From Homoserinimonas sedimenticola (lineage in GTDB: Bacteria; Actinomycetota; Actinomycetes; Actinomycetales; Microbacteriaceae): DNA of 64,000 bases. Location: the NCBI RefSeq assembly GCF_026094475.1, contig NZ_JAPELL010000002.1, positions 248,001 through 312,000 on the forward strand, given 5' to 3'. The translations under genes and the position numbers were made by a program. The notes beneath the pieces are model-generated. The model searched no databases and was not told the DNA's origin. It worked only from the letters and a program-made list of their open reading frames with translations. Each line of letters begins with the position of its first letter. Positions within the stretch are counted from its first letter, which is position 1. Below are positions 1 to 64,000 of this stretch, one piece after another.

Positions 1-1
1 G

Positions 2-1093
2 ATCCTCGGCCTGCACGCCGAGCTCGAGCGACTGCACCGGCAGCGCGCGGCCACCCCCGAGGAGGCGCGTCGCGCGAACACGGAGCTGCGCAAGCAGATG
101 CGCACCCAGAACAACTACTTTCCCGAGCTCGAGCAAACGGCGGCGAAGCTGCTCGCGGCCGTTGACCACTCGGGGGGACCGCTGTCACAGCGCGTGGCAT
201 CCGATCTGGCTTCTCATCTGGGATTCTCGCTGCACTATGTGAAGGACCTGCCCGCATCAACCCGCTCCGTGACCGATCGCAAGCACGGGCGCATCTATCT
301 GCAGATGAACCCCGGAGGCGACCCGCGCACCTCGCTCCTGCAGGCGCTCGCCGGCCATGTGCTGGGTGTGGGGGAGCCGCGCGACTACGCGGAGTTCCTG
401 CGCCAGCGGGTCGAGACGAACTATCTCGCCGCAGCGCTCATGGTGCCTGAGGCGGGGGCGGTCGAGTTCCTCACGAAAGCGAAGAGCGCCAAGGAACTCT
501 CGGTCGAAGACCTGCGCGACGCCTTCGCGGTCACTTATGAGACGGCGGCGCACCGCTTCACCAACCTCTCCACGGAGCACCTCGGCATCCCCGTGCACTT
601 CCTCAAGGTGCACGAATCGGGCACCATCTCGAAGGCCTACGAGAACGACAACGCCGCATTCCCCACGGATGCTCTGGGTGCCGTAGAGGGACAGGTCGTG
701 TGTCGCCGCTGGAGTGCGCGGCAGGTGTTCGACGTCGACGATCGCTTCAGCCCCTACCACCAGTACACGGACAAGCCCGCGGGCACCTACTGGTGCACCT
801 CGAGCATCCAGACGACCCACCAGGGAGCCTTCTCGGTGAGCGTCGGCACGCCGTTCGCCAACGTCAAGTGGTTCCGCGGACGGGACACGCGGCATCGGCA
901 GGTGTCGTCGTGCCCTGACCCGGCCTGCTGCCGCCGCCCCCCGCAGGATCTCGCCGCCAAGTGGGAGGATCACGCCCTCCCGAGCGCGAGCCTCAACTCC
1001 TCACTGCTCGCCGCAGTGCCCTCCGGCTCCCTGACGGGCATCGAACAGAGCGAGGTGTATGCGTTTCTGGAGTCGCACGCGCCCCGCGACTGA
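2..1093 (+). CDS. ImmA/IrrE-domain transcriptional regulator, RamB/ScfR-like (5' truncated by window)
   Basis: The reading frame is open from the window edge, so the N-terminal helix-turn-helix expected for this family lies outside. What is visible is an IrrE/ImmA-like segment (about residues 35-150 from the internal Met at 98) and a C-terminal DUF2083-like part with a cysteine cluster CPDPACC. This arrangement matches XRE-family short-chain fatty-acid regulators such as RamB, which control glyoxylate-cycle and acetate genes in actinobacteria. No target gene is adjacent: the next gene is convergent pncB. The family call rests on overall pattern, the specific role is inferred. Confidence 0.7.
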   Translation: MLGLHAELERLHRQRAATPEEARRANTELRKQMRTQNNYFPELEQTAAKLLAAVDHSGGPLSQRVASDLASHLGFSLHYVKDLPASTRSVTDRKHGRIYLQMNPGGDPRTSLLQALAGHVLGVGEPRDYAEFLRQRVETNYLAAALMVPEAGAVEFLTKAKSAKELSVEDLRDAFAVTYETAAHRFTNLSTEHLGIPVHFLKVHESGTISKAYENDNAAFPTDALGAVEGQVVCRRWSARQVFDVDDRFSPYHQYTDKPAGTYWCTSSIQTTHQGAFSVSVGTPFANVKWFRGRDTRHRQVSSCPDPACCRRPPQDLAAKWEDHALPSASLNSSLLAAVPSGSLTGIEQSEVYAFLESHAPRD

Positions 1094-1099
1094 GCGCTT

Positions 1100-1230
1100 C
1101 ATCCGCCCGTTTCATCATTCAGGAAGTCGGCCGTCACGAGCCGCCATATGGGCCTCACAAGCCTCAGGGCTCTCCACTCGTCCCATCCGCAACAGCAGGT
1201 TCCTGAATGATGAAAGAACAGGGGCGGATG
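1100..1230. repeat. 131-bp element with imperfect terminal inverted repeats between convergent genes
   Basis: Sixteen bases at 1110-1125 (tttcatcattcaggaa) are perfectly complementary to 1200-1215. Outside them nine more bases pair (catccgccc at 1100-1108 with gggcggatg at 1222-1230), with a bulge of 1 nt on the left and 6 nt on the right. The 74-nt interior has no ORF. It sits between the stops of the regulator and pncB, so it could act as a long bidirectional terminator stem, or be the relic of a small non-autonomous element. No target-site duplication is obvious. Confidence 0.6.
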
Positions 1231-1242
1231 CTGCGGCGAGCG

Positions 1243-2535
1243 CTACACGTAGACGGTGGGCAGCACGGGCTCGCCGCGGCTGAGGCGCGCCGCCTCCGGG
1301 GGCAGCTCGGCCACGGCCGCCGCGCGGTGCTCACGTGCTGCGCGGGTGCCCTCAGCACCGAGATGCTGACGCTCGACCGCGCCATCCACCACGAGTGGCA
1401 CGAGTAGCTCGCGGCCGTCATGCTCGGCGTGGCCGACGTGGATGACCTCGGCCGTCGCAACGCCGTCGACGAGCTGCCGCACGGGGAACTTGCGGCCGCC
1501 GACCGTGCCCTTGAGTGCCGAGCGCTTTGCGACCGAGATCCACTCGCCCGCGGCATCCTGCCGGGCGACGAGCTTGTAGACCATGCCGGAGGCGGGTGAG
1601 CCCGAGCCCGTTACGACCGAGGTGCCGACGCCGAAGGAGTCGACAGGGGAGGCCGCCATGGCCGCGATCGTGTACTCGTCGAGATCACTCGTGACCGTGA
1701 TGCGGGTCTCGGTGGCGCCGAGCGAGTCGAGCTGGGCGCGGACGGCGGCCACCTGCTCGGGCAGGTCCCCGCTGTCGATCCGCACGGCGCCCAGGCCCGT
1801 GCCCGCGACCCGCACAGCCGTCTCGACAGCGCGGCTCACATCGTAGGTGTCGACGAGGAGCGTCGTGCCGGTGCCGAGCGCCTCGACCTGTGCCCGGAAC
1901 GCCTGTTCCTCCGTGTCATGGAGCAGGGTGAAGGAGTGTGCGGCCGTGCCCATCGTCGGTACACCCCACGTGCGCCCCGCCTCGATATTGCTCGTCGCGG
2001 AGAAGCCCGCGATGTAGGCAGCGCGGGCGGCGGCGACGGCACTGCGCTCGCCCGTGCGGCGCGAGCCCATCTCGGCGAGGGGCCGCCCGCCCGCCGCGCT
2101 CACCATGCGGGCGGCGGCGGTCGCGACGGCGGAGTCGTAGTTGAGCACGCTCAGGATGAGGGTCTCGAGCACAACCGCCTCGGCGAAGCCTGCCTCGACG
2201 ACGAGGAGCGGTGACCCGGGAAAAAACACCTCGCCTTCGCGATAGCCGTGGATGCTGCCGCTGAAGCGGTAGTCGGCGAGCCAGTCGAGCGTGGCCTCCG
2301 AGACAATGTGGTGTTCGCGGAGCCACGAGAGTTCCGCCTCCTCGAAGCGGAAGCGCTCGATGAGTTCGAGCAGCCGCCCCGTGCCGGCGAGCACCCCGTA
2401 GCGGCGGGCGCCGGGGAGTCGGCGGGCGAAGGCCTCGAAGACGGAGGGGCGGTCGTGGGTGCCGGCGCGAAGCGCAGCATCCACCATCGTCAGTTCGTAT
2501 TGGTCGGTCAGCAGGGCCGTCGATGCGTCGCTCAC
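1243..2535 (-). CDS. pncB: nicotinate phosphoribosyltransferase
   Basis: Makes nicotinate mononucleotide from nicotinate, PRPP and ATP in the Preiss-Handler branch of NAD salvage. The 430-residue protein opens with the family signature LLTDQYELTM, followed by FEAFARRLP. It contains the phosphoribosyl-binding region around MGSRRTGERS and the C-terminal SALKGTVGGRKFPVRQL segment. Length fits actinobacterial PncB. The GTG start at 2535 lies 6 nt after a -10-like TAGGCT (2547 to 2542), so the mRNA is probably leaderless. It is divergent from murL with only 66 bp between. Confidence 0.93.
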   Translation of the reverse strand: MSDASTALLTDQYELTMVDAALRAGTHDRPSVFEAFARRLPGARRYGVLAGTGRLLELIERFRFEEAELSWLREHHIVSEATLDWLADYRFSGSIHGYREGEVFFPGSPLLVVEAGFAEAVVLETLILSVLNYDSAVATAAARMVSAAGGRPLAEMGSRRTGERSAVAAARAAYIAGFSATSNIEAGRTWGVPTMGTAAHSFTLLHDTEEQAFRAQVEALGTGTTLLVDTYDVSRAVETAVRVAGTGLGAVRIDSGDLPEQVAAVRAQLDSLGATETRITVTSDLDEYTIAAMAASPVDSFGVGTSVVTGSGSPASGMVYKLVARQDAAGEWISVAKRSALKGTVGGRKFPVRQLVDGVATAEVIHVGHAEHDGRELLVPLVVDGAVERQHLGAEGTRAAREHRAAAVAELPPEAARLSRGEPVLPTVYV

Positions 2536-2541
2536 GTCGCC

Positions 2542-2595
2542 AGCCTAGCCTCGCCATCCGAAGCCCAGCCCTGCCCGAAGTGCGTCGATTAGAGT
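2542..2595. promoter_or_regulatory. divergent leaderless promoters of pncB and murL
   Basis: On the minus strand TAGGCT (2547-2542) ends 6 nt before the pncB GTG. On the plus strand TAGAGT (2590-2595) ends 6 nt before the murL GTG at 2602. Both match the actinobacterial TAnnnT -10 at leaderless spacing. No convincing -35 is visible for either. Confidence 0.5.
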
Positions 2596-2601
2596 TCTCC
2601 A

Positions 2602-3984
2602 GTGAGCAATCGAGGGGCGTTCGTGCCGAGCGACTACGGCAGCTTCCGCTTCGTGGGCATCGAGGTCGACGAGGCGAGTGGCGCGATCGACTTCTCCTAT
2701 GAGCTGGCGGGGGCGGATGCCGCGACCCTCCCCTTCGCGGAGCGCATCATGCTCGCCCTGCCCGACGACGGGCGCAACGCCGAGTGGACGGCCGCCCGCG
2801 ACATCCTGCCGCTCCTCGGTGCCGTGCTGGGGCTCAGTTACTACAAGGCGGCGGCGCCGCCGCGCTACGAGATCGCGGTCGACGGGCTCACGGATGCCGG
2901 GGCGATCTTCTTGCGGGAAGCCCTGCGGCACGGGCTCGCGGAGTTCGCATACCGCGCGGGGCTGCCGGCGCTGCTCGAGACCGAGGTCGTCGTCACGGGT
3001 GCGCGGGGGGAGGCCCGAGCATCCGCGGATCTGCCTGTCGAGCGGCTGCACCGCCCACTCGCGCCCGTCGGGGGCGGCAAGGACTCGGTCGTGACGGTCG
3101 AATCGTTGCGGCTCGCGGGGCTCGATGTGACCCAGTTCTCGGTCAAGCCGAACGCGATCATGCGCCGGGTGGCGGAGGCCGCCGAGCTGCCCTTCATCGC
3201 CGCCGACCGCCGGATCGACCCCGCGCTGCTCGAGCTGAATGGGCGGGGAGCCCTCAACGGGCACGTGCCGGTCACGGCCATGAACTCGCTCATCGCGGTC
3301 GCCCAGGCGCGGCTCCTCAGCCTCGGGCCGGTTGTGATGTCGAACGAGAACTCGGCGGCCGAGCCGACCATGGTCTGGAACGGCGAGCCCGTCAACCACC
3401 AGTGGTCGAAGAGCCTCGACGCCGAACTGCTGCTCGCTGCGGCGATCGAGGCGCAGACGGGCGAGCGGGGCGGCTACTTCTCGCTGCTGCGTCCCTTCAC
3501 TGAGCTGAAGATCGCGGGCAAGTTCGCGGCGACTGACCGCTACGACCACGCGATCGTCAGCTGCAATCGCGCCTTCCGCCTCTCGGGGGCCGAACCGGGC
3601 TGGTGCGGCGAGTGCGCCAAGTGCCAGTTCGTCTTCCTGGTCCTCTCGCCATTCATGTCGCGCGAGCGTCTTGTCGGCATCATTGGCACCGACATGTTCG
3701 AGACCCCGGCTCTCGTCGACGGTTTCGCTTCCCTGCTCGGCATCGACGCCCACAAGCCCTTCGAGTGCGTGGGCGAGGAGGCCGAGTCGACCGTCGCCAT
3801 GAGCCTCGCGGCGCGCTCGGCCGAGTGGGGGCAGAGCGCCGTCGTTCGTGCCATGGTCGAGCGCGCGCCCGAGCTGCTTGACGGTGACCCGGCGCTCGAG
3901 GCCTCCCTCTTCTCCGACCGCGAGGCGCCCACCATCCCGGCGATCTACTCGTCGGCCCGCAACGTGCTCGGGGCGCGATCGTGA
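2602..3984 (+). CDS. murL: UDP-N-acetyl-alpha-D-muramoyl-L-alanyl-L-glutamate epimerase
   Basis: Together with MurD2 this provides the alternative route to D-Glu in peptidoglycan: MurD2 joins L-Glu to UDP-MurNAc-L-Ala and MurL epimerises that terminal L-Glu, using ATP, so neither free D-Glu from racemase MurI nor canonical MurD is needed. Seen in the 460-residue protein: the nucleotide-binding loop PVGGGKDSVVTVESLRLAG, the segment MSNENSAAEPTMVWNG, and the Cys-rich WCGECAKCQFVFLVLSPFM. The GTG start is 6 nt after TAGAGT. Its stop overlaps the GTG of murD2 by 4 nt, indicating translational coupling. The pathway is known from Xanthomonas and occurs in some actinobacteria. Confidence 0.9.
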   Translation: MSNRGAFVPSDYGSFRFVGIEVDEASGAIDFSYELAGADAATLPFAERIMLALPDDGRNAEWTAARDILPLLGAVLGLSYYKAAAPPRYEIAVDGLTDAGAIFLREALRHGLAEFAYRAGLPALLETEVVVTGARGEARASADLPVERLHRPLAPVGGGKDSVVTVESLRLAGLDVTQFSVKPNAIMRRVAEAAELPFIAADRRIDPALLELNGRGALNGHVPVTAMNSLIAVAQARLLSLGPVVMSNENSAAEPTMVWNGEPVNHQWSKSLDAELLLAAAIEAQTGERGGYFSLLRPFTELKIAGKFAATDRYDHAIVSCNRAFRLSGAEPGWCGECAKCQFVFLVLSPFMSRERLVGIIGTDMFETPALVDGFASLLGIDAHKPFECVGEEAESTVAMSLAARSAEWGQSAVVRAMVERAPELLDGDPALEASLFSDREAPTIPAIYSSARNVLGARS

Positions 3985-5315
3985 GCGTGGATGCCGCGTT
4001 CCGCGGTCGGCGCGTGCTCATCGTCGGCACGGGGCGCGAGGGGCAGGCGGTGGCCTCACTCGCGGAGCCCATCGCGGCATCCGTTGTCGCCTACACGGAC
4101 GACGATTCCGGGGTCGCCGCCTGGCGGGAGGCCTGGGGCGAGCTGGTGCCCGTGCACGTGCGCGCGGTCGAGGGAGGGTTCGACCTGGTCGTCGTGTCGC
4201 CCGGCGTGAGCCCGCGGCATCCGCTGCTTCAACGGGTGCGCGAGGCGGGCATTCCCGTGACGACGGGCACGAGCCTGTGGCTTGGCGAGCATGCGCGTGA
4301 GACCGTCGCGGTGACGGGCAGCAAGGGCAAGAGCACCACGAGCAGCCTCATCCACCACCTCGAGCAGGCGCTGCACGGGCCCGCCGTGCTCGGCGGCAAC
4401 ATAGGGGTGCCGCTGCTCGCGATGCCGGAATCGCCGCGCTACGTCGTCGAGCTGTCGAGCTACCAGTGCGCGGGGCTCGCGGTCTCGCCCGATACGGCAG
4501 TGCTGACCTCGCTGTTTCCCGAACATCTCGACTGGCACGGCAGCGAGCAGGCCTACTATCGCGACAAGCTCAACCTTGTCGCGCACCGCCCGCGCCGGGT
4601 GATCGTCAACGCGACGGATGGCCGCCTGCTCGCGGAGCTCACGACGCGGCAGCCCATGCTCGCCCCCGAGCTTGTGGGGCTCGACGAGAGCTTCCACGTC
4701 GCGGACGGGTGGTTCATGAAGGGCCGCGAGCGCCTCTTTGAGCGTGACCGGCTACCGCTCAAGGGGGAGCACAACGCCATCAACGCGTGCCTCGCGCTCG
4801 CCGCGATCGACCGCGACGGCCTCGACATCGTCGGCGCGCGCGGGGAGATCGCACGCGCACTGGCGGGCTTCGCGCCGCTCGAGCACCGGCTCGAGGAGAT
4901 CCCGGATGCCTCTGGCCTCACCTTCGTCGACGACTCCCTGTCGACCAGCCCCTACGCGGCGATCGAGGCGATGCGGGCCTTCGCGGGGGCGCCCCTCACG
5001 CTTCTCGTGGGCGGGGCTGACCGGGGGGTGGATTACTCGCCCCTCGCGGAACATCTGGCGAAGCATCCGATCGCGGCCGTCGTCGGGCTTCCGGGCAGCG
5101 GGGAGAAGTTGGCGCGGCTCATGCCCTCGGGACAGCACACGGTTGTCGCCTCCGACATGAGGGAGGCGGTGGGCCTTGCGCGCGAGCTGACTCCCCAGGG
5201 TGGCGTCGTGCTGCTCTCGCCCGCCGCGCCGAGCTATGGCATTTACCGCAACTTTGCGGAGCGGGCGGCGGACTTCCGTTCGGCGATCGCAGCCACCGGA
5301 GAGAACTCGGACTGA
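3981..5315 (+). CDS. murD2: UDP-N-acetylmuramoyl-L-alanine--L-glutamate ligase
   Basis: Mur ligase of 444 residues. It has an N-terminal Rossmann-like domain beginning GRRVLIVGTGREG, the central ATP-binding loop VTGSKGKSTTSSLIHHL near residue 110, the conserved EHLDWHGS, and a C-terminal domain with DDSLSTSP and LSPAAPSYGIYRNFAERA. It is shorter and more divergent than ordinary MurD. The direct overlap with murL is the main reason for choosing the L-glutamate-adding MurD2 rather than D-Glu-adding MurD. Cytoplasmic. The FAD-protein gene follows after 3 nt, so the three genes are probably one operon. Confidence 0.85.
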   Translation: MSVDAAFRGRRVLIVGTGREGQAVASLAEPIAASVVAYTDDDSGVAAWREAWGELVPVHVRAVEGGFDLVVVSPGVSPRHPLLQRVREAGIPVTTGTSLWLGEHARETVAVTGSKGKSTTSSLIHHLEQALHGPAVLGGNIGVPLLAMPESPRYVVELSSYQCAGLAVSPDTAVLTSLFPEHLDWHGSEQAYYRDKLNLVAHRPRRVIVNATDGRLLAELTTRQPMLAPELVGLDESFHVADGWFMKGRERLFERDRLPLKGEHNAINACLALAAIDRDGLDIVGARGEIARALAGFAPLEHRLEEIPDASGLTFVDDSLSTSPYAAIEAMRAFAGAPLTLLVGGADRGVDYSPLAEHLAKHPIAAVVGLPGSGEKLARLMPSGQHTVVASDMREAVGLARELTPQGGVVLLSPAAPSYGIYRNFAERAADFRSAIAATGENSD

Positions 5316-5318
5316 GCG

Positions 5319-6566
5319 ATGGACGCCCGGGCCCTCGAGACGACCTGCTGCATCGCGGGTGGGGGTCCGGCCGGGCTCATGTTGGGACTGCTGCTCGCGA
5401 GGGCGGGAGTTGATGTTGTCGTGCTCGAGAAGCATGACGACTTCCTCCGCGACTTCCGCGGCGACACGATCCACCCCTCCACGATCGACCTGCTCGACGA
5501 ACTGGGGCTGCAGGAGGCCTTCTTGCGGCTGCCCCACACTCGCGTGGAGACCCTCGACGTCGTCGTCGCGGGCAACCGGATTACCCCCATCGACTTCAGG
5601 ACCCTTCGCGGTGGAACCCGCTTCCTCGCCCTCATGCCCCAGTGGGACTTCCTGGACTTCATCGCGCGTGAGGCGGCGCGGCTGCCCCACTTCAGGCTCA
5701 TCAAGGGGGCGAAGGTGACGGGTCTGCGACGGAAGTGGGGGCGCGTCGTGGGGGTGACGGCGCGGGGGAGCGAGGGTGAATTCACGGTGAGGGCTCACCT
5801 CACTGTCGCTGCGGATGGCCGCGGTTCCGTCGTCCGGCGCTCCGCGGGCCTGCCGGTCGCGGAGTTCGGCGTCGCCGTCGATGTGCTGTGGTTCCACCTC
5901 CCGACGGTGGGGGAGGTGCGGCACACGCTCGCCTACATGGATGGGCGCTCGGTCGTGCTGACGATCCCGCGCGACGGCTATTTCCAGGCCGGCATGATCA
6001 TCCCCAAGGGTGCTTTCACCTCGATGCAGGAGGAGGGCTTGGCGGCCTTCCAGCGTCGCCTTGCCGAGACGGCGTCCGTTCTGGCGCCCGTCGTGGGTTC
6101 TCTCGAGTCGTGGAGTCAGGTCAAGCTCCTGACGGTGCAGGTCAATCGACTTCGTCGCTGGTATGCCCCGGGGCTGCTGTGCATCGGCGACGCGGCCCAC
6201 GCCATGTCGCCCGCCTTCGGTGTCGGTGTGAACTACGCGATCCAGGATGCCGTCGCGACCGCCAACCTCCTCGCCGCCGGTCTGCGAGGCGGCACCGTCA
6301 CCACTCGCGAGCTGCTTGCGGTGCAGAGGCGGCGTCTGCCCGCCGTGCGCATCATGCAGCCGCTACAACTGCAGCTGCACCGCCGTATCGCAAAACCCGG
6401 CTCCGGCTTCCGCCTGCCCCACCCGCTGCCCCCGGGGCCCGCGCTCGCGCTGCGGCTCGTGCTGCCGCTCGCCCGGGGGTTGACGGCGAGGCTCGTGGGC
6501 CGTGGCATCCGCCCTGAGCACATCTCGCCCGAGCTGCGGCGCCTCTTCGAGAGCGTGGGAGGATAG
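5319..6566 (+). CDS. FAD-dependent monooxygenase/oxidoreductase, UbiH/PHBH superfamily
   Basis: Class A flavoprotein of 415 residues. The dinucleotide fold [17 protein letters not shown] is at the N terminus with [10 protein letters not shown], the DG motif [15 protein letters not shown] lies near residue 170, and the GD motif [16 protein letters not shown] near 290. These define FAD and NAD(P)H binding. The substrate is not predictable. It starts 3 nt after murD2 and ends 4 nt before rph, so it lies in the murL-murD2 operon, yet no role in wall synthesis is known for this family. Confidence 0.8.
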
Positions 6567-6570
6567 CCGG

Positions 6571-7314
6571 ATGACTGAGCTCAGCACGCACCTCCGCATC
6601 GACTCCCGCACCCCCGACCAGCTTCGCCCCGTCACTTTCGAGCGCGGGTGGAGCAAGCAGGCCGAGGGTAGCTGCCTCGTGAGCTTCGGCGACACGAAGG
6701 TGCTGTGCACGGCCTCCTTCACGAACGGGGTGCCGCGCTGGATGACGGGCAAGGGCAAGGGCTGGGTCACGGCCGAGTACTCGATGCTGCCCCGCTCGAC
6801 CAACAGCCGCAACGACCGCGAGTCGGTCAAGGGCAAGATCGGCGGCCGCACGCACGAGATCTCGCGCCTCATCGGCCGCAGCCTTCGCGCCGTGGTTGAC
6901 ATGAAGGCGCTGGGCGAGAACACGATCATGATCGACTGCGACGTGCTGCAGGCGGATGGCGGCACCCGCACGGCCGCGATCACGGGCGCGTATGTTGCGC
7001 TCGCCGACGCGCTCGCCTGGGGCAAGGACAACAAGTTCATCGCGCAGAAGGCGAACCCCCTGAGCGACAGCGTCGCGGCCGTCTCGGTCGGCATCATCGA
7101 CGGCGTGCCCATGCTCGACCTCGCCTACACGGAGGACGTGCGCGCGGGCACCGACATGAACGTCGTCGCGACGGGCGGCGGCAAGTTCATCGAGGTGCAG
7201 GGCACGGCCGAGGGTGTGCCCTTCGACCGCTCCGAGCTCGACGCCCTTCTCGACCTCGCCCTCGCGGGCACGGCGGAGCTCACGACGCTGCAGCGGGCGG
7301 CTCTCGAGCGCTAG
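6571..7314 (+). CDS. rph: ribonuclease PH
   Basis: Phosphorolytic 3'-5' exoribonuclease that trims tRNA 3' ends. The 247-residue protein begins at the ATG at 6571, which restores the standard family N terminus; the longer frame from 6502 only reads through the preceding gene. Diagnostic segments are [30 protein letters not shown], the R-rich [18 protein letters not shown] and [19 protein letters not shown]. The next gene, rdgB, starts 9 nt downstream; the rph-rdgB order is common in actinobacteria. Confidence 0.95.
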
Positions 7315-7323
7315 CCTCGAGGC

Positions 7324-7905
7324 ATGACCCGCACTCTCGTCCTCGCCACCCACAACGCCCATAAGGTCACAGAGCTTCGGCGCATCCTCGGCGCCCAGCT
7401 CGACGGGATCGAGCTCGTCGGCTACGACGGCCCCGAGCCGGTCGAGGATGGCGACACCTTCGAGGCAAACGCGCTCATCAAGGCGCGGGCCGCCTATGAG
7501 CACACGGGCCTGCCGTCGATCGCGGATGACTCGGGCATCTGTGTCGATGCGCTGGGGGGCGAGCCGGGCATCCGTTCCGCCCGCTACGCGGGGACGCGCG
7601 ACGACAAAGACAACTATCGGCTGCTGCTGAAGAACCTGGGCGACAACTCAGACCGCAGCGCCGACTTCATGTGCGCCGCGGCTTTCGTCGATGGGGAGAG
7701 CGAGTTCGTGGAGCTGGGCGTGTGGACGGGCACGATCCTGCACGAGCCCGTCGGTGCGGGCGGCTTCGGCTATGACCCGATCTTCCGCCCGGAGGGCCTC
7801 GAGGTCGCCTCGGCGGAGTTGAGCCCCGACGAGAAGAACGCCATCAGCCACCGCTCGCGCGCGTTCGGGGCCCTGATGCCCCGCATCCGCGAGCACCTGC
7901 TCTGA
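7324..7905 (+). CDS. rdgB: non-canonical purine NTP pyrophosphatase (XTP/dITP diphosphatase)
   Basis: Removes XTP, ITP and dITP from nucleotide pools. The 193-residue HAM1/RdgB protein shows LATHNAHKVTELRRIL at the N terminus, the active-site region IADDSGICVDALGG with GIRSARYAG, the substrate loop GAGGFGYDPIF and the C-terminal SHRSRAF. It follows rph. A TAGCCT (7312-7317) lies 6 nt before its ATG, so besides read-through it may have its own leaderless promoter. Confidence 0.95.
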   Translation: MTRTLVLATHNAHKVTELRRILGAQLDGIELVGYDGPEPVEDGDTFEANALIKARAAYEHTGLPSIADDSGICVDALGGEPGIRSARYAGTRDDKDNYRLLLKNLGDNSDRSADFMCAAAFVDGESEFVELGVWTGTILHEPVGAGGFGYDPIFRPEGLEVASAELSPDEKNAISHRSRAFGALMPRIREHLL

Positions 7906-7932
7906 CGGGATGCGCATAGGCACGCCGTGATC

Positions 7933-7938
7933 TAAGGT
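7933..7938 (+). promoter_or_regulatory. -10 element of the metal-importer operon, leaderless
   Basis: TAAGGT ends 6 nt before the ATG at 7945. No clear -35 and no recognisable MntR or Zur box could be made out in the 39-bp gap. Confidence 0.4.
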
Positions 7939-7944
7939 TTCGGT

Positions 7945-8844
7945 ATGCCGAAAGCCGCACGCGTGCTCACGCTCGCCGTCTGCCTCGCTCTCGTCGGATG
8001 CTCGACCGCGACGCCCGAGGAGAGGGACAAGCCCCTCGTGCTCACGACCTTCACGGTCATCGCCGACATGGTGAAGGTTGTGGGTGGTGACGCGGTCGAC
8101 GTGGAGTCGATCACCAAGGTGGGGGCTGAGATCCACGGCTACGAGCCCACCCCCTCGGACCTGCGGAACGCGGCATCCGCCGATCTGATCGTCGACAACG
8201 GCCTGGGCCTCGAGCGCTGGTTCGAGCAGTTCGTGGAGCGTATCGATGTGCCCCACGCCGTGCTGAGCGAGGCAATCGACCCGATCGACATCAGCGGGGG
8301 CGAGTATGAGGGGCGCCCGAATCCGCACGCATGGATGTCGCCCATCGCCGGGCAGGAGTACGTGACGGCGATCGAGGAGGCCCTGAGCGAGCTTGTCCCG
8401 GAGGAGGCCGAGGCGTTCCGGGAGCGGGCGAACGAGTACCGCGCGCAACTACAGGAGCTCGCGGCGGAGCTGCAGGCGGTCGTGGATGAGCTGCCCGAGG
8501 AGCGACGCGTGCTCGTCACCTGCGAGGGTGCCTTCAGCTACCTCGCGCGGGACATGGGTCTCGAGGAGGGGTACCTCTGGCCCGTCAACAGCGACGTCGA
8601 GGGCACGCCGCAGCAGGTGAGGGGCGCGATCGAGCTCGTGCGGGAGAACGATGTGCCCGCCGTGTTCTGCGAGACCACCGTGAGCGATAGCGCGATGCGT
8701 CAGGTCGCCGAGGAGTCGGGGGCTCGTTTCGCTGGCGCCCTCTACGTCGACTCCCTGAGCGAGCCGGATGGCCCCGTGCCCAGCTACCTCGACCTGCTGA
8801 GGCACGACATCGAGGTCATCGCGGAGGGACTGTCGGGTGAGTGA
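7945..8844 (+). CDS. metal ABC transporter substrate-binding lipoprotein, manganese-type
   Basis: Cluster A-I binding protein (TroA/MntA/ZnuA family) of 299 residues, anchored as a lipoprotein: signal peptide with lipobox LVGC, Cys19. Likely metal ligands are His64 (IHGYEP), His128 (NPHAWMSP), Glu194 (CEGAFSY) and Asp269 (YVDSLS). A His-His-Glu-Asp set without a His-rich loop is typical of Mn/Fe binders rather than zinc binders. It is the first gene of a four-gene overlapping operon with an ATPase, a permease and an MntR-type regulator, which supports manganese. Metal choice is an inference. Confidence 0.85.
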   Translation: MPKAARVLTLAVCLALVGCSTATPEERDKPLVLTTFTVIADMVKVVGGDAVDVESITKVGAEIHGYEPTPSDLRNAASADLIVDNGLGLERWFEQFVERIDVPHAVLSEAIDPIDISGGEYEGRPNPHAWMSPIAGQEYVTAIEEALSELVPEEAEAFRERANEYRAQLQELAAELQAVVDELPEERRVLVTCEGAFSYLARDMGLEEGYLWPVNSDVEGTPQQVRGAIELVRENDVPAVFCETTVSDSAMRQVAEESGARFAGALYVDSLSEPDGPVPSYLDLLRHDIEVIAEGLSGE

Positions 8845-9568
8845 GCCTCCCATGATCGAGGTGCAGGGCCTCACGGTCCGCTACGACTCGGTGCGCGCCC
8901 TGAGCGATGTGAACCTCCGGCTCACGGCCGGTCGGGTGGTCGGGCTGCTCGGGATGAACGGATCCGGCAAGTCGACCCTCTTCGGCTCCCTCATGGGTTC
9001 GGTGCGGCCGAGCGCTGGCAGCATCCGCCTGATGGGGGGAGACCCGGGCGCCGCCCGCAAAGCGAATCTCGTCTCCTACGTACCCCAGTCGGAGGCGGTG
9101 GACTGGGACTTCCCCGTCTCGGTCGCCGATGTCGTCATGATGGGCCGCTACGGCCGGCAGGGTTTCACCCGTCGGCCTCGCCCCGCCGATAGGAGAGCCG
9201 TCACGGATGCCCTCGACCGGGTGGGTCTCGCCGATCTGGCGGGCCGGCAGATCGGCGAGCTGAGCGGCGGCCAGCGCAAGCGCGTCTTCGTCGCGCGCGG
9301 CATTGCGCAGGAGGCGAGCCTGCTGCTGCTCGACGAACCCTTCGCAGGCGTCGACAAGGGCTCGGAGCGCACGATCGTGGCGCTGCTGCGGGCGCTCGCC
9401 GACGAGGGCCGCGGCATCCTGATCTCGACGCACGATCTTGCGGGAGTGCCGGAGTTGTGCGACGAGGTCGTGCTGCTGCAGAACAGGGTGCTCTTCCAGG
9501 GGCCGCCCGCCGAGGCCCTCACGCCGGAGCGGCTCGCGCTCGCCTTCGGGCTGGGGGTGGAGCAGTGA
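8837..9568 (+). CDS. metal ABC transporter ATP-binding protein
   Basis: ATPase of 243 residues with Walker A GMNGSGKST, signature LSGGQRKRVFVARG and Walker B LLLLDEPFAGVD, energising uptake through the adjacent permease. Its GTG start overlaps the binding-protein gene by 8 nt and its stop overlaps the permease GTG by 4 nt, so the subunits are translationally coupled. Cytoplasmic face of the membrane. Confidence 0.92.
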   Translation: MSEPPMIEVQGLTVRYDSVRALSDVNLRLTAGRVVGLLGMNGSGKSTLFGSLMGSVRPSAGSIRLMGGDPGAARKANLVSYVPQSEAVDWDFPVSVADVVMMGRYGRQGFTRRPRPADRRAVTDALDRVGLADLAGRQIGELSGGQRKRVFVARGIAQEASLLLLDEPFAGVDKGSERTIVALLRALADEGRGILISTHDLAGVPELCDEVVLLQNRVLFQGPPAEALTPERLALAFGLGVEQ

Positions 9569-10425
9569 CGCCCCTCGACTGGCTCCTCGAGCCCCTCACC
9601 TTCGATTTCATGACCCGCGCTCTGCTCGTGACAGCGGTCGCGGGGGTGACCTGCGCGCTTCTGTCGTGTTGGCTCGTGCAGATCGGCTGGGCGCTCATGG
9701 GCGACGCCGTCTCGCATGCGGTGCTGCCGGGGGTCGCCGTCAGCTACATCCTGGGCTGGCCTTTTGCGGTGGGGGCCTTCATCTTCGGGGTCGGGGCGGT
9801 CGCCCTCATCGGCGGCGTGCGCTCGACGACGAGGATCAAATCGGATGCCGCGATCGGCGTCGTCTTCACGTCACTCTTCGCCCTCGGCCTCGTGATCATC
9901 TCGGTAACCCCGAGTCAGACCGACCTCGGCCACATCCTCTTCGGCAACGTGCTCGGCGTGAGCGATTCCGACATCCTGCAGGTCGTCGTGATCGGTGCGC
10001 TCACCTGCGCCGTGCTGCTGGCGAAGCGCAGGGACTTCACCCTCCTCGCCTTCGACCGCAGTCACGCGGGCGCGATCGGCATCAACACTCGCGTGCTCTC
10101 CGCACTGCTGCTCGGCCTGCTCGCCCTCACGGTCGTTGTGGCGCTGCAGGCGGTCGGTATCATCCTGGTCGTGGCGATGCTCATCACACCGGGGGCGACC
10201 GCGTCCCTGCTCACCAAGCGATTCGAGCGGATGCTCGCGCTCGCGGTGCTCGTCACGGTCGCGGCAAGCGTGGTGGGCGTCTACGCGAGCTTCTACCTGG
10301 ACGTCTCGACGGGCGGCGCGGTTGTGCTGGCACAGGCGGCGGCCTTCCTGCTCGCCTATCTCTTCGGCGGGCGAGGGGGAGTCGTGACGGCGGCCCTGCG
10401 GCGGCGGCGGGCGGTGACGGCGTGA
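9565..10425 (+). CDS. metal ABC transporter permease (MntB/ZnuB family)
   Basis: Integral membrane protein of 286 residues with about eight hydrophobic helices; family landmarks are MGDAVSHAVLPGVAVSYI and the later AVGIILVVAMLITPGATA. The GTG at 9565 (GTGA overlap with the ATPase stop) is preferred to an upstream in-frame start at 9457, which would add an Arg/Ala-rich tail encoded inside the ATPase gene. Its stop overlaps the next start in the same way. Confidence 0.92.
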   Translation: MTPLDWLLEPLTFDFMTRALLVTAVAGVTCALLSCWLVQIGWALMGDAVSHAVLPGVAVSYILGWPFAVGAFIFGVGAVALIGGVRSTTRIKSDAAIGVVFTSLFALGLVIISVTPSQTDLGHILFGNVLGVSDSDILQVVVIGALTCAVLLAKRRDFTLLAFDRSHAGAIGINTRVLSALLLGLLALTVVVALQAVGIILVVAMLITPGATASLLTKRFERMLALAVLVTVAASVVGVYASFYLDVSTGGAVVLAQAAAFLLAYLFGGRGGVVTAALRRRRAVTA

Positions 10426-11072
10426 GCCCCGCGCTGCCCTCCACGACGGTCGTCGAGGACTACGTCAAGACGATCTACTCCTTCAGCGAGTGGACCGATA
10501 CGCCCGCGACCCCGTCGGCGCTTGCTGCCTCGACCGTGACGGAGATGGTCAAGAAGCTCGCGGCATCCGGCCTCGTCGATCATGTGCCCTACGGGGCCAT
10601 CACGCTGACGGCGGATGGCCGCGCCCTCGCCCTGCGGATGGTGCGGAGGCACCGGTTGATCGAGACGTGGCTGGCGCACTCGTTCGGCTACCGTTGGGAC
10701 GAGGTGCACGACGAGGCGGAGGTGCTCGAGCACGCCGTCTCGGATCGGATGCTCGACGCGATCTTCGAGCAGCTGGGCCGGCCTACGCGTGACCCCCACG
10801 GCGACCCCATCCCGAGCGCCGATGGGCGGGTTGAGATTCCCCCAGCTGTGCTGCTCGCCGACGCGCCGGACGGCCATGCGGGCCGCGTTGTGCGCATCCG
10901 CGACCGCGACGCCAACCTGCTGCGCTACCTGACCGCGGAGGGCTTCGCGGTGGATGCCCGTGTCACGGTCGTCGGGCGCAAACCGTTCGGCGGGGCGCTC
11001 GCCATCACCCTCGAGGGTGCGGAGCTGGACGTCGGCGACGAGGCCGCCCGCGAGATCTGGCTGTCGGCTTAG
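10422..11072 (+). CDS. DtxR/MntR-family metal-dependent repressor with shortened helix-turn-helix
   Basis: Regulator of 216 residues, last gene of the metal-importer operon, so probably its own manganese sensor. The N-terminal VEDYVKTIYSF, the metal/dimerisation core HDEAEVLEHAVSDRM and the C-terminal SH3-like/FeoA-type region are intact. In the helix-turn-helix, SALAA runs straight into STVTEMVKKL near residue 36. DtxR and B. subtilis MntR have about six more residues there, forming the turn between helices 2 and 3. The frame is otherwise uninterrupted. DNA binding may be altered or lost. GTG start overlaps the permease stop by 4 nt. Confidence 0.82.
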   Translation: MSPALPSTTVVEDYVKTIYSFSEWTDTPATPSALAASTVTEMVKKLAASGLVDHVPYGAITLTADGRALALRMVRRHRLIETWLAHSFGYRWDEVHDEAEVLEHAVSDRMLDAIFEQLGRPTRDPHGDPIPSADGRVEIPPAVLLADAPDGHAGRVVRIRDRDANLLRYLTAEGFAVDARVTVVGRKPFGGALAITLEGAELDVGDEAAREIWLSA

Positions 11073-11812
11073 CCGCGCTTGTCGGGGTCGTTGCTGGGGT
11101 CCTGGTCGAAGTAGGCGGGGTCGAGCACGATCTCCTCGCCCGTCAGGGGGGTGACCCCGGCCTCCCGTGCGCGCTTCGCCCGGCGGCTGGACTGCCAGTA
11201 GTGGAAGGCGGTCGGGATGACGGTTGCGGCGACGGCGATGAGCAGGATGAGGTCGATGTACTCGCGCACGAAGAGCTCGACGGGCGGGATGAACCCGAGG
11301 AGGAAGCCCAGCAGGGTGAGTCCGGCGCCCCAGATGAGGGCGCCCGTCGCGTTGTAGAGCGAGTACTTGCGGTAGTCCATGTGGCCGATGCCGGCGGCGA
11401 CCGGCACGAAGGTGCGCAGGATGGGCACGAAGCGGGCGAGGATGACGGAGAGGCCCCCGAAGCGGGCGAAGAAGGCGTTCGTACGCTCGACGTTCTCGCG
11501 GCTGAAGAGTCCGCTCTCCTTCCGTTCGAAGATGCTGGGGCCGAAGCGGTGGCCGATGAGGTAGCCCACCTCGCCCCCGAGGAAGGCGGCGACCGCGATC
11601 GCGAGGCACACCCACCAGATGTCTAACTCGATGACGCCCGAGAAGGTGAGCACGCCCGTGATGATGAGGAGGGTGTCGCCGGGGAGGAGGAAGCCGACGA
11701 GCAGTCCTGTCTCGGCGAAGACGATGGCGCAGACACCCAGCAGCGCGAAGGCCCCGAAGCCCGTGATGAGGGTCTCCGGGTCAAGCCAGGGGATGAGGGC
11801 GAGGGGCATCAC
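11069..11812 (-). CDS. DedA family membrane protein
   Basis: DedA/SNARE-associated protein of 247 residues, a polytopic membrane protein family linked to undecaprenyl-phosphate or lipid flipping and envelope homeostasis. Landmarks are FAETGLLVGFLLPGDTLLI, the conserved FLGGEVGYLIGHRFG and RFVPILRTFVPVAAG. Start could be GTG at 11812 or ATG at 11809. It is convergent with the MntR-like gene; the two stop codons overlap by 4 nt, so no room exists for a separate terminator. Confidence 0.9.
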   Translation of the reverse strand: MMPLALIPWLDPETLITGFGAFALLGVCAIVFAETGLLVGFLLPGDTLLIITGVLTFSGVIELDIWWVCLAIAVAAFLGGEVGYLIGHRFGPSIFERKESGLFSRENVERTNAFFARFGGLSVILARFVPILRTFVPVAAGIGHMDYRKYSLYNATGALIWGAGLTLLGFLLGFIPPVELFVREYIDLILLIAVAATVIPTAFHYWQSSRRAKRAREAGVTPLTGEEIVLDPAYFDQDPSNDPDKRG

Positions 11813-11924
11813 GCGCGGGACTCCGTTGGTCAGGCTGCGGTGCCTGCTGGCACCTGCTCAAGATTAGCGGCCCGCGCGGCTTCTGCGCCTCGTTCGCAGG
11901 GATGATTCCTCAGCGCGCTGATCG

Positions 11925-12006
11925 TACGGGAGAAGGGACTCGAACCCTCACGCCTCTCGGCACCAGAACCTAAATCTGGCGTGTATACCAATTTCACCAC
12001 TCCCGC
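11925..12006 (-). tRNA. tRNA-Leu (anticodon TAG)
   Basis: Read on the minus strand this is an 82-nt class II tRNA. The acceptor stem GCGGGAG pairs with CTCCCGT (terminal G-U), then discriminator A; the anticodon stem-loop is CCAGA-TTTAGGT-TCTGG; a long variable arm and the T arm GAGGG-TTCGAGT-CCCTT follow. The anticodon TAG reads CUA/CUG. CCA is not encoded. Confidence 0.93.
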
Positions 12007-12116
12007 GGGAGCCGCCAGTCTACCGGGCCGCCTGCTTTCCCCGGTTTGGCCGCTTGGTGCGGCTCCTGGCTGAGAAGCTGAGCGCGCACTCAGTTTCGGC
12101 ACTTAACCTCCGGGGC

Positions 12117-12275
12117 ATGTTGAAGATAATCCTCATCCTTCTCGCCATCTGGATCGTGCTGTCGATCATCGGCTTTGTTGTCGAGGGTCTCTTCTGGCTC
12201 GCCGTGATCGGCCTGATCCTCTTCGTCGGCACCGCAATCTACGGAGCGATCAAGGGGCGCGGCAGCAAGGCCTGA
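12117..12275 (+). CDS. small hydrophobic membrane protein
   Basis: A 52-residue protein that is almost entirely two hydrophobic helices (residues 1-18 and 22-43) with a basic tail KGRGSKA. Not a family I recognise with a function. The ATG at 12117 is preferred to an upstream start at 12054 because a TAACCT (12104-12109) lies 7 nt before it, giving a leaderless mRNA. It stands alone between the tRNA and the FNT gene. Confidence 0.65.
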   Translation: MLKIILILLAIWIVLSIIGFVVEGLFWLAVIGLILFVGTAIYGAIKGRGSKA

Positions 12276-12307
12276 ATCGGCGGTCGTAGCAGAGGGACAC
12301 GGGCCTC

Positions 12308-13174
12308 GTGAGCGACGGCAACCGGGAAGAACGCAAGGAGCTCCGCCGCCGCAGGCGCGAAGAGCTGGGAGAGACCGATGCCCCCGTCGAAGACGAGGTC
12401 AAGATGGGCGCCGATGCGACGATCGAGCGCGGGGCTGAACGTCTCGAGCGCACCTTTCCGAGCATGCTCATCACGGGGTTCTTCGGTGGACTCGAGGTCG
12501 GTCTGGGCGTCATGGGCTACCTGGCCGTGCTCGACCGAACGGGCAGCGAACTTCTTGCGGGGCTCGCCTTCAGCATCGGCTTAATCGCGCTGCTGCTCGC
12601 GAGCAGCGAGCTCTTCACCGAGAACTTCCTCATGCCAGTCGCCGCGGTCGTGGCCCGGACCGCGAGCCTGACGCAGCTGGCGAAACTGTGGGGTGCCACC
12701 CTTGTGGCGAACCTCGCGGGCGGGTGGCTCTTCATGTGGCTTCTGATGCTGGCGTTCCCGGAATGGAGTCAGACCCTCATCGAGAGCGCGTCCCACTTCG
12801 TCGAGGCCCCGTTCGGTGCGCAGACGGTGGCGCTTGCCCTTCTCGGCGGCAGCACGATAACGCTCATGACGCGGATGCAGCAGGGCACCGATTCGGTCAC
12901 GGGCAAGCTCGTGGCGGCGGTTGCCACGGGCTTCCTCCTCGCGGGGCTCCCGCTGTTCCACTCCGTGCTGGACTCGCTCTTGATCTTCGGGGCGATCATG
13001 GTGGGCGCGGATTTCGGCTACCTCGACTGGCTCGGCTGGTTCGGCTACACGCTGCTGTTCAACATCCTGGGCGGCATCGTGCTGGTCACGGCGCTGCGCC
13101 TCATCAGGGCGAAGGACGTCGTGCAGGAGCACCGCGAGGAGTCTCCCCCCGACCCCGACGCGCCCCGCAGCTGA
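12308..13174 (+). CDS. formate/nitrite transporter (FNT) family protein
   Basis: A 288-residue membrane protein with a charged 45-residue N-terminal extension rich in Arg and Glu, then about six helices. Typical FNT segments are GFFGGLEVGLGVMGYL, the SSELFTENFLMP loop and LAGGWLFMWLL near the centre. FNT proteins are pentameric channels for small monovalent anions such as formate, nitrite or lactate. No formate or nitrite metabolism genes are nearby, so the anion is unknown. GTG start. Confidence 0.85.
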   Translation: MSDGNREERKELRRRRREELGETDAPVEDEVKMGADATIERGAERLERTFPSMLITGFFGGLEVGLGVMGYLAVLDRTGSELLAGLAFSIGLIALLLASSELFTENFLMPVAAVVARTASLTQLAKLWGATLVANLAGGWLFMWLLMLAFPEWSQTLIESASHFVEAPFGAQTVALALLGGSTITLMTRMQQGTDSVTGKLVAAVATGFLLAGLPLFHSVLDSLLIFGAIMVGADFGYLDWLGWFGYTLLFNILGGIVLVTALRLIRAKDVVQEHREESPPDPDAPRS

Positions 13175-13178
13175 GGCG

Positions 13179-13219
13179 CTGTGGAAAACTCGCGCCGCGA
13201 TTTCTGAGCATGCCGCATG
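13179..13219 (+). promoter_or_regulatory. tadA upstream box shared with the second tad block
   Basis: CTGTGGAAAACTC at 13179-13191, then 25 nt including gatttctgag, ending in gccgcatgat. The same box (CTGTGGACAACTC, 20606-20618) and a similar leader precede the pilin-like gene at 20655. The core TGTGGA(A/C)AA resembles an actinobacterial DnaA box read backwards, but no origin is here. Probably a regulatory element common to the two tad blocks. Confidence 0.5.
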
Positions 13220-13228
13220 ATGTGACAC

Positions 13229-14449
13229 ATGCCGCAGCATCCCGTCGCCCTCATCACGGAGCGCGTGCGGGAGAGGGTGCGGCGTGAGGGGGTAGACCTC
13301 TCCGGCGACAGGGCCGTCGCGGATCGTCTCGTGCGTGACGAGGTGCAGCGCTACAGCGAGCGGGCCCTCGGCGGCAGCGTGCCCATGCTGGCCGATGAGC
13401 ACGAGGCGGCGCGGCGCATTGTCGCTGACCTGGTCGGGCTCGGCCCGCTCCAGCCGTTCCTCGATGACCCGAACGTCGAGGAGATCTGGATCAACGCGCC
13501 CGACCAGGTCTACATTGCCGGCGGGGGAGCATCCGAGCGCACGGGCCTTGAGCTGACGTCGGCGCAGGTGCGCGACCTGGTCGAGCGGATGCTGCAGACG
13601 ACGGGTCGCCGCGTCGACCTGAGTTCGCCCTTCGTCGACGCCTCTCTGCCCGACGGCTCACGCCTGCATGTGGCGATTCCGGATGTCACGCGCCGCGAGT
13701 GGGCCGTCAACATCCGCAAGTTCTCGCGGCGCATCGGCACGCTGGCCGACCTCGTGGAACGCGGTTCGATGCCGCCTGCGGTCGCGGAGTTCCTGCGGGG
13801 CGCCGTGAGGGCGCGGCTCAACATCATCGTCTCGGGGGCGACTCACGCGGGCAAAACAACCCTGCTGGGGGCACTGCTGGCGGAGGCGGGGGAGCGCGAC
13901 CGCATCATCACGGTCGAGGAGACCTTCGAACTCGACCTCGCAGGCCGCGATGTCGTGGCGATGCAGTGCCGCCAACCGAGCCTCGAGGGCACGGGGGAGA
14001 TCACGCTGCGGCGTCTCATCAAGGAGTCGCTGCGGATGCGGCCGGACCGCCTAGTCGTGGGGGAGGTGCGCGAGGCGGAGGCACTCGACCTGCTGATCGC
14101 CCTCAACTCGGGGGTGCCAGGCGCGTGCAGCGTTCACGCGAATAGTGCGAGCGATGCCCTCACCAAGCTCTCGGTGCTGCCGCTGCTGGCAGGTCGCAAC
14201 ATCGACTCCTCCTTTGTGCTGCCGACCGTGGCCGGCGTTGTCGATCTCGTCGTGCACTGCGAGCAAGGCGCCGACGGTCACCGCCGCGTGGCCGAGATCG
14301 CCGCCCCCACTGGCAGGGTCACGGATGCCGCGGTCGAGGCGGTGTCGCTCTTCGCCACGGTCGGCGGCGAGCTCGTGCCGACGGGCCTGCAGCCGCCTCG
14401 GCCGGAGCGCTTCGGTCTCCCGCTTCTGGCGCCTGGTGGGGCTCGCTGA
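13229..14449 (+). CDS. tadA: Tad/Flp pilus assembly ATPase (CpaF/TadA family)
   Basis: Hexameric secretion ATPase of the Tad (type IVc) pilus, 406 residues. It has an N-terminal helical domain with LGPLQPFLDDPNVEEIWIN, Walker A SGATHAGKTT, the Asp box ITVEETFELDL, Walker B-like RPDRLVVGEVREAEALDLL and the His box SVHANSA. It overlaps tadB by one base. No tadZ/CpaE-like gene precedes it, contrary to many tad loci; an FNT gene is there instead. Cytoplasmic, bound to the TadB/TadC platform. Confidence 0.93.
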   Translation: MPQHPVALITERVRERVRREGVDLSGDRAVADRLVRDEVQRYSERALGGSVPMLADEHEAARRIVADLVGLGPLQPFLDDPNVEEIWINAPDQVYIAGGGASERTGLELTSAQVRDLVERMLQTTGRRVDLSSPFVDASLPDGSRLHVAIPDVTRREWAVNIRKFSRRIGTLADLVERGSMPPAVAEFLRGAVRARLNIIVSGATHAGKTTLLGALLAEAGERDRIITVEETFELDLAGRDVVAMQCRQPSLEGTGEITLRRLIKESLRMRPDRLVVGEVREAEALDLLIALNSGVPGACSVHANSASDALTKLSVLPLLAGRNIDSSFVLPTVAGVVDLVVHCEQGADGHRRVAEIAAPTGRVTDAAVEAVSLFATVGGELVPTGLQPPRPERFGLPLLAPGGAR

Positions 14450-15321
14450 TGGTCCCGGTCCTGCCCGTCGTGCTCGGCGGTCTTCTCGGGGCGGGGCTGC
14501 TCCTCGTCGCCGCCCCGTTCCTGTGGCCGGTGCGGGAGCGCGCGCGCCCTCGGCTGCGGGCGCTCGAGCGGCTACGCGAGCACCTCACCCTCGCGGGCCT
14601 GCCCTCTGTTACGCCCGCCACCTTCATCGCCGTCACCTTGGTCGTGGGTCTCGTCGCGGGCGCCCTCACCCTCGCGATCGTCCCCGTGCTCGCTCTCGCG
14701 CTGACCGCCGCGCTCGCGGCTGCGGCGATCCCCTTCGTCGTGGTCTCGTGGCGTTCCCGGGCACGTCGGCGCCATTACCGCTCGCTCTGGCCGGATGTGG
14801 TCGACCATCTGGTCTCGGCGGTGCGTTCCGGCCTGTCGCTTCCCGACGGTCTGTCGGCGCTGGCATCGGTGGGCCCGGCCGGCACTCGGTCGGCGTTCGC
14901 GGCCTTCGAGCGGGACTATGAGGCAACGGCGAACTTCGCGTACTGTCTCGACCAGCTCAAACTGCGCCTCGCGGATCCGGTGGCCGACCGAATCCTGGAG
15001 ACCCTGCGGATGTCGCGCGAGGTGGGCGGCACCGAGCTCACCTCGGTACTGCGGGGGCTCTCCGCCTACCTGCGGCAGGAGTCGGCCATCCGTTCGGAGG
15101 TCGAGGCGCGGCAGTCCTGGGTTGTCAACGCTGCGCGGCTGGGCGCTGCGGCGCCCTGGGTCGTGCTGCTGCTGTTGGCGGGGCGGCCCGAGGCGGCGGC
15201 CGCCTACAACACTCCCGGCGGTGCCGTCCTCATCGTCGGGGGTCTCGCTGTGACCCTCGTCGCCTATCGCATCATGCTCGCGATCGGCCGTCTGCCCGAG
15301 GAGCAGCGATGGTTCCGGTGA
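14449..15321 (+). CDS. tadB: Tad pilus inner-membrane platform protein TadB
   Basis: A 290-residue protein of the type II secretion F (GspF) domain family. Two N-terminal hydrophobic helices (about 1-25 and 55-105) precede a cytoplasmic part with WPDVVDHLVSAVRSGLSLPDGL and a long RxSREVGGTEL-type helix, ending in two C-terminal helices. Forms the membrane platform that ATPase TadA drives. ATG overlaps the tadA stop by one base; the next gene overlaps its end by 13 nt. Confidence 0.88.
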   Translation: MVPVLPVVLGGLLGAGLLLVAAPFLWPVRERARPRLRALERLREHLTLAGLPSVTPATFIAVTLVVGLVAGALTLAIVPVLALALTAALAAAAIPFVVVSWRSRARRRHYRSLWPDVVDHLVSAVRSGLSLPDGLSALASVGPAGTRSAFAAFERDYEATANFAYCLDQLKLRLADPVADRILETLRMSREVGGTELTSVLRGLSAYLRQESAIRSEVEARQSWVVNAARLGAAAPWVVLLLLAGRPEAAAAYNTPGGAVLIVGGLAVTLVAYRIMLAIGRLPEEQRWFR

Positions 15322-16250
15322 GTATGGCGTGGGCGGTTGCGTGCGGCGCTGCCCTCGGCCTGGGGCTCTGGGTGCTCGTCACGAGGTTGCCCCGCTTTGG
15401 CTCGCCGCGGCTTTCGGGTCGCGTTGCTCCCTATCTCGCGGATGTCTCGGCGGGGGCCCGCGCGCACCTGCACCGCGAACTCTCCGACCCCTTGCCCGTC
15501 TTCGGTGCACTTCTGGGCCCAATCTTCGGGGCGCTTCGCCGCGCTCTCGCTCAGCTGCTCGGCGGCTCGACAGTCCTGCAACTGAGGCTGCGGCAATCGG
15601 CGTCCGGTCTCGACCTCGACGGCTACCGTTCGCAGCAGCTCCTGGCGGTCATCGCGGGTGTTGGTGCAGGCGGGCTCGTAACGCTCTTCGCCGCCCCGCA
15701 GCAGGCATCCCCCGTTGTCTTCGGTGTCGGCTCGATCCTGCTGGGCGGCGTTGCGGGTCTACTGCTCCGCGACTGGTGGCTGCAGCAGCGGGCGCGGCGG
15801 CGGATGTCACGGCTCTCGGCCGAGCTGCCGATGGTGCTCGAGTTCCTGACGCTGAGCCTGTCTGCGGGCGAGGGCGTGCTAGACGCGCTCCGCCGAGTAT
15901 CCCGGATCAGCCGGGGGGAGCTCTCGCGCGAGCTGCGGGGCGTTCTCACGGAGGTGACGAGCGGTGTGCCGCTCGCCGATGCGCTCCGGCGCTGCGCCGA
16001 CGAGTTGCAACTGCCCGCCTTCACGCGCTGCGTCGACCAGATGACGATCGCACTCGAGCGCGGCTCTCCCCTCGCCGAGGTACTGCGGGCGCAGGCGCAG
16101 GATGCCCGCGAGGACACGAAGCGCGGCCTGCTGGAACTCGCAGGCAAGAAGGAGGTGGCGATGCTCGTGCCGCTCGTCTTCCTGATCCTGCCGGTGACGA
16201 TCCTCTTCGCGATCTACCCGGGAATCTTCGTGCTCCAGGTCGGCTTCTGA
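15309..16250 (+). CDS. tadC: Tad pilus inner-membrane platform protein TadC
   Basis: Second GspF-family platform protein, 313 residues, with LPMVLEFLTLSLSAGEGVLDALRRV, the ELAGKKEVAMLVPLVFLILPVTILF C-terminal helix region and two internal helices around 105-155. Partner of TadB. It closes the first tad block; pilin and TadE-like genes come only 4.4 kb further on. An alternative start a few codons inside cannot be excluded. Confidence 0.88.
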   Translation: MVPVSMAWAVACGAALGLGLWVLVTRLPRFGSPRLSGRVAPYLADVSAGARAHLHRELSDPLPVFGALLGPIFGALRRALAQLLGGSTVLQLRLRQSASGLDLDGYRSQQLLAVIAGVGAGGLVTLFAAPQQASPVVFGVGSILLGGVAGLLLRDWWLQQRARRRMSRLSAELPMVLEFLTLSLSAGEGVLDALRRVSRISRGELSRELRGVLTEVTSGVPLADALRRCADELQLPAFTRCVDQMTIALERGSPLAEVLRAQAQDAREDTKRGLLELAGKKEVAMLVPLVFLILPVTILFAIYPGIFVLQVGF

Positions 16251-16333
16251 GTTCACGCGACGCGCGCTGCGCTTGGGGCCAGCGCCCGATGGCGTCGCCG
16301 TCGAGACGTCCGCTCGTTGATATAGACCCTGGG

Positions 16334-17140
16334 TCAGTTTCCCTCCGCGACAACAGGGTTCGCGAGCGTCCCGATGCCGTCGACGTCGATCTCGACGCGG
16401 TCTCCCGCGCGCAGCCACTTCGGTGGGTCGAAGGAGGCGCCCACGCCGGCTGGTGTGCCGGTCGCGATGATGTCGCCCGGCCGTAGCGGGGTCCAGGTCG
16501 AGATGTAGGAGACGAGGCGGCTCACGTCGAAGACGAACTGGCCGAGGTCGGACTCCTGTCGCACTTCGCCGTTCACCCGCGTGCGGATGCGGCGCTCGCT
16601 GAGCAGGCCCACCTCGTCGCGCGTCACGATCCACGGGCCGATCGCTCCGGATGCCTCGAAGTTCTTGCCCGCCGTGAACCGGATCGTGTGGCGCTGGAAG
16701 TCGCGCAGCGACCCGTCGTTGAGAAGCGTGTAGCCGAGCACGTGGTCGAGGGTGTTCTCCTCCGCGATGGCCCGACCGTGCCGTCCGATCACGATCGCCA
16801 GCTCGCCCTCGTAGTCGTACTCTTCGCTGGCCCGCGGCAGCACGAGGGGTTCCTCCGGTCCGACGAGCGAGTCGGGAAAGCGGGTGAAGAGCACGGGGTG
16901 GGAGGGCAGCTCGCGGCCCATCTCGAGGATGTGGTCGCGGTAGTTGAGGCCGACGCACAGCACCTTCGACGTGACGTCGACGGGGGCGAGCAGTCTTGTG
17001 TCGGAGCGGGGGACGCTGCGGTCGAGCTGGGCCGCCGCAAGCTCGGCGAGCGGGATGTCGCTGTCGCTCGTGCGGATCACGTCGTCGTCGATGACTCCCC
17101 AGCGCTCGGTTCCGTCGAGGTCGATTCGCGCGATCTTCAT
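16334..17140 (-). CDS. fumarylacetoacetate hydrolase (FAH) family protein
   Basis: A 268-residue FAH-superfamily enzyme, such as 2-hydroxyhepta-2,4-diene-1,7-dioate isomerase, acylpyruvase or oxaloacetate decarboxylase. Seen: CVGLNYRDHILEMG, the metal-binding YEGELAIVIG, NDGSLRDFQR, and the C-terminal GDIIATGTPAGVGA. The exact substrate cannot be told. ATG at 17140 is 7 nt after a minus-strand TACACT (17153 to 17148). It is divergent from the PadR gene and unrelated in function to the flanking tad genes, which it helps to separate. Confidence 0.85.
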   Translation of the reverse strand: MKIARIDLDGTERWGVIDDDVIRTSDSDIPLAELAAAQLDRSVPRSDTRLLAPVDVTSKVLCVGLNYRDHILEMGRELPSHPVLFTRFPDSLVGPEEPLVLPRASEEYDYEGELAIVIGRHGRAIAEENTLDHVLGYTLLNDGSLRDFQRHTIRFTAGKNFEASGAIGPWIVTRDEVGLLSERRIRTRVNGEVRQESDLGQFVFDVSRLVSYISTWTPLRPGDIIATGTPAGVGASFDPPKWLRAGDRVEIDVDGIGTLANPVVAEGN

Positions 17141-17192
17141 GGGCGCCAGTGTATGCGCGGGGTGCTACGCCACCCGGATGCCTTGAAGCTCT

Positions 17193-17217
17193 ATGTACCT
17201 TGCAGTTCTAGGTATAT
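17193..17217 (+). promoter_or_regulatory. candidate PadR operator
   Basis: Dyad atgtacct (17193-17200) and aggtatat (17210-17217), complementary except one base, with a 9-nt spacer, overlapping a -10-like TATGAT at 17215-17220 just upstream of the PadR gene. PadR proteins usually repress their own promoter through such AT-containing dyads. Confidence 0.5.
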
Positions 17218-17239
17218 GATCGGGCAGCAGGAGGTACCC

Positions 17240-17587
17240 ATGAACATCGACAAGGATCTCGTCGCCGCAATGGCGACGCCCCTCGTGCTCGCGATCCTCA
17301 TGGAGGGCTCGAGTTACGGCTACGCGATCCTCAAGCGCGTGCGAGAGCTCTCCTCGGGCGAGCTCGAGTGGACCGACGGGATGCTCTACCCGCTCCTGCA
17401 TCGCCTCGAGCGGCAGGGTTACATCCACGCCGAGTGGGGTGCCTCACCCGAGGGTCGCCGCCGCCGCTACTACCAGATTACGGATGCGGGCCGCGCCCAG
17501 CTGGCCGAACAGCGCCGCCAGTGGGTCACCGCGACCCGCACGCTCGGCGGGCTCTGGGGCTTCGCGATCCCGGCGACGGGGGTGTGA
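17240..17587 (+). CDS. PadR family transcriptional regulator
   Basis: A 115-residue winged-helix protein: LVLAILMEGSSYGYAILKRV, then WTDGMLYPLLHRLERQGYI and RRRRYYQITDAGR, the standard PadR layout with a short dimerisation helix. ATG at 17240 has a strong ribosome-binding site aggagg ending 7 nt upstream, so the longer frame is rejected. Its stop overlaps the GTG of a membrane protein with a permease-prefix domain, the usual PadR partner type. It probably represses both genes through the dyad upstream. Confidence 0.9.
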   Translation: MNIDKDLVAAMATPLVLAILMEGSSYGYAILKRVRELSSGELEWTDGMLYPLLHRLERQGYIHAEWGASPEGRRRRYYQITDAGRAQLAEQRRQWVTATRTLGGLWGFAIPATGV

Positions 17588-18927
17588 CCGTGAGCACGCT
17601 AGAGACCCGCATCGACGAATGGCGCGCTGCCGTGCTGCGCGGCCGCATGATCGACGAGGCCGACGCGCAGGAGCTCGAGAGCCACCTGCGCGACCACATC
17701 GCTGATCTCGGCTCCGCCGGGCTCAGCGACGACGAGGCGTTCCTCATCGCCGTCGGCCGGCTCGGCCGCATCGATCAGTTGAGCGCCGAGTTCGCGCGCG
17801 AGCACAGCGACCGGCTCTGGAAGCAGCTGACGGTGACCCGCGAAGAGGGCGAAGCACGGGCATCCGTCTGGGGCATGCTCGCCTTCGCGGCGCTGGCCGC
17901 CGTGCTCGTGCACGCGGCGCGACTCTTCGCCGAGGCATCCGACGGCTTCGCCTTCTGGTTCGCGCGTGACCTGAGCTTCTTCGTGCTGCCCGTGCTCGCG
18001 GCCTACTTCGCGGTCGTGCGACGGATGCCCCTGCGCCCGACAGTCACGCTGGGCGCCGTCGTCGCGCTCCTCGCGGTCGCGGTCAACCTGTTCCCGTTCC
18101 CCGTGGGCTCGGCCACGGATCTGCTCGTGGCACTGCACCTGCCCGTCGTGCTGTGGTTCGCGGTGGGCGTCGCATATGTCGGCGGGGAGGTGACCTCGCA
18201 CGTGCGGCGCATGGACTTCATCCGCTTCACGGGCGAGTGGGTCATCTACTTTGCCCTCATCGCCCTCGGCGGCGGGGTGCTGCTGGGCCTGACGGCGGCC
18301 GTGCTCACCCCCATCGCGCCGGAAGCGATCGACGATGTCATGCTGTGGGTGCTGCCCGCGGGGGCCGCCGGCGCGGTCGTCGTCGCGGCGTGGCTCGTCG
18401 AGGCCAAGAAGAGCGTGATCGAGAACATTGCGCCCGTGCTGACGGCGATCTTCACCCCGCTCTTCGCGCTCATGCTCGCCGTGTCGGCGGTCGGCTATGC
18501 GTTTGCGGGCCTCGGCCGCGAGTTCGATCGCGACCTGCTCATCGTGTTCGACGTGCTGCTGCTCGTCGTGCTGGGTCTCGTCGTCTACGGCATCTCGGCG
18601 CGCGGCGCCCTGCGACGGCCCGGCCTGCTCGATGTGCTGCAGCTCGTCGCGGTCATCTCGGCGCTCGTGCTCGACCTGCTCGTGCTCGTCTCCATGTTGG
18701 GGCGTATCGGCGAGTTCGGGTTCACCCCCAATCGGGTCGCGGCGCTCGGCCTCAACCTCCTGTTGCTCATCAACCTCGCGGTCACGGCGTGGCATCTGGG
18801 CCGGATGCTCGCGGGGCGCGCGCCCGCCCTGCGCCTCGAGCGCTGGCAGACCGGCTATCTCGTCGCTTTCGCCGCCTGGGTCCTACTCGTGGTGCTCGCG
18901 CTGCCGCCCGTGTTCGACTTCGCCTGA
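17584..18927 (+). CDS. permease-prefix-domain membrane protein
   Basis: A 447-residue protein. Residues 1-70 carry the permease-prefix/HAAS-like pattern LETRIDEWRAAVLRGR, ELESHLRDHI, SDDEAFLIAVGRLG; about ten hydrophobic helices follow to the end. Such proteins are encoded with PadR regulators across actinobacteria and firmicutes; their function is not established. GTG at 17584 overlaps the PadR stop by 4 nt; GTG at 17590 is also possible. Codon use matches the neighbours. Confidence 0.78.
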   Translation: MTVSTLETRIDEWRAAVLRGRMIDEADAQELESHLRDHIADLGSAGLSDDEAFLIAVGRLGRIDQLSAEFAREHSDRLWKQLTVTREEGEARASVWGMLAFAALAAVLVHAARLFAEASDGFAFWFARDLSFFVLPVLAAYFAVVRRMPLRPTVTLGAVVALLAVAVNLFPFPVGSATDLLVALHLPVVLWFAVGVAYVGGEVTSHVRRMDFIRFTGEWVIYFALIALGGGVLLGLTAAVLTPIAPEAIDDVMLWVLPAGAAGAVVVAAWLVEAKKSVIENIAPVLTAIFTPLFALMLAVSAVGYAFAGLGREFDRDLLIVFDVLLLVVLGLVVYGISARGALRRPGLLDVLQLVAVISALVLDLLVLVSMLGRIGEFGFTPNRVAALGLNLLLLINLAVTAWHLGRMLAGRAPALRLERWQTGYLVAFAAWVLLVVLALPPVFDFA

Positions 18928-18932
18928 TCCGA

Positions 18933-19013
18933 CGTGTCCCTCCCGGCGCGCCCGCGGCCGTGTCCCTCTCCAATGCGCCCCGCGCCGTGTCCCTCCCCAG
19001 TGCGCCCCGCCGC
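18933..19013 (+). repeat. three direct repeats of about 27 bp
   Basis: CGTGTCCCTC begins at 18933, 18959 and 18986; units two and three continue as tccaatgcgccccgcg and cccagtgcgccccgcc, while the first is more diverged. No ORF covers them. They lie directly after the membrane-protein stop and before a separate inverted repeat. Confidence 0.7.
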
Positions 19014-19022
19014 CGTTGAGTA

Positions 19023-19077
19023 GACACATATTCGTCCTGCAGCCTGGTTGACGCCCGCGTGAGCACGAATATGTGTC
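19023..19077. repeat. 13-bp inverted repeat with 29-nt spacer
   Basis: gacacatattcgt (19023-19035) is perfectly complementary to acgaatatgtgtc (19065-19077). The AT-rich arms stand out against the GC-rich surroundings. There is no T tract, so a classical terminator is doubtful; it may be a copy of a dispersed intergenic repeat or a protein site. Confidence 0.65.
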
Positions 19078-19117
19078 CTCTCGACCTTTCGGGCGGGGCA
19101 GGGAAGCGGGGCAGCGA

Positions 19118-19140
19118 CGGGCGGATGCAGCATCCGCTCG
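19118..19140 (+). terminator. hairpin built from inverted GGATGC words
   Basis: GCGGATGC (19121-19128), one base, GCATCCGC (19130-19137); outer bases extend this to a stem of about nine pairs with one G-U and a 5-nt loop. It lies after the PadR-operon gene and 27 nt before the -10 of the flavoprotein gene. No T tract follows. Confidence 0.5.
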
Positions 19141-19178
19141 CCCTGTCGCCCCTGAGAGGCCGGTGCCATACTCAGCGC

Positions 19179-20600
19179 ATGGCTGACAACTATGACGTGA
19201 TCGTGTTGGGCGCCGGAGCGGTGGGCGAGAACGTCGCCGACCGCGCCGTGCAGGGCGGGCTCTCGGCGGTCATCGTCGAGAGCGAGCTGGTGGGCGGCGA
19301 ATGCTCCTACTGGGCGTGCATGCCCTCCAAGGCTCTCTTGCGGCCAGCCCAGGCGCTGCGCGCGGCCCGGGCCGTGCCCGGTGCGGCCGAGGCGGCAACG
19401 GGCGAGCTCGACGTGGAGGCCGTGCTCGAGCGCCGCGACTCCTTCACGAGCCATTGGTCGGATGCCGGGCAGGTCGAATGGCTCGAGAGCGCGGGCATCG
19501 ACCTCGTGCGCGGGCACGGCCGGCTGAGCGGCGAGCGTGAGGTCACGGTCACGGAGGAGGGCGGTGCGACTCGCGTGCTCACGGCGGCGCACGCGGTCGT
19601 CGTCGCAACGGGCACGGATCCCTTCGTTCCGCCCATCGAGGGGCTGCGGGAGTCGGCCCCCTGGACGAGTCGCGAGGCGACGAGCGTCGAGCAGGTCCCC
19701 GAGAGCCTCGCGGTGGTCGGTGGCGGGGTGGTCGCGCTCGAGATGGCGACCGTCTTCTCGGACCTCGGATGCCGCGTGACCGTGGTCTCCCGCAGCGGCA
19801 TCCTCGGCGGCATGGAGCCCTTCGCGGGCGAACTCGTGGCGGAGGCCCTGCGCCGGCGCGGCGTCGAGATCCTCACCCACACCGAGACGGCGAGCGTGCG
19901 GCGCGACGGTGACACCGTGACGCTTGTCACGGGGGAGGGGCGCGAGATCGTGGCATCCGAGGTGCTGGTGGCGACGGGTCGCGCCCAGCGCACGACGGAC
20001 ATCGGGCTCGACACGGTCGGGCTGGAGCCCGGCGGCCCGCTCGAGGTCGACGACACCATGCGGGTGCCCGGCTACGACTGGCTCTACGCGACGGGCGACG
20101 TCAACGGCCGCGCCCTGCTCACTCATCAGGGCAAGTACCAGGCGCGGGCGGCGGGTGACGTGATTGCCGCGCGGGCGAAGGGCGAGCCAGTGGATGCCGC
20201 GGACTGGGGTCGCCACGTCGCCACCGCCGATCACCGCGTCGTGCCGCAGGTGGTCTTCACCGACCCGGAGGTGGCGTCGGTGGGGCTCACGGAGGCGGCG
20301 GCACAGAAGGCGGGCTACACCGTCACGGCCGTCGACTACGACATGGGCTCGGTCGCGGGGGCCGCCGTGCACGCCGATGGGTACACGGGTAAGGCCCGCA
20401 TGGTGGTCGACACCGAGCGCGAGGTCATCCTCGGCGTGACCTTCGTGGGCCCCGAGGTGAGCGAGCTCCTGCAGTCGGCGACGATCGCGATCGCGGGCGA
20501 GGTGCCCATCGCGCGACTGTGGCACGCAGTTCCCGCCTACCCGACCGTGAGTGAGGTGTGGCTGCGGCTGCTGGAGGCCTACGGCCGCGATTCGGCGTAG
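19179..20600 (+). CDS. FAD/NAD(P)-dependent pyridine nucleotide-disulfide oxidoreductase (dihydrolipoyl dehydrogenase-like)
   Basis: Class I flavoprotein disulfide reductase of 473 residues. It has FAD motif DVIVLGAGAVGENVA, the redox-active CX4C in GGECSYWACMPSKALLRP, NAD(P) motif LAVVGGGVVALEMATVF, the ATGDVNG segment and the C-terminal HAVPAYPTVSE with the catalytic His. The active-site motif deviates from the usual GGTCLNVGCIPSK of dihydrolipoyl dehydrogenase, so it may be a disulfide or quinone reductase. ATG at 19179 follows CATACT (19167-19172) by 6 nt; the longer frame from 19059 runs through a repeat. Confidence 0.85.
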   Translation: MADNYDVIVLGAGAVGENVADRAVQGGLSAVIVESELVGGECSYWACMPSKALLRPAQALRAARAVPGAAEAATGELDVEAVLERRDSFTSHWSDAGQVEWLESAGIDLVRGHGRLSGEREVTVTEEGGATRVLTAAHAVVVATGTDPFVPPIEGLRESAPWTSREATSVEQVPESLAVVGGGVVALEMATVFSDLGCRVTVVSRSGILGGMEPFAGELVAEALRRRGVEILTHTETASVRRDGDTVTLVTGEGREIVASEVLVATGRAQRTTDIGLDTVGLEPGGPLEVDDTMRVPGYDWLYATGDVNGRALLTHQGKYQARAAGDVIAARAKGEPVDAADWGRHVATADHRVVPQVVFTDPEVASVGLTEAAAQKAGYTVTAVDYDMGSVAGAAVHADGYTGKARMVVDTEREVILGVTFVGPEVSELLQSATIAIAGEVPIARLWHAVPAYPTVSEVWLRLLEAYGRDSA

Positions 20601-20605
20601 CGCCC

Positions 20606-20618
20606 CTGTGGACAACTC
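20606..20618 (+). promoter_or_regulatory. upstream box of the second tad block
   Basis: CTGTGGACAACTC, the same as 13179-13191 except one base, ending 36 nt before the ATG at 20655. The downstream leader (gatctctcag ... cccgcatgat) also resembles that of tadA, with an 11-nt difference in spacing to the conserved catgat. Confidence 0.5.
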
Positions 20619-20622
20619 TGAC

Positions 20623-20650
20623 GGATGCTGCGGATCTCTCAGTAGCATCC
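20623..20650 (+). other. GGATGCT/AGCATCC inverted pair in the pilin leader
   Basis: GGATGCT (20623-20629) pairs perfectly with AGCATCC (20644-20650) across a 14-nt loop, four bases before the start codon. As RNA it would sit over the start region; as DNA it is one of several inverted pairs of this over-represented word. Confidence 0.45.
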
Positions 20651-20654
20651 CCGC

Positions 20655-20840
20655 ATGATCCCGTGCCGCCGATACCTTCGTCACGCCCGTTCCCGTCTCG
20701 CCGATGAGCGCGGTGACGTGCCCGGCTGGGTGCTCATCACGCTCATGACGGCAGGTCTCGTGATCATCATCTGGTCGCTCGCGGGGCCCGCGCTCAGCAG
20801 CGTCTTCGAGCAGGCGATCGCGCGCGTCTCGGGCTTCTGA
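20655..20840 (+). CDS. small pilin-like membrane protein of the Tad locus
   Basis: A 61-residue protein: a basic 17-residue N terminus, then DERGDVPGWVLITLMTAGLV and one hydrophobic helix (about 25-45). Position just before three TadE-like genes and the size suggest the Flp/DUF4244-type minor pilin of actinobacterial tad loci. The usual Glu at +5 of a Flp prepilin site is not visible, so processing by prepilin peptidase is uncertain. The next gene begins 4 nt downstream. Confidence 0.65.
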   Translation: MIPCRRYLRHARSRLADERGDVPGWVLITLMTAGLVIIIWSLAGPALSSVFEQAIARVSGF

Positions 20841-20844
20841 GCGG

Positions 20845-21228
20845 ATGCTTCGGGGCGATGAGCGCGGTTCCGCCCCCGCCGAGTTCGTCATGGTGGGGGC
20901 GCTCCTCACGGTCCTGACCCTCAGCGTCATGCAACTGGGACTTGTCATGCACGTGCGCAATACGGTGCTCGACGCGGCGGGGGAGGGCGCACGCTTCGCG
21001 GCGCTCGCCGACAACACGCTGGCGGATGGCGCCGCCCGCACGCGCGAGCTCATCACGACCGCGATCGGCCCGAGCTACGCGGCCGACGTGACGATCACGT
21101 CCGGCGACTACCTGGGACACCCGGCGGCGGTCGTGACGGTGCGCGCGCCCCTGCCGCTCCTGGGCCTCATCGGCCTCGACGGCGGGCTGGAGGTGACAGG
21201 GCATGCGGCTCTTGAGACTCTGGAGTGA
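20845..21228 (+). CDS. TadE-like pseudopilin
   Basis: A 127-residue protein with short cytoplasmic start LRGDERGSAPAEFVMVG, which is the TadE motif (Gly-Ser ... Glu-Phe at the head of the helix), one transmembrane helix to about residue 35 and an extracytoplasmic domain. TadE pseudopilins are minor components of Tad pili. It overlaps the next gene by 26 nt. Operon with the pilin-like gene. Confidence 0.85.
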   Translation: MLRGDERGSAPAEFVMVGALLTVLTLSVMQLGLVMHVRNTVLDAAGEGARFAALADNTLADGAARTRELITTAIGPSYAADVTITSGDYLGHPAAVVTVRAPLPLLGLIGLDGGLEVTGHAALETLE

Positions 21229-21667
21229 GGCACGGCGCGACGACACCGGCTCCGCCTCGCTCGAATTCCTCACGGCGGGAACGCTCCTGCTCGTGCCCAT
21301 GGTCTACCTCATCGTCGCCCTCTCGGCGCTGCAGTCGGGCTCGCTCGCGGTCGAGTCGGCCGCCCGGCACGCAGCCCGCACCTATGTCGAAGCCCCGACA
21401 ACGGATGCCGCGGCTCTCCGTGCGGAACGGGCCGTCGCCTTCGCGCTCGCCGACCACGGCCTCGACCCGTCGGCTGGCAGCATCCGCATCTCCTGCTCTC
21501 CGAACCCCGCCGACTGCCTCACCCGTCTCGGCATCGTGACGGTGACGGTCGAAACGCAGATCGCGATGCCGCTCGTGCCCGCCGCGCTCGCCGTCGACAC
21601 ACCCCTGAGCATTCCCGTCCGCGCAACCGCGTCGCAGCAGGTCTCGCGCTTTGCGGAGCTGCCGTGA
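21203..21667 (+). CDS. TadE-family protein
   Basis: A 154-residue protein: DDTGSASLEFLTAGTLLLVP gives the TadE motif and a single helix (about 17-40), then an outer domain with a Cys pair (CSPNPADC). Second of three tandem TadE/TadG-like genes. The ATG at 21203 lies within the end of the preceding gene, and its stop overlaps the next GTG by 4 nt. Confidence 0.8.
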   Translation: MRLLRLWSEARRDDTGSASLEFLTAGTLLLVPMVYLIVALSALQSGSLAVESAARHAARTYVEAPTTDAAALRAERAVAFALADHGLDPSAGSIRISCSPNPADCLTRLGIVTVTVETQIAMPLVPAALAVDTPLSIPVRATASQQVSRFAELP

Positions 21668-22098
21668 GGCGGCTGCTGCGGGATGAGAGCGGCTCGACCC
21701 TCATCCTCACGATCTTCTACGCCGCCCTGAGCCTCGTGCTCATCCTGCTCGTGACGGCCGCAACCTCGCTCTACCTGGAGCGCAAGCGACTCTTCACCCT
21801 CGCCGACGGCGCCGCGCTCGCCGGGGCGGAGGCCTTCGACCTCACGGATGTCACGACCGTCGCCTCGGGCCCCGGCGTCGTGCTCGACGACTCTCGCGTC
21901 TCGGCGGCCGTCGCGGCGCACGTCGCCGCAGTGCCGCACGACTTCGAGGGGCTCGTGATCGAGCGGGCGGAGAGTCCCGGCGGTTCCGGCGCCGTCGTGG
22001 GGCTCTCCGCCCTGTGGCGCCCACCCGTCGTGAGCCTGCTCGTGCCCGAGGGCATCCGCATCGGGGTCGAAGCATCCGCGCGTTCGGTCTTCGGCTGA
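21664..22098 (+). CDS. TadG/TadE-like pilus-assembly protein
   Basis: A 144-residue protein beginning RRLLRDESGSTLILTIFYAA, then one helix to about residue 33 and LYLERKRLFTLADGAALAGAEAFDL. The latter is the TadG-type pattern where the helix is followed by a helical linker with ADGAALAGA. It corresponds in position to Rv3654c-like proteins at the end of actinobacterial tad loci. GTG start in a GTGA overlap. Last gene of the block. Confidence 0.75.
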   Translation: MRRLLRDESGSTLILTIFYAALSLVLILLVTAATSLYLERKRLFTLADGAALAGAEAFDLTDVTTVASGPGVVLDDSRVSAAVAAHVAAVPHDFEGLVIERAESPGGSGAVVGLSALWRPPVVSLLVPEGIRIGVEASARSVFG

Positions 22099-22103
22099 GA
22101 GGG

Positions 22104-22132
22104 TTGAGGTCGCTCCGGGAGCGCGGCAGGAT
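22104..22132 (+). promoter_or_regulatory. sigma-70-type promoter for the GyrI-like gene
   Basis: TTGAGG (22104-22109), 17-nt spacer, CAGGAT (22127-22132), upstream of a leader with a gaggag ribosome-binding site before ATG 22157. Confidence 0.5.
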
Positions 22133-22156
22133 CGAGGCACCGCGAGAGGAGCGACC

Positions 22157-22645
22157 ATGAGTGACACGAGCCCCGCAGCATCCGCCGCCGAGATCATCGC
22201 GCTGAACCCCATGACGGTCGCGGTGCGTCGCGAGACGATTCAGATGGCGAACATCCGCGACTACTTCGACGACGTGTACGGCGCCGTCATGGCGGTGCTC
22301 AGTGAGCAGGGGGTCGCTCCGGCAGGCCCGGCGCTCGCCGTCTACCACGGGCAGCCAGGTGAGACGGTGGACGTCGCGGCGGGCTTCCCGACCAACACCC
22401 CCATCGAGACCGTCGGCAGTATCGCGGCGCTCGAGCTGCCGGGCGGGCTCGCGGCCCAGTACACGCATCGCGGCTCCTACGATGGGCTCGCCGAGGCCTA
22501 CCAGCGCTTCGTCGGCTGGATCTACGAGCAGGGCCACACCCCGGGCCAGCTGTTCTGGGAGGTCTACGTGACCGAGCCGACGCCCGACGCCGACCCCGAC
22601 GACATGGTCACCCACATCGTCTGGCCCCTCGCCGAGCAGCAGTAG
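22157..22645 (+). CDS. GyrI-like small-molecule-binding domain protein
   Basis: A 162-residue stand-alone effector-binding domain as in SbmC/GyrI and the C-terminal half of BmrR/Rob-type AraC and MerR regulators. Visible pattern: two beta-alpha repeats with [14 protein letters not shown] and [15 protein letters not shown], the conserved GxYxxL-like HRGSYDGL, and [16 protein letters not shown] near the end. No DNA-binding domain. Such proteins bind or hydrolyse cyanate-like or cationic ligands, or act as adaptors; the role here is unknown. Ends 34 nt before prfB. Confidence 0.75.
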
Positions 22646-22663
22646 CCTTCATGCGGCTGCCGG

Positions 22664-22669
22664 TAGGCT
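22664..22669 (+). promoter_or_regulatory. -10 element of prfB
   Basis: TAGGCT ends 10 nt before the ATG at 22680, giving a transcript with only a few leader bases. An identical TAGGCT is found in front of ftsE (23840-23845, 9 nt before its ATG). Confidence 0.4.
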
Positions 22670-22679
22670 TGTCGCCACA

Positions 22680-23789
22680 ATGGATGAACTCGACGTCTCC
22701 GCGCAGGTCGCGGCCCTCCGCTCCACGTTTGCCGAGATTCGGGCCGTCGTCGACGTTCCGCGACTCGAGGCCGACATCGCCGACCTCAGCGAGCAAGCGG
22801 GCGCGCCCGACCTCTGGGACGACACCGAGAAGGCGCAGAAGGTCACCAGCACGCTCAGCCACCGGCAGGCCGAGCTGGCCAAGATCACGAGCATCCAGCA
22901 GCGCCTCGATGACATCGAGATCATGGTGGAGCTCGCCAACGAGGAGGGCGATGCGGATGCCGCGGCAGAGGTTCACCGCGAGCTGACGTCGATCGAGAAG
23001 GTGCTGAGCGACCTCGAGGTGCAGACGCTCCTCAACGGCGAGTGGGATGCCCGCCCCGCCGTCATGACGATCCGCGCGGGCGCGGGCGGGGTCGACGCGG
23101 CCGACTTCGCGGAGATGCTGCAGCGCATGTACCTGCGCTACGCCGAGAAGAACAAGATCCCCGCCCGCGTGCTCGACACGAGCTACGCCGAGGAGGCGGG
23201 CATCAAGTCGACGACGATCGAGTTCGACGCCCCCTACGCCTTCGGCACGCTGAGTGTCGAGGCAGGCACGCACCGGCTCGTGCGCATGTCGCCCTTCGGT
23301 GCCGCGGGCAAGCGGCAGACGAGCTTCGCGGCCGTCGAGGTCATCCCGCTCATGGAGGAGACCGAGCAGGTCGACATCCCCGAGAACGAGATGCGCATCG
23401 ACGTGTTCCGCTCGAGCGGGCCCGGCGGGCAGTCCGTCAACACGACCGACTCGGCCGTGCGCATCACCCACCTTCCGACCGGCATCGTCGTCTCGATGCA
23501 GAACGAGAAGAGCCAGATCCAGAACCGCGCGGCCGCGCTCCGCGTGCTCCAGTCGCGCCTGCTGCTGCTGCAGAAGGAGCAGGAGGCCGCGCAGAAGAAG
23601 GAGCTCGCGGGCAACATCACCGCCAGTTGGGGCGACCAGATGCGCAGCTACGTGCTCGCGCCCTACCAGATGGTCAAGGACCTGCGCACGGAGCACGAGG
23701 TCAACAATCCGTCGAACGTCTTCGACGGCGACCTCGACGGTTTCATCACGGCGGGTATCCGCTGGCGCAAGCGCGCCGTCGAGGACTGA
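22680..23789 (+). CDS. prfB: peptide chain release factor 2
   Basis: Class I release factor for UGA and UAA, 369 residues. The anticodon-like tripeptide region [15 protein letters not shown] carries SPF, and the catalytic GGQ sits in [17 protein letters not shown]. The frame is continuous: the internal UGA and +1 programmed frameshift of E. coli prfB are absent, as in most actinobacteria. First gene of the prfB-ftsE-ftsX-smpB-ssrA neighbourhood. Confidence 0.97.
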
Positions 23790-23790
23790 G

Positions 23791-23808
23791 CCCCCGAACT
23801 GGCGGGGG
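23791..23808 (+). terminator. prfB hairpin
   Basis: cccccg (23791-23796), loop aactgg, cggggg (23803-23808), starting right after the prfB stop. Strong GC stem without a T tract, as is usual in high-GC actinobacteria. Confidence 0.55.
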
Positions 23809-23854
23809 TGTCGCTGCGCCCGAATCAGGAATGCCTGCTTAGGCTCGATCCGAA

Positions 23855-24583
23855 ATGATTCGTTTTGACCAGGTGACCAAGCTCTACGCCGGCACCACGC
23901 GACCCGCTCTCAACTCCGTGGATCTCGAGATCCTGCGGGGAGAGTTCGTCTTCCTCGTCGGCGCCTCCGGCAGCGGCAAGTCGAGCTTCCTGCGCCTCAT
24001 CCTCAAGGAGGAGAACCCCACGAAGGGCGAGATCCATGTGCTCGGCCAGAACGTGGGGCGGCTGTCGAGTCGCAAGGTTCCCTACTTCCGCCGCAACCTC
24101 GGCGTCGTCTTCCAGGACTTCCGCCTCCTGCCGCAGAAGTCGGTCTTCGACAACGTCGCGTTCACCCTTCAGGTCATCGGCAAGTCGAAGGGCTTCATTC
24201 AGGAGGCCGTGCCCGATGTGCTCAAGATGGTGGGCCTCGCGGGCAAGGCGAGCCGCTTTCCCCACGAACTCTCCGGCGGTGAACAGCAGCGCGTCGCGAT
24301 CGCCCGCGCAATCGTCAACCGGCCTGCCCTACTGCTCGCCGATGAGCCGACGGGCAACCTGGACCCCGCGACATCCGCGGGCATCATGACGCTGCTCGAG
24401 CGCATCAGTCAGAGCGGCACCACCGTGATCATGGCGACCCACGATGCGGGGATCGTCGACCAGATGAAGCGCCGTGTGATCGAACTCGTCGCCGGCCAGA
24501 TCGTGCGCGATGAGCGCCAGGGCGGCTATCTCACGCAGGCGATCCCCGTGCAACAGGGCTTCGGGACGGGGGCGGAGCTGTGA
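23855..24583 (+). CDS. ftsE: cell division ATP-binding protein FtsE
   Basis: ATPase of the FtsEX complex, which activates peptidoglycan hydrolases through FtsX (RipC in mycobacteria). 242 residues: Walker [11 protein letters not shown]-loop [10 protein letters not shown], signature [15 protein letters not shown], Walker [16 protein letters not shown] is 9 nt after TAGGCT (23840-23845). GTG of ftsX overlaps its stop by 4 nt. Confidence 0.96.
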
Positions 24584-25491
24584 GGTTCGGCCTGATCATG
24601 TCGGAGGTCGGTCAGGGCCTCCGCCGCAACTTCTCGATGGTCGTCTCCGTCGTGCTGGTGACATTCATCTCGCTCACCTTCGTGGGCGCCGCGATCCTGC
24701 TGCAGATGCAGATCAACGAGATGAAGGGTTACTGGTATGACCGGGCGCAGGTTGCCGTCTACCTCTGCACCGACACGGCCCTCGCCGCCCACTGCAACAT
24801 GACAGAGGCGACCGAGGAACAGAAGGCCAATGTCGCGGCCATCCTCGACTCGCCCGAGCTCGCGCCCCTCATCAATGCCTACGAGTTCGAGAACCACGAG
24901 GAGGCGTACGAGAAGTACGTCGACTTCGCCGACACGAGCGAGGGCGACTACATCACGCCCGAGATGCTGCCGGAGACCTACTGGGTCAACATGGTCGACC
25001 CGAGCCAGTCGGATGTGCTCATCGAGACGCTCTCGGGCACACCGGGAGTCGACGAGGTCGCCGACCAGCGCAAGTACCTCGACCCGATCTTCGACGCGCT
25101 CAACGCCGCAAGCTACACCGCCATCGGCATTGCGGCGCTCATGCTCGTCGCGGCCGTGCTGCTGATCGCCACGACCATCCGTCTCAGCGCCTTCAGCCGC
25201 CGTCGTGAGCTGGGGATCATGCGCCTCGTGGGCGCCTCCAACCGATTCATCCAGACGCCCTTCGTACTTGAGGGCGTCATCGCCGCCGTCATCGGCGCTG
25301 TGTTGGCGGGCGGAGCGACCGTCGCGGTCGTGCACTTCTTCGTGCAGGGCTACCTCGCCGAGCTCATGGCGTCGACCTCCTTCGTCGGGCTCACGGAGGC
25401 GCTCATCGTCGTCCCGGTGCTGCTCGCGGTCGGCATCCTGCTCGCGGCGCTCTCCGCCAACGTGGCCATCAGCCGCTACCTCAAGGTCTGA
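24580..25491 (+). CDS. ftsX: cell division membrane protein FtsX
   Basis: A 303-residue partner of FtsE: helix 1 (about 20-45), extracellular domain (50-175) with two Cys ([11 protein letters not shown]) that could form a disulfide, then three helices including the FtsX core [26 protein letters not shown]. The extracellular domain recruits the wall hydrolase. Cytoplasmic membrane at the septum. Confidence 0.95.
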
Positions 25492-25511
25492 CGCGGAACG
25501 AGCGGGTCACC

Positions 25512-26243
25512 GTGCAGGCGATAACGCGGGAGGCTCCGCCACTTCAGGGCCCACCGATCATTCGCCAGCGCTGGAGCGAGGTGAGCTTTCTGCACTGGCG
25601 CATCAGCAGCCGAGACGCGGAACGGATGCTTCCTCCTGGGCTCCGCGCTGATGTCTTCGATGGTTCGAGCTGGGTGGGCCTCATCTGCTTCCGGCTCTCC
25701 GACTCGGCCCTGCTCGGGTCGCCGCCCGTGCCGTATGTGGGCACCTTCCCCGAGGTCAACGTGCGGCTCTACACGGTGGATGCCGAGGGGCGCCGGGGGG
25801 TGTGGTTCGTCTCCCTCGAGGCATCCCGTCTCGCCGCGGTAATGGCCGCGAACCTCGCCTTCGCCCTGCCTTACCGGTGGGCGCGTATGTCCATCGAGGG
25901 GGAGGCGGGCGAGTTGCGTTACCGTTCCCACCGCATGGGGCGCATGGATGCTCGAGCCCACGTTGCAACTCGGGCGAGCGACACTCCCGTCGATGATGAA
26001 CGCTCCCGCTTCCTCACCGCCCGCTGGGGGATGCATACGGCCCGTGGTGGGCGTCTCCGTTGGCACGCGAATGTCCATGAACCCTGGCGTCTGGTCGAGG
26101 CCGAGTTGCTTGAGTGCGAGCACGGACTCTTCGCCGCTGCGGGCATTCGGGGAGTCAAGCCGGGGCCGCCTGAGTCGGTGCTGGCGGGAGGTACGGTGCA
26201 CGCACGCTTTGCCCGTAGCGTGCGCGTTCCCGCCTCCCTCTGA
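25512..26243 (+). CDS. DUF2071 (YqjF-like) family protein
   Basis: A 243-residue protein of the YqjF/DUF2071 family, with no known enzymatic role. Recognised from RQRWSEVSFLHWRI, MLPPGLRADVFDGSSWVGLICF, the GTFPEVNVRLYTV segment and WRLVEAELLECEHGLF. It is inserted between ftsX and smpB on the same strand, 20 nt after ftsX, so it may be co-transcribed with the division genes. GTG start at 25512. Confidence 0.82.
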   Translation: MQAITREAPPLQGPPIIRQRWSEVSFLHWRISSRDAERMLPPGLRADVFDGSSWVGLICFRLSDSALLGSPPVPYVGTFPEVNVRLYTVDAEGRRGVWFVSLEASRLAAVMAANLAFALPYRWARMSIEGEAGELRYRSHRMGRMDARAHVATRASDTPVDDERSRFLTARWGMHTARGGRLRWHANVHEPWRLVEAELLECEHGLFAAAGIRGVKPGPPESVLAGGTVHARFARSVRVPASL

Positions 26244-26317
26244 CGCGCGAGGGCCCGTCAGCGGTTAGTATGGTGGGCTGCGCGTCATCCGGCGCGCCGT
26301 GAGATGAAGGATGCATC

Positions 26318-26797
26318 GTGCCCAGGGAACGTGGTCAGAACGTCGTCGCGACGAACCGCAAGGCCCGACACGACTACACGATCGAAGACACGTATGAGGC
26401 GGGTCTCGTGCTGACAGGCACGGAGGTGAAGTCGTTGCGGGCCGGTCGGGCGAGCCTTGTCGACGGTTACGCCTTCGTCGATGATCACGGCGAGGCGTGG
26501 CTCGACGCCGTCCACATCCCCGAGTATGTCGGGGGCACCTGGACCAACCACCCGCCGCGCCGCAAGCGCAAGCTGCTGCTGCACAAGGCCCAAATTCTGA
26601 AGATCCACAACAAGGTCAAGGAGGGCGGCTACACGCTCGTGCCGCTCTCGCTCTACTTCAGTGACGGTCGCGCCAAGGTCGAGCTGGCGGTCGCGAAGGG
26701 CAAGCGCGAGTACGACAAGCGTCACGCCCTGCGCGAGCGACAGGAGAACCGTGAGGCGCAGCGCGCCATGTCGGAGCGGCGCCACCTCGGCGAGTAG
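26318..26797 (+). CDS. smpB: SsrA-binding protein SmpB
   Basis: Partner of tmRNA in trans-translation; binds the tRNA-like domain and brings it to stalled ribosomes. 159 residues with [34 protein letters not shown], and the basic C-terminal tail [16 protein letters not shown] that enters the mRNA channel. GTG start. Its RNA ssrA lies 0.7 kb downstream, after an oppositely oriented lipoprotein gene. Confidence 0.97.
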
Positions 26798-26826
26798 GGG
26801 CGGGCGCCGCGCTCAGACGTGAGGAA

Positions 26827-27324
26827 TCAGCCCTCGTAGGGGTAGTTCGGACCCTTGCCTCCGAGCGGCTCGGAGATGGGCCCGTCGAGGTCGTAGGCGA
26901 GGCAGAGGATCTCCCGATCTCCCTGCTCCCAGCTAGCGGCGCTCGGGTAGAAGTAGCTGTAGTGGAGGCTTGTCTCCTCCACGCTGGCGCCCACGAACTG
27001 CTCGAACTGGGAGAAGCACCCGTACTCCGCGTCCTCCTCGATGGCGGCCGCGTCGTAGCTGGGGAAGTCGTCGTCGGAGACGTCGTAGATGTAGTACGCC
27101 TCGTTGTCGTGCTCCTCGGTGCACTCGGGCATCTTGACGGAGGAGATTTCCTCGACGGCCCCGGTGTCGTCATTGAAGCAGTCGCCGACCTCGATCGAGA
27201 AGACGTCCTCCTTGCCCTCCACCGCGTTGGTGATGGACTGGCTGATGGCACCGATGCTGCAGCCGGTGAGGGCGATGACGGTGGCGGCGGCGAGGGCGGT
27301 GGCGGCGATGGCGTGGCGGGTCAC
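26827..27324 (-). CDS. septum-formation-family lipoprotein
   Basis: A 165-residue secreted lipoprotein: signal peptide with lipobox LTGC (Cys22), then an acidic domain with EVGDCFNDDTG, VKMPECTEEHDNEAYYIY and GCFSQFEQFVG, four further Cys probably in disulfides. The pattern fits the actinobacterial Septum_form/DUF4190-associated family of unknown function. GTG at 27324 lies 6 nt after minus-strand TACACT (27336-27331). It is convergent with smpB and splits smpB from ssrA. Confidence 0.72.
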   Translation of the reverse strand: MTRHAIAATALAAATVIALTGCSIGAISQSITNAVEGKEDVFSIEVGDCFNDDTGAVEEISSVKMPECTEEHDNEAYYIYDVSDDDFPSYDAAAIEEDAEYGCFSQFEQFVGASVEETSLHYSYFYPSAASWEQGDREILCLAYDLDGPISEPLGGKGPNYPYEG

Positions 27325-27399
27325 ATCCGCAGTGTAGCGTCGTGAGGGCGGCCGGGATGCGCCCCCGAGCTCGGTCTTTCATTGTCGATCGCAGCACGC

Positions 27400-27405
27400 T
27401 ATACT
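27400..27405 (+). promoter_or_regulatory. -10 element for ssrA
   Basis: TATACT, giving a pre-tmRNA that would start about 75 nt before the mature 5' end and include the left processing arm. The -35 is weak (ttgtcg lies only 12 nt upstream). Confidence 0.45.
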
Positions 27406-27486
27406 TGAAGGCTGCGTCGAAGTGATCGGCGCGATTGACAACTCAACAGCGCGCGACTGTGACACGTCATCCACGATGACGCGCAT

Positions 27487-27859
27487 GGGGATGATCGGTT
27501 TCGACATTGCCTGCGTGATTGTGGGAAGCGGGTCGAGGATGCCGACTTATCTCGTTAACGATGTCGGCAAACTATAAGTGCCGATTCCAAGCGCACTGAC
27601 TTCGCCCTCGCTGCCTAAGCGAGCGCACTAAAAAGTCCGTCAGCCCGGGGATGCTCTCTACCCGGGTCCTGGCGTCATTTAGAGAGATTGCTCCGCAGTT
27701 GAGCCTGAGGGCTGCGGGGGACTTTAACAAGGGCTGGGCTCGTCGGTGTGGCCGCCAGTGGCAAGCACCGGAGCCGAGGAGAACGTTTCACTGGCTACGC
27801 CCGTAGAAGACACATGACCACAGCAGTGGACCGGGGTTCGATTCCCCGCATCTCCACCA
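27487..27859 (+). ncRNA. ssrA: tmRNA
   Basis: One-piece tmRNA of about 373 nt. Its 5' end GGGGATG pairs with 3' CATCTCC in the tRNA-like acceptor stem, followed by A and an encoded CCA. T arm GACCGGGGTTCGATTCCCCGC-like end is present. The tag reading frame at 27580-27618 ends in the proteolysis signal ALAA. Works with SmpB to rescue stalled ribosomes. Confidence 0.96.
27580..27618 (+). other. tmRNA tag reading frame ADSKRTDFALAA
   Basis: Resume codon GCC at 27580, twelve codons, TAA at 27616-27618. Close to the M. tuberculosis tag ADSHQRDYALAA; the terminal ALAA directs tagged proteins to ClpXP-type proteases. Other frames in this part give no ALAA ending. Confidence 0.88.
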
Positions 27860-27885
27860 CCGTCACGGTCGCGCGCTGTTGAGCT

Positions 27886-27900
27886 GCGGATGCCGCATCC
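27886..27900 (+). terminator. GGATGC-C-GCATCC dyad after ssrA
   Basis: GCGGATGC (27886-27893), one base, GCATCC (27895-27900), directly followed by ttgtctc. It lies just outside the processing stem and may end the ssrA transcript. Confidence 0.5.
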
Positions 27901-27918
27901 TTGTCTCCCGCGGTGAGC

Positions 27919-27937
27919 TTAGGTTAGCCTAACCTCG
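27919..27937 (+). promoter_or_regulatory. IdeR/DtxR iron box
   Basis: Contains the perfect palindrome AGGTTAG-C-CTAACCT (27921-27935), near identical to the DtxR/IdeR consensus TTAGGTTAGGCTAACCTAA. It lies about 40 nt before the siderophore-interacting protein start, so the gene should be repressed when iron is plentiful. Confidence 0.85.
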
Positions 27938-27976
27938 GCACTGACCGGTGCCGCTCACACGACGTCTGGAGACTCC

Positions 27977-28810
27977 TTGGCCCGCACCAATCTCGAGGCC
28001 ATCCGGCAGAAGCCGGAGGTGTCGGAGCTGCTCACGCTCCATGTGCTCCGCCGGGAGCGCATCTCCCCGAACTTCTCGCGCGTGACCTTGGGTGGAGGCG
28101 ACATCGCGAGGTTCACACCCATGGGGTTCGACCAGTGGTTCCGGCTCTTCATCCCCGTGGCGGAGGGTTCGCTGTCGCGCCTGCCGAACAAGCTCGACAC
28201 GGTCTCCTACCTGCGCTATCTCTCGATCGCCAAGACGTCTCGGCCCGTCTTGCGCAACTACACCGTCCGCGGCTACCGGGAGCACGGGCCTTCCGGTCCT
28301 GAACTCGACGTCGATTTCGTCATCCACGGTTCTATCGCGGAAGGCACGGCGGGTCCTGCTGCGACCTGGGCTGACAGCTGCGAGCCCGGCGACGCCGTCG
28401 CGATCCTCGATGAGGGCATTGGTTTCGCCATCCCCGAGGGATGCGAGCGGGTCGTGCTGGTGGCGGACGAGACCGGGTTGCCGGCTGTCGCGGGCATCCT
28501 CGAGTCCCTCCCGCGCGACGCAATGGGCACCGCCATCATTGAGGTGCCGTCTCGGGCCGACGCGCAGCAGATCGACGCGCCGCTCGGCATCGACGTGCGC
28601 TGGGTCGTGCGCGACGGTGCCACTGCGAAGCCAGGCGTCGCGGCGTCCGTCGCCGCGACGGAACTTCCCCTTGACGGCGCCCCCTTCTACGCCTGGGTCG
28701 TGGGGGAGCAATCTCTGCCGACGGGGCTGCGCCGCCACTGGGTGGCCGCCGACGTGCCCAAGGGACACATCACCTTCTGCGGCTACTGGCGGGCGGGTCG
28801 CTCGCACTAG
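27977..28810 (+). CDS. siderophore-interacting protein (ferric-siderophore reductase family)
   Basis: SIP-family flavoprotein of 277 residues that reduces ferric siderophores to release iron in the cytoplasm. FAD-binding barrel with FSRVTLGGGDIARF and RPVLRNYTVRGYR (the RxYTxR motif), then the NAD(P)H-binding half with VVLVADETGLPAVAGILE and AWVVGEQSLPTGLRRHW. TTG start at 27977 with GGAG 5 nt upstream. The iron box upstream fits the role. No siderophore transporter is in the window. Confidence 0.9.
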   Translation: MARTNLEAIRQKPEVSELLTLHVLRRERISPNFSRVTLGGGDIARFTPMGFDQWFRLFIPVAEGSLSRLPNKLDTVSYLRYLSIAKTSRPVLRNYTVRGYREHGPSGPELDVDFVIHGSIAEGTAGPAATWADSCEPGDAVAILDEGIGFAIPEGCERVVLVADETGLPAVAGILESLPRDAMGTAIIEVPSRADAQQIDAPLGIDVRWVVRDGATAKPGVAASVAATELPLDGAPFYAWVVGEQSLPTGLRRHWVAADVPKGHITFCGYWRAGRSH

Positions 28811-28818
28811 TTCCCAAG

Positions 28819-28844
28819 GCGGATGCGACGGCTCAAGCATCCGC
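28819..28844 (+). terminator. hairpin from inverted GCGGATGC words after the SIP gene
   Basis: GCGGATGC (28819-28826), 10-nt loop, GCATCCGC (28837-28844), beginning 8 nt after the stop codon. Eight perfect pairs; no T tract. Confidence 0.6.
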
Positions 28845-28911
28845 TCGATCCCGGCTGAAATCGGCCTGCCGGGGGAGGCCCGGCGTTGGGGCGCCTACCT
28901 AACCTGAGGAT

Positions 28912-29205
28912 ATGAGCGAATCGAAGAACACGGGACGGGCCCCCGGCGGGATGATGGGTGCCGGCATTGCGACTGGCATCGGCATCGGCGCGGCCTTCGG
29001 CGTGGCGATGGACAACATGGGTGTGGGAATCGCGCTCGGTGTTGCGATCGGCATCGTGTTCGGTCTCGCCTTCACGGATGCCAAGCGCGACACACGGGAG
29101 AGCGACGGCGGCAACTCCACCGAGGATGACCGAGAGCCGCCCTCAGGCGGCTCGGGCGCGCCGGATGACGATGACGACGACAGGCCGGGCGCCCCCTCTG
29201 CCTAG
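28912..29205 (+). CDS. small glycine-rich membrane protein
   Basis: A 97-residue protein. Residues 12-54 form two Gly/Ala-rich hydrophobic stretches with GxxxG spacing, as in glycine-zipper membrane proteins; the rest is acidic and disordered (DDDDDD near the end). No function is known to me. ATG at 28912 lies 6 nt after TAACCT (28900-28905), so leaderless. It converges with the MFS gene; the two overlap by 4 nt. Confidence 0.65.
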   Translation: MSESKNTGRAPGGMMGAGIATGIGIGAAFGVAMDNMGVGIALGVAIGIVFGLAFTDAKRDTRESDGGNSTEDDREPPSGGSGAPDDDDDDRPGAPSA

Positions 29206-30827
29206 CGCTCCTCGGTGCGCGCGGGAAGGCTGACCGAGCCTGTCGTGACGGGGTAGATCTCCTGCAGCGTGTCAGGCACCGTCGTCTCCGCAACATCGCG
29301 CTCGATCGTGGTCGCGAGCGGCTTTTCCGTCACGAACAGGAGAAGGATGGCCGCGATGACGGCGAGCGGCACGATGTAGAGGAAGAGCGGCGCAAGCGCC
29401 TCCGTGTAGGCCCAGATGATCTGGTCGTGCACGGTCCCGGGCAGGTTGTGCACGAGCTCGGGAGTGAGCGAGTTCATGCCGCTGCCCGGGCCCGCCTGCT
29501 GCGGCAGGCGCTCGGCAAGCTGCTCGGCGAGGCGCGTCGTGAAGAGGCTCCCGATGACGGCGCCGCCGAGTGAACCGCCGATCTGGCGGAAGTAGTTGTT
29601 GGCGGCCGTCGCCGTGCCCACCTCGCGCGCCGGGAAGGTGTTCTGCACGATGAGCACGAGAAGCTGCATGCTCGTGCCGAGCCCCACGCCCATGACCGCG
29701 AGGAAGCTGCACAGCATCCAGAGTGGCGTCTCGGGGGTGATCGTCCCGAGGAGGGCGAGGCCCGCAGCGAGCACGATGCTTCCCGTGATGGGCAGCCACT
29801 TGTAGCGACCCGTGCGGGTCACGATCTGACCGGCGCCGACCGAGGTCAGGAGCAGGGCGCCCATCATGGGCGTCATGAGCAGACCGGCCGCGGTCGCGCT
29901 CGCATCGAACGCCATCTGCAGATAGGTGGGCATGTACGCGAGCGTTCCCATCATGGCGACGCTCGTGAGCAGGGCCGCGATGGTCGTCAGGTTGAAGTTC
30001 TTCTCGCGGAAGAGGTGCAGCGGCATGACGGGCTCCGCCGTGACCCGCTCGACGAGGGCGAAGGCGACGGATGCCACGACCGCTGCCACGATGAGGCCGA
30101 TGATGGTGGGCGAGCCCCACTCGAAGTCTTTGCCGCCCCACGAGGCGACGAGCACGATGCAGGTCGTCGCGACCGCGAGGAGTGCCATGCCCCAGGCGTC
30201 GATGCGCGGCTTGCTGCGCTCGCGGTGGGGGAGATGGAGGAGGAAGACCGCGGCGGCGAGGGCGACGAGCCCGACCGGAATGTTCATCCAGAAGGTCCAG
30301 CGCCATCCGGGGCCCTCTGTGAACCAGCCGCCGAGCAGCGGGCCGGCGACGGAGGAGACTGCGAAGACGGCCCCCATTGCCCCCATGTACTTGCCCCGCT
30401 CCCGTGCCGGGACGATGTCGGCGATGATCGCCTGAGAGAGGATCATGAGACCTCCGCCGCCGAGGCCCTGCACGACGCGCGCGGAGATGAGCATCGACAT
30501 GTCGGCCGCTACGGCTCCTAGCACGGAGCCGGCCATGAAGAGCAGTATCGCGGCGATGAGGAGGCCCTTGCGGCCGATCAGGTCGCCGATCTTGCCGTAG
30601 ATCGGCATGACGATCGTCGAGGCGAGCATGAACGCCGTCATGATCCACAGCATGTGGTCGACTCCGTTGAGCTCGCCGACCATGGTCGGCATGGCGGCGC
30701 TCAACACGGTCTGGCTGAGCGCGGAGAGCAGCATGGCGAGCATGAGCCCGACGAAGACGAGGGCGAGCCGCGGCGCGGGCGCGGAGGTGGGCGAGGAGGG
30801 AACCGAGGCCTCGGGAGAATTTTGCAT
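29202..30827 (-). CDS. MFS multidrug transporter, DHA2 (EmrB/QacA) family
   Basis: A 541-residue proton-coupled exporter with 14 predicted helices. DHA2 signatures: TVLSAAMPTMVGEL in helix 1, GKIGDLIGRKGLL between helices 2 and 3, and the motif C-like VAGPLLGGWFTEGPGWRWTFWMNIPVG in helix 5. ATG at 30827 is preferred to the TTG at 30836 because TATAAT (30841-30836) lies 8 nt before it. Divergent from another DHA2 pump across 61 bp. Confidence 0.9.
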   Translation of the reverse strand: MQNSPEASVPSSPTSAPAPRLALVFVGLMLAMLLSALSQTVLSAAMPTMVGELNGVDHMLWIMTAFMLASTIVMPIYGKIGDLIGRKGLLIAAILLFMAGSVLGAVAADMSMLISARVVQGLGGGGLMILSQAIIADIVPARERGKYMGAMGAVFAVSSVAGPLLGGWFTEGPGWRWTFWMNIPVGLVALAAAVFLLHLPHRERSKPRIDAWGMALLAVATTCIVLVASWGGKDFEWGSPTIIGLIVAAVVASVAFALVERVTAEPVMPLHLFREKNFNLTTIAALLTSVAMMGTLAYMPTYLQMAFDASATAAGLLMTPMMGALLLTSVGAGQIVTRTGRYKWLPITGSIVLAAGLALLGTITPETPLWMLCSFLAVMGVGLGTSMQLLVLIVQNTFPAREVGTATAANNYFRQIGGSLGGAVIGSLFTTRLAEQLAERLPQQAGPGSGMNSLTPELVHNLPGTVHDQIIWAYTEALAPLFLYIVPLAVIAAILLLFVTEKPLATTIERDVAETTVPDTLQEIYPVTTGSVSLPARTEER

Positions 30828-30852
30828 CGTCTGCAATTATACAGTCCTGCAG

Positions 30853-30863
30853 GCAAAGTTTGC
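30853..30863. promoter_or_regulatory. candidate operator between divergent MFS pumps
   Basis: Perfect 11-bp palindrome gcaaagtttgc. It covers the expected -35 regions of both promoters: minus-strand -10 TATAAT at 30841-30836 and plus-strand -10 TAGACT at 30877-30882. One regulator bound here could control both pumps. No regulator gene is next to them. Confidence 0.5.
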
Positions 30864-30888
30864 ACTGCTGCACGAATAGACTGGCAGG

Positions 30889-32346
30889 ATGCACTCTCGC
30901 CCCGCCGCAGCATCCGATCGCGTGCGGTGGCAGGCATTCGCGGCGTGCGTCGCGGTCGCCGCGCTGACCATCCTCGACCTCTCGAAAGTCAACGTCGGCC
31001 TCCCCTCAATCGAGTCGTCGCTCGGGGGAGGCCCCACCGAACTGCAGCTCATCGTTGCGGGCTACGCGCTCGCCTTCGGCCTCGCGCTCGTGCCCGCGGG
31101 GCGGCTCGGTGACATTCACTCCCGCAAGCTATTCTTCGCCATCGGCCTCAGCGCCTTCATCGCCGCGAGCATCATGTGCGCCATCGCGCCGAGTGTCACG
31201 ATCCTCGTGGTGGGTCGCATGTTGCAGGGAGTCGCTGCGGGCATCCACATGCCACAGGTCATCGGCATCATCCAGCAGGTCTTCCAGGGGCGCGAGCGCG
31301 GCATGGCGTTCGGGCTCTTCGGCGCCATCATCGGTCTCTCGACCGCCTTCGGGCCCACGATCGGCGGCCTCCTCATCGCGATCGGGGGCGACACCGACGG
31401 CTGGCGGTTGCTCTTCTGGATGAACGTGCCCCTCGGCGCCCTCGCCCTCGCCTTCGCGCTGTGGCGGCTCCCCGGCCGGGGCAATGGCGAACGCGAGCAC
31501 ACCGAACTCGACATCGTGGGCATCCTGCTCCTCGGCGTCGCCGTCTTCAGCCTCATGTTGCCCTTCGTGCTGACGACGGGCGGGGCCGACGACGACCCGC
31601 AGCGCTGGTGGTGGCTCGTGCTGTTCGTCATCGCGGCCGCCGCCTTCGTCCTGTGGGAGCGCAGCTTCCAGGGCCGCGGCAAGGCCCCCGTCGTCAACTT
31701 CGGGCTCTTTCGCCTCGCCGCCTATCGCAACGGCGTGCTCATCGCGACCGCCTACTTCGCGGCGACGCCCGCAATGTTTCTCATCACGACGCTCTTCCTC
31801 CAGACCGGCCTCGGGCTCGAAGCCGTCTACGCGGGCATGGTGAGCATCCCCTTCGCCCTCGTCTCCGCCTACACCTCGTGGCTCGGGGGCAAGCTCGTGC
31901 TCGGCGTCGGCCGCAAGCTCGTGCTCTATGGTCTCGTGCTCGTCTTCATCGGCCTCGGCTCGGCCATCCCCGTGGCTCTCCTAGCCCCGCCCGAGCTGGT
32001 GCCCTGGCTCATCGCGGGCGTTCTCGCGATCGCCGGTGCGGGCGGCGGCTTCGTCATCTCGCCCAACCAGACGCTCACCCTCGCCGATGTGCCCGTCGTC
32101 CACGGCGGCGTCGCCGGGTCCGTCGCCCAGGTCGGGCAGCGGGTCGGCACGGCGGTCGGGGTCGCAGCGGCAAGCTCCGCATTCTTCGCCACGGTCTACC
32201 GTGAGGAGCCGACCGAGGGTGTGCTCACGGCCTTCACCGACGCCTATGCCTTCGGCATGCTCGTGGCGCTCGGCCTCGTGCTCGTGGCGATCGTGTTCGC
32301 CGTCATCGATGTGCGGCCGGGAAGCTCCTCTAGCGCCGCGCGATAA
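30889..32346 (+). CDS. MFS transporter, DHA2 (EmrB/QacA) family
   Basis: A 485-residue exporter with about 14 helices: LDLSKVNVGLPSIESSLGG, GRLGDIHSRKLFF, and LSTAFGPTIGGLLIAIGG with WRLLFWMNVPLGALA. Related in type to the divergent pump but clearly distinct in sequence. ATG is 6 nt after TAGACT (30877-30882), leaderless. It overlaps the convergent hisN by 17 nt. Substrate unknown. Confidence 0.9.
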   Translation: MHSRPAAASDRVRWQAFAACVAVAALTILDLSKVNVGLPSIESSLGGGPTELQLIVAGYALAFGLALVPAGRLGDIHSRKLFFAIGLSAFIAASIMCAIAPSVTILVVGRMLQGVAAGIHMPQVIGIIQQVFQGRERGMAFGLFGAIIGLSTAFGPTIGGLLIAIGGDTDGWRLLFWMNVPLGALALAFALWRLPGRGNGEREHTELDIVGILLLGVAVFSLMLPFVLTTGGADDDPQRWWWLVLFVIAAAAFVLWERSFQGRGKAPVVNFGLFRLAAYRNGVLIATAYFAATPAMFLITTLFLQTGLGLEAVYAGMVSIPFALVSAYTSWLGGKLVLGVGRKLVLYGLVLVFIGLGSAIPVALLAPPELVPWLIAGVLAIAGAGGGFVISPNQTLTLADVPVVHGGVAGSVAQVGQRVGTAVGVAAASSAFFATVYREEPTEGVLTAFTDAYAFGMLVALGLVLVAIVFAVIDVRPGSSSSAAR

Positions 32347-33124
32347 GCCCCAGCACCGCCTCGTGCAGCAGGCCGTTGGTGGCGAGGGCGGAGCCGTGCC
32401 AAGGACCGGCCTCGCCATCGGCAGAAGTGAAGACGCCGCCCGCTTCCTCGATGATCGGCACGAGGGCGGCCATGTCGTATGGCTGGAGGTCGAACTCTCC
32501 TGCGACATCGATGAGGCCCTCCGCGACCATCATGTACGACCACATGTCGCCGTAGGCGCGCGTGCGCCACACGGCGCGGGAGAGCGCCACCAACTGCTCG
32601 AGTCGGCCGTGCCAGTCCCACTGCTGGATGCTGTTGTAGCTGATCGAGGCATCCGAAAGCTCCGACACCTGCGACACCCGCATCCGTCGCCCCTCGGGGG
32701 ACGCGGCATCCCGCACCCACGCCCCTGCGCCGGTGGAACCCCACCAGCGGTTGCCGAGGGCGGGCGCGCTCACGACGCCGAGCACGGGCACGCCGTCGAT
32801 CGCGAGCCCGATGAGCGTCGCCCACACGGGAACGCCCCGCACGAAGTTGGAGGTGCCGTCGATCGGGTCGATGATCCACTGGCGCGAGCTCTCTCCCTCC
32901 GTCCCGAACTCCTCACCGAGAATCGAGTCGCCGGGGCGTTCGGCTGCGAGAAGGGAGCGGATGGCCTCCTCCGCCGCGCGGTCCGCATCGGACACGGGGG
33001 TCATGTCGGGCTTTGTCGTCACGACCAGGTCGGTCGAGCGGAAGCGGGCGCGGGAGACGGCATCCGCAGCATCCGCGAGCCGGTGTGCCAGTTCGAGGTC
33101 GTCAGCCAGGGTGGGGTCGCTCAC
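32330..33124 (-). CDS. hisN: histidinol-phosphatase, inositol-monophosphatase family
   Basis: Mg-dependent phosphatase of 264 residues that makes histidinol from histidinol phosphate in actinobacteria. Metal-binding residues lie in GEEFG, WIIDPIDGTSNFVRG and YDMAALVPIIEEAGG. The gene order hisN-rsgA-aroA beside sigH is conserved in actinobacteria and supports HisN over a generic IMPase. GTG at 33124 is 6 nt after minus-strand TAGCGT (33136-33131), so it can be transcribed apart from rsgA. Confidence 0.9.
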   Translation of the reverse strand: MSDPTLADDLELAHRLADAADAVSRARFRSTDLVVTTKPDMTPVSDADRAAEEAIRSLLAAERPGDSILGEEFGTEGESSRQWIIDPIDGTSNFVRGVPVWATLIGLAIDGVPVLGVVSAPALGNRWWGSTGAGAWVRDAASPEGRRMRVSQVSELSDASISYNSIQQWDWHGRLEQLVALSRAVWRTRAYGDMWSYMMVAEGLIDVAGEFDLQPYDMAALVPIIEEAGGVFTSADGEAGPWHGSALATNGLLHEAVLGLIARR

Positions 33125-33174
33125 CCCCTAACGCTACCGCCTTCGTCACAAAGGGCCGGATGCTGCGGGGCAGG

Positions 33175-34197
33175 TCAGCGGAGTGCCGCGATCATGCGCT
33201 GGAAGGAGTCGAGCCGCTGCCGCCCGTGCTCGCCGAGCTCGCCCGACGCGGCGCGTTCCACCAGCTCGCAGTCGGGGGAGTCCGGCAGATGCGTGCACCC
33301 GCGCGGGCACTCCTCGGCGATCTCTGCGAGGTCGGTGAAGGCCCGAAGCACATTGTCGATGTCGACGTGCCCAAGCCCGAAGGAACGCACCCCAGGAGTG
33401 TCGATGATCCAGCCGCCGCTGACCCGGTAGGACACCGTCGAGGAGGAGGTGTGGCGGCCGCGCCCCGTGACCTCGTTGACGTGCCCCGTCGCGCGGTTCG
33501 CCTCGGGCACGAGGGCGTTGACGAGGGTCGACTTGCCGACGCCCGAGTGGCCTACCGCGACCGTCGAGTGCCCCGCGAGGAGCCCCAGGATCTCCTCCGT
33601 GGGGGTCGCCCCCTTGCCGCTCGTCACGATCGTGAGCCCGAGGCCGGCGAACTCGGAGAGGAACTCCGCCGGGTCTGCGAGGTCGGTCTTCGTGATGCAG
33701 AGGATCGGCTCGATTCCCGCGTCGAAGGCGGCCACGAGGTAGCGGTGCACGAGGCGCGGTCTCGGCTCGGGATTGGTCACTGCGACGACGATCAGCATCT
33801 GGTCGGCGTTCGCGACAATGATGCGCTCCACCTCGTCGGAGTCGTCGGCACTGCGGCGCAGCACGGTTTCTCGTGGCTTGATGCGCACGATCCGGGCGAG
33901 TGTGCCCTCCTCGCCGGAGGTGTCGCCCACGACGTCGACGCGATCCCCCGTGACAATCGCCTGGCGCCGCAGCTCACGCGCCCGCGTCGCCGTCACAGGA
34001 TGCTCGTCTGCCCCGTCCTCGTCGACGAGCACGGTGTAGCGCCCCCGATCGACGGTGACCACCCGCGCCTCGACGGCATCCTCGTGCTCGGGGCGGATCT
34101 TGGTGCGCGGCTTGTTGGCCTTCGGGTTCGGCCTGGTCTTCGCCTCGTAGTCGGCGTAGCGATCGTCCTCGTCGTCGAGATCGGTGAGCCAGCTCAT
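33175..34197 (-). CDS. rsgA: ribosome small-subunit-dependent GTPase A
   Basis: Circularly permuted GTPase for late 30S maturation, 340 residues. OB-fold at about 40-110; G domain with TKTDLAD, GHSGVGKSTLVNAL and DTPGVRSFGL; C-terminal zinc site CPRGCTHLPDSPDC. ATG at 34197, 16 nt after aroA, so likely co-transcribed with aroA. Confidence 0.95.
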   Translation of the reverse strand: MSWLTDLDDEDDRYADYEAKTRPNPKANKPRTKIRPEHEDAVEARVVTVDRGRYTVLVDEDGADEHPVTATRARELRRQAIVTGDRVDVVGDTSGEEGTLARIVRIKPRETVLRRSADDSDEVERIIVANADQMLIVVAVTNPEPRPRLVHRYLVAAFDAGIEPILCITKTDLADPAEFLSEFAGLGLTIVTSGKGATPTEEILGLLAGHSTVAVGHSGVGKSTLVNALVPEANRATGHVNEVTGRGRHTSSSTVSYRVSGGWIIDTPGVRSFGLGHVDIDNVLRAFTDLAEIAEECPRGCTHLPDSPDCELVERAASGELGEHGRQRLDSFQRMIAALR

Positions 34198-34213
34198 CCG
34201 TGTCTCCCGGTCC

Positions 34214-35617
34214 CTACATCAGCCCGAGCGGGTCGACGGCGGGGCGGGTGCGGCCGAGGAGGGCGCCGGTCCAGAGCTCCGCGAACTGGGGAAGCGTCTT
34301 CGAGGTGACTGTGATGTCCTCCACCTCGACGCCCTCGACCGCGAGCCCGATGATGGCTCCCGCCGTCGCCATGCGGTGGTCCTCGTAGCAGTGCCAGAGC
34401 CCGCCGTGGAGGGGGCGGGGCTCGATCGCGAGGCCGTCCGCCAGCTCGGTGACGCTGCCACCGAGCGCGGTGATCTCGGCCGCGAGAGCGGCGAGACGGT
34501 CGGTCTCATGCCCCCGCAGATGACCGATGCCCGTGATGCGGCTGGGGCCCTCGGCGAGCGCCGCGAGGGCGACAATGGCGGGGGCGAGCTCGCCGCCTTC
34601 GCTCAGGTCGAGATCGACGCCGGGTAGCCGGATGCCGCCGATGACTCCCGCGCCGCCGTCGACCGTGAGGGCGCCCTCCGCAGAGGTGACGGAAGCACCG
34701 AACCGCGGCAGCAGCCGGGCCAGGTGGGCTCCGACCTGCGTCGTCGTGGCAGGCCATCCTTCGACCGTGACGGTGCCGCCGGCGACGAGGGCGGCCGCGA
34801 GGAAGGGTGCCGCATTGGAGAGGTCCGGTTCGATTGCGACATCCCGTGCCGCGATGCTGCCCGGCGCCACGATCCACTCACCCTCGGCGGGGGAGTCGAC
34901 CCTCACGCCGCGTTGGCGCAGCGTCTCGATCGTCATCTCGATGTGCGGCATGCTCGGCAGATGCTCGCCGCGGTGCCTCAGGTGCAGGCCCCGCGAGAAG
35001 CGGGGTGCCGCGAGCAGGAGTCCCGAGACGAACTGGCTGGAGGCGGATGCGTCGATCTCCAGTTCGCCGCCTTCGACGCTTCCCGTGCCATAGAGGCTGA
35101 AGGGCAACGCGCCCCTGCCATCGTCGTTGACTTCGACCCCGAGCGTGCGCAGGGAATCGATCGTCGTGCGCATGGGGCGGCGTCGGGCCGATTCGTCGCC
35201 GTCGAACGCGACCGGCCCGAGCGCGAGGGCCGCGACGGGCGGGATGAATCGCATGACCGTGCCGGCGAGTCCGCAGTCGACGGATGCCCCGCCCTCGAGT
35301 TCACCCGGCGTGACCTGCAGGTCGGGGCCGAAGGGTCCCGGCTCGCCCTCGTCGATCTGCGCCCCCAGTGCGCGCAGCGCCTCGACCATGAGCGCGCTGT
35401 CGCGGGAGTGGAGGGGGCGGCGGAGCACGGAGGGACCGTCCGCGAGCGCGGAGAGGACGAGTTCGCGGTTCGTCAGGGACTTCGAACCGGGGATCGAGAC
35501 GCGGGCCGCGAGCGGGCCCGTCGCGGTCGGCGCGATCCAGGGTCCGTCGTCGGGCTCGCCGAGGGACTCGCCCTGGTAGGGGTCGAAGTCCGGATTGGAA
35601 TATTTCGAGATCAGCAT
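34214..35617 (-). CDS. aroA: 3-phosphoshikimate 1-carboxyvinyltransferase (EPSP synthase)
   Basis: Sixth step of the shikimate pathway. 467 residues from ATG at 35617: substrate-binding [61 protein letters not shown], and the C-terminal [12 protein letters not shown] with CYEDHRMA. The much longer open frame to 35860 is rejected because it runs into the sigH promoter and coding region. First gene of aroA-rsgA(-hisN). Confidence 0.95.
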
Positions 35618-35621
35618 CGTT
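35597..35621 (+). promoter_or_regulatory. candidate SigH/SigR-type promoter of sigH
   Basis: GGAAT (35597-35601) as -35 and GTT (35619-35621) as -10, 17 nt apart, close to the GGAAT-N18-GTT consensus of SigR/SigH. It overlaps the aroA start on the other strand. A second, housekeeping-like -10 TAAGCT (35734-35739) lies 8 nt before the sigH ATG. Confidence 0.5.
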
Positions 35622-35747
35622 GTCCAAGGGTATCGGCTGCCCGTCAGGAGCGGGCAGGGGTGCGAGCGCAAGGGAGGTCGTGTGACACAGACTCTGGAAC
35701 GGGTACTCACATCCACCGATCTGTCGCGCGAACTAAGCTGGGCGGCG

Positions 35748-36395
35748 ATGGCAACAGAGACCCCCGCGCACGACGACGACGCCCCTTCTGCCGAGGATGG
35801 CGGCGAGCGTTCTGCCGCCGAGCTTCGCGACCTCTTCGAGGAGCAGGCGATGCCCCTCATGGACCAGCTCTATGCAGCGGCCATGCGGATGACGCGTAAC
35901 CCCGCGGATGCTTCGGACCTCGTGCAGGAGACCTTCGTCAAGGCCTTCGCGGCTTTCGCCCGCTTCGAGCAGGGCACCAACCTCAAGGCGTGGCTCTACC
36001 GCATCCTCACCAACACGTACATCAATACCTACCGCAAGCGGCAGCGTGAGCCTTTCCAGGGCACGATCGACGAGCTCGAGGACTGGCAGTTGGGCGGTGC
36101 GGAGTCGACGACCTCGACGTCGGCGCGGTCCGCCGAGGCGGAGGCGATCGATCACCTGCCCGACAGCGCCGTCAAGGATGCGCTTCAAGCGATTCCCGAG
36201 GACTTCCGCCTGGCCGTCTATCTGGCCGACGTGGAGGGTTTCGCCTATCAGGAGATCGCGGACATCATGAAGACCCCAGTCGGCACCGTCATGAGCCGAC
36301 TGCACCGCGGCCGCCGCCTCTTGCGCGGCCTGCTCGCGGACTACGCACAGGGACGCGGCATCCAGCCCGCGCCGACTACCGGGAGCACGAAATGA
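35748..36395 (+). CDS. sigH: ECF RNA polymerase sigma factor SigH/SigR family
   Basis: Thiol-oxidative and heat stress sigma factor, 215 residues. Region 2: [59 protein letters not shown]. Region 4: [37 protein letters not shown] at 35748 chosen from homologue length and TAAGCT 8 nt upstream; the frame from 35595 would include the promoter. Followed by its zinc anti-sigma factor in a 4-nt overlap, which holds it inactive until oxidised. Confidence 0.93.
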
Positions 36396-36634
36396 CCGAC
36401 TGCGGTTGCGAGAAAGCGAAGGCAGAGCTCGAGGAGTATCTGCACAACGAGTTGCGGGCCGAAGACGCCCAGGACATCTGCGATCACATCGCGAACTGCC
36501 CCGACTGCGCAAATGAGGCACACGTGGGTCAGGTCCTGACACTCGCCGTGAAGCGTGCCTGCCGCGAGACGGCGCCCGAGGACCTCAGGGAGCAGGTGCT
36601 CGCGAAGCTGCGAGAGATCCAGGCCACCCACTAG
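36392..36634 (+). CDS. rshA: zinc-containing anti-sigma factor RshA/RsrA family
   Basis: An 80-residue ZAS-domain protein with the redox-sensitive HxxxCxxC motif HIANCPDC and further Cys at MTDCGC near the N terminus. It binds SigH when reduced and releases it when disulfides form. ATG overlaps the sigH stop by 4 nt. Confidence 0.93.
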
Positions 36635-36654
36635 CGCCTGACACACGCCCAGAG

Positions 36655-36696
36655 AGAGAAGGGGCGGGCATCCGATCGGATGCCAGCCCCTTCTCT
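36655..36696. terminator. bidirectional terminator between rshA and kgd
   Basis: agagaaggggc (36655-36665) pairs with gccccttctct (36686-36696); the interior is a perfect 18-bp palindrome GGCATCCGATCGGATGCC (36667-36684), giving a nearly uninterrupted long stem. It separates two convergent transcription units and again contains GCATCC/GGATGC inverted. Confidence 0.85.
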
Positions 36697-36743
36697 ATGC
36701 CGACGTCGCTAGAGCGGCGGCTCTCTTTAGCGCATCAACTTCC

Positions 36744-40592
<3,849 letters not shown>

Positions 40593-40726
40593 AGCCGCCC
40601 ACTCTCCGTTGTCACTGGTTGTTGTTCGGCGCGGAACTGTGCGCCGATGGCCACATACAAGGGTCAAGCTTAATCGCATTGGCTGAGCGCTGCCGCCGAG
40701 ACGAGGGGAGGGCTACCCTTAAAAAC

Positions 40727-42166
40727 ATGAAGTTTTACGAGACGTCACCGCGTCACGACCTGACCTATTCCGACGTGTTCCTGGTGCCGAGTCGGTCGGG
40801 GGTCGGCAGCCGGCTCGATGTCTCCCTCGTGCCCACCGACGGCACGGGCGCCACGCTTCCTATCGTCTCGGCCAACATGAACTCGGTCACCGGCCCGCGG
40901 CTCGCCGCGACCCTCGCGCGCCGGGGTGGGCTCGGGGTGCTTCCCCAGGACCTGCCGCTTCAGGAGCTCGACTCCGCGATCCGCTGGGTCAAGGACCAGG
41001 CTCCCGGCTACGACACCCCGCTCGAGCTCTCCGTTGACGACTCCGTGGAGCACGCCCTCACGCTGGTACCGCCCGTCGCCGGTCACGGAATCGTCGTCCG
41101 CGACCAGGCGGGCGACTACATCGGATGTCTCCCCGCGACGCGTCTTGCCACGGCCCTGCCCGACGCACGCCTCGGCGATCTCATCCACGGCGAGCTCGCC
41201 TCGATCGACGTCGATGACGTGGACCGGCCGCGGGCGGCGTTTGACCTCATGGTTGCAGCCGATCTCGACTTCGCGCCCGTCATGCACCACGGCCAGGTTG
41301 TCGGCACGCTCAGCCGGCGCAGTGCGCTCCGCGGCACCCTCTACGACCCCGCGGTGGACGCATCGGGGCGTCTCCGCGTGGCGGCCGCCGTCGGCATCAA
41401 CGGCGACGTGGCAGCGAAGGCGCGGGCGCTCGTGGATGCGGGCGTCGACGTGCTCGTGCTCGACACCGCGCACGGCCACCAGGAGGGCATGATCGCGGCT
41501 GTCGAGCGCGTGGCGGCCCTCGACCTCGGCGTGCCCCTCGTCGCCGGCAATGTCGTGACGGCGCAGGCCGTGCGCGACCTCGTCTCGGCCGGTGCCAACA
41601 TCCTCAAGGTCGGGGTGGGCCCCGGCGCCATGTGCACGACGCGCATGATGACGGCGGTGGGGCGCCCCCAGTTCTCGGCTGTCCTCGAGACGGCGGATGT
41701 CGCGGCGGAGCTCGGCGCGCACGTGTGGGCCGATGGCGGGGTGCGGTACCCGCGCGACGTCGCGCTCGCGCTGGCGGCGGGTGCGGCATCCGTCATGATC
41801 GGCTCCTGGTTCGCGGGCACGATCGAGGCGCCGGGTCGTCTGCAGGCGGATGCCGACGGCCGGCTCTACAAGGAGAGCTGGGGGATGGCATCGACGAAGG
41901 CGGTGCACGCCCGCTTCGGCAGGCTCGACCCCTACGAGCTCGCACGGCGTGAGCTCTTCGCCGAGGGCATCTCGAGCTCGAGTATCTACCTCGACCCGCT
42001 GCGGCCCTCGCTCGAGGACCTTCTCGACATGATCACCTCGGGGGTGCGCAGCTCCTTCACCTATGCGGGGGCGCGCACGCTCGCCGAGTTCCATGAGCGG
42101 GCGCTCGTCGGCGTCCAGTCGGCGGCCGGCTACGAGGAGGGCAAGGCGCTGCCCGTCAGCTGGTAG
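40727..42166 (+). CDS. guaB1: GuaB1 family IMP dehydrogenase-related protein (probable GMP reductase)
   Basis: A 479-residue IMPDH/GMPR-family barrel with a CBS-domain insert (about 95-210). Active-site Cys in GVGPGAMCTTRMMT; NDPATVRVG-like region replaced by VLVLDTAHGHQEGM; WADGGVRYPRDVALALAAGA binds phosphate. In mycobacteria GuaB1 has been shown to be a GMP reductase rather than an IMPDH. ATG 40727 follows TACCCT (40714-40719) by 7 nt, so leaderless; the longer frame from 40619 is rejected. Divergent from kgd. Confidence 0.9.
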   Translation: MKFYETSPRHDLTYSDVFLVPSRSGVGSRLDVSLVPTDGTGATLPIVSANMNSVTGPRLAATLARRGGLGVLPQDLPLQELDSAIRWVKDQAPGYDTPLELSVDDSVEHALTLVPPVAGHGIVVRDQAGDYIGCLPATRLATALPDARLGDLIHGELASIDVDDVDRPRAAFDLMVAADLDFAPVMHHGQVVGTLSRRSALRGTLYDPAVDASGRLRVAAAVGINGDVAAKARALVDAGVDVLVLDTAHGHQEGMIAAVERVAALDLGVPLVAGNVVTAQAVRDLVSAGANILKVGVGPGAMCTTRMMTAVGRPQFSAVLETADVAAELGAHVWADGGVRYPRDVALALAAGAASVMIGSWFAGTIEAPGRLQADADGRLYKESWGMASTKAVHARFGRLDPYELARRELFAEGISSSSIYLDPLRPSLEDLLDMITSGVRSSFTYAGARTLAEFHERALVGVQSAAGYEEGKALPVSW

Positions 42167-42172
42167 CGGATC

Positions 42173-42190
42173 CTCGGGGCATTCCCCGGG
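42173..42190 (+). terminator. guaB1 hairpin
   Basis: ctcgggg (42173-42179), loop catt, ccccggg (42184-42190), one T-G pair, 6 nt after the guaB1 stop. No T tract. Confidence 0.5.
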
Positions 42191-42210
42191 ACGGGCTGTG
42201 CGCCGTCGGC

Positions 42211-42216
42211 TATAGT
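42211..42216 (+). promoter_or_regulatory. -10 element upstream of the CNNM/CorC operon
   Basis: TATAGT, 46 nt before the ATG at 42263, giving a leader of about 40 nt containing a run of seven C. No clear -35. Confidence 0.4.
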
Positions 42217-42262
42217 GGGCCCAAATGGACGACCCCCCCTCTAGTTGCCCTGCCGGTGAGCG

Positions 42263-43579
42263 ATGCACGAGCTGATCCTGCTCGCCATCGGCATTGTCCT
42301 CACGGTCGGCACCGGCCTCTTCGTGGCGTCGGAGTTCGCCCTCGTCAACCTCGACCGGCAAGAGCTCGAAGCCCGGCAGGCGAGGGGTGAACCCCGCCTG
42401 ACCATGACGATCGCGGCGCTTCGGCGCACCTCCACGCATCTCTCGAGCGCCCAGCTGGGCATCACTCTCACGACGCTGCTCACGGGCTACACGCTCGAGC
42501 CTGCGTTCAGCGCGTTCCTCGCCGAACCGCTGTCGGTGTTCGGGCTGCCGGAGCCTGTGCAACGGGGCGTGGCCGCCGTGATCGCGGTGACGATCGCGAC
42601 GCTGCTGTCGATGATCATCGGCGAGCTCGTGCCCAAGAACTTCGCCCTCGCGCTGCCGCTCGGCACCGCGAAGATCGTTGTTCCGTTCCAGCTGGCCTTC
42701 ACCTGGGTGTTCCGACCGGCTGTCGCGCTGCTCAACAACTCCGCCAACGTCATCCTGAGGGGCATGGGTATCGAGCCCAAGGAGGAGCTCTCATCGGCAC
42801 GAACGGCCGAGGAGCTCACCTCCCTGCTACGCCGCTCGGCCATGGAGGGCACGCTTGAGCTCGACACCGCGACCCTTCTCGCGCGAACCCTCTCCTTCAA
42901 TGAGCATGCGGCGGGGGATGTCATGACACCCCGCCCTCGCGTCTCCAGCGTCGAACGCACCGACTCGGCCCAGGTCGTGATCGATCTCGCGAAGCGCACG
43001 GGCTACTCTCGCTTTCCCGTCGTGGATGAAGGCATCGACGACGTCGTGGGCCTCGTGCACGTCAAGCAGGCCGTCGCAGTGCCGCGTGAGAAGCGCGCCG
43101 ACGTGCCCGTCTCGGCACTGCAGAGCGAGACTCTTCGCGTGCCGGAGACGATGCGGCTCGACTCACTTCTCGGTGAGCTTCGCCAGCGCGGCTACCAAAT
43201 GGCCGTCGTGCTCGACGAGTATGGCGGCACGGCAGGTGTCGTCACGCTCGAGGATCTCGTGGAGGAGCTCGTCGGTGAGGTCGCCGACGAGCATGACCGC
43301 ACCCGCGCTGGCGTCGTTCGCTCCCGCAACTGGCTCACGTTCCCGGGAATGCTCCGCCCCGACGAGCTCCTGGAGAGGGCGGATGTCGCAGTGCCCGAGG
43401 ACGGCCCGTACGAGACCGTCGCGGGGTTCATCATGAGTGAGCTGGGTCGCCTCGCGAAGGTCGGCGACACGGTCGAGGTCGAGGCCGGCGAGTTCCGCGT
43501 CGAGCGGATGGACGGCCGCCGAATCGACCGCGTCCGCTTCACACCCAGGCCCGAGACATCCGTGGAGGACGAGCGATGA
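42263..43579 (+). CDS. CNNM/CorC family transporter-associated protein (hemolysin-like)
   Basis: A 438-residue protein: DUF21 membrane domain (about 1-190, four helices, NLDRQELEARQARGEPR, TTLLTGYTLEPAFS), a CBS pair (DVMTPRPRVSSVERT; MAVVLDEYGGTAGVVTLEDLVEELVGE) and a C-terminal CorC_HlyC domain ending ERMDGRRIDRVRF. The family mediates Na-dependent Mg export or cation homeostasis. The next paralogue overlaps its stop by 4 nt. Confidence 0.92.
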   Translation: MHELILLAIGIVLTVGTGLFVASEFALVNLDRQELEARQARGEPRLTMTIAALRRTSTHLSSAQLGITLTTLLTGYTLEPAFSAFLAEPLSVFGLPEPVQRGVAAVIAVTIATLLSMIIGELVPKNFALALPLGTAKIVVPFQLAFTWVFRPAVALLNNSANVILRGMGIEPKEELSSARTAEELTSLLRRSAMEGTLELDTATLLARTLSFNEHAAGDVMTPRPRVSSVERTDSAQVVIDLAKRTGYSRFPVVDEGIDDVVGLVHVKQAVAVPREKRADVPVSALQSETLRVPETMRLDSLLGELRQRGYQMAVVLDEYGGTAGVVTLEDLVEELVGEVADEHDRTRAGVVRSRNWLTFPGMLRPDELLERADVAVPEDGPYETVAGFIMSELGRLAKVGDTVEVEAGEFRVERMDGRRIDRVRFTPRPETSVEDER

Positions 43580-44616
43580 GCGACGTCTGGGGAATCGTCT
43601 GGCTCGTGGTGCTGCTCGCCGCGAACGCCTTCTTCGTCGGTGCCGAGTTCGCGGTCATCTCGGCTCGACGCTCGCAGATCGAACCGAGGGCCGAGGCCGG
43701 CTCGCGCGCGGCCAAGACGACGCTGTGGGCGATGGAGCACGCGACCCTCATGCTTGCGACCAGCCAGCTCGGGATCACGGTGTGCTCGCTGCTCATCCTG
43801 AACGTGTCCGAGCCCGCCATCCACCACCTGCTCGAGGTCCCGCTCGAGCTGACAGGATGGTCCGCCGACGTCATCAGTACCGTCGCGTTCATCATCGCGC
43901 TCGTGCTGGTGTCATTCCTCCACGTCGTACTGGGCGAGATGGTGCCGAAGAACCTGTCCTTCTCGCTGCCCGACCGGATGGCACTCATCCTTGCCCCGCC
44001 GCTCGTCTGGGTCTCGCGTGTCTTCAAATACGTGATCTGGTCGCTCAACGCGATCGCGAACGGCGTACTGCGACTCGTCGGTGTCGAGCCCAAGAGCGAG
44101 GCGACGAGCTCTTTCACCTTCGACGAGGTGGCCAACATCGTCGCGCACTCGACGCGCGAGGGCGTGCTCACCGACACGACGGGTGCCCTGTCCAACGCCT
44201 TCGAGTTCACCTCCAAGAAGGCGCGCGACATCGCGGTGAGCCTCGACTCGCTCATCGCAGTGTCGGAGGCCGCGACCCCCGCGGAGGTGGAGCGGGCCGT
44301 CGCACAGCACGGCTTCTCGCGCTACGTGCTCGTCGATGAGGAGGGGGAGCCGAGCGGCTACCTGCACCTCAAGGACGTCATCGACCTGGACGACGACGGT
44401 GAGTTCACGGAGCCTGTGCCGCCCAAGCGCATCCGGCATCTCATCTCGATCTTCGAGGACACCGACCTCGAGGATGCCCTCGCGACCATGCGCCGCTCGG
44501 GCGTGCACATCGCGAGGGTTTTCGACACGGAGGGTGCCACCAAGGGCGTGCTCTTCCTCGAGGACATCATCGAGGAGCTCGTGGGCGAAGTGCAGGACGC
44601 CACTCGACGCCTCTGA
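43576..44616 (+). CDS. CNNM/CorC family protein lacking the CorC_HlyC domain
   Basis: A 346-residue paralogue of the preceding protein: DUF21 domain with VLGEMVPKNLSFSLPDRMAL and a CBS pair ending LFLEDIIEELVGEVQDATRRL. The C-terminal CorC_HlyC domain of the first protein is missing and no frameshift explains this, so it is a genuinely short form. ATGA overlap suggests the two are made together, possibly as a heteromer. Confidence 0.9.
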   Translation: MSDVWGIVWLVVLLAANAFFVGAEFAVISARRSQIEPRAEAGSRAAKTTLWAMEHATLMLATSQLGITVCSLLILNVSEPAIHHLLEVPLELTGWSADVISTVAFIIALVLVSFLHVVLGEMVPKNLSFSLPDRMALILAPPLVWVSRVFKYVIWSLNAIANGVLRLVGVEPKSEATSSFTFDEVANIVAHSTREGVLTDTTGALSNAFEFTSKKARDIAVSLDSLIAVSEAATPAEVERAVAQHGFSRYVLVDEEGEPSGYLHLKDVIDLDDDGEFTEPVPPKRIRHLISIFEDTDLEDALATMRRSGVHIARVFDTEGATKGVLFLEDIIEELVGEVQDATRRL

Positions 44617-44629
44617 GTCTGTCGTCAGC

Positions 44630-45748
44630 TCACCAGCGGTCGAGCGGGGCGAGCGAGCGCGCGTAGGCGGGCGGCCAGGCATCCGTCTCGACGCCCAGCT
44701 CCAGCGCGGCCAGTCGCGGGTAGTGCGGGTCGCGCATGAGCTTGCGCCCCATCATGACGGCGTCGGCTCGGCCCTGCTCGATGATCTGGTTCGCCTGCTG
44801 TGCCGTCGTGATGAGGCCGACGGCACTCACAGGTGCACCGGTCGCGCTGCGGAGTCCCTCCGCGAAGCCCACCTGGTACCCCGGCTCGGCAGGGATGCTG
44901 GCGTGCGGCAGGTTGCCGCCGCTCGACACGTCGAAGAGGTCGACGCCCAGATCGACGAGCCAGCGCCCGACCGTCTCCATCTGCTCGGGGTCCCAGGACG
45001 GGCCCTGCTCAGGGCTCGCCCAGTCCGTTGCGGAGAAGCGCACAAAGAGGGGCAGGGCCTCGCCGATCGCGCCGCGCACCGCCTCGACGACGCGGAGCAG
45101 CAGCGCTGCACGTCCCTCGAGGTCGCCACCCCAGGCATCCGTGCGGCTGTTGCTGAGGGGCGAGAGGAACTCGTGCAGCAGGTAGCCGTGCGCCGCATGC
45201 ACCTCGATGACATCGAAACCGGCATCGACGGCGCGACGGGCGGATGCCGCGAAACCGTCGATCACGCGATGGATGCCCTCCTCATCGAGCTCGACGGGCG
45301 AGGCGTAGTCGCCGAAGGCGAGGGGGGAGGGCGCGACGGTCTGCCAGCCGCCCGCGTCCTGCGGCCGGGTGATGCCGCCGCGGGGGCCCCACTCGCGGAA
45401 CATGGAGCCCTTGCGCCCGGAGTGCGCAAGCTGGATGCCCGCGACGGCACCCTGGGAGTGGACGAATTCGACGATGCGAGCCCACGCCGACTGCTGCTCA
45501 TCGGAATACAGGCCCGTGTCCTCGGCGGAGATTCGCCCCTCGGGGAGGACGGCGGTCGCCTCCGTCATGACGAGGCCGGCACCGCCGCGGGCGAGAGCAC
45601 CAAGGTGCACGACGTGCCAGTCGGTGGGCACCCCGTCCTCCCGGTCGACAGAGTACTGGCACATGGGGGCGACCCAGAGCCGGTTGCGGAACTCGACCGT
45701 GCGCAGCTTCAGGGGGGTGAACAGGGGTGCCGTGGGGGTGACGCTCAT
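44630..45748 (-). CDS. NADH:flavin oxidoreductase, old yellow enzyme family (YqjM-like)
   Basis: FMN-dependent ene-reductase of 372 residues: MCQYSVDREDGVPTDWHVVHLG (YqjM-type Cys/Tyr site), VHAAHGYLLHEFLSPLSNSR with the substrate-binding His-Ala-Ala-His pattern, TDAWGGDLEGRAALLL and the C-terminal GRADAVMMGRKLMRDP. Reduces activated C=C bonds; physiological substrate unknown. ATG at 45748; promoter shared with nnrD. Confidence 0.9.
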   Translation of the reverse strand: MSVTPTAPLFTPLKLRTVEFRNRLWVAPMCQYSVDREDGVPTDWHVVHLGALARGGAGLVMTEATAVLPEGRISAEDTGLYSDEQQSAWARIVEFVHSQGAVAGIQLAHSGRKGSMFREWGPRGGITRPQDAGGWQTVAPSPLAFGDYASPVELDEEGIHRVIDGFAASARRAVDAGFDVIEVHAAHGYLLHEFLSPLSNSRTDAWGGDLEGRAALLLRVVEAVRGAIGEALPLFVRFSATDWASPEQGPSWDPEQMETVGRWLVDLGVDLFDVSSGGNLPHASIPAEPGYQVGFAEGLRSATGAPVSAVGLITTAQQANQIIEQGRADAVMMGRKLMRDPHYPRLAALELGVETDAWPPAYARSLAPLDRW

Positions 45749-45754
45749 TCCCCC

Positions 45755-45764
45755 AAACTATCGT
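45755..45764. promoter_or_regulatory. overlapping divergent -10 elements of the ene-reductase and nnrD genes
   Basis: Minus strand TAGTTT (45760-45755) is 6 nt before ATG 45748; plus strand TATCGT (45759-45764) is 6 nt before ATG 45771. The two hexamers share bases, so polymerase should not occupy both at once. Only 22 bp separate the two start codons. Confidence 0.5.
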
Positions 45765-45770
45765 GGAGTC

Positions 45771-46598
45771 ATGAACGCTCCCGACGAGTGGACGCCCGAG
45801 CGTGCCGCGCGCATGATCGCCCGTCCCTCCGCCGAGTCCGACAAGTATTCGCGCGGCGTGCTCGGCATCGTGACCGGCTCCGACGAGTACCCCGGCGCAG
45901 CCGTGCTCGGCGTCTCGGCGGCGCTTGCGACGGGTGTCGGCATGGTGCGCTATCTCGGCCCGGAGCGGCCCGCCGGGCTCGTGCTCGCCGCGTGCCCGGA
46001 GGTGGTGACGGCGGCGGGACGGGTTCAGGCGTGGCTCGCCGGTTCCGGCATGAGCTCCGCGTCGTCCTCCTCCTCCACTTCCTCCTCGGCAGTCGAGCAT
46101 CTCGTCGGCGACGGCCTCCCGGTCGTGCTCGACGCGGGTGCGCTTGATCTCGTTCACGACGTACGCAGCCGCGCCGTGTTGACCCCGCATCATCGCGAGT
46201 TCGCCCGCCTGCGCGATCTCGATCCCGCCGAGGTCACCGCCGATCCGGCACGCTGTGCGAGGGAGGGCGCAGCATCCCTCGGGGCCGTCGTGCTGCTCAA
46301 GGGGCACCGCACGCTCGTGGCAGCTCCCGACGGCCACCTGATCGAATGCCCGCCCGCGAGTCCGTGGCTCGCGACGGCGGGCACGGGAGATGTGCTCGCG
46401 GGCATCCTCGGGGCACTTCTCGCGACGCACTCGGAGGCGCTCGAGGCCGATGAGGGCGGACGGATGCTCGCGCAGCTTGCTGCGACGGCATCCGTCGTCC
46501 ACGCCCTCGCCGCTGAGCGCGCATCGGCGGGCGGGCCCATGACGACGCGAGCCCTCATCGAGGCCATCCCGGCGACGATCGCCGGCCTGCTCGCGTGA
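45771..46598 (+). CDS. nnrD: ADP/ATP-dependent NAD(P)H-hydrate dehydratase
   Basis: Ribokinase-like repair enzyme, 275 residues, converting damaged NAD(P)H hydrates back to NAD(P)H. Seen: RGVLGIVTGSDEYPGAAVL, LTPHHREFARL, VVLLKGHRTLVAAPDG and the anion hole with catalytic Asp in ATAGTGDVLAGILGALLA. Near residue 95, where relatives have a short GLGPG-type loop and helix, there is a serine run of about a dozen residues encoded by a TCC-rich stretch (46060-46090). The epimerase partner NnrE is not here. Start by TATCGT at 6 nt. Confidence 0.88.
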   Translation: MNAPDEWTPERAARMIARPSAESDKYSRGVLGIVTGSDEYPGAAVLGVSAALATGVGMVRYLGPERPAGLVLAACPEVVTAAGRVQAWLAGSGMSSASSSSSTSSSAVEHLVGDGLPVVLDAGALDLVHDVRSRAVLTPHHREFARLRDLDPAEVTADPARCAREGAASLGAVVLLKGHRTLVAAPDGHLIECPPASPWLATAGTGDVLAGILGALLATHSEALEADEGGRMLAQLAATASVVHALAAERASAGGPMTTRALIEAIPATIAGLLA

Positions 46599-47803
46599 GC
46601 CGCCGGGGCTCCGCGCGCACCTGGCTCTGGTGCGCCTTCCTCGCGGCGAATCTCTGGGTCGCGTGGCTTGCCTACACAGGCCCGGGCTACCCGCTTGGCG
46701 ACGTCTACCTCTACCGCTGGTGGGTCGAGCTCGGGCTTGAGGGCGGACCGTGGGTCGGCATCGACACCTCGTGGGTCTACCCCGTGCTCGCCCTCGCGCC
46801 AATGGTGCTTCCGGCGGTCGGTGGCGAGCTCTACCCGCTCGCCTGGCTCGTGCTCGTGGGCATCCTCAACGTCCTCGCATTGCTCACCCTCGTGGGAGTG
46901 CGGGGTCGTCCGCGTTCGCTCGCGGCCGGCTGGTGGTGGACGGCGTTCCTCATCGCCCTCGGACCGATCGCGGTGGGGCGCATCGACTCCGTGACGGTTC
47001 CCCTCGCCATCATCGGCCTCGTTTTCCTCGCGCAGCGCCCCTTCGTGGCGGGAGCGCTCCTCGCCGGGGCCACGTGGATGAAGGTATGGCCTGCGGCCCT
47101 CATCGCAGCGGTCCTCGTGGTGGCCCGGTCCCGGTGGAGCGTGCTCTTGGGTGTCGTCACGACGACGGCCTTCGTCATGACGGCCAGCGTGTTGCTGGGC
47201 GGAGCCGCCGCCCTCTTCAGCTTCGTCTCAACGCAGTCCGACCGCGGACTCCAGATCGAGGCGCCCGCGAGTGCGCCGTGGCTGTGGCGGGCGGCAGCGG
47301 GGGACACCGCTTCCGGCCTGTACTACGACGACAGCATCCTGACCTATCAGGTGTTCGGCCCCGGCGTCGACCTGCTCGCGCGGATCATGACACCCCTGTT
47401 GGCCGCCGCCGCGGTCGCGCTCGTCACGATCGCGGTCTGGCTCCAGGGTCGGGGCGTGCGGTCGGAGGCCCTGCTGCCGCCCTTCGCTCTCGCGCTCGTC
47501 ACGACCCTCATCGCGGTCAACAAGGTCGGTTCGCCGCAGTTCGTCACCTGGCTCGCCACCGTCGTCGTGTTCGGGATCGTCGCCTCCCGCTCGGGAGGGC
47601 CGTCCTTCCGGGGGCCTGCCGTGCTCACGCTCGTGATCGCGCTACTCACGCAGCTCGTCTACCCCGTGCTGTACGGCTACCTGCTCTCGCTCGAGCCCGT
47701 CATGCTCGTGATCCTGACGCTGCGCAACGCTCTCTACTTCGTGCTGCTGGGCTGGTCAGTGCGGGCGATGCTCCGCGCTCCCCGCGGACGCAGACGCGCG
47801 TAG
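46595..47803 (+). CDS. GT87/DUF2029-type polytopic membrane protein
   Basis: A 402-residue protein with about ten hydrophobic helices. Early RWWVELGLEGGPWVGIDTSWVYP and later AGATWMKVWPAALIAAVLVV and NKVGSPQFVTWLA resemble the GT-C polyprenyl-phosphate-dependent mannosyltransferases of actinobacteria (DUF2029). An acidic catalytic residue in the first outer loop cannot be assigned securely. GTG overlaps the nnrD stop by 4 nt. Confidence 0.75.
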   Translation: MSRRGSARTWLWCAFLAANLWVAWLAYTGPGYPLGDVYLYRWWVELGLEGGPWVGIDTSWVYPVLALAPMVLPAVGGELYPLAWLVLVGILNVLALLTLVGVRGRPRSLAAGWWWTAFLIALGPIAVGRIDSVTVPLAIIGLVFLAQRPFVAGALLAGATWMKVWPAALIAAVLVVARSRWSVLLGVVTTTAFVMTASVLLGGAAALFSFVSTQSDRGLQIEAPASAPWLWRAAAGDTASGLYYDDSILTYQVFGPGVDLLARIMTPLLAAAAVALVTIAVWLQGRGVRSEALLPPFALALVTTLIAVNKVGSPQFVTWLATVVVFGIVASRSGGPSFRGPAVLTLVIALLTQLVYPVLYGYLLSLEPVMLVILTLRNALYFVLLGWSVRAMLRAPRGRRRA

Positions 47804-47818
47804 TAGCGCCATCGAGCG

Positions 47819-48496
47819 TCAGAACTCGCGCGGGCCGTCACTGCGCAGCAGGATGCCGTCGGCGATCGCGCGCTTGCGGAGCGCGACCTTCGTGCCCACG
47901 TCGATGCCCGCGATGCGGTACTTCTCACGGATGCGCTTGAGGTAGGACTTGGCGGTCTCCTCCGAGATGCCGAGCTGGTAGGCGACCGCCTTGACGGGCT
48001 CGCCACCGCCGTAGAGGGCCATGACGCGGCGCTCCTGAGCGCTCAGCTTCGGGGCGCCGCCGACCTCGGTCTGGTTGATCGCGAGATCGAGCTCAGCCGA
48101 GATGAAGGACTCATCGTTGGAGGCGGCGCGGATCGCCTCGACGATCATGGAGGCATCTTCCGTCTTGACGAGATAGCCGAGGGCGCCAGCGGCGAGAGCC
48201 TCACGCACGACGTTGGGCTCCGAGTACGTGCTCATGAGCACGGTCTTGACGCCCGTCGTCTTGAGCGTCGAGATCTTGAGCGAGATCGGCAGGTTGTCCT
48301 TGAGGTCGAGGTCGAGCAGGACGACATCGACGGGAAACTGGGGATGCGTGAGAAGCTCGGGCCAACTCGACACCGCCGCGACGAGATTGATGTCGGGAGC
48401 GGCGGACCTGATCCACTCCGTCAATGCCCCGAGGAGCATCTTGTGATCGTCGACGATCGCGAGATTGAGCGGCTCTGAAGCACTGGACACTTGCAT
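47819..48496 (-). CDS. LuxR/NarL-type response regulator (second paralogue)
   Basis: A 225-residue protein. Receiver: LAIVDDHKMLL acidic pair, phospho-acceptor Asp in VDVVLLDLDLKDN, Ser in VLMSTYSE, Lys in YLVKTEDAS. C-terminal LuxR helix-turn-helix: LSAQERRVMALYGGGEPVKA, ISEETAKSYLKRIREKY. ATG at 48496 gives a normal N terminus; an upstream frame to 48568 is rejected. It is the last of four minus-strand genes and is paralogous to the regulator at 51010-51693. Confidence 0.9.
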   Translation of the reverse strand: MQVSSASEPLNLAIVDDHKMLLGALTEWIRSAAPDINLVAAVSSWPELLTHPQFPVDVVLLDLDLKDNLPISLKISTLKTTGVKTVLMSTYSEPNVVREALAAGALGYLVKTEDASMIVEAIRAASNDESFISAELDLAINQTEVGGAPKLSAQERRVMALYGGGEPVKAVAYQLGISEETAKSYLKRIREKYRIAGIDVGTKVALRKRAIADGILLRSDGPREF

Positions 48497-48524
48497 CCCC
48501 TTAGTTTGTCTTCGCCATTGAATG

Positions 48525-49766
48525 CTACTGGTCCGCCGGATTTTCCACGAGGCATCCGATTTCGACACGCAGGCTCGAGTCCTGGGTCGAGTCGGTGTAG
48601 TGGCCCACCTTACCGATCGCCTCCCAGGTCGCGGGGTCCACGCGATTGCGCGGGATGCCCGTCGTCGTGAGTGAGATCGGCACGCTTACCCGACCATCGG
48701 TGCGCTGCGGGGCGTTCGTTCCGGCGGGTCCGATCGTCACCTGGACGGTGACGGGCTTGGTGCCCCGATCGCTCACAAGAAGCCATACCGCAGAGAGCAG
48801 GCCGTCGCGCTGTCGTCGGTCGAGCAGCCCCGCGAGACTGCTGCGGTCACTCAGCGTCACAGAACGCCCGAGCACCTCCGACTCTGTGATGGCGTGGTAG
48901 AGCCAGGTTTCGCGGCGCCCCTCGATCAGGTGCAGTCTCAGCTCGGTCGCGAGGGAGGCGGCACGCGATGCCATACTCGCCTCAAGGGGGAGGCTGAGCC
49001 GGCCGGTCGCGACCGAGTCCAGCAACTCCTCCGCCGCGAGGTCGAGACGGGCGAGCTCCTCCGAGGCGAGCATTCCCACCGCGAAGCGAGGAGCTGACAC
49101 CGTGCTCTGCACGAGCACGCGGTCGAGCTCCTTCTGCACGAGCCTGCGGAAGCGCCGCACGATGACAACTCCGAAGAGCGTGGGCAGCACGGCGAGCGAG
49201 ATGAAGGTGAGCAGCGTCGGCACGGTCGCCGGCGTGATGGGGGAGCTCGCGAGCACGCCCCAGGTCAGCACGACCGCGACCACCAGAGTCGCCGCGAGGA
49301 CCTCGCGCGCCCGCCGCAGAGTGATCGACACAAGAAGGCCCGTGGATGCGCACAGCGATGCCGTGCCCATGGCCGCCGTGTTGCCAAGCGGCCAGATCGC
49401 CACGAAGTCGAGCGCGATGACGCCGAAGATCGCGACGAGCACGAGGAGGAACAACCAGTCGGGCATGTTCTCGCCGCGGGTTGCGATCGAGACCGCGACG
49501 CCGCCCAGCATCGCCAGCAGAAGCAACCAAGCAAGGCTCACGGGCAGCGTGTCGGGGTAGAGCTCCCAGTTCCAGACGAGGAGCGTCAGGCCATAGAGCA
49601 CGATGATGCCCGCGATGACCCCCGCACCAACGCCGAGGTATCCCGTGCCCAGGCTCGCGCCGAGGGCACGAGCCTGGCGCATCGCCCGAGTAGGGGCGCC
49701 AGGCTGGCCCTTTCGCTTGCCGAAGATGACGCCGAGGGTGTTCTCGCCCAGATCGCCGTAACTCAC
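48525..49766 (-). CDS. membrane protein with degenerate histidine-kinase-like C terminus
   Basis: A 413-residue protein. After a short charged N terminus come about six hydrophobic helices (40-205), then a cytoplasmic region of helices (FRRLVQKELDRVLVQ, LRLHLIEGRRETWLYHA) and a C-terminal alpha/beta part (LLDRRQRDGLLSAVWLLVS). The layout is that of a NarL-type kinase, but I find no phospho-acceptor H-box and no N, G1 or G2 ATP boxes. It overlaps the true kinase gene by 4 nt. Probably a non-catalytic sensor or co-receptor; this is inference. Confidence 0.7.
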   Translation of the reverse strand: MSYGDLGENTLGVIFGKRKGQPGAPTRAMRQARALGASLGTGYLGVGAGVIAGIIVLYGLTLLVWNWELYPDTLPVSLAWLLLLAMLGGVAVSIATRGENMPDWLFLLVLVAIFGVIALDFVAIWPLGNTAAMGTASLCASTGLLVSITLRRAREVLAATLVVAVVLTWGVLASSPITPATVPTLLTFISLAVLPTLFGVVIVRRFRRLVQKELDRVLVQSTVSAPRFAVGMLASEELARLDLAAEELLDSVATGRLSLPLEASMASRAASLATELRLHLIEGRRETWLYHAITESEVLGRSVTLSDRSSLAGLLDRRQRDGLLSAVWLLVSDRGTKPVTVQVTIGPAGTNAPQRTDGRVSVPISLTTTGIPRNRVDPATWEAIGKVGHYTDSTQDSSLRVEIGCLVENPADQ

Positions 49767-50953
49767 GTGCGCGGCACCTCCAGGACGACCGTCGTACCTG
49801 CGCCGGGGGCCGAGAAGAGGCGCGCATTGCCGCCGACCTCCTTGAGCCGGCCCACGATCGACTCCTTGAACCCGAGACTGCTCTCACCGACCTCGTCGAG
49901 CACAAAGCCGACGCCCTGGTCGGTCACCATAGCCCGCACGGTCGTCTCGTCCTCCGTGATCGTGACGTGAGCATTCGAGACGCCGGAATGGCGGCGTACG
50001 TTCTCGAGGCACTCCGAGAGAGCGAGCAGGAAGGCGTCGAGCACCTCGCTCGGCAGCAACACGTGACCCGTGCCGTGCCAGGCGACCTCGAGTCCCATCC
50101 GGCCGAAGCGCTGCTTGACCGACTCGAGAGTCGTGCCGAGCGGAGTCTCCGAGACGGGCTCGCTCGTGTACACGATGGGGGTCGCCTGTGGGCCCGCGAC
50201 ACCGAGTCGGAGCTGGCGCAGGAGTCGCGCATCATCCGCTGCCTGCTGCCGCATAGACTCCGCCGACACGCCCACGCCGGAGTGAGCGAGGAGAGTGAGC
50301 GTCGCCAACACGGTGTCGTGGAGAAGGCGGGCACCCTGCCGCCGCTGCGCCTCCGTCTCGCTCGCCCGCCGCTCCGCACGGTGCGCGCGACCAATGCTGC
50401 TGATGCGGCGGGCGGCACGGGGAACGCTCGCGCCCAGCCAGTAGGCGAAGACCGTGACGATTCCCCAGCCGAAGGTCACGACGATCGCGGCCCGGGCAGC
50501 CGCGTCGGGGTTCGGTGCGGCAAGGAGCATGAGTGTGAGGGATGCCGCGAAGCCGAGTCCCAGCACGACCGCCCGTGCGCGCTCCATCACGAGCACCATG
50601 GCGAAGGAGGAGAGGCCGGCCGCAGCAAGGGGTGCCATGGCGCCGCGGATCGCCGCGCTCGTCTCCTCGGCGACCGGCACCTGCACGACCGCCAGGATCG
50701 CGCAGCCTGCGATGAGCCCCGCCAGGACGAGGAGGATTGATTGCGAAGTGCCCACGAGGATTTGCACGACGATCAGCACAAGGAAGAGTGGGATCACCGC
50801 GACGAGGATGTCGGTCTCGAGCACGCCGGGAACGAGGAAGCAGGCGAGCGAGACGAGAGTGGAACCCAGACCTATCATGCGGGCGGACCGGCGGAGGAGC
50901 CGATCGCGTTCCCGAGTCAGAGCGTCCACGTATTCATCGTCACACACCGTCAC
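49763..50953 (-). CDS. sensor histidine kinase (NarL/DesK-type)
   Basis: A 396-residue protein: about five or six helices (25-190), HisKA_3-like region with LLHDTVLATLTLLAHSG carrying the phospho-acceptor His, then HATPase_c with N-box LSECLENVRRHSGVSNAHVTI and G-box VTDQGVGFVLDE. Expected to phosphorylate one or both response regulators in the cluster. No extracytoplasmic sensor domain, so it senses within or near the membrane. Confidence 0.9.
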   Translation of the reverse strand: MTVCDDEYVDALTRERDRLLRRSARMIGLGSTLVSLACFLVPGVLETDILVAVIPLFLVLIVVQILVGTSQSILLVLAGLIAGCAILAVVQVPVAEETSAAIRGAMAPLAAAGLSSFAMVLVMERARAVVLGLGFAASLTLMLLAAPNPDAAARAAIVVTFGWGIVTVFAYWLGASVPRAARRISSIGRAHRAERRASETEAQRRQGARLLHDTVLATLTLLAHSGVGVSAESMRQQAADDARLLRQLRLGVAGPQATPIVYTSEPVSETPLGTTLESVKQRFGRMGLEVAWHGTGHVLLPSEVLDAFLLALSECLENVRRHSGVSNAHVTITEDETTVRAMVTDQGVGFVLDEVGESSLGFKESIVGRLKEVGGNARLFSAPGAGTTVVLEVPRT

Positions 50954-51009
50954 CCGATCGGGGGGAGCAACACTCCACCGGGGCGCAAGGCCGGCCTCTG
51001 CCGGTGCGT

Positions 51010-51693
51010 CTACTCCGAATCGACCCAGCCCTCGCGGATCGCGTGGCGTCGCAGCAGAGGACGGGTGCCGAGATCGACGCCCATCGCGCGGTACTTGCGT
51101 CGAGCGCGCTTGAGGTACGACTTCACGGTCTCCTCGGTGGTCGACATGAGCTCGGCGACCTCCCGCACGGTGCGTCCCGTCGCGTAGAGCATGAGGGCGC
51201 GAAGCTCCTGACGGCCGAGTCCGGGAGCCGCCCCGGTTGCGCCCGTGCCCTCGGAACCGCCGGTGGAATCCGCACGGTAGCGAACGCCCTCGGCCGCCGA
51301 GCGGATGGCCTGCACGAGCTGAGCGGCGTCATCCGTCTTGGGCACGAAGGCGAGGGCTCCCGCCTGGATGGCGGACTGCGCGGAGATCGCACCGGCGTGC
51401 CGGCTCATCACGACCGAGCGCACGCCCGCTGTCGTGAGAGCGCGAATCTTCGTCTCGACCGCGATGTCGTCGCCCAGCCCCAGGTCGAGCACGACGACGT
51501 CGACGGGGAACTCGGGGTGCGACAGGAGACCGACCCAGCTCGTCTCCGTCGCGACGACCTGCAGGTCGGGATGGCGGAAACGCAGGTGGGCGGCGATGCC
51601 GTCGAGCACGAGCCGATGGTCGTCGACGACGGCGACACGGATGACGGGAGCGACCGCGAGCGGGCGGCGCGAGGCATCCGTGCCCGGAGTCAT
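51010..51693 (-). CDS. LuxR/NarL-type response regulator (first paralogue)
   Basis: A 227-residue protein: RVAVVDDHRLVLDG, phospho-acceptor Asp in VDVVVLDLGLGDD, Ser in SVVMSRHAG, Lys in AFVPKTDDA, and helix-turn-helix LGRQELRALMLYATGRTVRE with TTEETVKSYLKRARRKY. It shares the ExTxKSYLKRxRxKY signature and the following GxDxGT(K/R) segment with the regulator at 47819. Its ATG overlaps the metX stop by 4 nt, so it is co-translated with metX. Confidence 0.92.
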   Translation of the reverse strand: MTPGTDASRRPLAVAPVIRVAVVDDHRLVLDGIAAHLRFRHPDLQVVATETSWVGLLSHPEFPVDVVVLDLGLGDDIAVETKIRALTTAGVRSVVMSRHAGAISAQSAIQAGALAFVPKTDDAAQLVQAIRSAAEGVRYRADSTGGSEGTGATGAAPGLGRQELRALMLYATGRTVREVAELMSTTEETVKSYLKRARRKYRAMGVDLGTRPLLRRHAIREGWVDSE

Positions 51694-52895
51694 GACGCGA
51701 GAAGCCTCTCGAGGTGGGGGCCCACGAGGTCGTCCTCGATCAGGAAGCCGTCGTGGCCGAAACTCGAGGAGATGATGACGGCCTCATCGCCGTCGATGTT
51801 TCCCGCGAGACCCCGCGCGATCACCTGTTGGTCCGGCACAGGGAAGAGTCGATCCGTGTCGATGCCGAGCACGAGGGCCCTCGCGGTCGCCCGCGAGAGG
51901 GCGGCGTCGACACCTCCGCGGTCGCGCCCGATATCGTGCGAGTTCATCGCCTCGACCAGCGTGATGTAGGAGTTCGCGTCGAAGCGGCGCGTGAACTTGT
52001 TGCCATGAAAGTCGAGGTAGCTCTCGACCGCGAAGCGACCGCCGTCTCCCAGGGGGCTTATGTCACTCTGCCAACTGCGCTGGAAGCGGGCGTTCAGCTC
52101 ATCCGGTGAACGGTAGTTGAGCAGGGCCATGCGCCGTGCGAGCGCCAGCCCCCGGTGCGGACCGTCGCCGTCGGCCGCGTCGTAGTAGTCGCCTCCGCGG
52201 AAGGCGGGGTCCATGCGGATCGCCTCGATCTGCACCGAATTGAGTGCGATCTGATCGGCGCTGCTCAGGGCAGGCGCGGCGAGCACCGCGACGCGTTCGA
52301 GACGTGACGGATGCCCGACCGCCCACTCGATCGCATGCATCCCGCCCATCGAGCCGCCGATGACCGCCGCCCAGCGGGCGATGCCGAGCGAGTCGCTGAA
52401 GAGCACCTGCGCCGCGACCTGATCACGGATCGTGAGAAAGGGGAAGCGGGCAGCCCATTCGATGCCCTCGGTCGTGTGGGAGGCGGGCCCCGTCGTCCCC
52501 TGGCAGCCCCCCAGCATGTTGGGCGCGACCACGAACCAGCGATCCGTGTCGAGGTACTTGCCGGGGCCGACGATTCCCGACCACCACCCCGTCGTCGGAT
52601 GCCCCAGGGTGGGTGGGCCGGCCAGATGGCTGTCGCCCGTGAGGGCGTGCAAAACGAGGATCGCGTTTGACCCTTCATCGTTGAGCTCGCCCCAGGTCTC
52701 GAATGCCATCCGGACGCCGGGAAGGTGGCCCCCGCGCTCGAGGCGCAGCGGGCCGAGGTTGGCGAAGCGCCGACGCCCTGCGGGGTCGCCTTCCCGCCAC
52801 GCGCCGCTAGCGGGAGGCTTGCCGATGAGCGCCCTGTTGTTGGCCTCCGTCACGAAGCTCGAGGGGACGCTGTCTTCGGGTGTCTGCCAATCCAT
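51690..52895 (-). CDS. metX: homoserine O-acetyltransferase
   Basis: First step of methionine synthesis by the acetyl branch: acetyl-CoA plus homoserine. Alpha/beta-hydrolase fold, 401 residues; nucleophile elbow VIGGSMGGMHAIEWA, early MAFETWGELN and LHALTGDSH, catalytic Asp/His in DRLFPVPDQQ and SSFGHDGFLIEDD. ATG 52895 lies 10 nt after minus-strand GATACT (52911-52906), so it has its own promoter downstream of the metY hairpin. Overlaps the response-regulator gene by 4 nt. Confidence 0.95.
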   Translation of the reverse strand: MDWQTPEDSVPSSFVTEANNRALIGKPPASGAWREGDPAGRRRFANLGPLRLERGGHLPGVRMAFETWGELNDEGSNAILVLHALTGDSHLAGPPTLGHPTTGWWSGIVGPGKYLDTDRWFVVAPNMLGGCQGTTGPASHTTEGIEWAARFPFLTIRDQVAAQVLFSDSLGIARWAAVIGGSMGGMHAIEWAVGHPSRLERVAVLAAPALSSADQIALNSVQIEAIRMDPAFRGGDYYDAADGDGPHRGLALARRMALLNYRSPDELNARFQRSWQSDISPLGDGGRFAVESYLDFHGNKFTRRFDANSYITLVEAMNSHDIGRDRGGVDAALSRATARALVLGIDTDRLFPVPDQQVIARGLAGNIDGDEAVIISSSFGHDGFLIEDDLVGPHLERLLAS

Positions 52896-52928
52896 GTCAA
52901 CGCCCAGTATCCCCGAAAATGCGAAGGA

Positions 52929-52950
52929 GCCCGCGTCCTGTTACGCGGGC
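52929..52950 (-). terminator. hairpin between metY and metX
   Basis: gcccgcgt (52929-52936), loop cctgtt, acgcgggc (52943-52950): eight perfect pairs, lying 22 nt past the metY stop in its direction of transcription and followed there by tccttcgcatttt. Terminator or attenuator ahead of metX. Confidence 0.7.
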
Positions 52951-52971
52951 CCCTCTCGCCGAGTAGGGCAC

Positions 52972-54291
52972 TCAGTGCTGTCGCGCGGCCTCTGCCACGG
53001 TGCGGGCCGCCTGCAGCCCCGCGTCGAGGTCTGCCTTGATGTCCTCGATGTTCTCGAGGCCGACCGAGAGGCGCACGAGCCCCGGCGTGACGCCCGCCGT
53101 CAGCTGCTGCTCCGGTGTGAGCTGCGAATGCGTCGTCGAGGCCGGGTGGATGACGAGGCTGCGCACGTCGCCGATGTTGGCGACGTGGCTGAACAGGGAG
53201 AGGCCGTTGACGAAGGCGCGGCCCGCGTCGACGCCGCCCTTGAGCTCGAACGACAGCACCGCTCCGACGCCCTTGGGTGCGTAGGAGTTCGCCGTCGCGT
53301 ACCAGGGGCTCGTGGGCAGCCCCGCGTAGTAGACGGTGTCGACATCGGGGTGGTTGTCGAGCCACTCCGCGACATCCTGTGCATTCTGCACGTGACGTTC
53401 GATGCGCAGGCTCAGCGTCTCGATGCCCTGGATGAGCCCCCAGGCGTTGTCGGGGGAGATGGCGGGTCCGAGGTCGCGCAGCAGCTGCACGCGCGCCTTG
53501 ATGACGAACGCGATCGCGTCGCCCACGGCACCCGTGTAGCTGGCCCCGTGGTAGCTCGGGTCCGGCTCGGTCAGGCCGGGGAACTTCTCCACGTTCTTCG
53601 ACCACTCGAAGCGGCCGCCGTCGACGATCACACCGCCGAGCGCCGTGCCGTGACCGCCGAGGAACTTGGTGGCGGAGTGCACGACGATGTCGGCGCCGTG
53701 CTCGAAGGGACGGATGAGGTAGGGCGTCGCGATCGTGTTGTCGACGATGAGCGGGAGCCCGTGCTCGTGCGCGACGGCCGCGACCGACTTGATGTCGAGG
53801 ATGTTGATCTTGGGATTGCCGATCGTCTCGCCGAAGAAGAGCTTGGTGTTGGGTCGCACGGCCGCCGCCCACTCGGCGGGGTCGTCCTGGTTCTCGACGA
53901 AGGTCGTCTCGACCCCGAGCTTGGCGAGCGTGTACTTGAAGAGGTTGTAGGTGCCGCCGTAGATCGAGGAGGAGGAGACGATGTGGTCGCCCGCCTGCGC
54001 GATGTTGAGCACCGCGAGGGAGGTGGCCGACTGGCCGGAGGCGAGAGCGAGGGCCGCCGAGCCACCCTCGAGCGCCGCGATGCGCTGCTCGACGACATCC
54101 TGCGTCGGGTTCTGGATGCGCGTGTAGATGTTGCCGAACTCGGCGAGGGCGAAGAGGTTCTGCGCGTGGTCGGCGTTGTTGAAGACGTAGGCCGTCGTGC
54201 GGTAGAGCGGCGTCGCGCGAGCGTTCGTCACGGGATCGGGAACCGCCCCGGCGTGGATCTGCTTGGTCTCGAACTTCCAGTCGTCGCTCAC
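52972..54291 (-). CDS. metY: O-acetylhomoserine sulfhydrylase (aminocarboxypropyltransferase)
   Basis: PLP enzyme of the Cys/Met metabolism family, 439 residues, converting O-acetylhomoserine and sulfide to homocysteine. Seen: YTRIQNPTQDVVEQRIAALEGG, the Schiff-base Lys in VHSATKFLGGHGTALGG, and SVGLENIEDIKADLD. GTG start at 54291 with a gagg ribosome-binding site. It uses the product of MetX, encoded next downstream. Confidence 0.95.
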   Translation of the reverse strand: MSDDWKFETKQIHAGAVPDPVTNARATPLYRTTAYVFNNADHAQNLFALAEFGNIYTRIQNPTQDVVEQRIAALEGGSAALALASGQSATSLAVLNIAQAGDHIVSSSSIYGGTYNLFKYTLAKLGVETTFVENQDDPAEWAAAVRPNTKLFFGETIGNPKINILDIKSVAAVAHEHGLPLIVDNTIATPYLIRPFEHGADIVVHSATKFLGGHGTALGGVIVDGGRFEWSKNVEKFPGLTEPDPSYHGASYTGAVGDAIAFVIKARVQLLRDLGPAISPDNAWGLIQGIETLSLRIERHVQNAQDVAEWLDNHPDVDTVYYAGLPTSPWYATANSYAPKGVGAVLSFELKGGVDAGRAFVNGLSLFSHVANIGDVRSLVIHPASTTHSQLTPEQQLTAGVTPGLVRLSVGLENIEDIKADLDAGLQAARTVAEAARQH

Positions 54292-54339
54292 TGCGGTGCT
54301 CCTCGTCCTGCGGCCCCGTACCTCGGTGCCCCCGCGATG

Positions 54340-54368
54340 AGCATAGGAAGAACGACGGGCACGGTCAA
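54340..54368 (-). promoter_or_regulatory. sigma-70-type promoter of metY
   Basis: On the minus strand TTGACC (54368-54363), 17-nt spacer, TATGCT (54345-54340); transcription would start about 42 nt before the GTG. No SAM riboswitch fold could be recognised in the short leader. Confidence 0.65.
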
Positions 54369-54410
54369 AGGGCGTGACATACGCGGTAACCCGGGCTGCG
54401 GCATCCGCGC

Positions 54411-55562
54411 TCAGCCGCCGCGGGCACGCTCACGCGACGCATCGGGAACTGTGCGGAGCGAGCCCGTCGGGTCCACCTTGGAGGGCCCCGGTGCGCGTTC
54501 TTCGCCGCGCGCGAAGAGCCAGCGGGGTTTCGGCTCGATGAGGGGACGGAAGATGCGCCGGACGGGCCCCGACGCCAGCGCGATGCTGATGAGCACGCAG
54601 ACGACGATCATGCCGATGAGCCAGGGCACGCTCGAGTGCTCCCGGAGGAAGGAGGTCTGGCGGATGGGGTAGAGCACGAAACTGTGGAGCAGGTAGATGT
54701 ACATGGTCGCCTGGCCAAGATGCGTGAACCACGTTGAGCGACGCGGGATGAGCACGAAGAACGCTGCCGAGAGCACGACCGCCGCGACGATCAGGGCGAG
54801 TCGCACGAGCCCCGCCCACCAGAACGTGCCGCCCAGCTGCACATACGAGTCGTCGTAGAAGAACCAGTTCTTGAGGTTCATCTCGCGCCAGCCCTCGATC
54901 TGGGTCCACAGCACGGTCGCCGAGAGCGTGAAGACGAGCACGGCGCCGCCGCGGAACCACCACAGCGCACTGCCCGCGACCCGCCAGCGCTCGATGATGT
55001 TCCACTCGTGCAGCTTCCAGCCGAGCACGAAGAAGGGGAGGATGCCGATGGCTCGCGAGAGAGAGAAGGTGCTGTCGACGTTCATGAGGTAGCCGACCCC
55101 GACCGAGAGCAGCACCGCCCACATGAGCGGCCAGCGCAGCAGCGCGAGGTAGGGGAGGATCAAGCGGAAGAAACCGAGGGCGAGCAGGAACCACAGGGTC
55201 CAGGAGGGCTGCGTGGGGTTGAAGCCGTCAGGGCCCTCCGTGATGGCCTTCACCGCCGTCCAGATCGTCTCCATGATGAGGTAGGGCACGAGGATGTCGG
55301 TGATGACCTTCTGCATCTGCTTCGCGCTCGGCGAGCCCGGCTTGGAGAAGTAGCCGCTGATGATGGCGAACGCCGGCATGTGGAAGGCGTAGATGAAGAG
55401 ATAGACCGTGAGGGCCACATCGTCCTCGAGGGCGAGCCTCTGAATGCCATGCCCGACCACGACGAGGGTCACGGCGATGAAGCGCGCGTTGTCCCACAGC
55501 GGCACGCGGATGCGCTGGCGCGTCGACGCGGCGCGCCCCTCCGCAGGGGCAGATCCCACCAT
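54411..55562 (-). CDS. acyltransferase family 3 membrane protein
   Basis: A 383-residue polytopic protein of the Acyl_transf_3 (OafA/WecH) family: WDNARFIAVTLVVVGHG with the catalytic-type His after helix 1, YAFHMPAFAIISGYFSK, then about ten helices and a Pro/Arg-rich cytoplasmic tail. Members O-acylate cell-surface sugars. ATG at 55562 chosen over GTG 55568 because TATGCT (55574-55569) lies exactly 6 nt before it. Confidence 0.85.
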   Translation of the reverse strand: MVGSAPAEGRAASTRQRIRVPLWDNARFIAVTLVVVGHGIQRLALEDDVALTVYLFIYAFHMPAFAIISGYFSKPGSPSAKQMQKVITDILVPYLIMETIWTAVKAITEGPDGFNPTQPSWTLWFLLALGFFRLILPYLALLRWPLMWAVLLSVGVGYLMNVDSTFSLSRAIGILPFFVLGWKLHEWNIIERWRVAGSALWWFRGGAVLVFTLSATVLWTQIEGWREMNLKNWFFYDDSYVQLGGTFWWAGLVRLALIVAAVVLSAAFFVLIPRRSTWFTHLGQATMYIYLLHSFVLYPIRQTSFLREHSSVPWLIGMIVVCVLISIALASGPVRRIFRPLIEPKPRWLFARGEERAPGPSKVDPTGSLRTVPDASRERARGG

Positions 55563-55568
55563 GCTCAC

Positions 55569-55592
55569 AGCATATGAGCGGGGCGATAGCGT
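55569..55592. promoter_or_regulatory. divergent leaderless promoters of the acyltransferase and SDR genes
   Basis: Minus strand TATGCT (55574-55569), 6 nt before ATG 55562. Plus strand TAGCGT (55587-55592), 6 nt before GTG 55599. The two start codons are only 36 bp apart. Confidence 0.5.
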
Positions 55593-55598
55593 TGACCT

Positions 55599-56390
55599 GT
55601 GAAAGCGAGACGAGTGGTCATCACGGGCGCGAGCTCGGGCATCGGGGCAGCGACCGTGCGGGAGTTCCGCAGGCTCGGCTGGGACGTCGTGGCGGTCGCC
55701 CGGCGTGAAGAGCGCCTCGCGGCGCTCGCTGGGGAGACCGGCGCCGAGGCAATCGTGGCGGACCTCACGCGCCAGGAGGACGTCGACGCCCTACGCGAGC
55801 GGATCGCCGCCTCCGGCCCCATTCACGCCCTCGTCAACAACGCGGGAGGGGCCTTCGGGGTCGCGACCGTCGAGGAGAGCGCGGTCGAGGACTGGGCGCG
55901 CATGTTCGACATCAACGTGCTCGCGGTCAAGCGCGTGACGGAGGCGCTCCTGCCGCTGCTGCGGGAGGGGGCTACGGATGCCGCGGCCGACGACATGCCG
56001 CACGCCGACATCCTCACCGTGACCTCGACGGCAGGCCTCGCCGCCTACGAGGGCGGCGGCGGATACAACGCCGCCAAGTTCGGCGCTCACGCCCTCGTGG
56101 CGGCCCTCCGGCTCGAACTCGCGGGGGAACCCATCCGCGTGCTCGAAGTCGCGCCCGGCATGGTGCACACGGAGGAGTTCAGCCTCAACCGGCTCGGGGG
56201 CGACCAGGCGGCGGCCGACGCCGTGTACACGGGGGTCGAGCATCCGCTCAGGGCAGAGGATGTCGCATCCGTCATCGCGGGCGTCATCGAGCTGCCCGGG
56301 CACGTCAACGTGGACCTCACGGTCGTGCGGCCCGTCGCGCAGGCGGCGCAGCACAAGCTCGTGCGAGGCCCGCTCACACCGAAGCGGTGA
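55599..56390 (+). CDS. short-chain dehydrogenase/reductase
   Basis: Classical SDR of 263 residues. Cofactor motif VVITGASSGIGAATV, NADP preference suggested by ARREERL at the end of beta 2, NNAGG, catalytic Ser in VTSTAGLAAYEGGGGY and YNAAKFG (YxxxK). Similar to YdfG/serine-dehydrogenase-like SDRs; substrate unknown. GTG start. Its last 17 bases overlap the convergent MFS gene. Confidence 0.9.
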   Translation: MKARRVVITGASSGIGAATVREFRRLGWDVVAVARREERLAALAGETGAEAIVADLTRQEDVDALRERIAASGPIHALVNNAGGAFGVATVEESAVEDWARMFDINVLAVKRVTEALLPLLREGATDAAADDMPHADILTVTSTAGLAAYEGGGGYNAAKFGAHALVAALRLELAGEPIRVLEVAPGMVHTEEFSLNRLGGDQAAADAVYTGVEHPLRAEDVASVIAGVIELPGHVNVDLTVVRPVAQAAQHKLVRGPLTPKR

Positions 56391-57867
56391 CCGCCGCGAC
56401 CTGCTCCTCGTCGTCTGGTTCGGCATCCGAGAATGCCTGCCGCGGCACCGCGAAGAGCAGTAGCGCCGCCACGAGGGCCCCGAGGCCGCACATCGACCAG
56501 ACCACCATGTAGCCGAAGAGGCTGCTCGCGGTCGACCCCGCGACCTGCACGGCACCGATCGTCAGCACGATCGCGAAGACGGATGAGGCGAAGGAGCCGC
56601 CGATCGTCTTGGTCGTGTTGGTGAGCGCCGAGGCGATTCCTGTCTGCCCTCGCGGTGCGGCGGCGGCGGCCGCGGCGGGCATCGCACCCATGAGCACCCC
56701 AGAGCCGATTCCCGCAATCGACATGTTCATGAAGACGTGCCACACGGCGGAGTGGAGGGGGAGGAAGAGCAGGTAGCCGAGCGCGACGAGTGCGGCGGCG
56801 GCGATGAGAGCCGTGCGCGGTGAGAAGAGGCGCGAGGCGACGGGGAACAGGAGGGCGCCGACGATCATTGACAGCAGGTAGACGCCGATGAGGATCGAGA
56901 TGCTGCCCGAGGCCAGGCCGAGGCCGTAGCCGACCTCGCCCGGGTCGGTGCCCGCGAAGGTCGAGAGTGGCGCCTGCGCCCCCAGGATGCTGATGCCGAG
57001 GAGGAAAGCGGTCACCTGCACGGGCCACATGTTCGGCTGCGCGAGTACGCGCAGGTCAATGGCCGGATCCTTCTGCCGCAGCTCGAAGCGTGTGAAGGGC
57101 ACGAAGGTGAGCACGCCGAGGGCGATGACGACCCAGACCCACCAGGTTTGCGGCCCGTTGAACTTGAGGAAGGTGAGCCCCGAGGTGATGAGGAGCAGGC
57201 CGATCGTGAGGATCGAGAAGCCCGCCCAGTCGAGGGAGCGTCCGGGTAGCGGCTCCGACTCGGGCACGCCGAAGAGGATGATGAAGAAGACGAGGGTCAC
57301 GGCAATCGCGGGCACCATGAGGGTCGGGGGGATCGAGGAGGAAAGGACGGCTTCACCTCCGAACGCGCCGAAGACGGCGCTGCCGCCGAGCGCGCCCGCG
57401 ATCGCCCCCGCTTCGAGGCCCACGATGAGCATCGCCGCGGCCTTGCGCGTCGCCGATGCGGCATGGCCGGATCGCCGTCCCTTGTCGAAGATGAGCGCGA
57501 CCTCGAGCGGTAGCCACACGACGTAGAAACCCTGCAGAGTCCAGGCGATGAGGAAGCTCGTGAAGTCTCCCGCGAAGGCGAGCCACCAGGTCGCCCCTGC
57601 CGTGAGCACGGTCGAGATGAGAAGGATGCGCTTGTGCCCGTACATGTCACCGAGCTTCGCGAGAATCGGCACGACGAGGGCCGAGAGCAGCAGTTGCGAC
57701 CCTTCGAAGACGTTGAAGTCGGCGTCGATGATGCCGAGGTGGTCGACCAGGTCGGGGATGAGGGGCACGTAGTAGCCCTGCAGGATTCCGCTCACGAACT
57801 CGACGAAGAAGAGGAATCCGATGAGGCTCGCGGTGACGGCGCCGGCTCGGGCGGGCATGGTGCGCAT
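56374..57867 (-). CDS. MFS transporter
   Basis: A 497-residue exporter-type protein with about 14 helices: [43 protein letters not shown] and [22 protein letters not shown]. More distant from the pumps at 29-32 kb. ATG at 57867 is 6 nt after minus-strand TACGCT (57879-57874), so leaderless. Substrate unknown. Confidence 0.88.
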
Positions 57868-57947
57868 TCGCCGAGCGTAGCGGCCACAATGGGGGTGGCA
57901 GTATTCCCCTTTCGAGTGGTGGTGGCGATGGCGGTAGGCGTGGGAGC

Positions 57948-58625
57948 GTGACGCGGCGCCCGCTTGAGGAGCTCATCGATCGGGGGTGGGCGCGGGCCCT
58001 CGCCCCTGTCGCGGGCGACATCGCAGCCCTGGGGGAACGACTTCGTGCGGATGTCGCGGCCGGGGGTCGCTACCTTCCCGCGGGTGAGCACGTGCTTCGG
58101 GCCTTCGCGACCCCGTTCGACGACGTGCGGGTGATCATCGTCGGTCAGGATCCGTACCCCACCCCGGGGCATCCGATCGGCCTCTCCTTCGCGGTCGAAC
58201 GGCACGTGCGGCCGCTCCCGCGCAGTCTCGCCAACATCTATCGCGAGCTCGCGGACGATCTCGGCATCCCGCCAGCACCCCACGGCGACCTGACGGCGTG
58301 GAGCGGGCAGGGAGTGCTGCTGCTCAACCGCGTGCTGACGGTGCGGCCGGGAGAGGCGGGCTCGCACCGCGGTATCGGCTGGGAACGGGTGACGGATGCT
58401 GCCATCTCGGCGCTCGCTGCCCGGGGCGGGCCGCTCGTGGCGATCCTCTGGGGCAACCAGGCGGCGACGGTGCGGCCGCTGCTCGGCGAGGTGCCCATCA
58501 TCGCGTCAGCGCATCCCAGCCCGCTTTCGGCCTCACGCGGCTTCTTCGGGTCGAGGCCGTTCAGCCGGGCGAATAAGCTCTTGGAGGAGCAGGGTGCTAC
58601 GGGCATCGACTGGCGGCTCGAGTGA
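57948..58625 (+). CDS. ung: uracil-DNA glycosylase
   Basis: Family 1 UDG, 225 residues, removing uracil from DNA in base-excision repair. Water-activating loop [33 protein letters not shown], uracil-binding [10 protein letters not shown], and the minor-groove loop [21 protein letters not shown] start. The ABC gene starts 19 nt downstream. Confidence 0.96.
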
Positions 58626-58644
58626 GGCGACGAGGGGATCACAC

Positions 58645-59556
58645 ATGGTGACGGCGAGCGATCGCGACGGCCGCACGATCGAGGTGCGTGGTCTCACCAA
58701 ACGCTTCGGGGCGGTCGCGGCCGTCTCCGACCTCTCCTTCACGGTCGCGCCCGGCACCGTGACGGGATTCCTCGGGCCCAACGGGGCGGGCAAGACAACG
58801 ACCCTGCGTATGCTTCTCGGGCTCGTCGAGCCGAGCGCGGGCACCGCGACGATCGGAGGCGTGCGATACCGCGACCTGCCGCGCCCCATCACGACGGTGG
58901 GCACGGCGCTTGAGGCGGCCAGCTTCCACCCCGGGCGCACCGCGCGCAATCACCTGCGGGTCATGGCGGCGTCCTCGGGCGTCCCGTCGTCGCGCGTCGA
59001 CGCGGTCCTCGCGCTTGTGGGCCTCTCGGACTACGCCACTCGCCGGGTCGGGGGGTACTCGTTGGGGATGCGGCAGCGACTCGGGCTCGCGGGCGCGCTG
59101 CTCGGCGATCCCGGCGTCCTCGTGCTCGACGAACCGGTCAACGGTCTGGATCCCGAGGGTATCCGGTGGATCCGCACGTTCCTGCGCGACCTCGCGGCAG
59201 AGGGGCGCACGGTGCTCGTCTCCTCTCACCTCCTGAGCGAGGTGCAGCAGAGTGTCGATCGGTTGGTCATCATCGCGGGCGGTCGGCTCGTCTATGAGGG
59301 CACGCTCGACGGCCTCGACACGGGCGGCACCGTGCTCGTCGACGCTCCGGATCGGGCCGCGCTCGCCGCGGCGATCCGTTCGGCGGGAGGCAGCGTCGAG
59401 CCGGGTGACGGAGGCCTCTCGGTGACAGGCCTCGATGCGACATCCGTGGGTGCTGCTGCCCTCGCGGCGGGCGTGCCGCTCTCCCTGCTCATGCCCAGGC
59501 AGGGTGGCCTTGAACAGTCGTTCCTGGACATCGTGGGCGGAGGGGGGTCCCGATGA
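58645..59556 (+). CDS. ABC transporter ATP-binding protein
   Basis: A 303-residue DrrA/CcmA-type exporter ATPase: Walker A GPNGAGKTT, signature YSLGMRQRLGLAGALLG, Walker B VLVLDEPVNGLDPEG, H-loop SSHLLSE, and a C-terminal extension of about 80 residues. ATG at 58645; the frame from 58396 runs through ung. Forms an exporter with the permease whose ATG overlaps its stop. Confidence 0.93.
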   Translation: MVTASDRDGRTIEVRGLTKRFGAVAAVSDLSFTVAPGTVTGFLGPNGAGKTTTLRMLLGLVEPSAGTATIGGVRYRDLPRPITTVGTALEAASFHPGRTARNHLRVMAASSGVPSSRVDAVLALVGLSDYATRRVGGYSLGMRQRLGLAGALLGDPGVLVLDEPVNGLDPEGIRWIRTFLRDLAAEGRTVLVSSHLLSEVQQSVDRLVIIAGGRLVYEGTLDGLDTGGTVLVDAPDRAALAAAIRSAGGSVEPGDGGLSVTGLDATSVGAAALAAGVPLSLLMPRQGGLEQSFLDIVGGGGSR

Positions 59557-60365
59557 GGTTCACCGGTGCACTGCGTTCCGAGTTCACGAAGCTTCTCACG
59601 ACGCGCATGTGGTGGGTGCTCGCCCTCATCCTGGTGGTCTATGTGGCCTTCACGGCGGCCGCCCTCGGCGCGACCTTCGGCGGGATCCTGCCGGGAGGCG
59701 ATGAGGCGGGCCTCGTCGGCGACGGCGCCCCCGCGCTCGTCTACAGCGTCGCCGTGACGGTCGGCTATGTCTTCCCCGTCATCCTCGGCACCCTTTCCAT
59801 CACGGGGGAGGTGCGGCACCAGACGCTCACCCCGACCTTCCTCACCACGCCGCGGCGAGGCATCGTCCTCGCCGCGAAGCTCGTCGTGCTCTTCGTCTTC
59901 GGAGTGTTCTACGGGGTCGTCGCACTCGCCACATCTGTCGCGGTCGGGGCGGGGCTCTTCACGCTCGGTGAGGTATCGACGGGTCTCGATGACGGCGAGA
60001 TCTGGCTCATGTTTGCGCGGGCCGTGCTCGCGATGGGGATCTGGGCGGTGATCGGGGTCGGCCTCGGCACGCTCATTCCCAATCAGATCGCCGCGATCGT
60101 CGTGCTTCTCGCGTTCACCCAGTTCGTCGAGCCCATCCTGCGCACGGCAGGCATGTTCGTCGAGGGACTATCGGAGGTGGCGAAGTTCCTTCCCGGCGCT
60201 GCGGGTGATGCGCTTGTCGGCGCGAGTGTCTTCGCCGCAATGTCGGGCCCCGATGCATCCGGTGCCCTTCTCGAGTGGTGGCAGGGCGGCCTCGTGCTGC
60301 TCGGTATCGCCGTCGTCGTTGCGCTCATCGGTTCACTCACGACGTGGCGGAAGGATGTCACCTGA
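59553..60365 (+). CDS. ABC-2 type transporter permease
   Basis: A 270-residue membrane protein with six helices; MRFTGALRSEFTKLLTTRMWW at the N terminus is typical of ABC-2 permeases, followed by LGTLSITGEVRHQTLTPTFLTTPRR. With the upstream ATPase it makes an exporter of unknown substrate. Its stop shares a base with the start of the GNAT gene, so the three are one operon. Confidence 0.88.
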   Translation: MRFTGALRSEFTKLLTTRMWWVLALILVVYVAFTAAALGATFGGILPGGDEAGLVGDGAPALVYSVAVTVGYVFPVILGTLSITGEVRHQTLTPTFLTTPRRGIVLAAKLVVLFVFGVFYGVVALATSVAVGAGLFTLGEVSTGLDDGEIWLMFARAVLAMGIWAVIGVGLGTLIPNQIAAIVVLLAFTQFVEPILRTAGMFVEGLSEVAKFLPGAAGDALVGASVFAAMSGPDASGALLEWWQGGLVLLGIAVVVALIGSLTTWRKDVT

Positions 60366-60943
60366 TGTTGGAAGAGGAATACCAGGAGCGGCGGGTCCTG
60401 CCCCCGCACCTGCGCCCCGCGCCTCCTGAGCCCGAGACCTTCACCTATGAGGTGCGCGCCGCCGAGGCGGAAGACCTGCCCTCGGTGCGGGAGATCTACA
60501 ACCACTATGTCGCCAACACAACCGTGACCTTCGATGAGAAGCCCATGACGCTGAGGGCGCTGCGATCGAAGTTCGGTCACATGCAGAAGCTGAACTTCCC
60601 CTTCCTGGTGGCCGAGAGCCCCTCGGGCGAGATCCTCGGCTTCGCCTACGTCTACCCGTGGAAGGAGAAGGCGGCATACCGCTACACGGTCGAGAACTCC
60701 ATCTACCTGGGGCCGGCCGCGACGGGAAAGGGGCTCGGCAAGGCGCTCATGGCCGAACTGATCGAGCGCTCCCGCGCCGCAGGCATCAAGGAGATCGTCG
60801 CCGTGATCGCCGACCGGGGTGCCGACGGTTCGATCCGCCTGCACGAGCAGTTCGGCTTCAAGGAGATCGGCCGCATGGGCCGAGTGGGCTTCAAGTTCGA
60901 GCGCTGGCTCGGCACGATCCTCATGCAGAAGTCGCTCAAGTAG
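60365..60943 (+). CDS. GNAT N-acetyltransferase, phosphinothricin acetyltransferase-like
   Basis: A 192-residue protein; after a 35-residue proline-rich lead it has the Pat/Bar/YwnH pattern VREIYNHYVANTTVTFDE, GFAYVYPWKEKAAYRYTVENSIYL, and the acetyl-CoA loop ATGKGLGKALMAELIE. Acetylates an amine such as an amino-acid analogue. Joined to an ABC exporter, it could serve self-protection or simple detoxification. ATG at 60365 overlaps the permease stop. Confidence 0.85.
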   Translation: MLEEEYQERRVLPPHLRPAPPEPETFTYEVRAAEAEDLPSVREIYNHYVANTTVTFDEKPMTLRALRSKFGHMQKLNFPFLVAESPSGEILGFAYVYPWKEKAAYRYTVENSIYLGPAATGKGLGKALMAELIERSRAAGIKEIVAVIADRGADGSIRLHEQFGFKEIGRMGRVGFKFERWLGTILMQKSLK

Positions 60944-60958
60944 CTCTGAGCCGTTTTC

Positions 60959-61327
60959 ATGCCCGAAGCATCCCGTCGGCGTCCTGAGCCGCACCGTGTG
61001 CTCGTGACGCTACACGGACACGTGCGCGCGCGACCCCACGATGTCTGGGCGGCCATCGCCGCGCGGCTTGACCCGGGGGAGGCGGGACGCAGCCGCTTTC
61101 TCGCGGACGAGCGGGCGCTGCTGGTCGTGACGCAGGGCGGTCGCTGGTATCGCGGCGAGTACCGGGTCGTGGCCGACGACGAGGGCTCGCACGTCGTGCA
61201 CGTCATCCTCGACGTCTCACGCAGCCAGCGCCCGCTCGGAAGGTTCAGCGGGAGAACCGTCATCGAGCGGGCACCGGGGGAGTTCGAGCGGATGCTGCGG
61301 CAGCTGCGTCTCGAACTCGAGGGCTAG
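60959..61327 (+). CDS. hypothetical protein, possibly SRPBCC-like
   Basis: A 122-residue soluble protein I do not recognise. VLVTLHGHVRARPHDVWAAI resembles the first strand and helix of an SRPBCC/polyketide-cyclase fold, followed by several beta strands and a C-terminal helix ERMLRQLRLELEG. It begins 15 nt after the GNAT gene and its stop overlaps the convergent ABC permease by 4 nt. Confidence 0.6.
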   Translation: MPEASRRRPEPHRVLVTLHGHVRARPHDVWAAIAARLDPGEAGRSRFLADERALLVVTQGGRWYRGEYRVVADDEGSHVVHVILDVSRSQRPLGRFSGRTVIERAPGEFERMLRQLRLELEG

Positions 61328-62097
61328 GTGCGGGGCGTCGCCTTTCGCAGCAGGAAGAAGCCTGCGATGGCGCTCAGCAGGGTGGGGACGAGCAACCACA
61401 GGGCTACGCCGAGTGGACCGTTCGTCACGAACCACTGACCGACGTTCCCCCAGCTCTCGCTGAGAGTGATGACGGCGATGGCGGCGAGCACGATGAAGCT
61501 GAGCGCGGCGAAGAAGAAGATCATGCCGATGCTCTTCCAGCGCACATAGACGGAGGCCGTGGCTGCTCCCACGAAGAAGAAGAACAGCAGCACGAGGAAG
61601 AACTGCACGAACTGCGTCACGGCGTTCTCGGTCGAGAAGTAGACGACGTCGAACATGCGCCCGCCGAGACCCCATCCGTTCGTCGCCCTTTCGACGACGT
61701 TGAGCACCGTGAGGCCGAGCGCGTAGAGGGCGCTGAGCACGATGAACACGAGGCCCGAGCCCAGGTAGAAGTCGCGGCGGGTCACCCCGTAGCCGAGAGC
61801 GAAAGGGAAGGTCGCGTTCATCGCCTGCACCGCAACGACCATCATGTAGACGAAAATGAACGAGGATGCGCCCGAGAACTGCATCCCCTCGCCCGCGTCC
61901 TGCATTGCGGCGTCGCCGGCGACCGTGCGGATGAGCCACCAGATGACGAGATTCGCGGCGAAGATGATGCCGAGGATGATCCACGGCAGCACCAGCAGGG
62001 AGAACCTGTTGGTGAGGTGAAGCCGTGCGACGTTGACGATGCGCCGCAGCTCCTCGCCGCCGGCACTGCGATCGATGGGTGCTGTTGTCGTTGTCAT
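61324..62097 (-). CDS. ABC transporter permease (YtrC/YtrD-like)
   Basis: A 257-residue membrane protein with six helices and a soluble N-terminal 35 residues (GGEELRRIVNVARLHLTNRF). Last gene of a GntR-ATPase-permease operon; its start overlaps the ATPase stop by 4 nt. The substrate is unknown, but YtrA-type operons usually respond to cell-wall-active compounds. Confidence 0.82.
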   Translation of the reverse strand: MTTTTAPIDRSAGGEELRRIVNVARLHLTNRFSLLVLPWIILGIIFAANLVIWWLIRTVAGDAAMQDAGEGMQFSGASSFIFVYMMVVAVQAMNATFPFALGYGVTRRDFYLGSGLVFIVLSALYALGLTVLNVVERATNGWGLGGRMFDVVYFSTENAVTQFVQFFLVLLFFFFVGAATASVYVRWKSIGMIFFFAALSFIVLAAIAVITLSESWGNVGQWFVTNGPLGVALWLLVPTLLSAIAGFFLLRKATPRT

Positions 62098-62984
62098 GCG
62101 CTCTGCTCGAACTCTCGTGTCGTGGTTCCGGTCTTCCTGATGATGAGCTGCTGCAGCGACACGGGCGAGAGCTCGAGGCCGGCAGCGGCCGCGGCGGCAC
62201 GGTCCTGCGCGTCGAGTGTGCCGACGGTGACGGAGGCGAGACCCCCGATGCTCTCCCTGTGCAGCACCTCGTGACCCGCGACGAAGGAATCGACGGCGGC
62301 ACGGGTGCCTACGACGGTCGTCGCGGAGTTGCGCAGGTTCTCTGCGTCGTCATCGATCACGATGCGACCGTCATCGATCAGGAGCACATGCTCGAGCAGC
62401 ATGCTGACCTCGTCGATGAGGTGCGTCGAGAGCACGACGGTGCGCGGATGCTCGGCGTAGTCCTCGAGGAGGCGATCGTAGAAGAGCTGCCGGGCGACAG
62501 CATCCAGCCCCAGGTAGGGCTCGTCGAAGAAGGTGAGAGGGGCGCGGGAGGCGAGGCCGACGATGATGCCGACGGCGGAGAGTTGTCCGCGCGAGAGCTT
62601 CTTCACCCGCCGGTCGGTGGGCAGGCGGAACTCGTCGATCAGCTGTGCAGCGAAGTCGGCGTCCCAGTTGGCGAAGAACCAGGGCGCGCTCGCGAAGACA
62701 TGCTTGACGACGAAGTCCTCCGGGTAGCGCTGGCTCTCCTTGATGAAGCAGATCTTCTGCAGCACGCTCGCGTTCTCGACGGGCGAGGCGCCGAAGACCC
62801 GGATGTCTCCCCGGGTCGCGAACTCCTGCCCCGTGAGCAGGCTCATGAGCGTGCTCTTGCCCGCCCCGTTGCGGCCGAGCAGGCCCGTGATCTTGTTCTC
62901 TTCGAGGGTGAAGCTGACGTCGTCGACAGCGCGCACGCTGCCATACGTCTTGCTCAGGCCCGAGACCTGCACGATGGTGCTCAT
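62094..62984 (-). CDS. ABC transporter ATP-binding protein (YtrB-like)
   Basis: A 296-residue ATPase: Walker A GRNGAGKST, Q-loop region CFIKESQRYPEDF, signature variant LSRGQLSAVGIIVG (LSRGQ instead of LSGGQ), Walker B LTFFDEPYLGLD, H-loop STHLIDE. The C-terminal part matches the YtrB-type ATPases. Between the GntR regulator and the permease with 4-nt overlaps on both sides. Confidence 0.9.
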   Translation of the reverse strand: MSTIVQVSGLSKTYGSVRAVDDVSFTLEENKITGLLGRNGAGKSTLMSLLTGQEFATRGDIRVFGASPVENASVLQKICFIKESQRYPEDFVVKHVFASAPWFFANWDADFAAQLIDEFRLPTDRRVKKLSRGQLSAVGIIVGLASRAPLTFFDEPYLGLDAVARQLFYDRLLEDYAEHPRTVVLSTHLIDEVSMLLEHVLLIDDGRIVIDDDAENLRNSATTVVGTRAAVDSFVAGHEVLHRESIGGLASVTVGTLDAQDRAAAAAAGLELSPVSLQQLIIRKTGTTTREFEQSA

Positions 62985-63349
62985 CGGCTGGTTCCTTCCG
63001 TGATGTTCTTTGTGATGAGGGCGGTGATCTCCTCGCGGCTCAGGCCGAGCTTGTCGGCCTCGAGGAGGAGGGGGCGTACGTAGTCGTTCTCGAAGCGCTC
63101 GCGTCGCTGGGCGACGATCCGGGCGCGGGATCCTGCGGCGACGAACATTCCGATGCCTCGCTTCTTGTAGAGGATTCCGGCGTCGACGAGCAGGTTGACT
63201 CCCTTGCCTGCCGTCGCCGGGTTGATGCGGTGGAAAGTGGCGAACTCGTTGGTCGAGGGCACCTGGGTTTCTTCGGGCAGCGCACCGCTCAGGATGTCGC
63301 TCTCGATCTGCTCCGCGAGCTGCACGAAGAGGGGGCGGCCTTCGTCCAT
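62981..63349 (-). CDS. GntR family regulator, YtrA subfamily
   Basis: A 122-residue protein: winged helix with PLFVQLAEQIESDILSGALP, QVPSTNEFATFHRINPATAG and YKKRGIGMFVAAG, and only a short C-terminal dimerisation helix, which defines the YtrA subfamily. It likely represses its own operon. Good ribosome-binding site aggagg 4 nt before ATG 63349. Confidence 0.92.
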   Translation of the reverse strand: MDEGRPLFVQLAEQIESDILSGALPEETQVPSTNEFATFHRINPATAGKGVNLLVDAGILYKKRGIGMFVAAGSRARIVAQRRERFENDYVRPLLLEADKLGLSREEITALITKNITEGTSR

Positions 63350-63365
63350 GGTTCCTCCTACTTCA

Positions 63366-63393
63366 GTGGTTCATTACTTGACTAACTAACCAC
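63366..63393 (-). promoter_or_regulatory. candidate YtrA-type operator
   Basis: gtggtt (63366-63371) pairs with aaccac (63388-63393); the interior ttacttgactaactaa (63374-63389) is a near-dyad. AT-rich against the background and 17 bp before the GntR start. YtrA-family sites are dyads of this kind. Confidence 0.5.
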
Positions 63394-63428
63394 CTAGGCT
63401 GGCCGCTGTCAAGCCCTAGGCTTCTGGC

Positions 63429-64000
63429 ATGTTCGAACTCCACCACCTCAGCGCGCAGGAACAGTGGGACTGGCTTCACCGCCGCGAGATCAGCCCCCGC
63501 GAACTCGTGAGCCACTACCTCGAACGCATCGAGCGCCTCGATCCGCAACTCGGCGCCTTCGTGACCGTGACGGGGGAGGCGGCCCTCGAGCGGGCCGACA
63601 CCCTCGCACACGCCGAAGACCGCACCGCCGCTCTCTGGGGCCTGCCCTTCGCAGACAAAGACCTCACGATGCGCGCGGGGGTACCCGCGAAGTTCGGCTC
63701 CCGACTGCTCGCCGACTTCGTGCCGGATACGAGCGACGAGTTGCCGCAGACGCTCGATGCGGCAGGCGCCATCAGCCTCGGCAAGACCAACACCCCGGAG
63801 TTCGGGATGCCCTCCTACACCGAATCCCGCGTCGCGCCACCCGCCCGCACGCCCTGGAACACCGCGCTCGGGGCCGGCGGATCGAGCGGAGGCGCCGCCG
63901 TCGCGGTTGCCGCAGGCCTGCTTCCCTTCGCCCCCGGCTCAGACGGGGGTGGGTCCATCCGGATCCCCGCGGCAGCGACGGGGCTCGTGGGGCTCAAGCC
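63429..64000 (+). CDS. amidase (amidase signature family), 3' end beyond window
   Basis: First 190 codons of an amidase-signature enzyme. Catalytic Lys77 in LPFADKDL, cis-Ser in GAGGSSGGAA (152-153) and nucleophile Ser176 in SDGGGSIRIPA are all present, so the triad is complete in the visible part. Hydrolyses an amide such as in GatA-like or aryl-acylamidase enzymes; substrate not predictable. ATG is 6 nt after TAGGCT (63417-63422). Cut by the window edge. Confidence 0.9.
   Translation, partial: MFELHHLSAQEQWDWLHRREISPRELVSHYLERIERLDPQLGAFVTVTGEAALERADTLAHAEDRTAALWGLPFADKDLTMRAGVPAKFGSRLLADFVPDTSDELPQTLDAAGAISLGKTNTPEFGMPSYTESRVAPPARTPWNTALGAGGSSGGAAVAVAAGLLPFAPGSDGGGSIRIPAAATGLVGLK

Follow-up and report, generated by a model that had tools for sequence, protein, structure and literature searches.

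We identified a membrane histidine kinase (HK) encoded next to a second membrane protein (PSK), for which a degenerate kinase fold is predicted, within the 64,000-nucleotide stretch of the Homoserinimonas sedimenticola genome analysed as a whole here (hereafter the window). The conserved unit is composed of HK, PSK and a response regulator (RR1), a second response regulator (RR2) being optional. We infer, with a probability of about 0.6, that HK and PSK constitute an obligate kinase/pseudokinase complex that would control RR1, with RR2 acting as a lineage-specific modifier. A catalytic/non-catalytic sensor pair had already been suggested in the preliminary description of the locus, and such a pair is supported by the predicted fold of PSK, the co-occurrence of the genes, their 4-bp coupling, the co-variation of the membrane parts and an apparent joint duplication.

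Architecture and conservation of the locus

On the minus strand, the genes follow each other as metY-like, metX-like, RR2, HK, PSK and RR1 (Table 1), the four signalling genes being all open frames arranged as regulator, kinase, membrane protein and regulator, as initially described. The overlap of the membrane protein start with the kinase, also reported initially, amounts to 4 bp between the HK stop and the PSK start (49763-49766), and the ATG of RR2 overlaps the stop of the metX-like gene by 4 bp as well. We take the metX-like gene to encode a homoserine acetyltransferase. Judging by eye from alignments, RR1 probably starts at the GTG at 48490 (MSSASEP..., as in orthologues), in a frame that is open to 48568, and HK perhaps starts at the GTG at 50929 instead. 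A promoter and terminator scan retrieved one promoter-like site just upstream of the metY-like gene (54368-54340, minus strand), against a chance expectation of 0.3, and two terminator-like sites, both located inside genes (1.5 expected).

Table 1. Features of the signalling locus and its upstream neighbours (window coordinates)
Feature	Coordinates	Strand	Description
RR2	51010..51693	minus	Receiver and LuxR-type HTH response regulator, optional member
HK	49763..50953	minus	Membrane-bound histidine kinase; H (LLHDTVLA), N and G boxes all present
PSK	48525..49766	minus	413-aa membrane protein, predicted degenerate histidine-kinase transmitter fold, without kinase motifs
RR1	47819..48490	minus	Core NarL/FixJ-type response regulator
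metX-like gene	51690..52895	minus	Constant upstream neighbour, in 74 of 80 loci
metY-like gene	52972..54291	minus	Upstream neighbour, from gene order

The gene-neighbourhood survey revealed co-conservation of these genes: PSK, HK and a close RR1 were found together in the same 24 of the 59 genomes surveyed, the unit being present in 24/36 genomes of the family, which comprises soil and water bacteria, and in none of the 23 others of the order. One PSK match in genome G045 (E 3.1e-4), restricted to membrane residues 79-211, was taken as a membrane-segment match and left out of this count as spurious; its contig also carries what we presume to be an OmpR-type regulator, a kinase and ABC-transporter genes. 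HK precedes PSK in 79 of 80 loci and RR1 follows in 77, the exceptions lying at contig ends, while the six contigs without the metX-like gene end at or before its expected place. The HK-PSK overlap is exactly 4 bp in 89/102 loci (L044 and L055-L059 left out); the HK-PSK gaps ranged from -389 to 1166, some of these values being wrong because starts were picked by a simple rule. This arrangement exceeds chance, as the orthologous position recurs in dozens of genomes.

RR2 was found in only 39 of the 80 loci, against 77 for RR1, so that the initially proposed design of a sensor pair feeding two regulators does not hold for the family as a whole, and lineages that have retained RR2 are the only ones in which the output could be branched or antagonistic. 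At larger scale, a PSK profile (A1) matched 3 of 296 genomes of the phylum, all from the same family as the source organism, and another (A7) matched 8 of 246 genomes of the class, six in the family and two marginally (E 3.6e-4 and 7.3e-4); distant relatives may be missed in both scans because scoring was limited to 6 or 7 candidates in each genome.

The catalytic components and the kinase-like membrane protein

HK displayed a HATPase_c domain (Pfam, E 1.7e-7), matched by 26/26 of its homologues, and an H box with HD, the combination used here to recognise a HisKA_3 kinase, while PF07730 (HisKA_3) itself was absent from its Pfam matches and HK was not among the seven PF07730 places of the genome (E <= 1). 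Residues H212, D213, D345, G347 and G349 are kept in 104/104 homologues and N318 in 103/104. These and the following residue counts exclude HK or PSK sequences below 370 aa, RR1 sequences below 200 aa or 55% identity, RR2 sequences below 40% identity, all of L044 (broken frames, MAG G013) and, among HK, L058, L059 and second copies. The best NCBIfam match of HK was MacS (8.8e-21), of the MacS-type actinobacterial two-component systems, at 74.5 bits against a cut-off of 300, and its weak matches include LiaS, far under the cut-off (42.9 vs 450 bits). MacS is not known to have a PSK-like partner protein.

Both regulators contain a receiver above the Pfam cut-off (Response_reg, 5.5e-11 in RR1 and 1.9e-10 in RR2) with an acceptor Asp (D62 in 104/104 RR1 homologues, D70 in 45/48 RR2 homologues) and a LuxR-type HTH, as expected of the NarL/FixJ type, the GerE domain scoring 36.4 bits in RR1 (4.1e-9) and 23.1 bits in RR2, just below the cut-off of 23.5. 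The shared signature pointed out in the preliminary description is present in RR1 (EETAKSYLKRIREKY...GIDVGT) and in RR2 (EETVKSYLKRARRKY...GVDLGT), and no other paralogue in the genome is closer to RR1 than RR2 (E 2.3e-49). RR1 shares 73-96% identity with its matches in 23 other genomes. Its HTH is strongly conserved and the RR2 recognition helix is similar, while in some genomes most of the RR2 receiver has been lost or changed.

By contrast with HK, PSK matched no Pfam family at E <= 1, and kinase families were matched at this threshold by 0/25 of its homologues and 0/7 PSK2 proteins; the profile search hence revealed no ATP-binding domain in PSK or these 25 homologues. No invariant His was observed among 105 homologues and no N, G1 or G2 box was found in the alignment searched by eye, in agreement with the lack of visible H, N and G boxes reported initially. 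Mean identity to the window PSK reached 81% in the DHp region, 58% in CA and 40% in TM. Profile comparison of full-length PSK and HK (hhalign) gave E 6.5e-5 with a probability of 64%, a score that may be owed to membrane composition, and the soluble parts fell short of significance (E 0.25 local, 0.83 global); shared descent is therefore not claimed from sequence. A search of solved structures retrieved no match up to E 10 with the single PSK sequence, and four weak matches (E 0.14 or more) with its profile.

The AF2 (AlphaFold) model of full-length PSK (pLDDT 81.5) predicts membrane helices and a histidine-kinase transmitter fold, with both DHp helices and a CA alpha/beta domain, most surely for CA, and the model of the soluble part reached pLDDT 87.9 and pTM 0.77. 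The predicted succession of membrane part, helix, two helices and alpha/beta domain resembles that of HK, consistent with the kinase layout first attributed to the membrane protein. Against solved structures, all 50 listed VIA matches of the soluble model were taken to be of kinase type, with Z values of 7.2-8.9, a level that VIA's own guidance calls common, and rmsd mostly of 3-4 A over 103-139 residues, many of them spanning the CA part only (best match 5epv, Z 8.9, rmsd 3.8, 131 aligned). The leading kinase matches in Foldseek scored low (TMq 0.23-0.38, rmsd 5-18 A), non-kinase matches appeared from rank 13 on (de novo designs, a tRNA-synthetase fragment, phage tail proteins), and the full-length model had no match at E <= 0.001. 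PSK is thus predicted to adopt a kinase-like fold, with structural matches that are mostly histidine kinases at modest scores.

Co-variation and joint copies of HK and PSK

Co-variation was calculated with MetX distance controlled over 75 genomes (NADHox available in 27 and MetY in 73), after removal of L055-L057 and of near-identical genomes, defined by a MetX distance <= 0.03. Co-variation between the two membrane domains (HK_TM-PSK_TM 0.74) was stronger than that of either one with the remainder of its chain (TM-DHp 0.69 in HK and 0.63 in PSK), and among closer genomes only, this pairing was still 0.65 vs 0.35 within HK. The value between HK_DHp and PSK_DHp was 0.86, an excess that vanishes by rank correlation (0.71, against within-chain values of 0.70 and 0.74) and among the closer genomes (0.42 vs 0.44). 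The CA domains showed no pairing (0.58), and co-variation with neighbours was 0.34-0.41 for GT87 and -0.11 to 0.16 for MetY.

The source genome harbours three members of the PSK family, each encoded immediately downstream of a related HK, and an adjacent HK was found in 36 of the 37 PSK-bearing loci examined; L189 contains a PSK fragment, with no kinase within the 10 kb examined. A neighbouring regulator at L143 and L153-L157 is not independent evidence because these loci were chosen for a regulator match. Trees of 51 HK-PSK pairs, hand-picked to span the copies (labels T1, T1b, T2 and T3 assigned from matches; HK tree from a quick search), both place their deepest division between {T1,T1b} and {T2,T3}, fully supported, and differ below it: L173 moves, and only the HK tree groups L047 with T1b. 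HK and PSK hence seem to have duplicated together, and this apparent joint copying suggests that the catalytically dead protein serves as a functional half of the sensor.

Proposed mechanism and alternative readings

In the mechanism that we favour, HK and PSK would form two halves of one membrane sensor, produced in step through translational coupling and associating by their membrane helices, probably also by their DHp helices, either as a heterodimer or with two homodimers joined into a tetramer. ATP binding and autophosphorylation at H212 would be ensured by HK alone, the phosphate being then transferred to RR1, while PSK, as a non-catalytic and signal-responsive subunit with a kinase fold, would set the on/off state of HK, presumably in this direction, and may help RR1 docking. 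RR1 would in turn control its promoters via its HTH. Where present, RR2 may compete or dimerise with RR1, as the likeness of their recognition helices suggests competition or dimerisation at the same kind of sites.

PSK might instead bind phosphorylated RR1 (or RR2) and report the regulator state to HK, in a reverse flow of information. This would recall the pseudo-histidine kinase DivL of Caulobacter, described as having the fold of a kinase but neither kinase nor phosphatase activity, and as binding DivK~P and modulating another kinase, CckA (PMC5361649, PMC4211667). The most conserved part of PSK is the DHp region, the place of regulator docking in kinases, and co-variation with RR1 reached 0.65 for PSK_DHp vs 0.54 for HK_DHp (75 genomes). 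However, DivL is distinguished by PAS sensors, by a Tyr replacing the His and by bridging two pathways, whereas PSK combines a membrane sensor part with an operon-mate kinase, is recognised by no Pfam kinase model and shows stronger co-variation with HK than with RR1, and we consider this reverse flow unlikely. Quite improbable, in our opinion, is a bifunctional kinase split between the two chains, with HK restricted to kinase activity and PSK carrying or completing the phosphatase toward RR1~P. The phosphatase activity of NarX (HisKA_3) is reported to need a DxxxQ motif, its His being dispensable (PMC3510030, PMC5231405); this motif was not found in HK, which has Ala at the Q position in 104/104 homologues, while the corresponding residues at the seven PF07730 places, two of which score below the cut-off, are H, H, P, Q, H, Q and Q, and D242 and E246 (DxxxE) of PSK are kept in 105/105 homologues. 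The placement of D242xxxE246 on the kinase DxxxQ was nevertheless rejected, no offset standing out in helix-register scoring of HK and PSK. In addition, DxxxE is not an established phosphatase motif, DivL is itself reported without phosphatase activity (PMC4211667), the motif is kept neither in PSK2 nor in PSK3 (ungapped, by eye), and the Gln is also absent from kinases without a PSK neighbour (Ser in L144, Thr in L149, Ala in L152). We give equally little credit to its explicit two-chain form, in which HK would bring the phospho-His and the ATP site without the phosphatase Gln, PSK, having lost the kinase residues, would dephosphorylate RR1 or gate this reaction through the invariant D242xxxE246 of a retained regulator-docking helix, and the obligate pair would have been duplicated as a unit at least twice.

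PSK could also be an accessory protein comparable to LiaF, which is not known to have a kinase fold, acting as a membrane inhibitor or co-sensor of HK without being a true transmitter. LiaFSR and VraTSR likewise unite a kinase, a membrane accessory protein and a regulator in one system, LiaF being described as a negative regulator (PMC3543457), and both the soluble-part profiles, which do not tie PSK to HK, and the modest fold scores speak for such a role. It appears quite improbable given the high model confidence, the mostly kinase-type structural matches and a predicted domain order that mirrors HK. A phosphotransfer protein passing phosphate from HK to RR1, like ChpT, Spo0B or RcsD, seems hardly credible: the VIA matches of PSK include a ChpT (4fmt) and bacterial phosphotransferases (4qpk, 4qpj), and those of Foldseek include 1f51, which we take to be Spo0B-Spo0F, but the best-kept His residues, H279 (99/105) and H291 (100/105), are not invariant, PSK2 has neither (by eye), no HPt domain was matched by PSK or its homologues at E <= 1, and no relay step is needed because RR1 has a receiver with Asp.

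Among known systems, RcsC-RcsD-RcsB similarly combines an active kinase, a membrane protein with an inactive kinase domain and a regulator; according to a preprint (PMC13317618), RcsD is proposed to set the RcsC kinase/phosphatase balance and the two are thought not to form 1:1 heterodimers. RcsD differs by its phosphate-relaying HPt and RcsC by its receiver, neither being matched in PSK or HK. In Corynebacterium glutamicum, a kinase-dead ChrS variant was hypothesised to stimulate HrrS, and native HrrS and ChrS are reported to heterodimerise, a heterodimer with truncated ChrS being described as not detected (PMC9491836); this variant is a laboratory frameshift, whereas PSK is a long-conserved family.

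Bacterial pseudo-histidine kinases are already known, as illustrated by DivL and RcsD, and the PSK family represents a further variant, of which a titles-level scan of the literature on pseudo-histidine kinases retrieved no description. Few studies of natural representatives are reported, about 1% of sequenced kinases having a substituted phospho-His (PMC5361649), and a census based on this substitution would miss the PSK family because no Pfam kinase model recognises it. This family adjoins a kinase in almost every copy examined and was seemingly duplicated with it, offering a two-gene system, with three versions in one genome, for addressing how an active kinase is controlled by an inactive one, and also a case for asking whether kinase and phosphatase functions can be split onto two chains.

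Identity and predicted fold of the pseudokinase candidate

The Homoserinimonas sedimenticola genome (G000; 2.84 Mb, nine contigs) includes the window as C1:248001-312000. On the minus strand of the window, metY-like and metX-like genes are followed by the response regulator RR2, the membrane histidine kinase HK, the membrane pseudokinase candidate PSK (PSK1) and the response regulator RR1, confirming the order and HK-PSK overlap of the four-gene locus initially described. The RR2 ATG overlaps the metX-like stop, and the PSK GTG the HK stop, by 4 bp each, the latter overlap having exactly this length in 89/102 loci. A common transcript of all six genes could start at a promoter-like site directly upstream of the metY-like gene (window:54340-54368, minus strand), one such site being found against 0.3 expected by chance.

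Both regulators combine a receiver domain with a LuxR-type HTH in Pfam, that of RR2 slightly below the cut-off. HK carries a HATPase_c domain, matched by 26/26 of its homologues, and its best named relatives, MacS and LiaS, are weak and far under their cut-offs. The HATPase/HisKA profile check proposed for the 413-residue PSK returned no Pfam family for the window copy and no kinase family for any of 25 homologues (E <= 1). In an alignment of 105 PSKs no N or G box was seen and no His was invariant (H279 in 99, H291 in 100), in keeping with the preliminary description of a kinase-like protein without catalytic motifs; 39 positions, including D242, E246, W288, D307, R320 and W328, were kept in at least 97%. 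HK homologues retained H212, D213, D345, G347 and G349 in 104/104. Mean PSK identity to the window copy was 81% in the DHp region, 58% in the CA region and 40% in the membrane part; the presumed dead partner is thus best conserved in the region that kinases use for dimerisation and regulator binding. On these residue patterns, PSK is probably dead as a kinase yet important.

AlphaFold modelled full-length PSK (25 homologues, pLDDT 81.5) with six membrane helices, one short and broken, where a hydropathy scan gives five clear peaks; a long helix links these to a pair of DHp-like helices and an alpha/beta domain. The soluble part alone (65 homologues) reached pLDDT 87.9 and pTM 0.77. In VIA, all 50 rows listed for this part were, judged by title or known identity, kinases, phytochromes, ETR1, CheA or ChpT-type phosphotransferases (Z 7.2-8.9, many spanning the CA part only), and 45/50 rows for the full-length model were kinase-type, the other five fitting membrane helices. 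Foldseek ranked LvrB (3.5e-4; a protein with a kinase-type part), phytochrome A, RetS, CckA, SrrB, CpxA and DesK highest for the soluble part, with low TM-scores and non-kinase rows interspersed from rank 13 on; the full-length model had no match at E <= 0.001. Because scores of this order are frequent, it is the uniformity of the lists that counts. Profile comparison of the PSK and HK soluble parts gave no significant link (E 0.25).

Distribution of the module and additional pairs

PSK, HK and a close RR1 (at least 73% identity) co-occur in the same 24/59 genomes, the outcome of the co-conservation test proposed at the outset. All 24, including G013, a MAG whose frames for HK and PSK are broken, belong to the 36 Microbacteriaceae sampled; the 12 lacking the module comprise all seven genomes of at most 1.8 Mb and five of 2.8-3.8 Mb. 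Of 80 named loci, the best of 242 found, 79 have HK immediately upstream of PSK and 77 have RR1 immediately after it; all exceptions sit at contig ends. A metX-like gene is visible in 74 of the same 80, and RR2 is present in 39, being absent from 37 of those 74. In some genomes RR2 is decaying: copies retain the HTH with the receiver mostly deleted (L036:10928-11353), the acceptor Asp changed to Glu (L042:6109-6774) or the second acidic-pocket residue to Thr (L039:11078-11734). The recognition-helix signature is indeed common to both regulators, as first noticed, and RR2 may compete or dimerise with RR1.

Two Microbacteriaceae genomes of 1.4-1.5 Mb (G014, G017; loci L149, L150) carry a distantly RR1-HK-like pair with no PSK adjoining. 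A regulator 48% identical to RR1 occurs in another family of the order (G050, L145:7470-8210); neither an HK- nor a PSK-like gene turned up in the 15 kb fetched, and this regulator would be an orphan or transferred.

Two genomes carry distant PSK copies (L058, L059; profile A1 against L059, probability 96.7%, E 4.3e-10). Profile A7, built from seven distant PSK-like proteins of this type, found three members in G000, PSK1 (E 2.1e-10), PSK2 and PSK3. The PSK2 triad lies downstream of a presumed mqo-like gene, with, in relatives, a presumed thymidine-kinase-like gene after the regulator; the PSK3 pair, whose kinase has the H box HETVLR, is flanked by what we take to be ispH-like and aldolase-like genes. 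In one genome of the genus (G004, L165:5511-6710), stop codons break the PSK2 frame.

Features located in the genome and in the window
Feature	Position	Strand	Basis or context
PSK2	G000:C9:1127565-1128725		A7 profile; between HK2 and further regulator (L143)
HK2-PSK2-LuxR-type regulator triad	G000:C9, L143:5869-9177	minus	
PSK3	G000:C1:127048-128130		A7 profile; after HK3, 4-bp overlap (L181)
HK3-PSK3 pair	G000:C1, L181:4844-7164	plus	no regulator adjoining
tmRNA gene	window:27487-27859	plus	Rfam
tRNA gene	window:11925-12006	minus	Rfam
CBS-domain/hemolysin-like membrane protein (presumed)	window:43576-44616		tandem paralogue adjoining in relatives, 30-33% identical

A kinase adjoins in 36/37 PSK-bearing loci and an RR1-like regulator in 20/37, six of these 20 having been fetched for their regulator. 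The lone pairing exception is a PSK-like fragment (E 5e-12; L189, G528:C99:10000-20000), for which the 10 kb fetched showed no kinase. HK and PSK trees of 51 pairs share a deep split of T1 and T1b from T2 and T3 (copy labels assigned by us from the matches), and many lower clusters agree too, with some differences, the pattern that duplication of the pairs mainly as whole units would lead one to expect.

Probable coupling of the kinase and the pseudokinase candidate

Co-variation was assessed on the residuals of a cubic fit against MetX distance (75 and 73 genomes), and its values are indications rather than probabilities because genome pairs are not independent. HK and PSK correlate at 0.74 between TM regions and 0.86 between DHp regions, both above the TM-DHp values within chains (0.69 in HK, 0.63 in PSK), and at only 0.58 between CA domains; the neighbour GT87 gave 0.34-0.41 (up to 0.53 in a set of 27 genomes) and MetY -0.11 to 0.16. 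Over 60 random halves, PSK_DHp was the best partner of HK_DHp in 57 and the reverse held in 56; HK_TM was the best partner of PSK_TM in 54, and the reverse in 45. The TM-TM signal persists by rank correlation (0.74) and in the 67 closer genomes (0.65 vs 0.35 within HK), whereas the DHp-DHp excess is lost in both (0.71 vs 0.70 and 0.74 within chains; 0.42 vs 0.44).

In the scheme that we consider most likely as a whole, HK and PSK would be produced in step and form a hetero-oligomer via their membrane domains, HK being the sole enzyme, PSK setting its state and RR1 serving as the conserved output. The proposed catalytic/non-catalytic sensor pair is well supported, though indirectly; the feeding of two regulators is not a general design. 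Non-catalytic kinase-type proteins influencing an active kinase have precedents: in the passages cited, DivL is described as without kinase or phosphatase activity, binding DivK~P and acting on CckA (PMC5361649, PMC4211667), RcsD, whose kinase domain is inactive, is suggested to tune RcsC in a preprint that also argues for two homodimers, not a heterodimer (PMC13317618), and the hypothesis for ChrS is that a variant dead as a kinase increases HrrS activity (PMC9491836).

Alternatively, though with low probability, kinase and phosphatase activities could be divided between the two chains. This is possible given that NarX phosphatase activity, in the passages cited, depends on the Gln of DxxxQ but does not require the His (PMC3510030, PMC5231405), that HK has Ala at the Gln position in 104/104 homologues, that the first DHp helix of PSK1 carries DxxxE without exception, and that 6/7 other HisKA_3 places of G000 have Gln or His there. 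However, Gln is also missing in unpaired HK relatives, DxxxE is not retained in PSK2 nor, by eye, in PSK3, and scoring of HK-PSK helix registers gives no standout offset.

Under the preferred scheme of a pseudokinase setting the state of its kinase, PSK is a new family of predicted pseudo-histidine kinases coupled to their kinases. Pseudo-histidine kinases acting on a kinase are already known as a kind, of which the PSK family is a variant.
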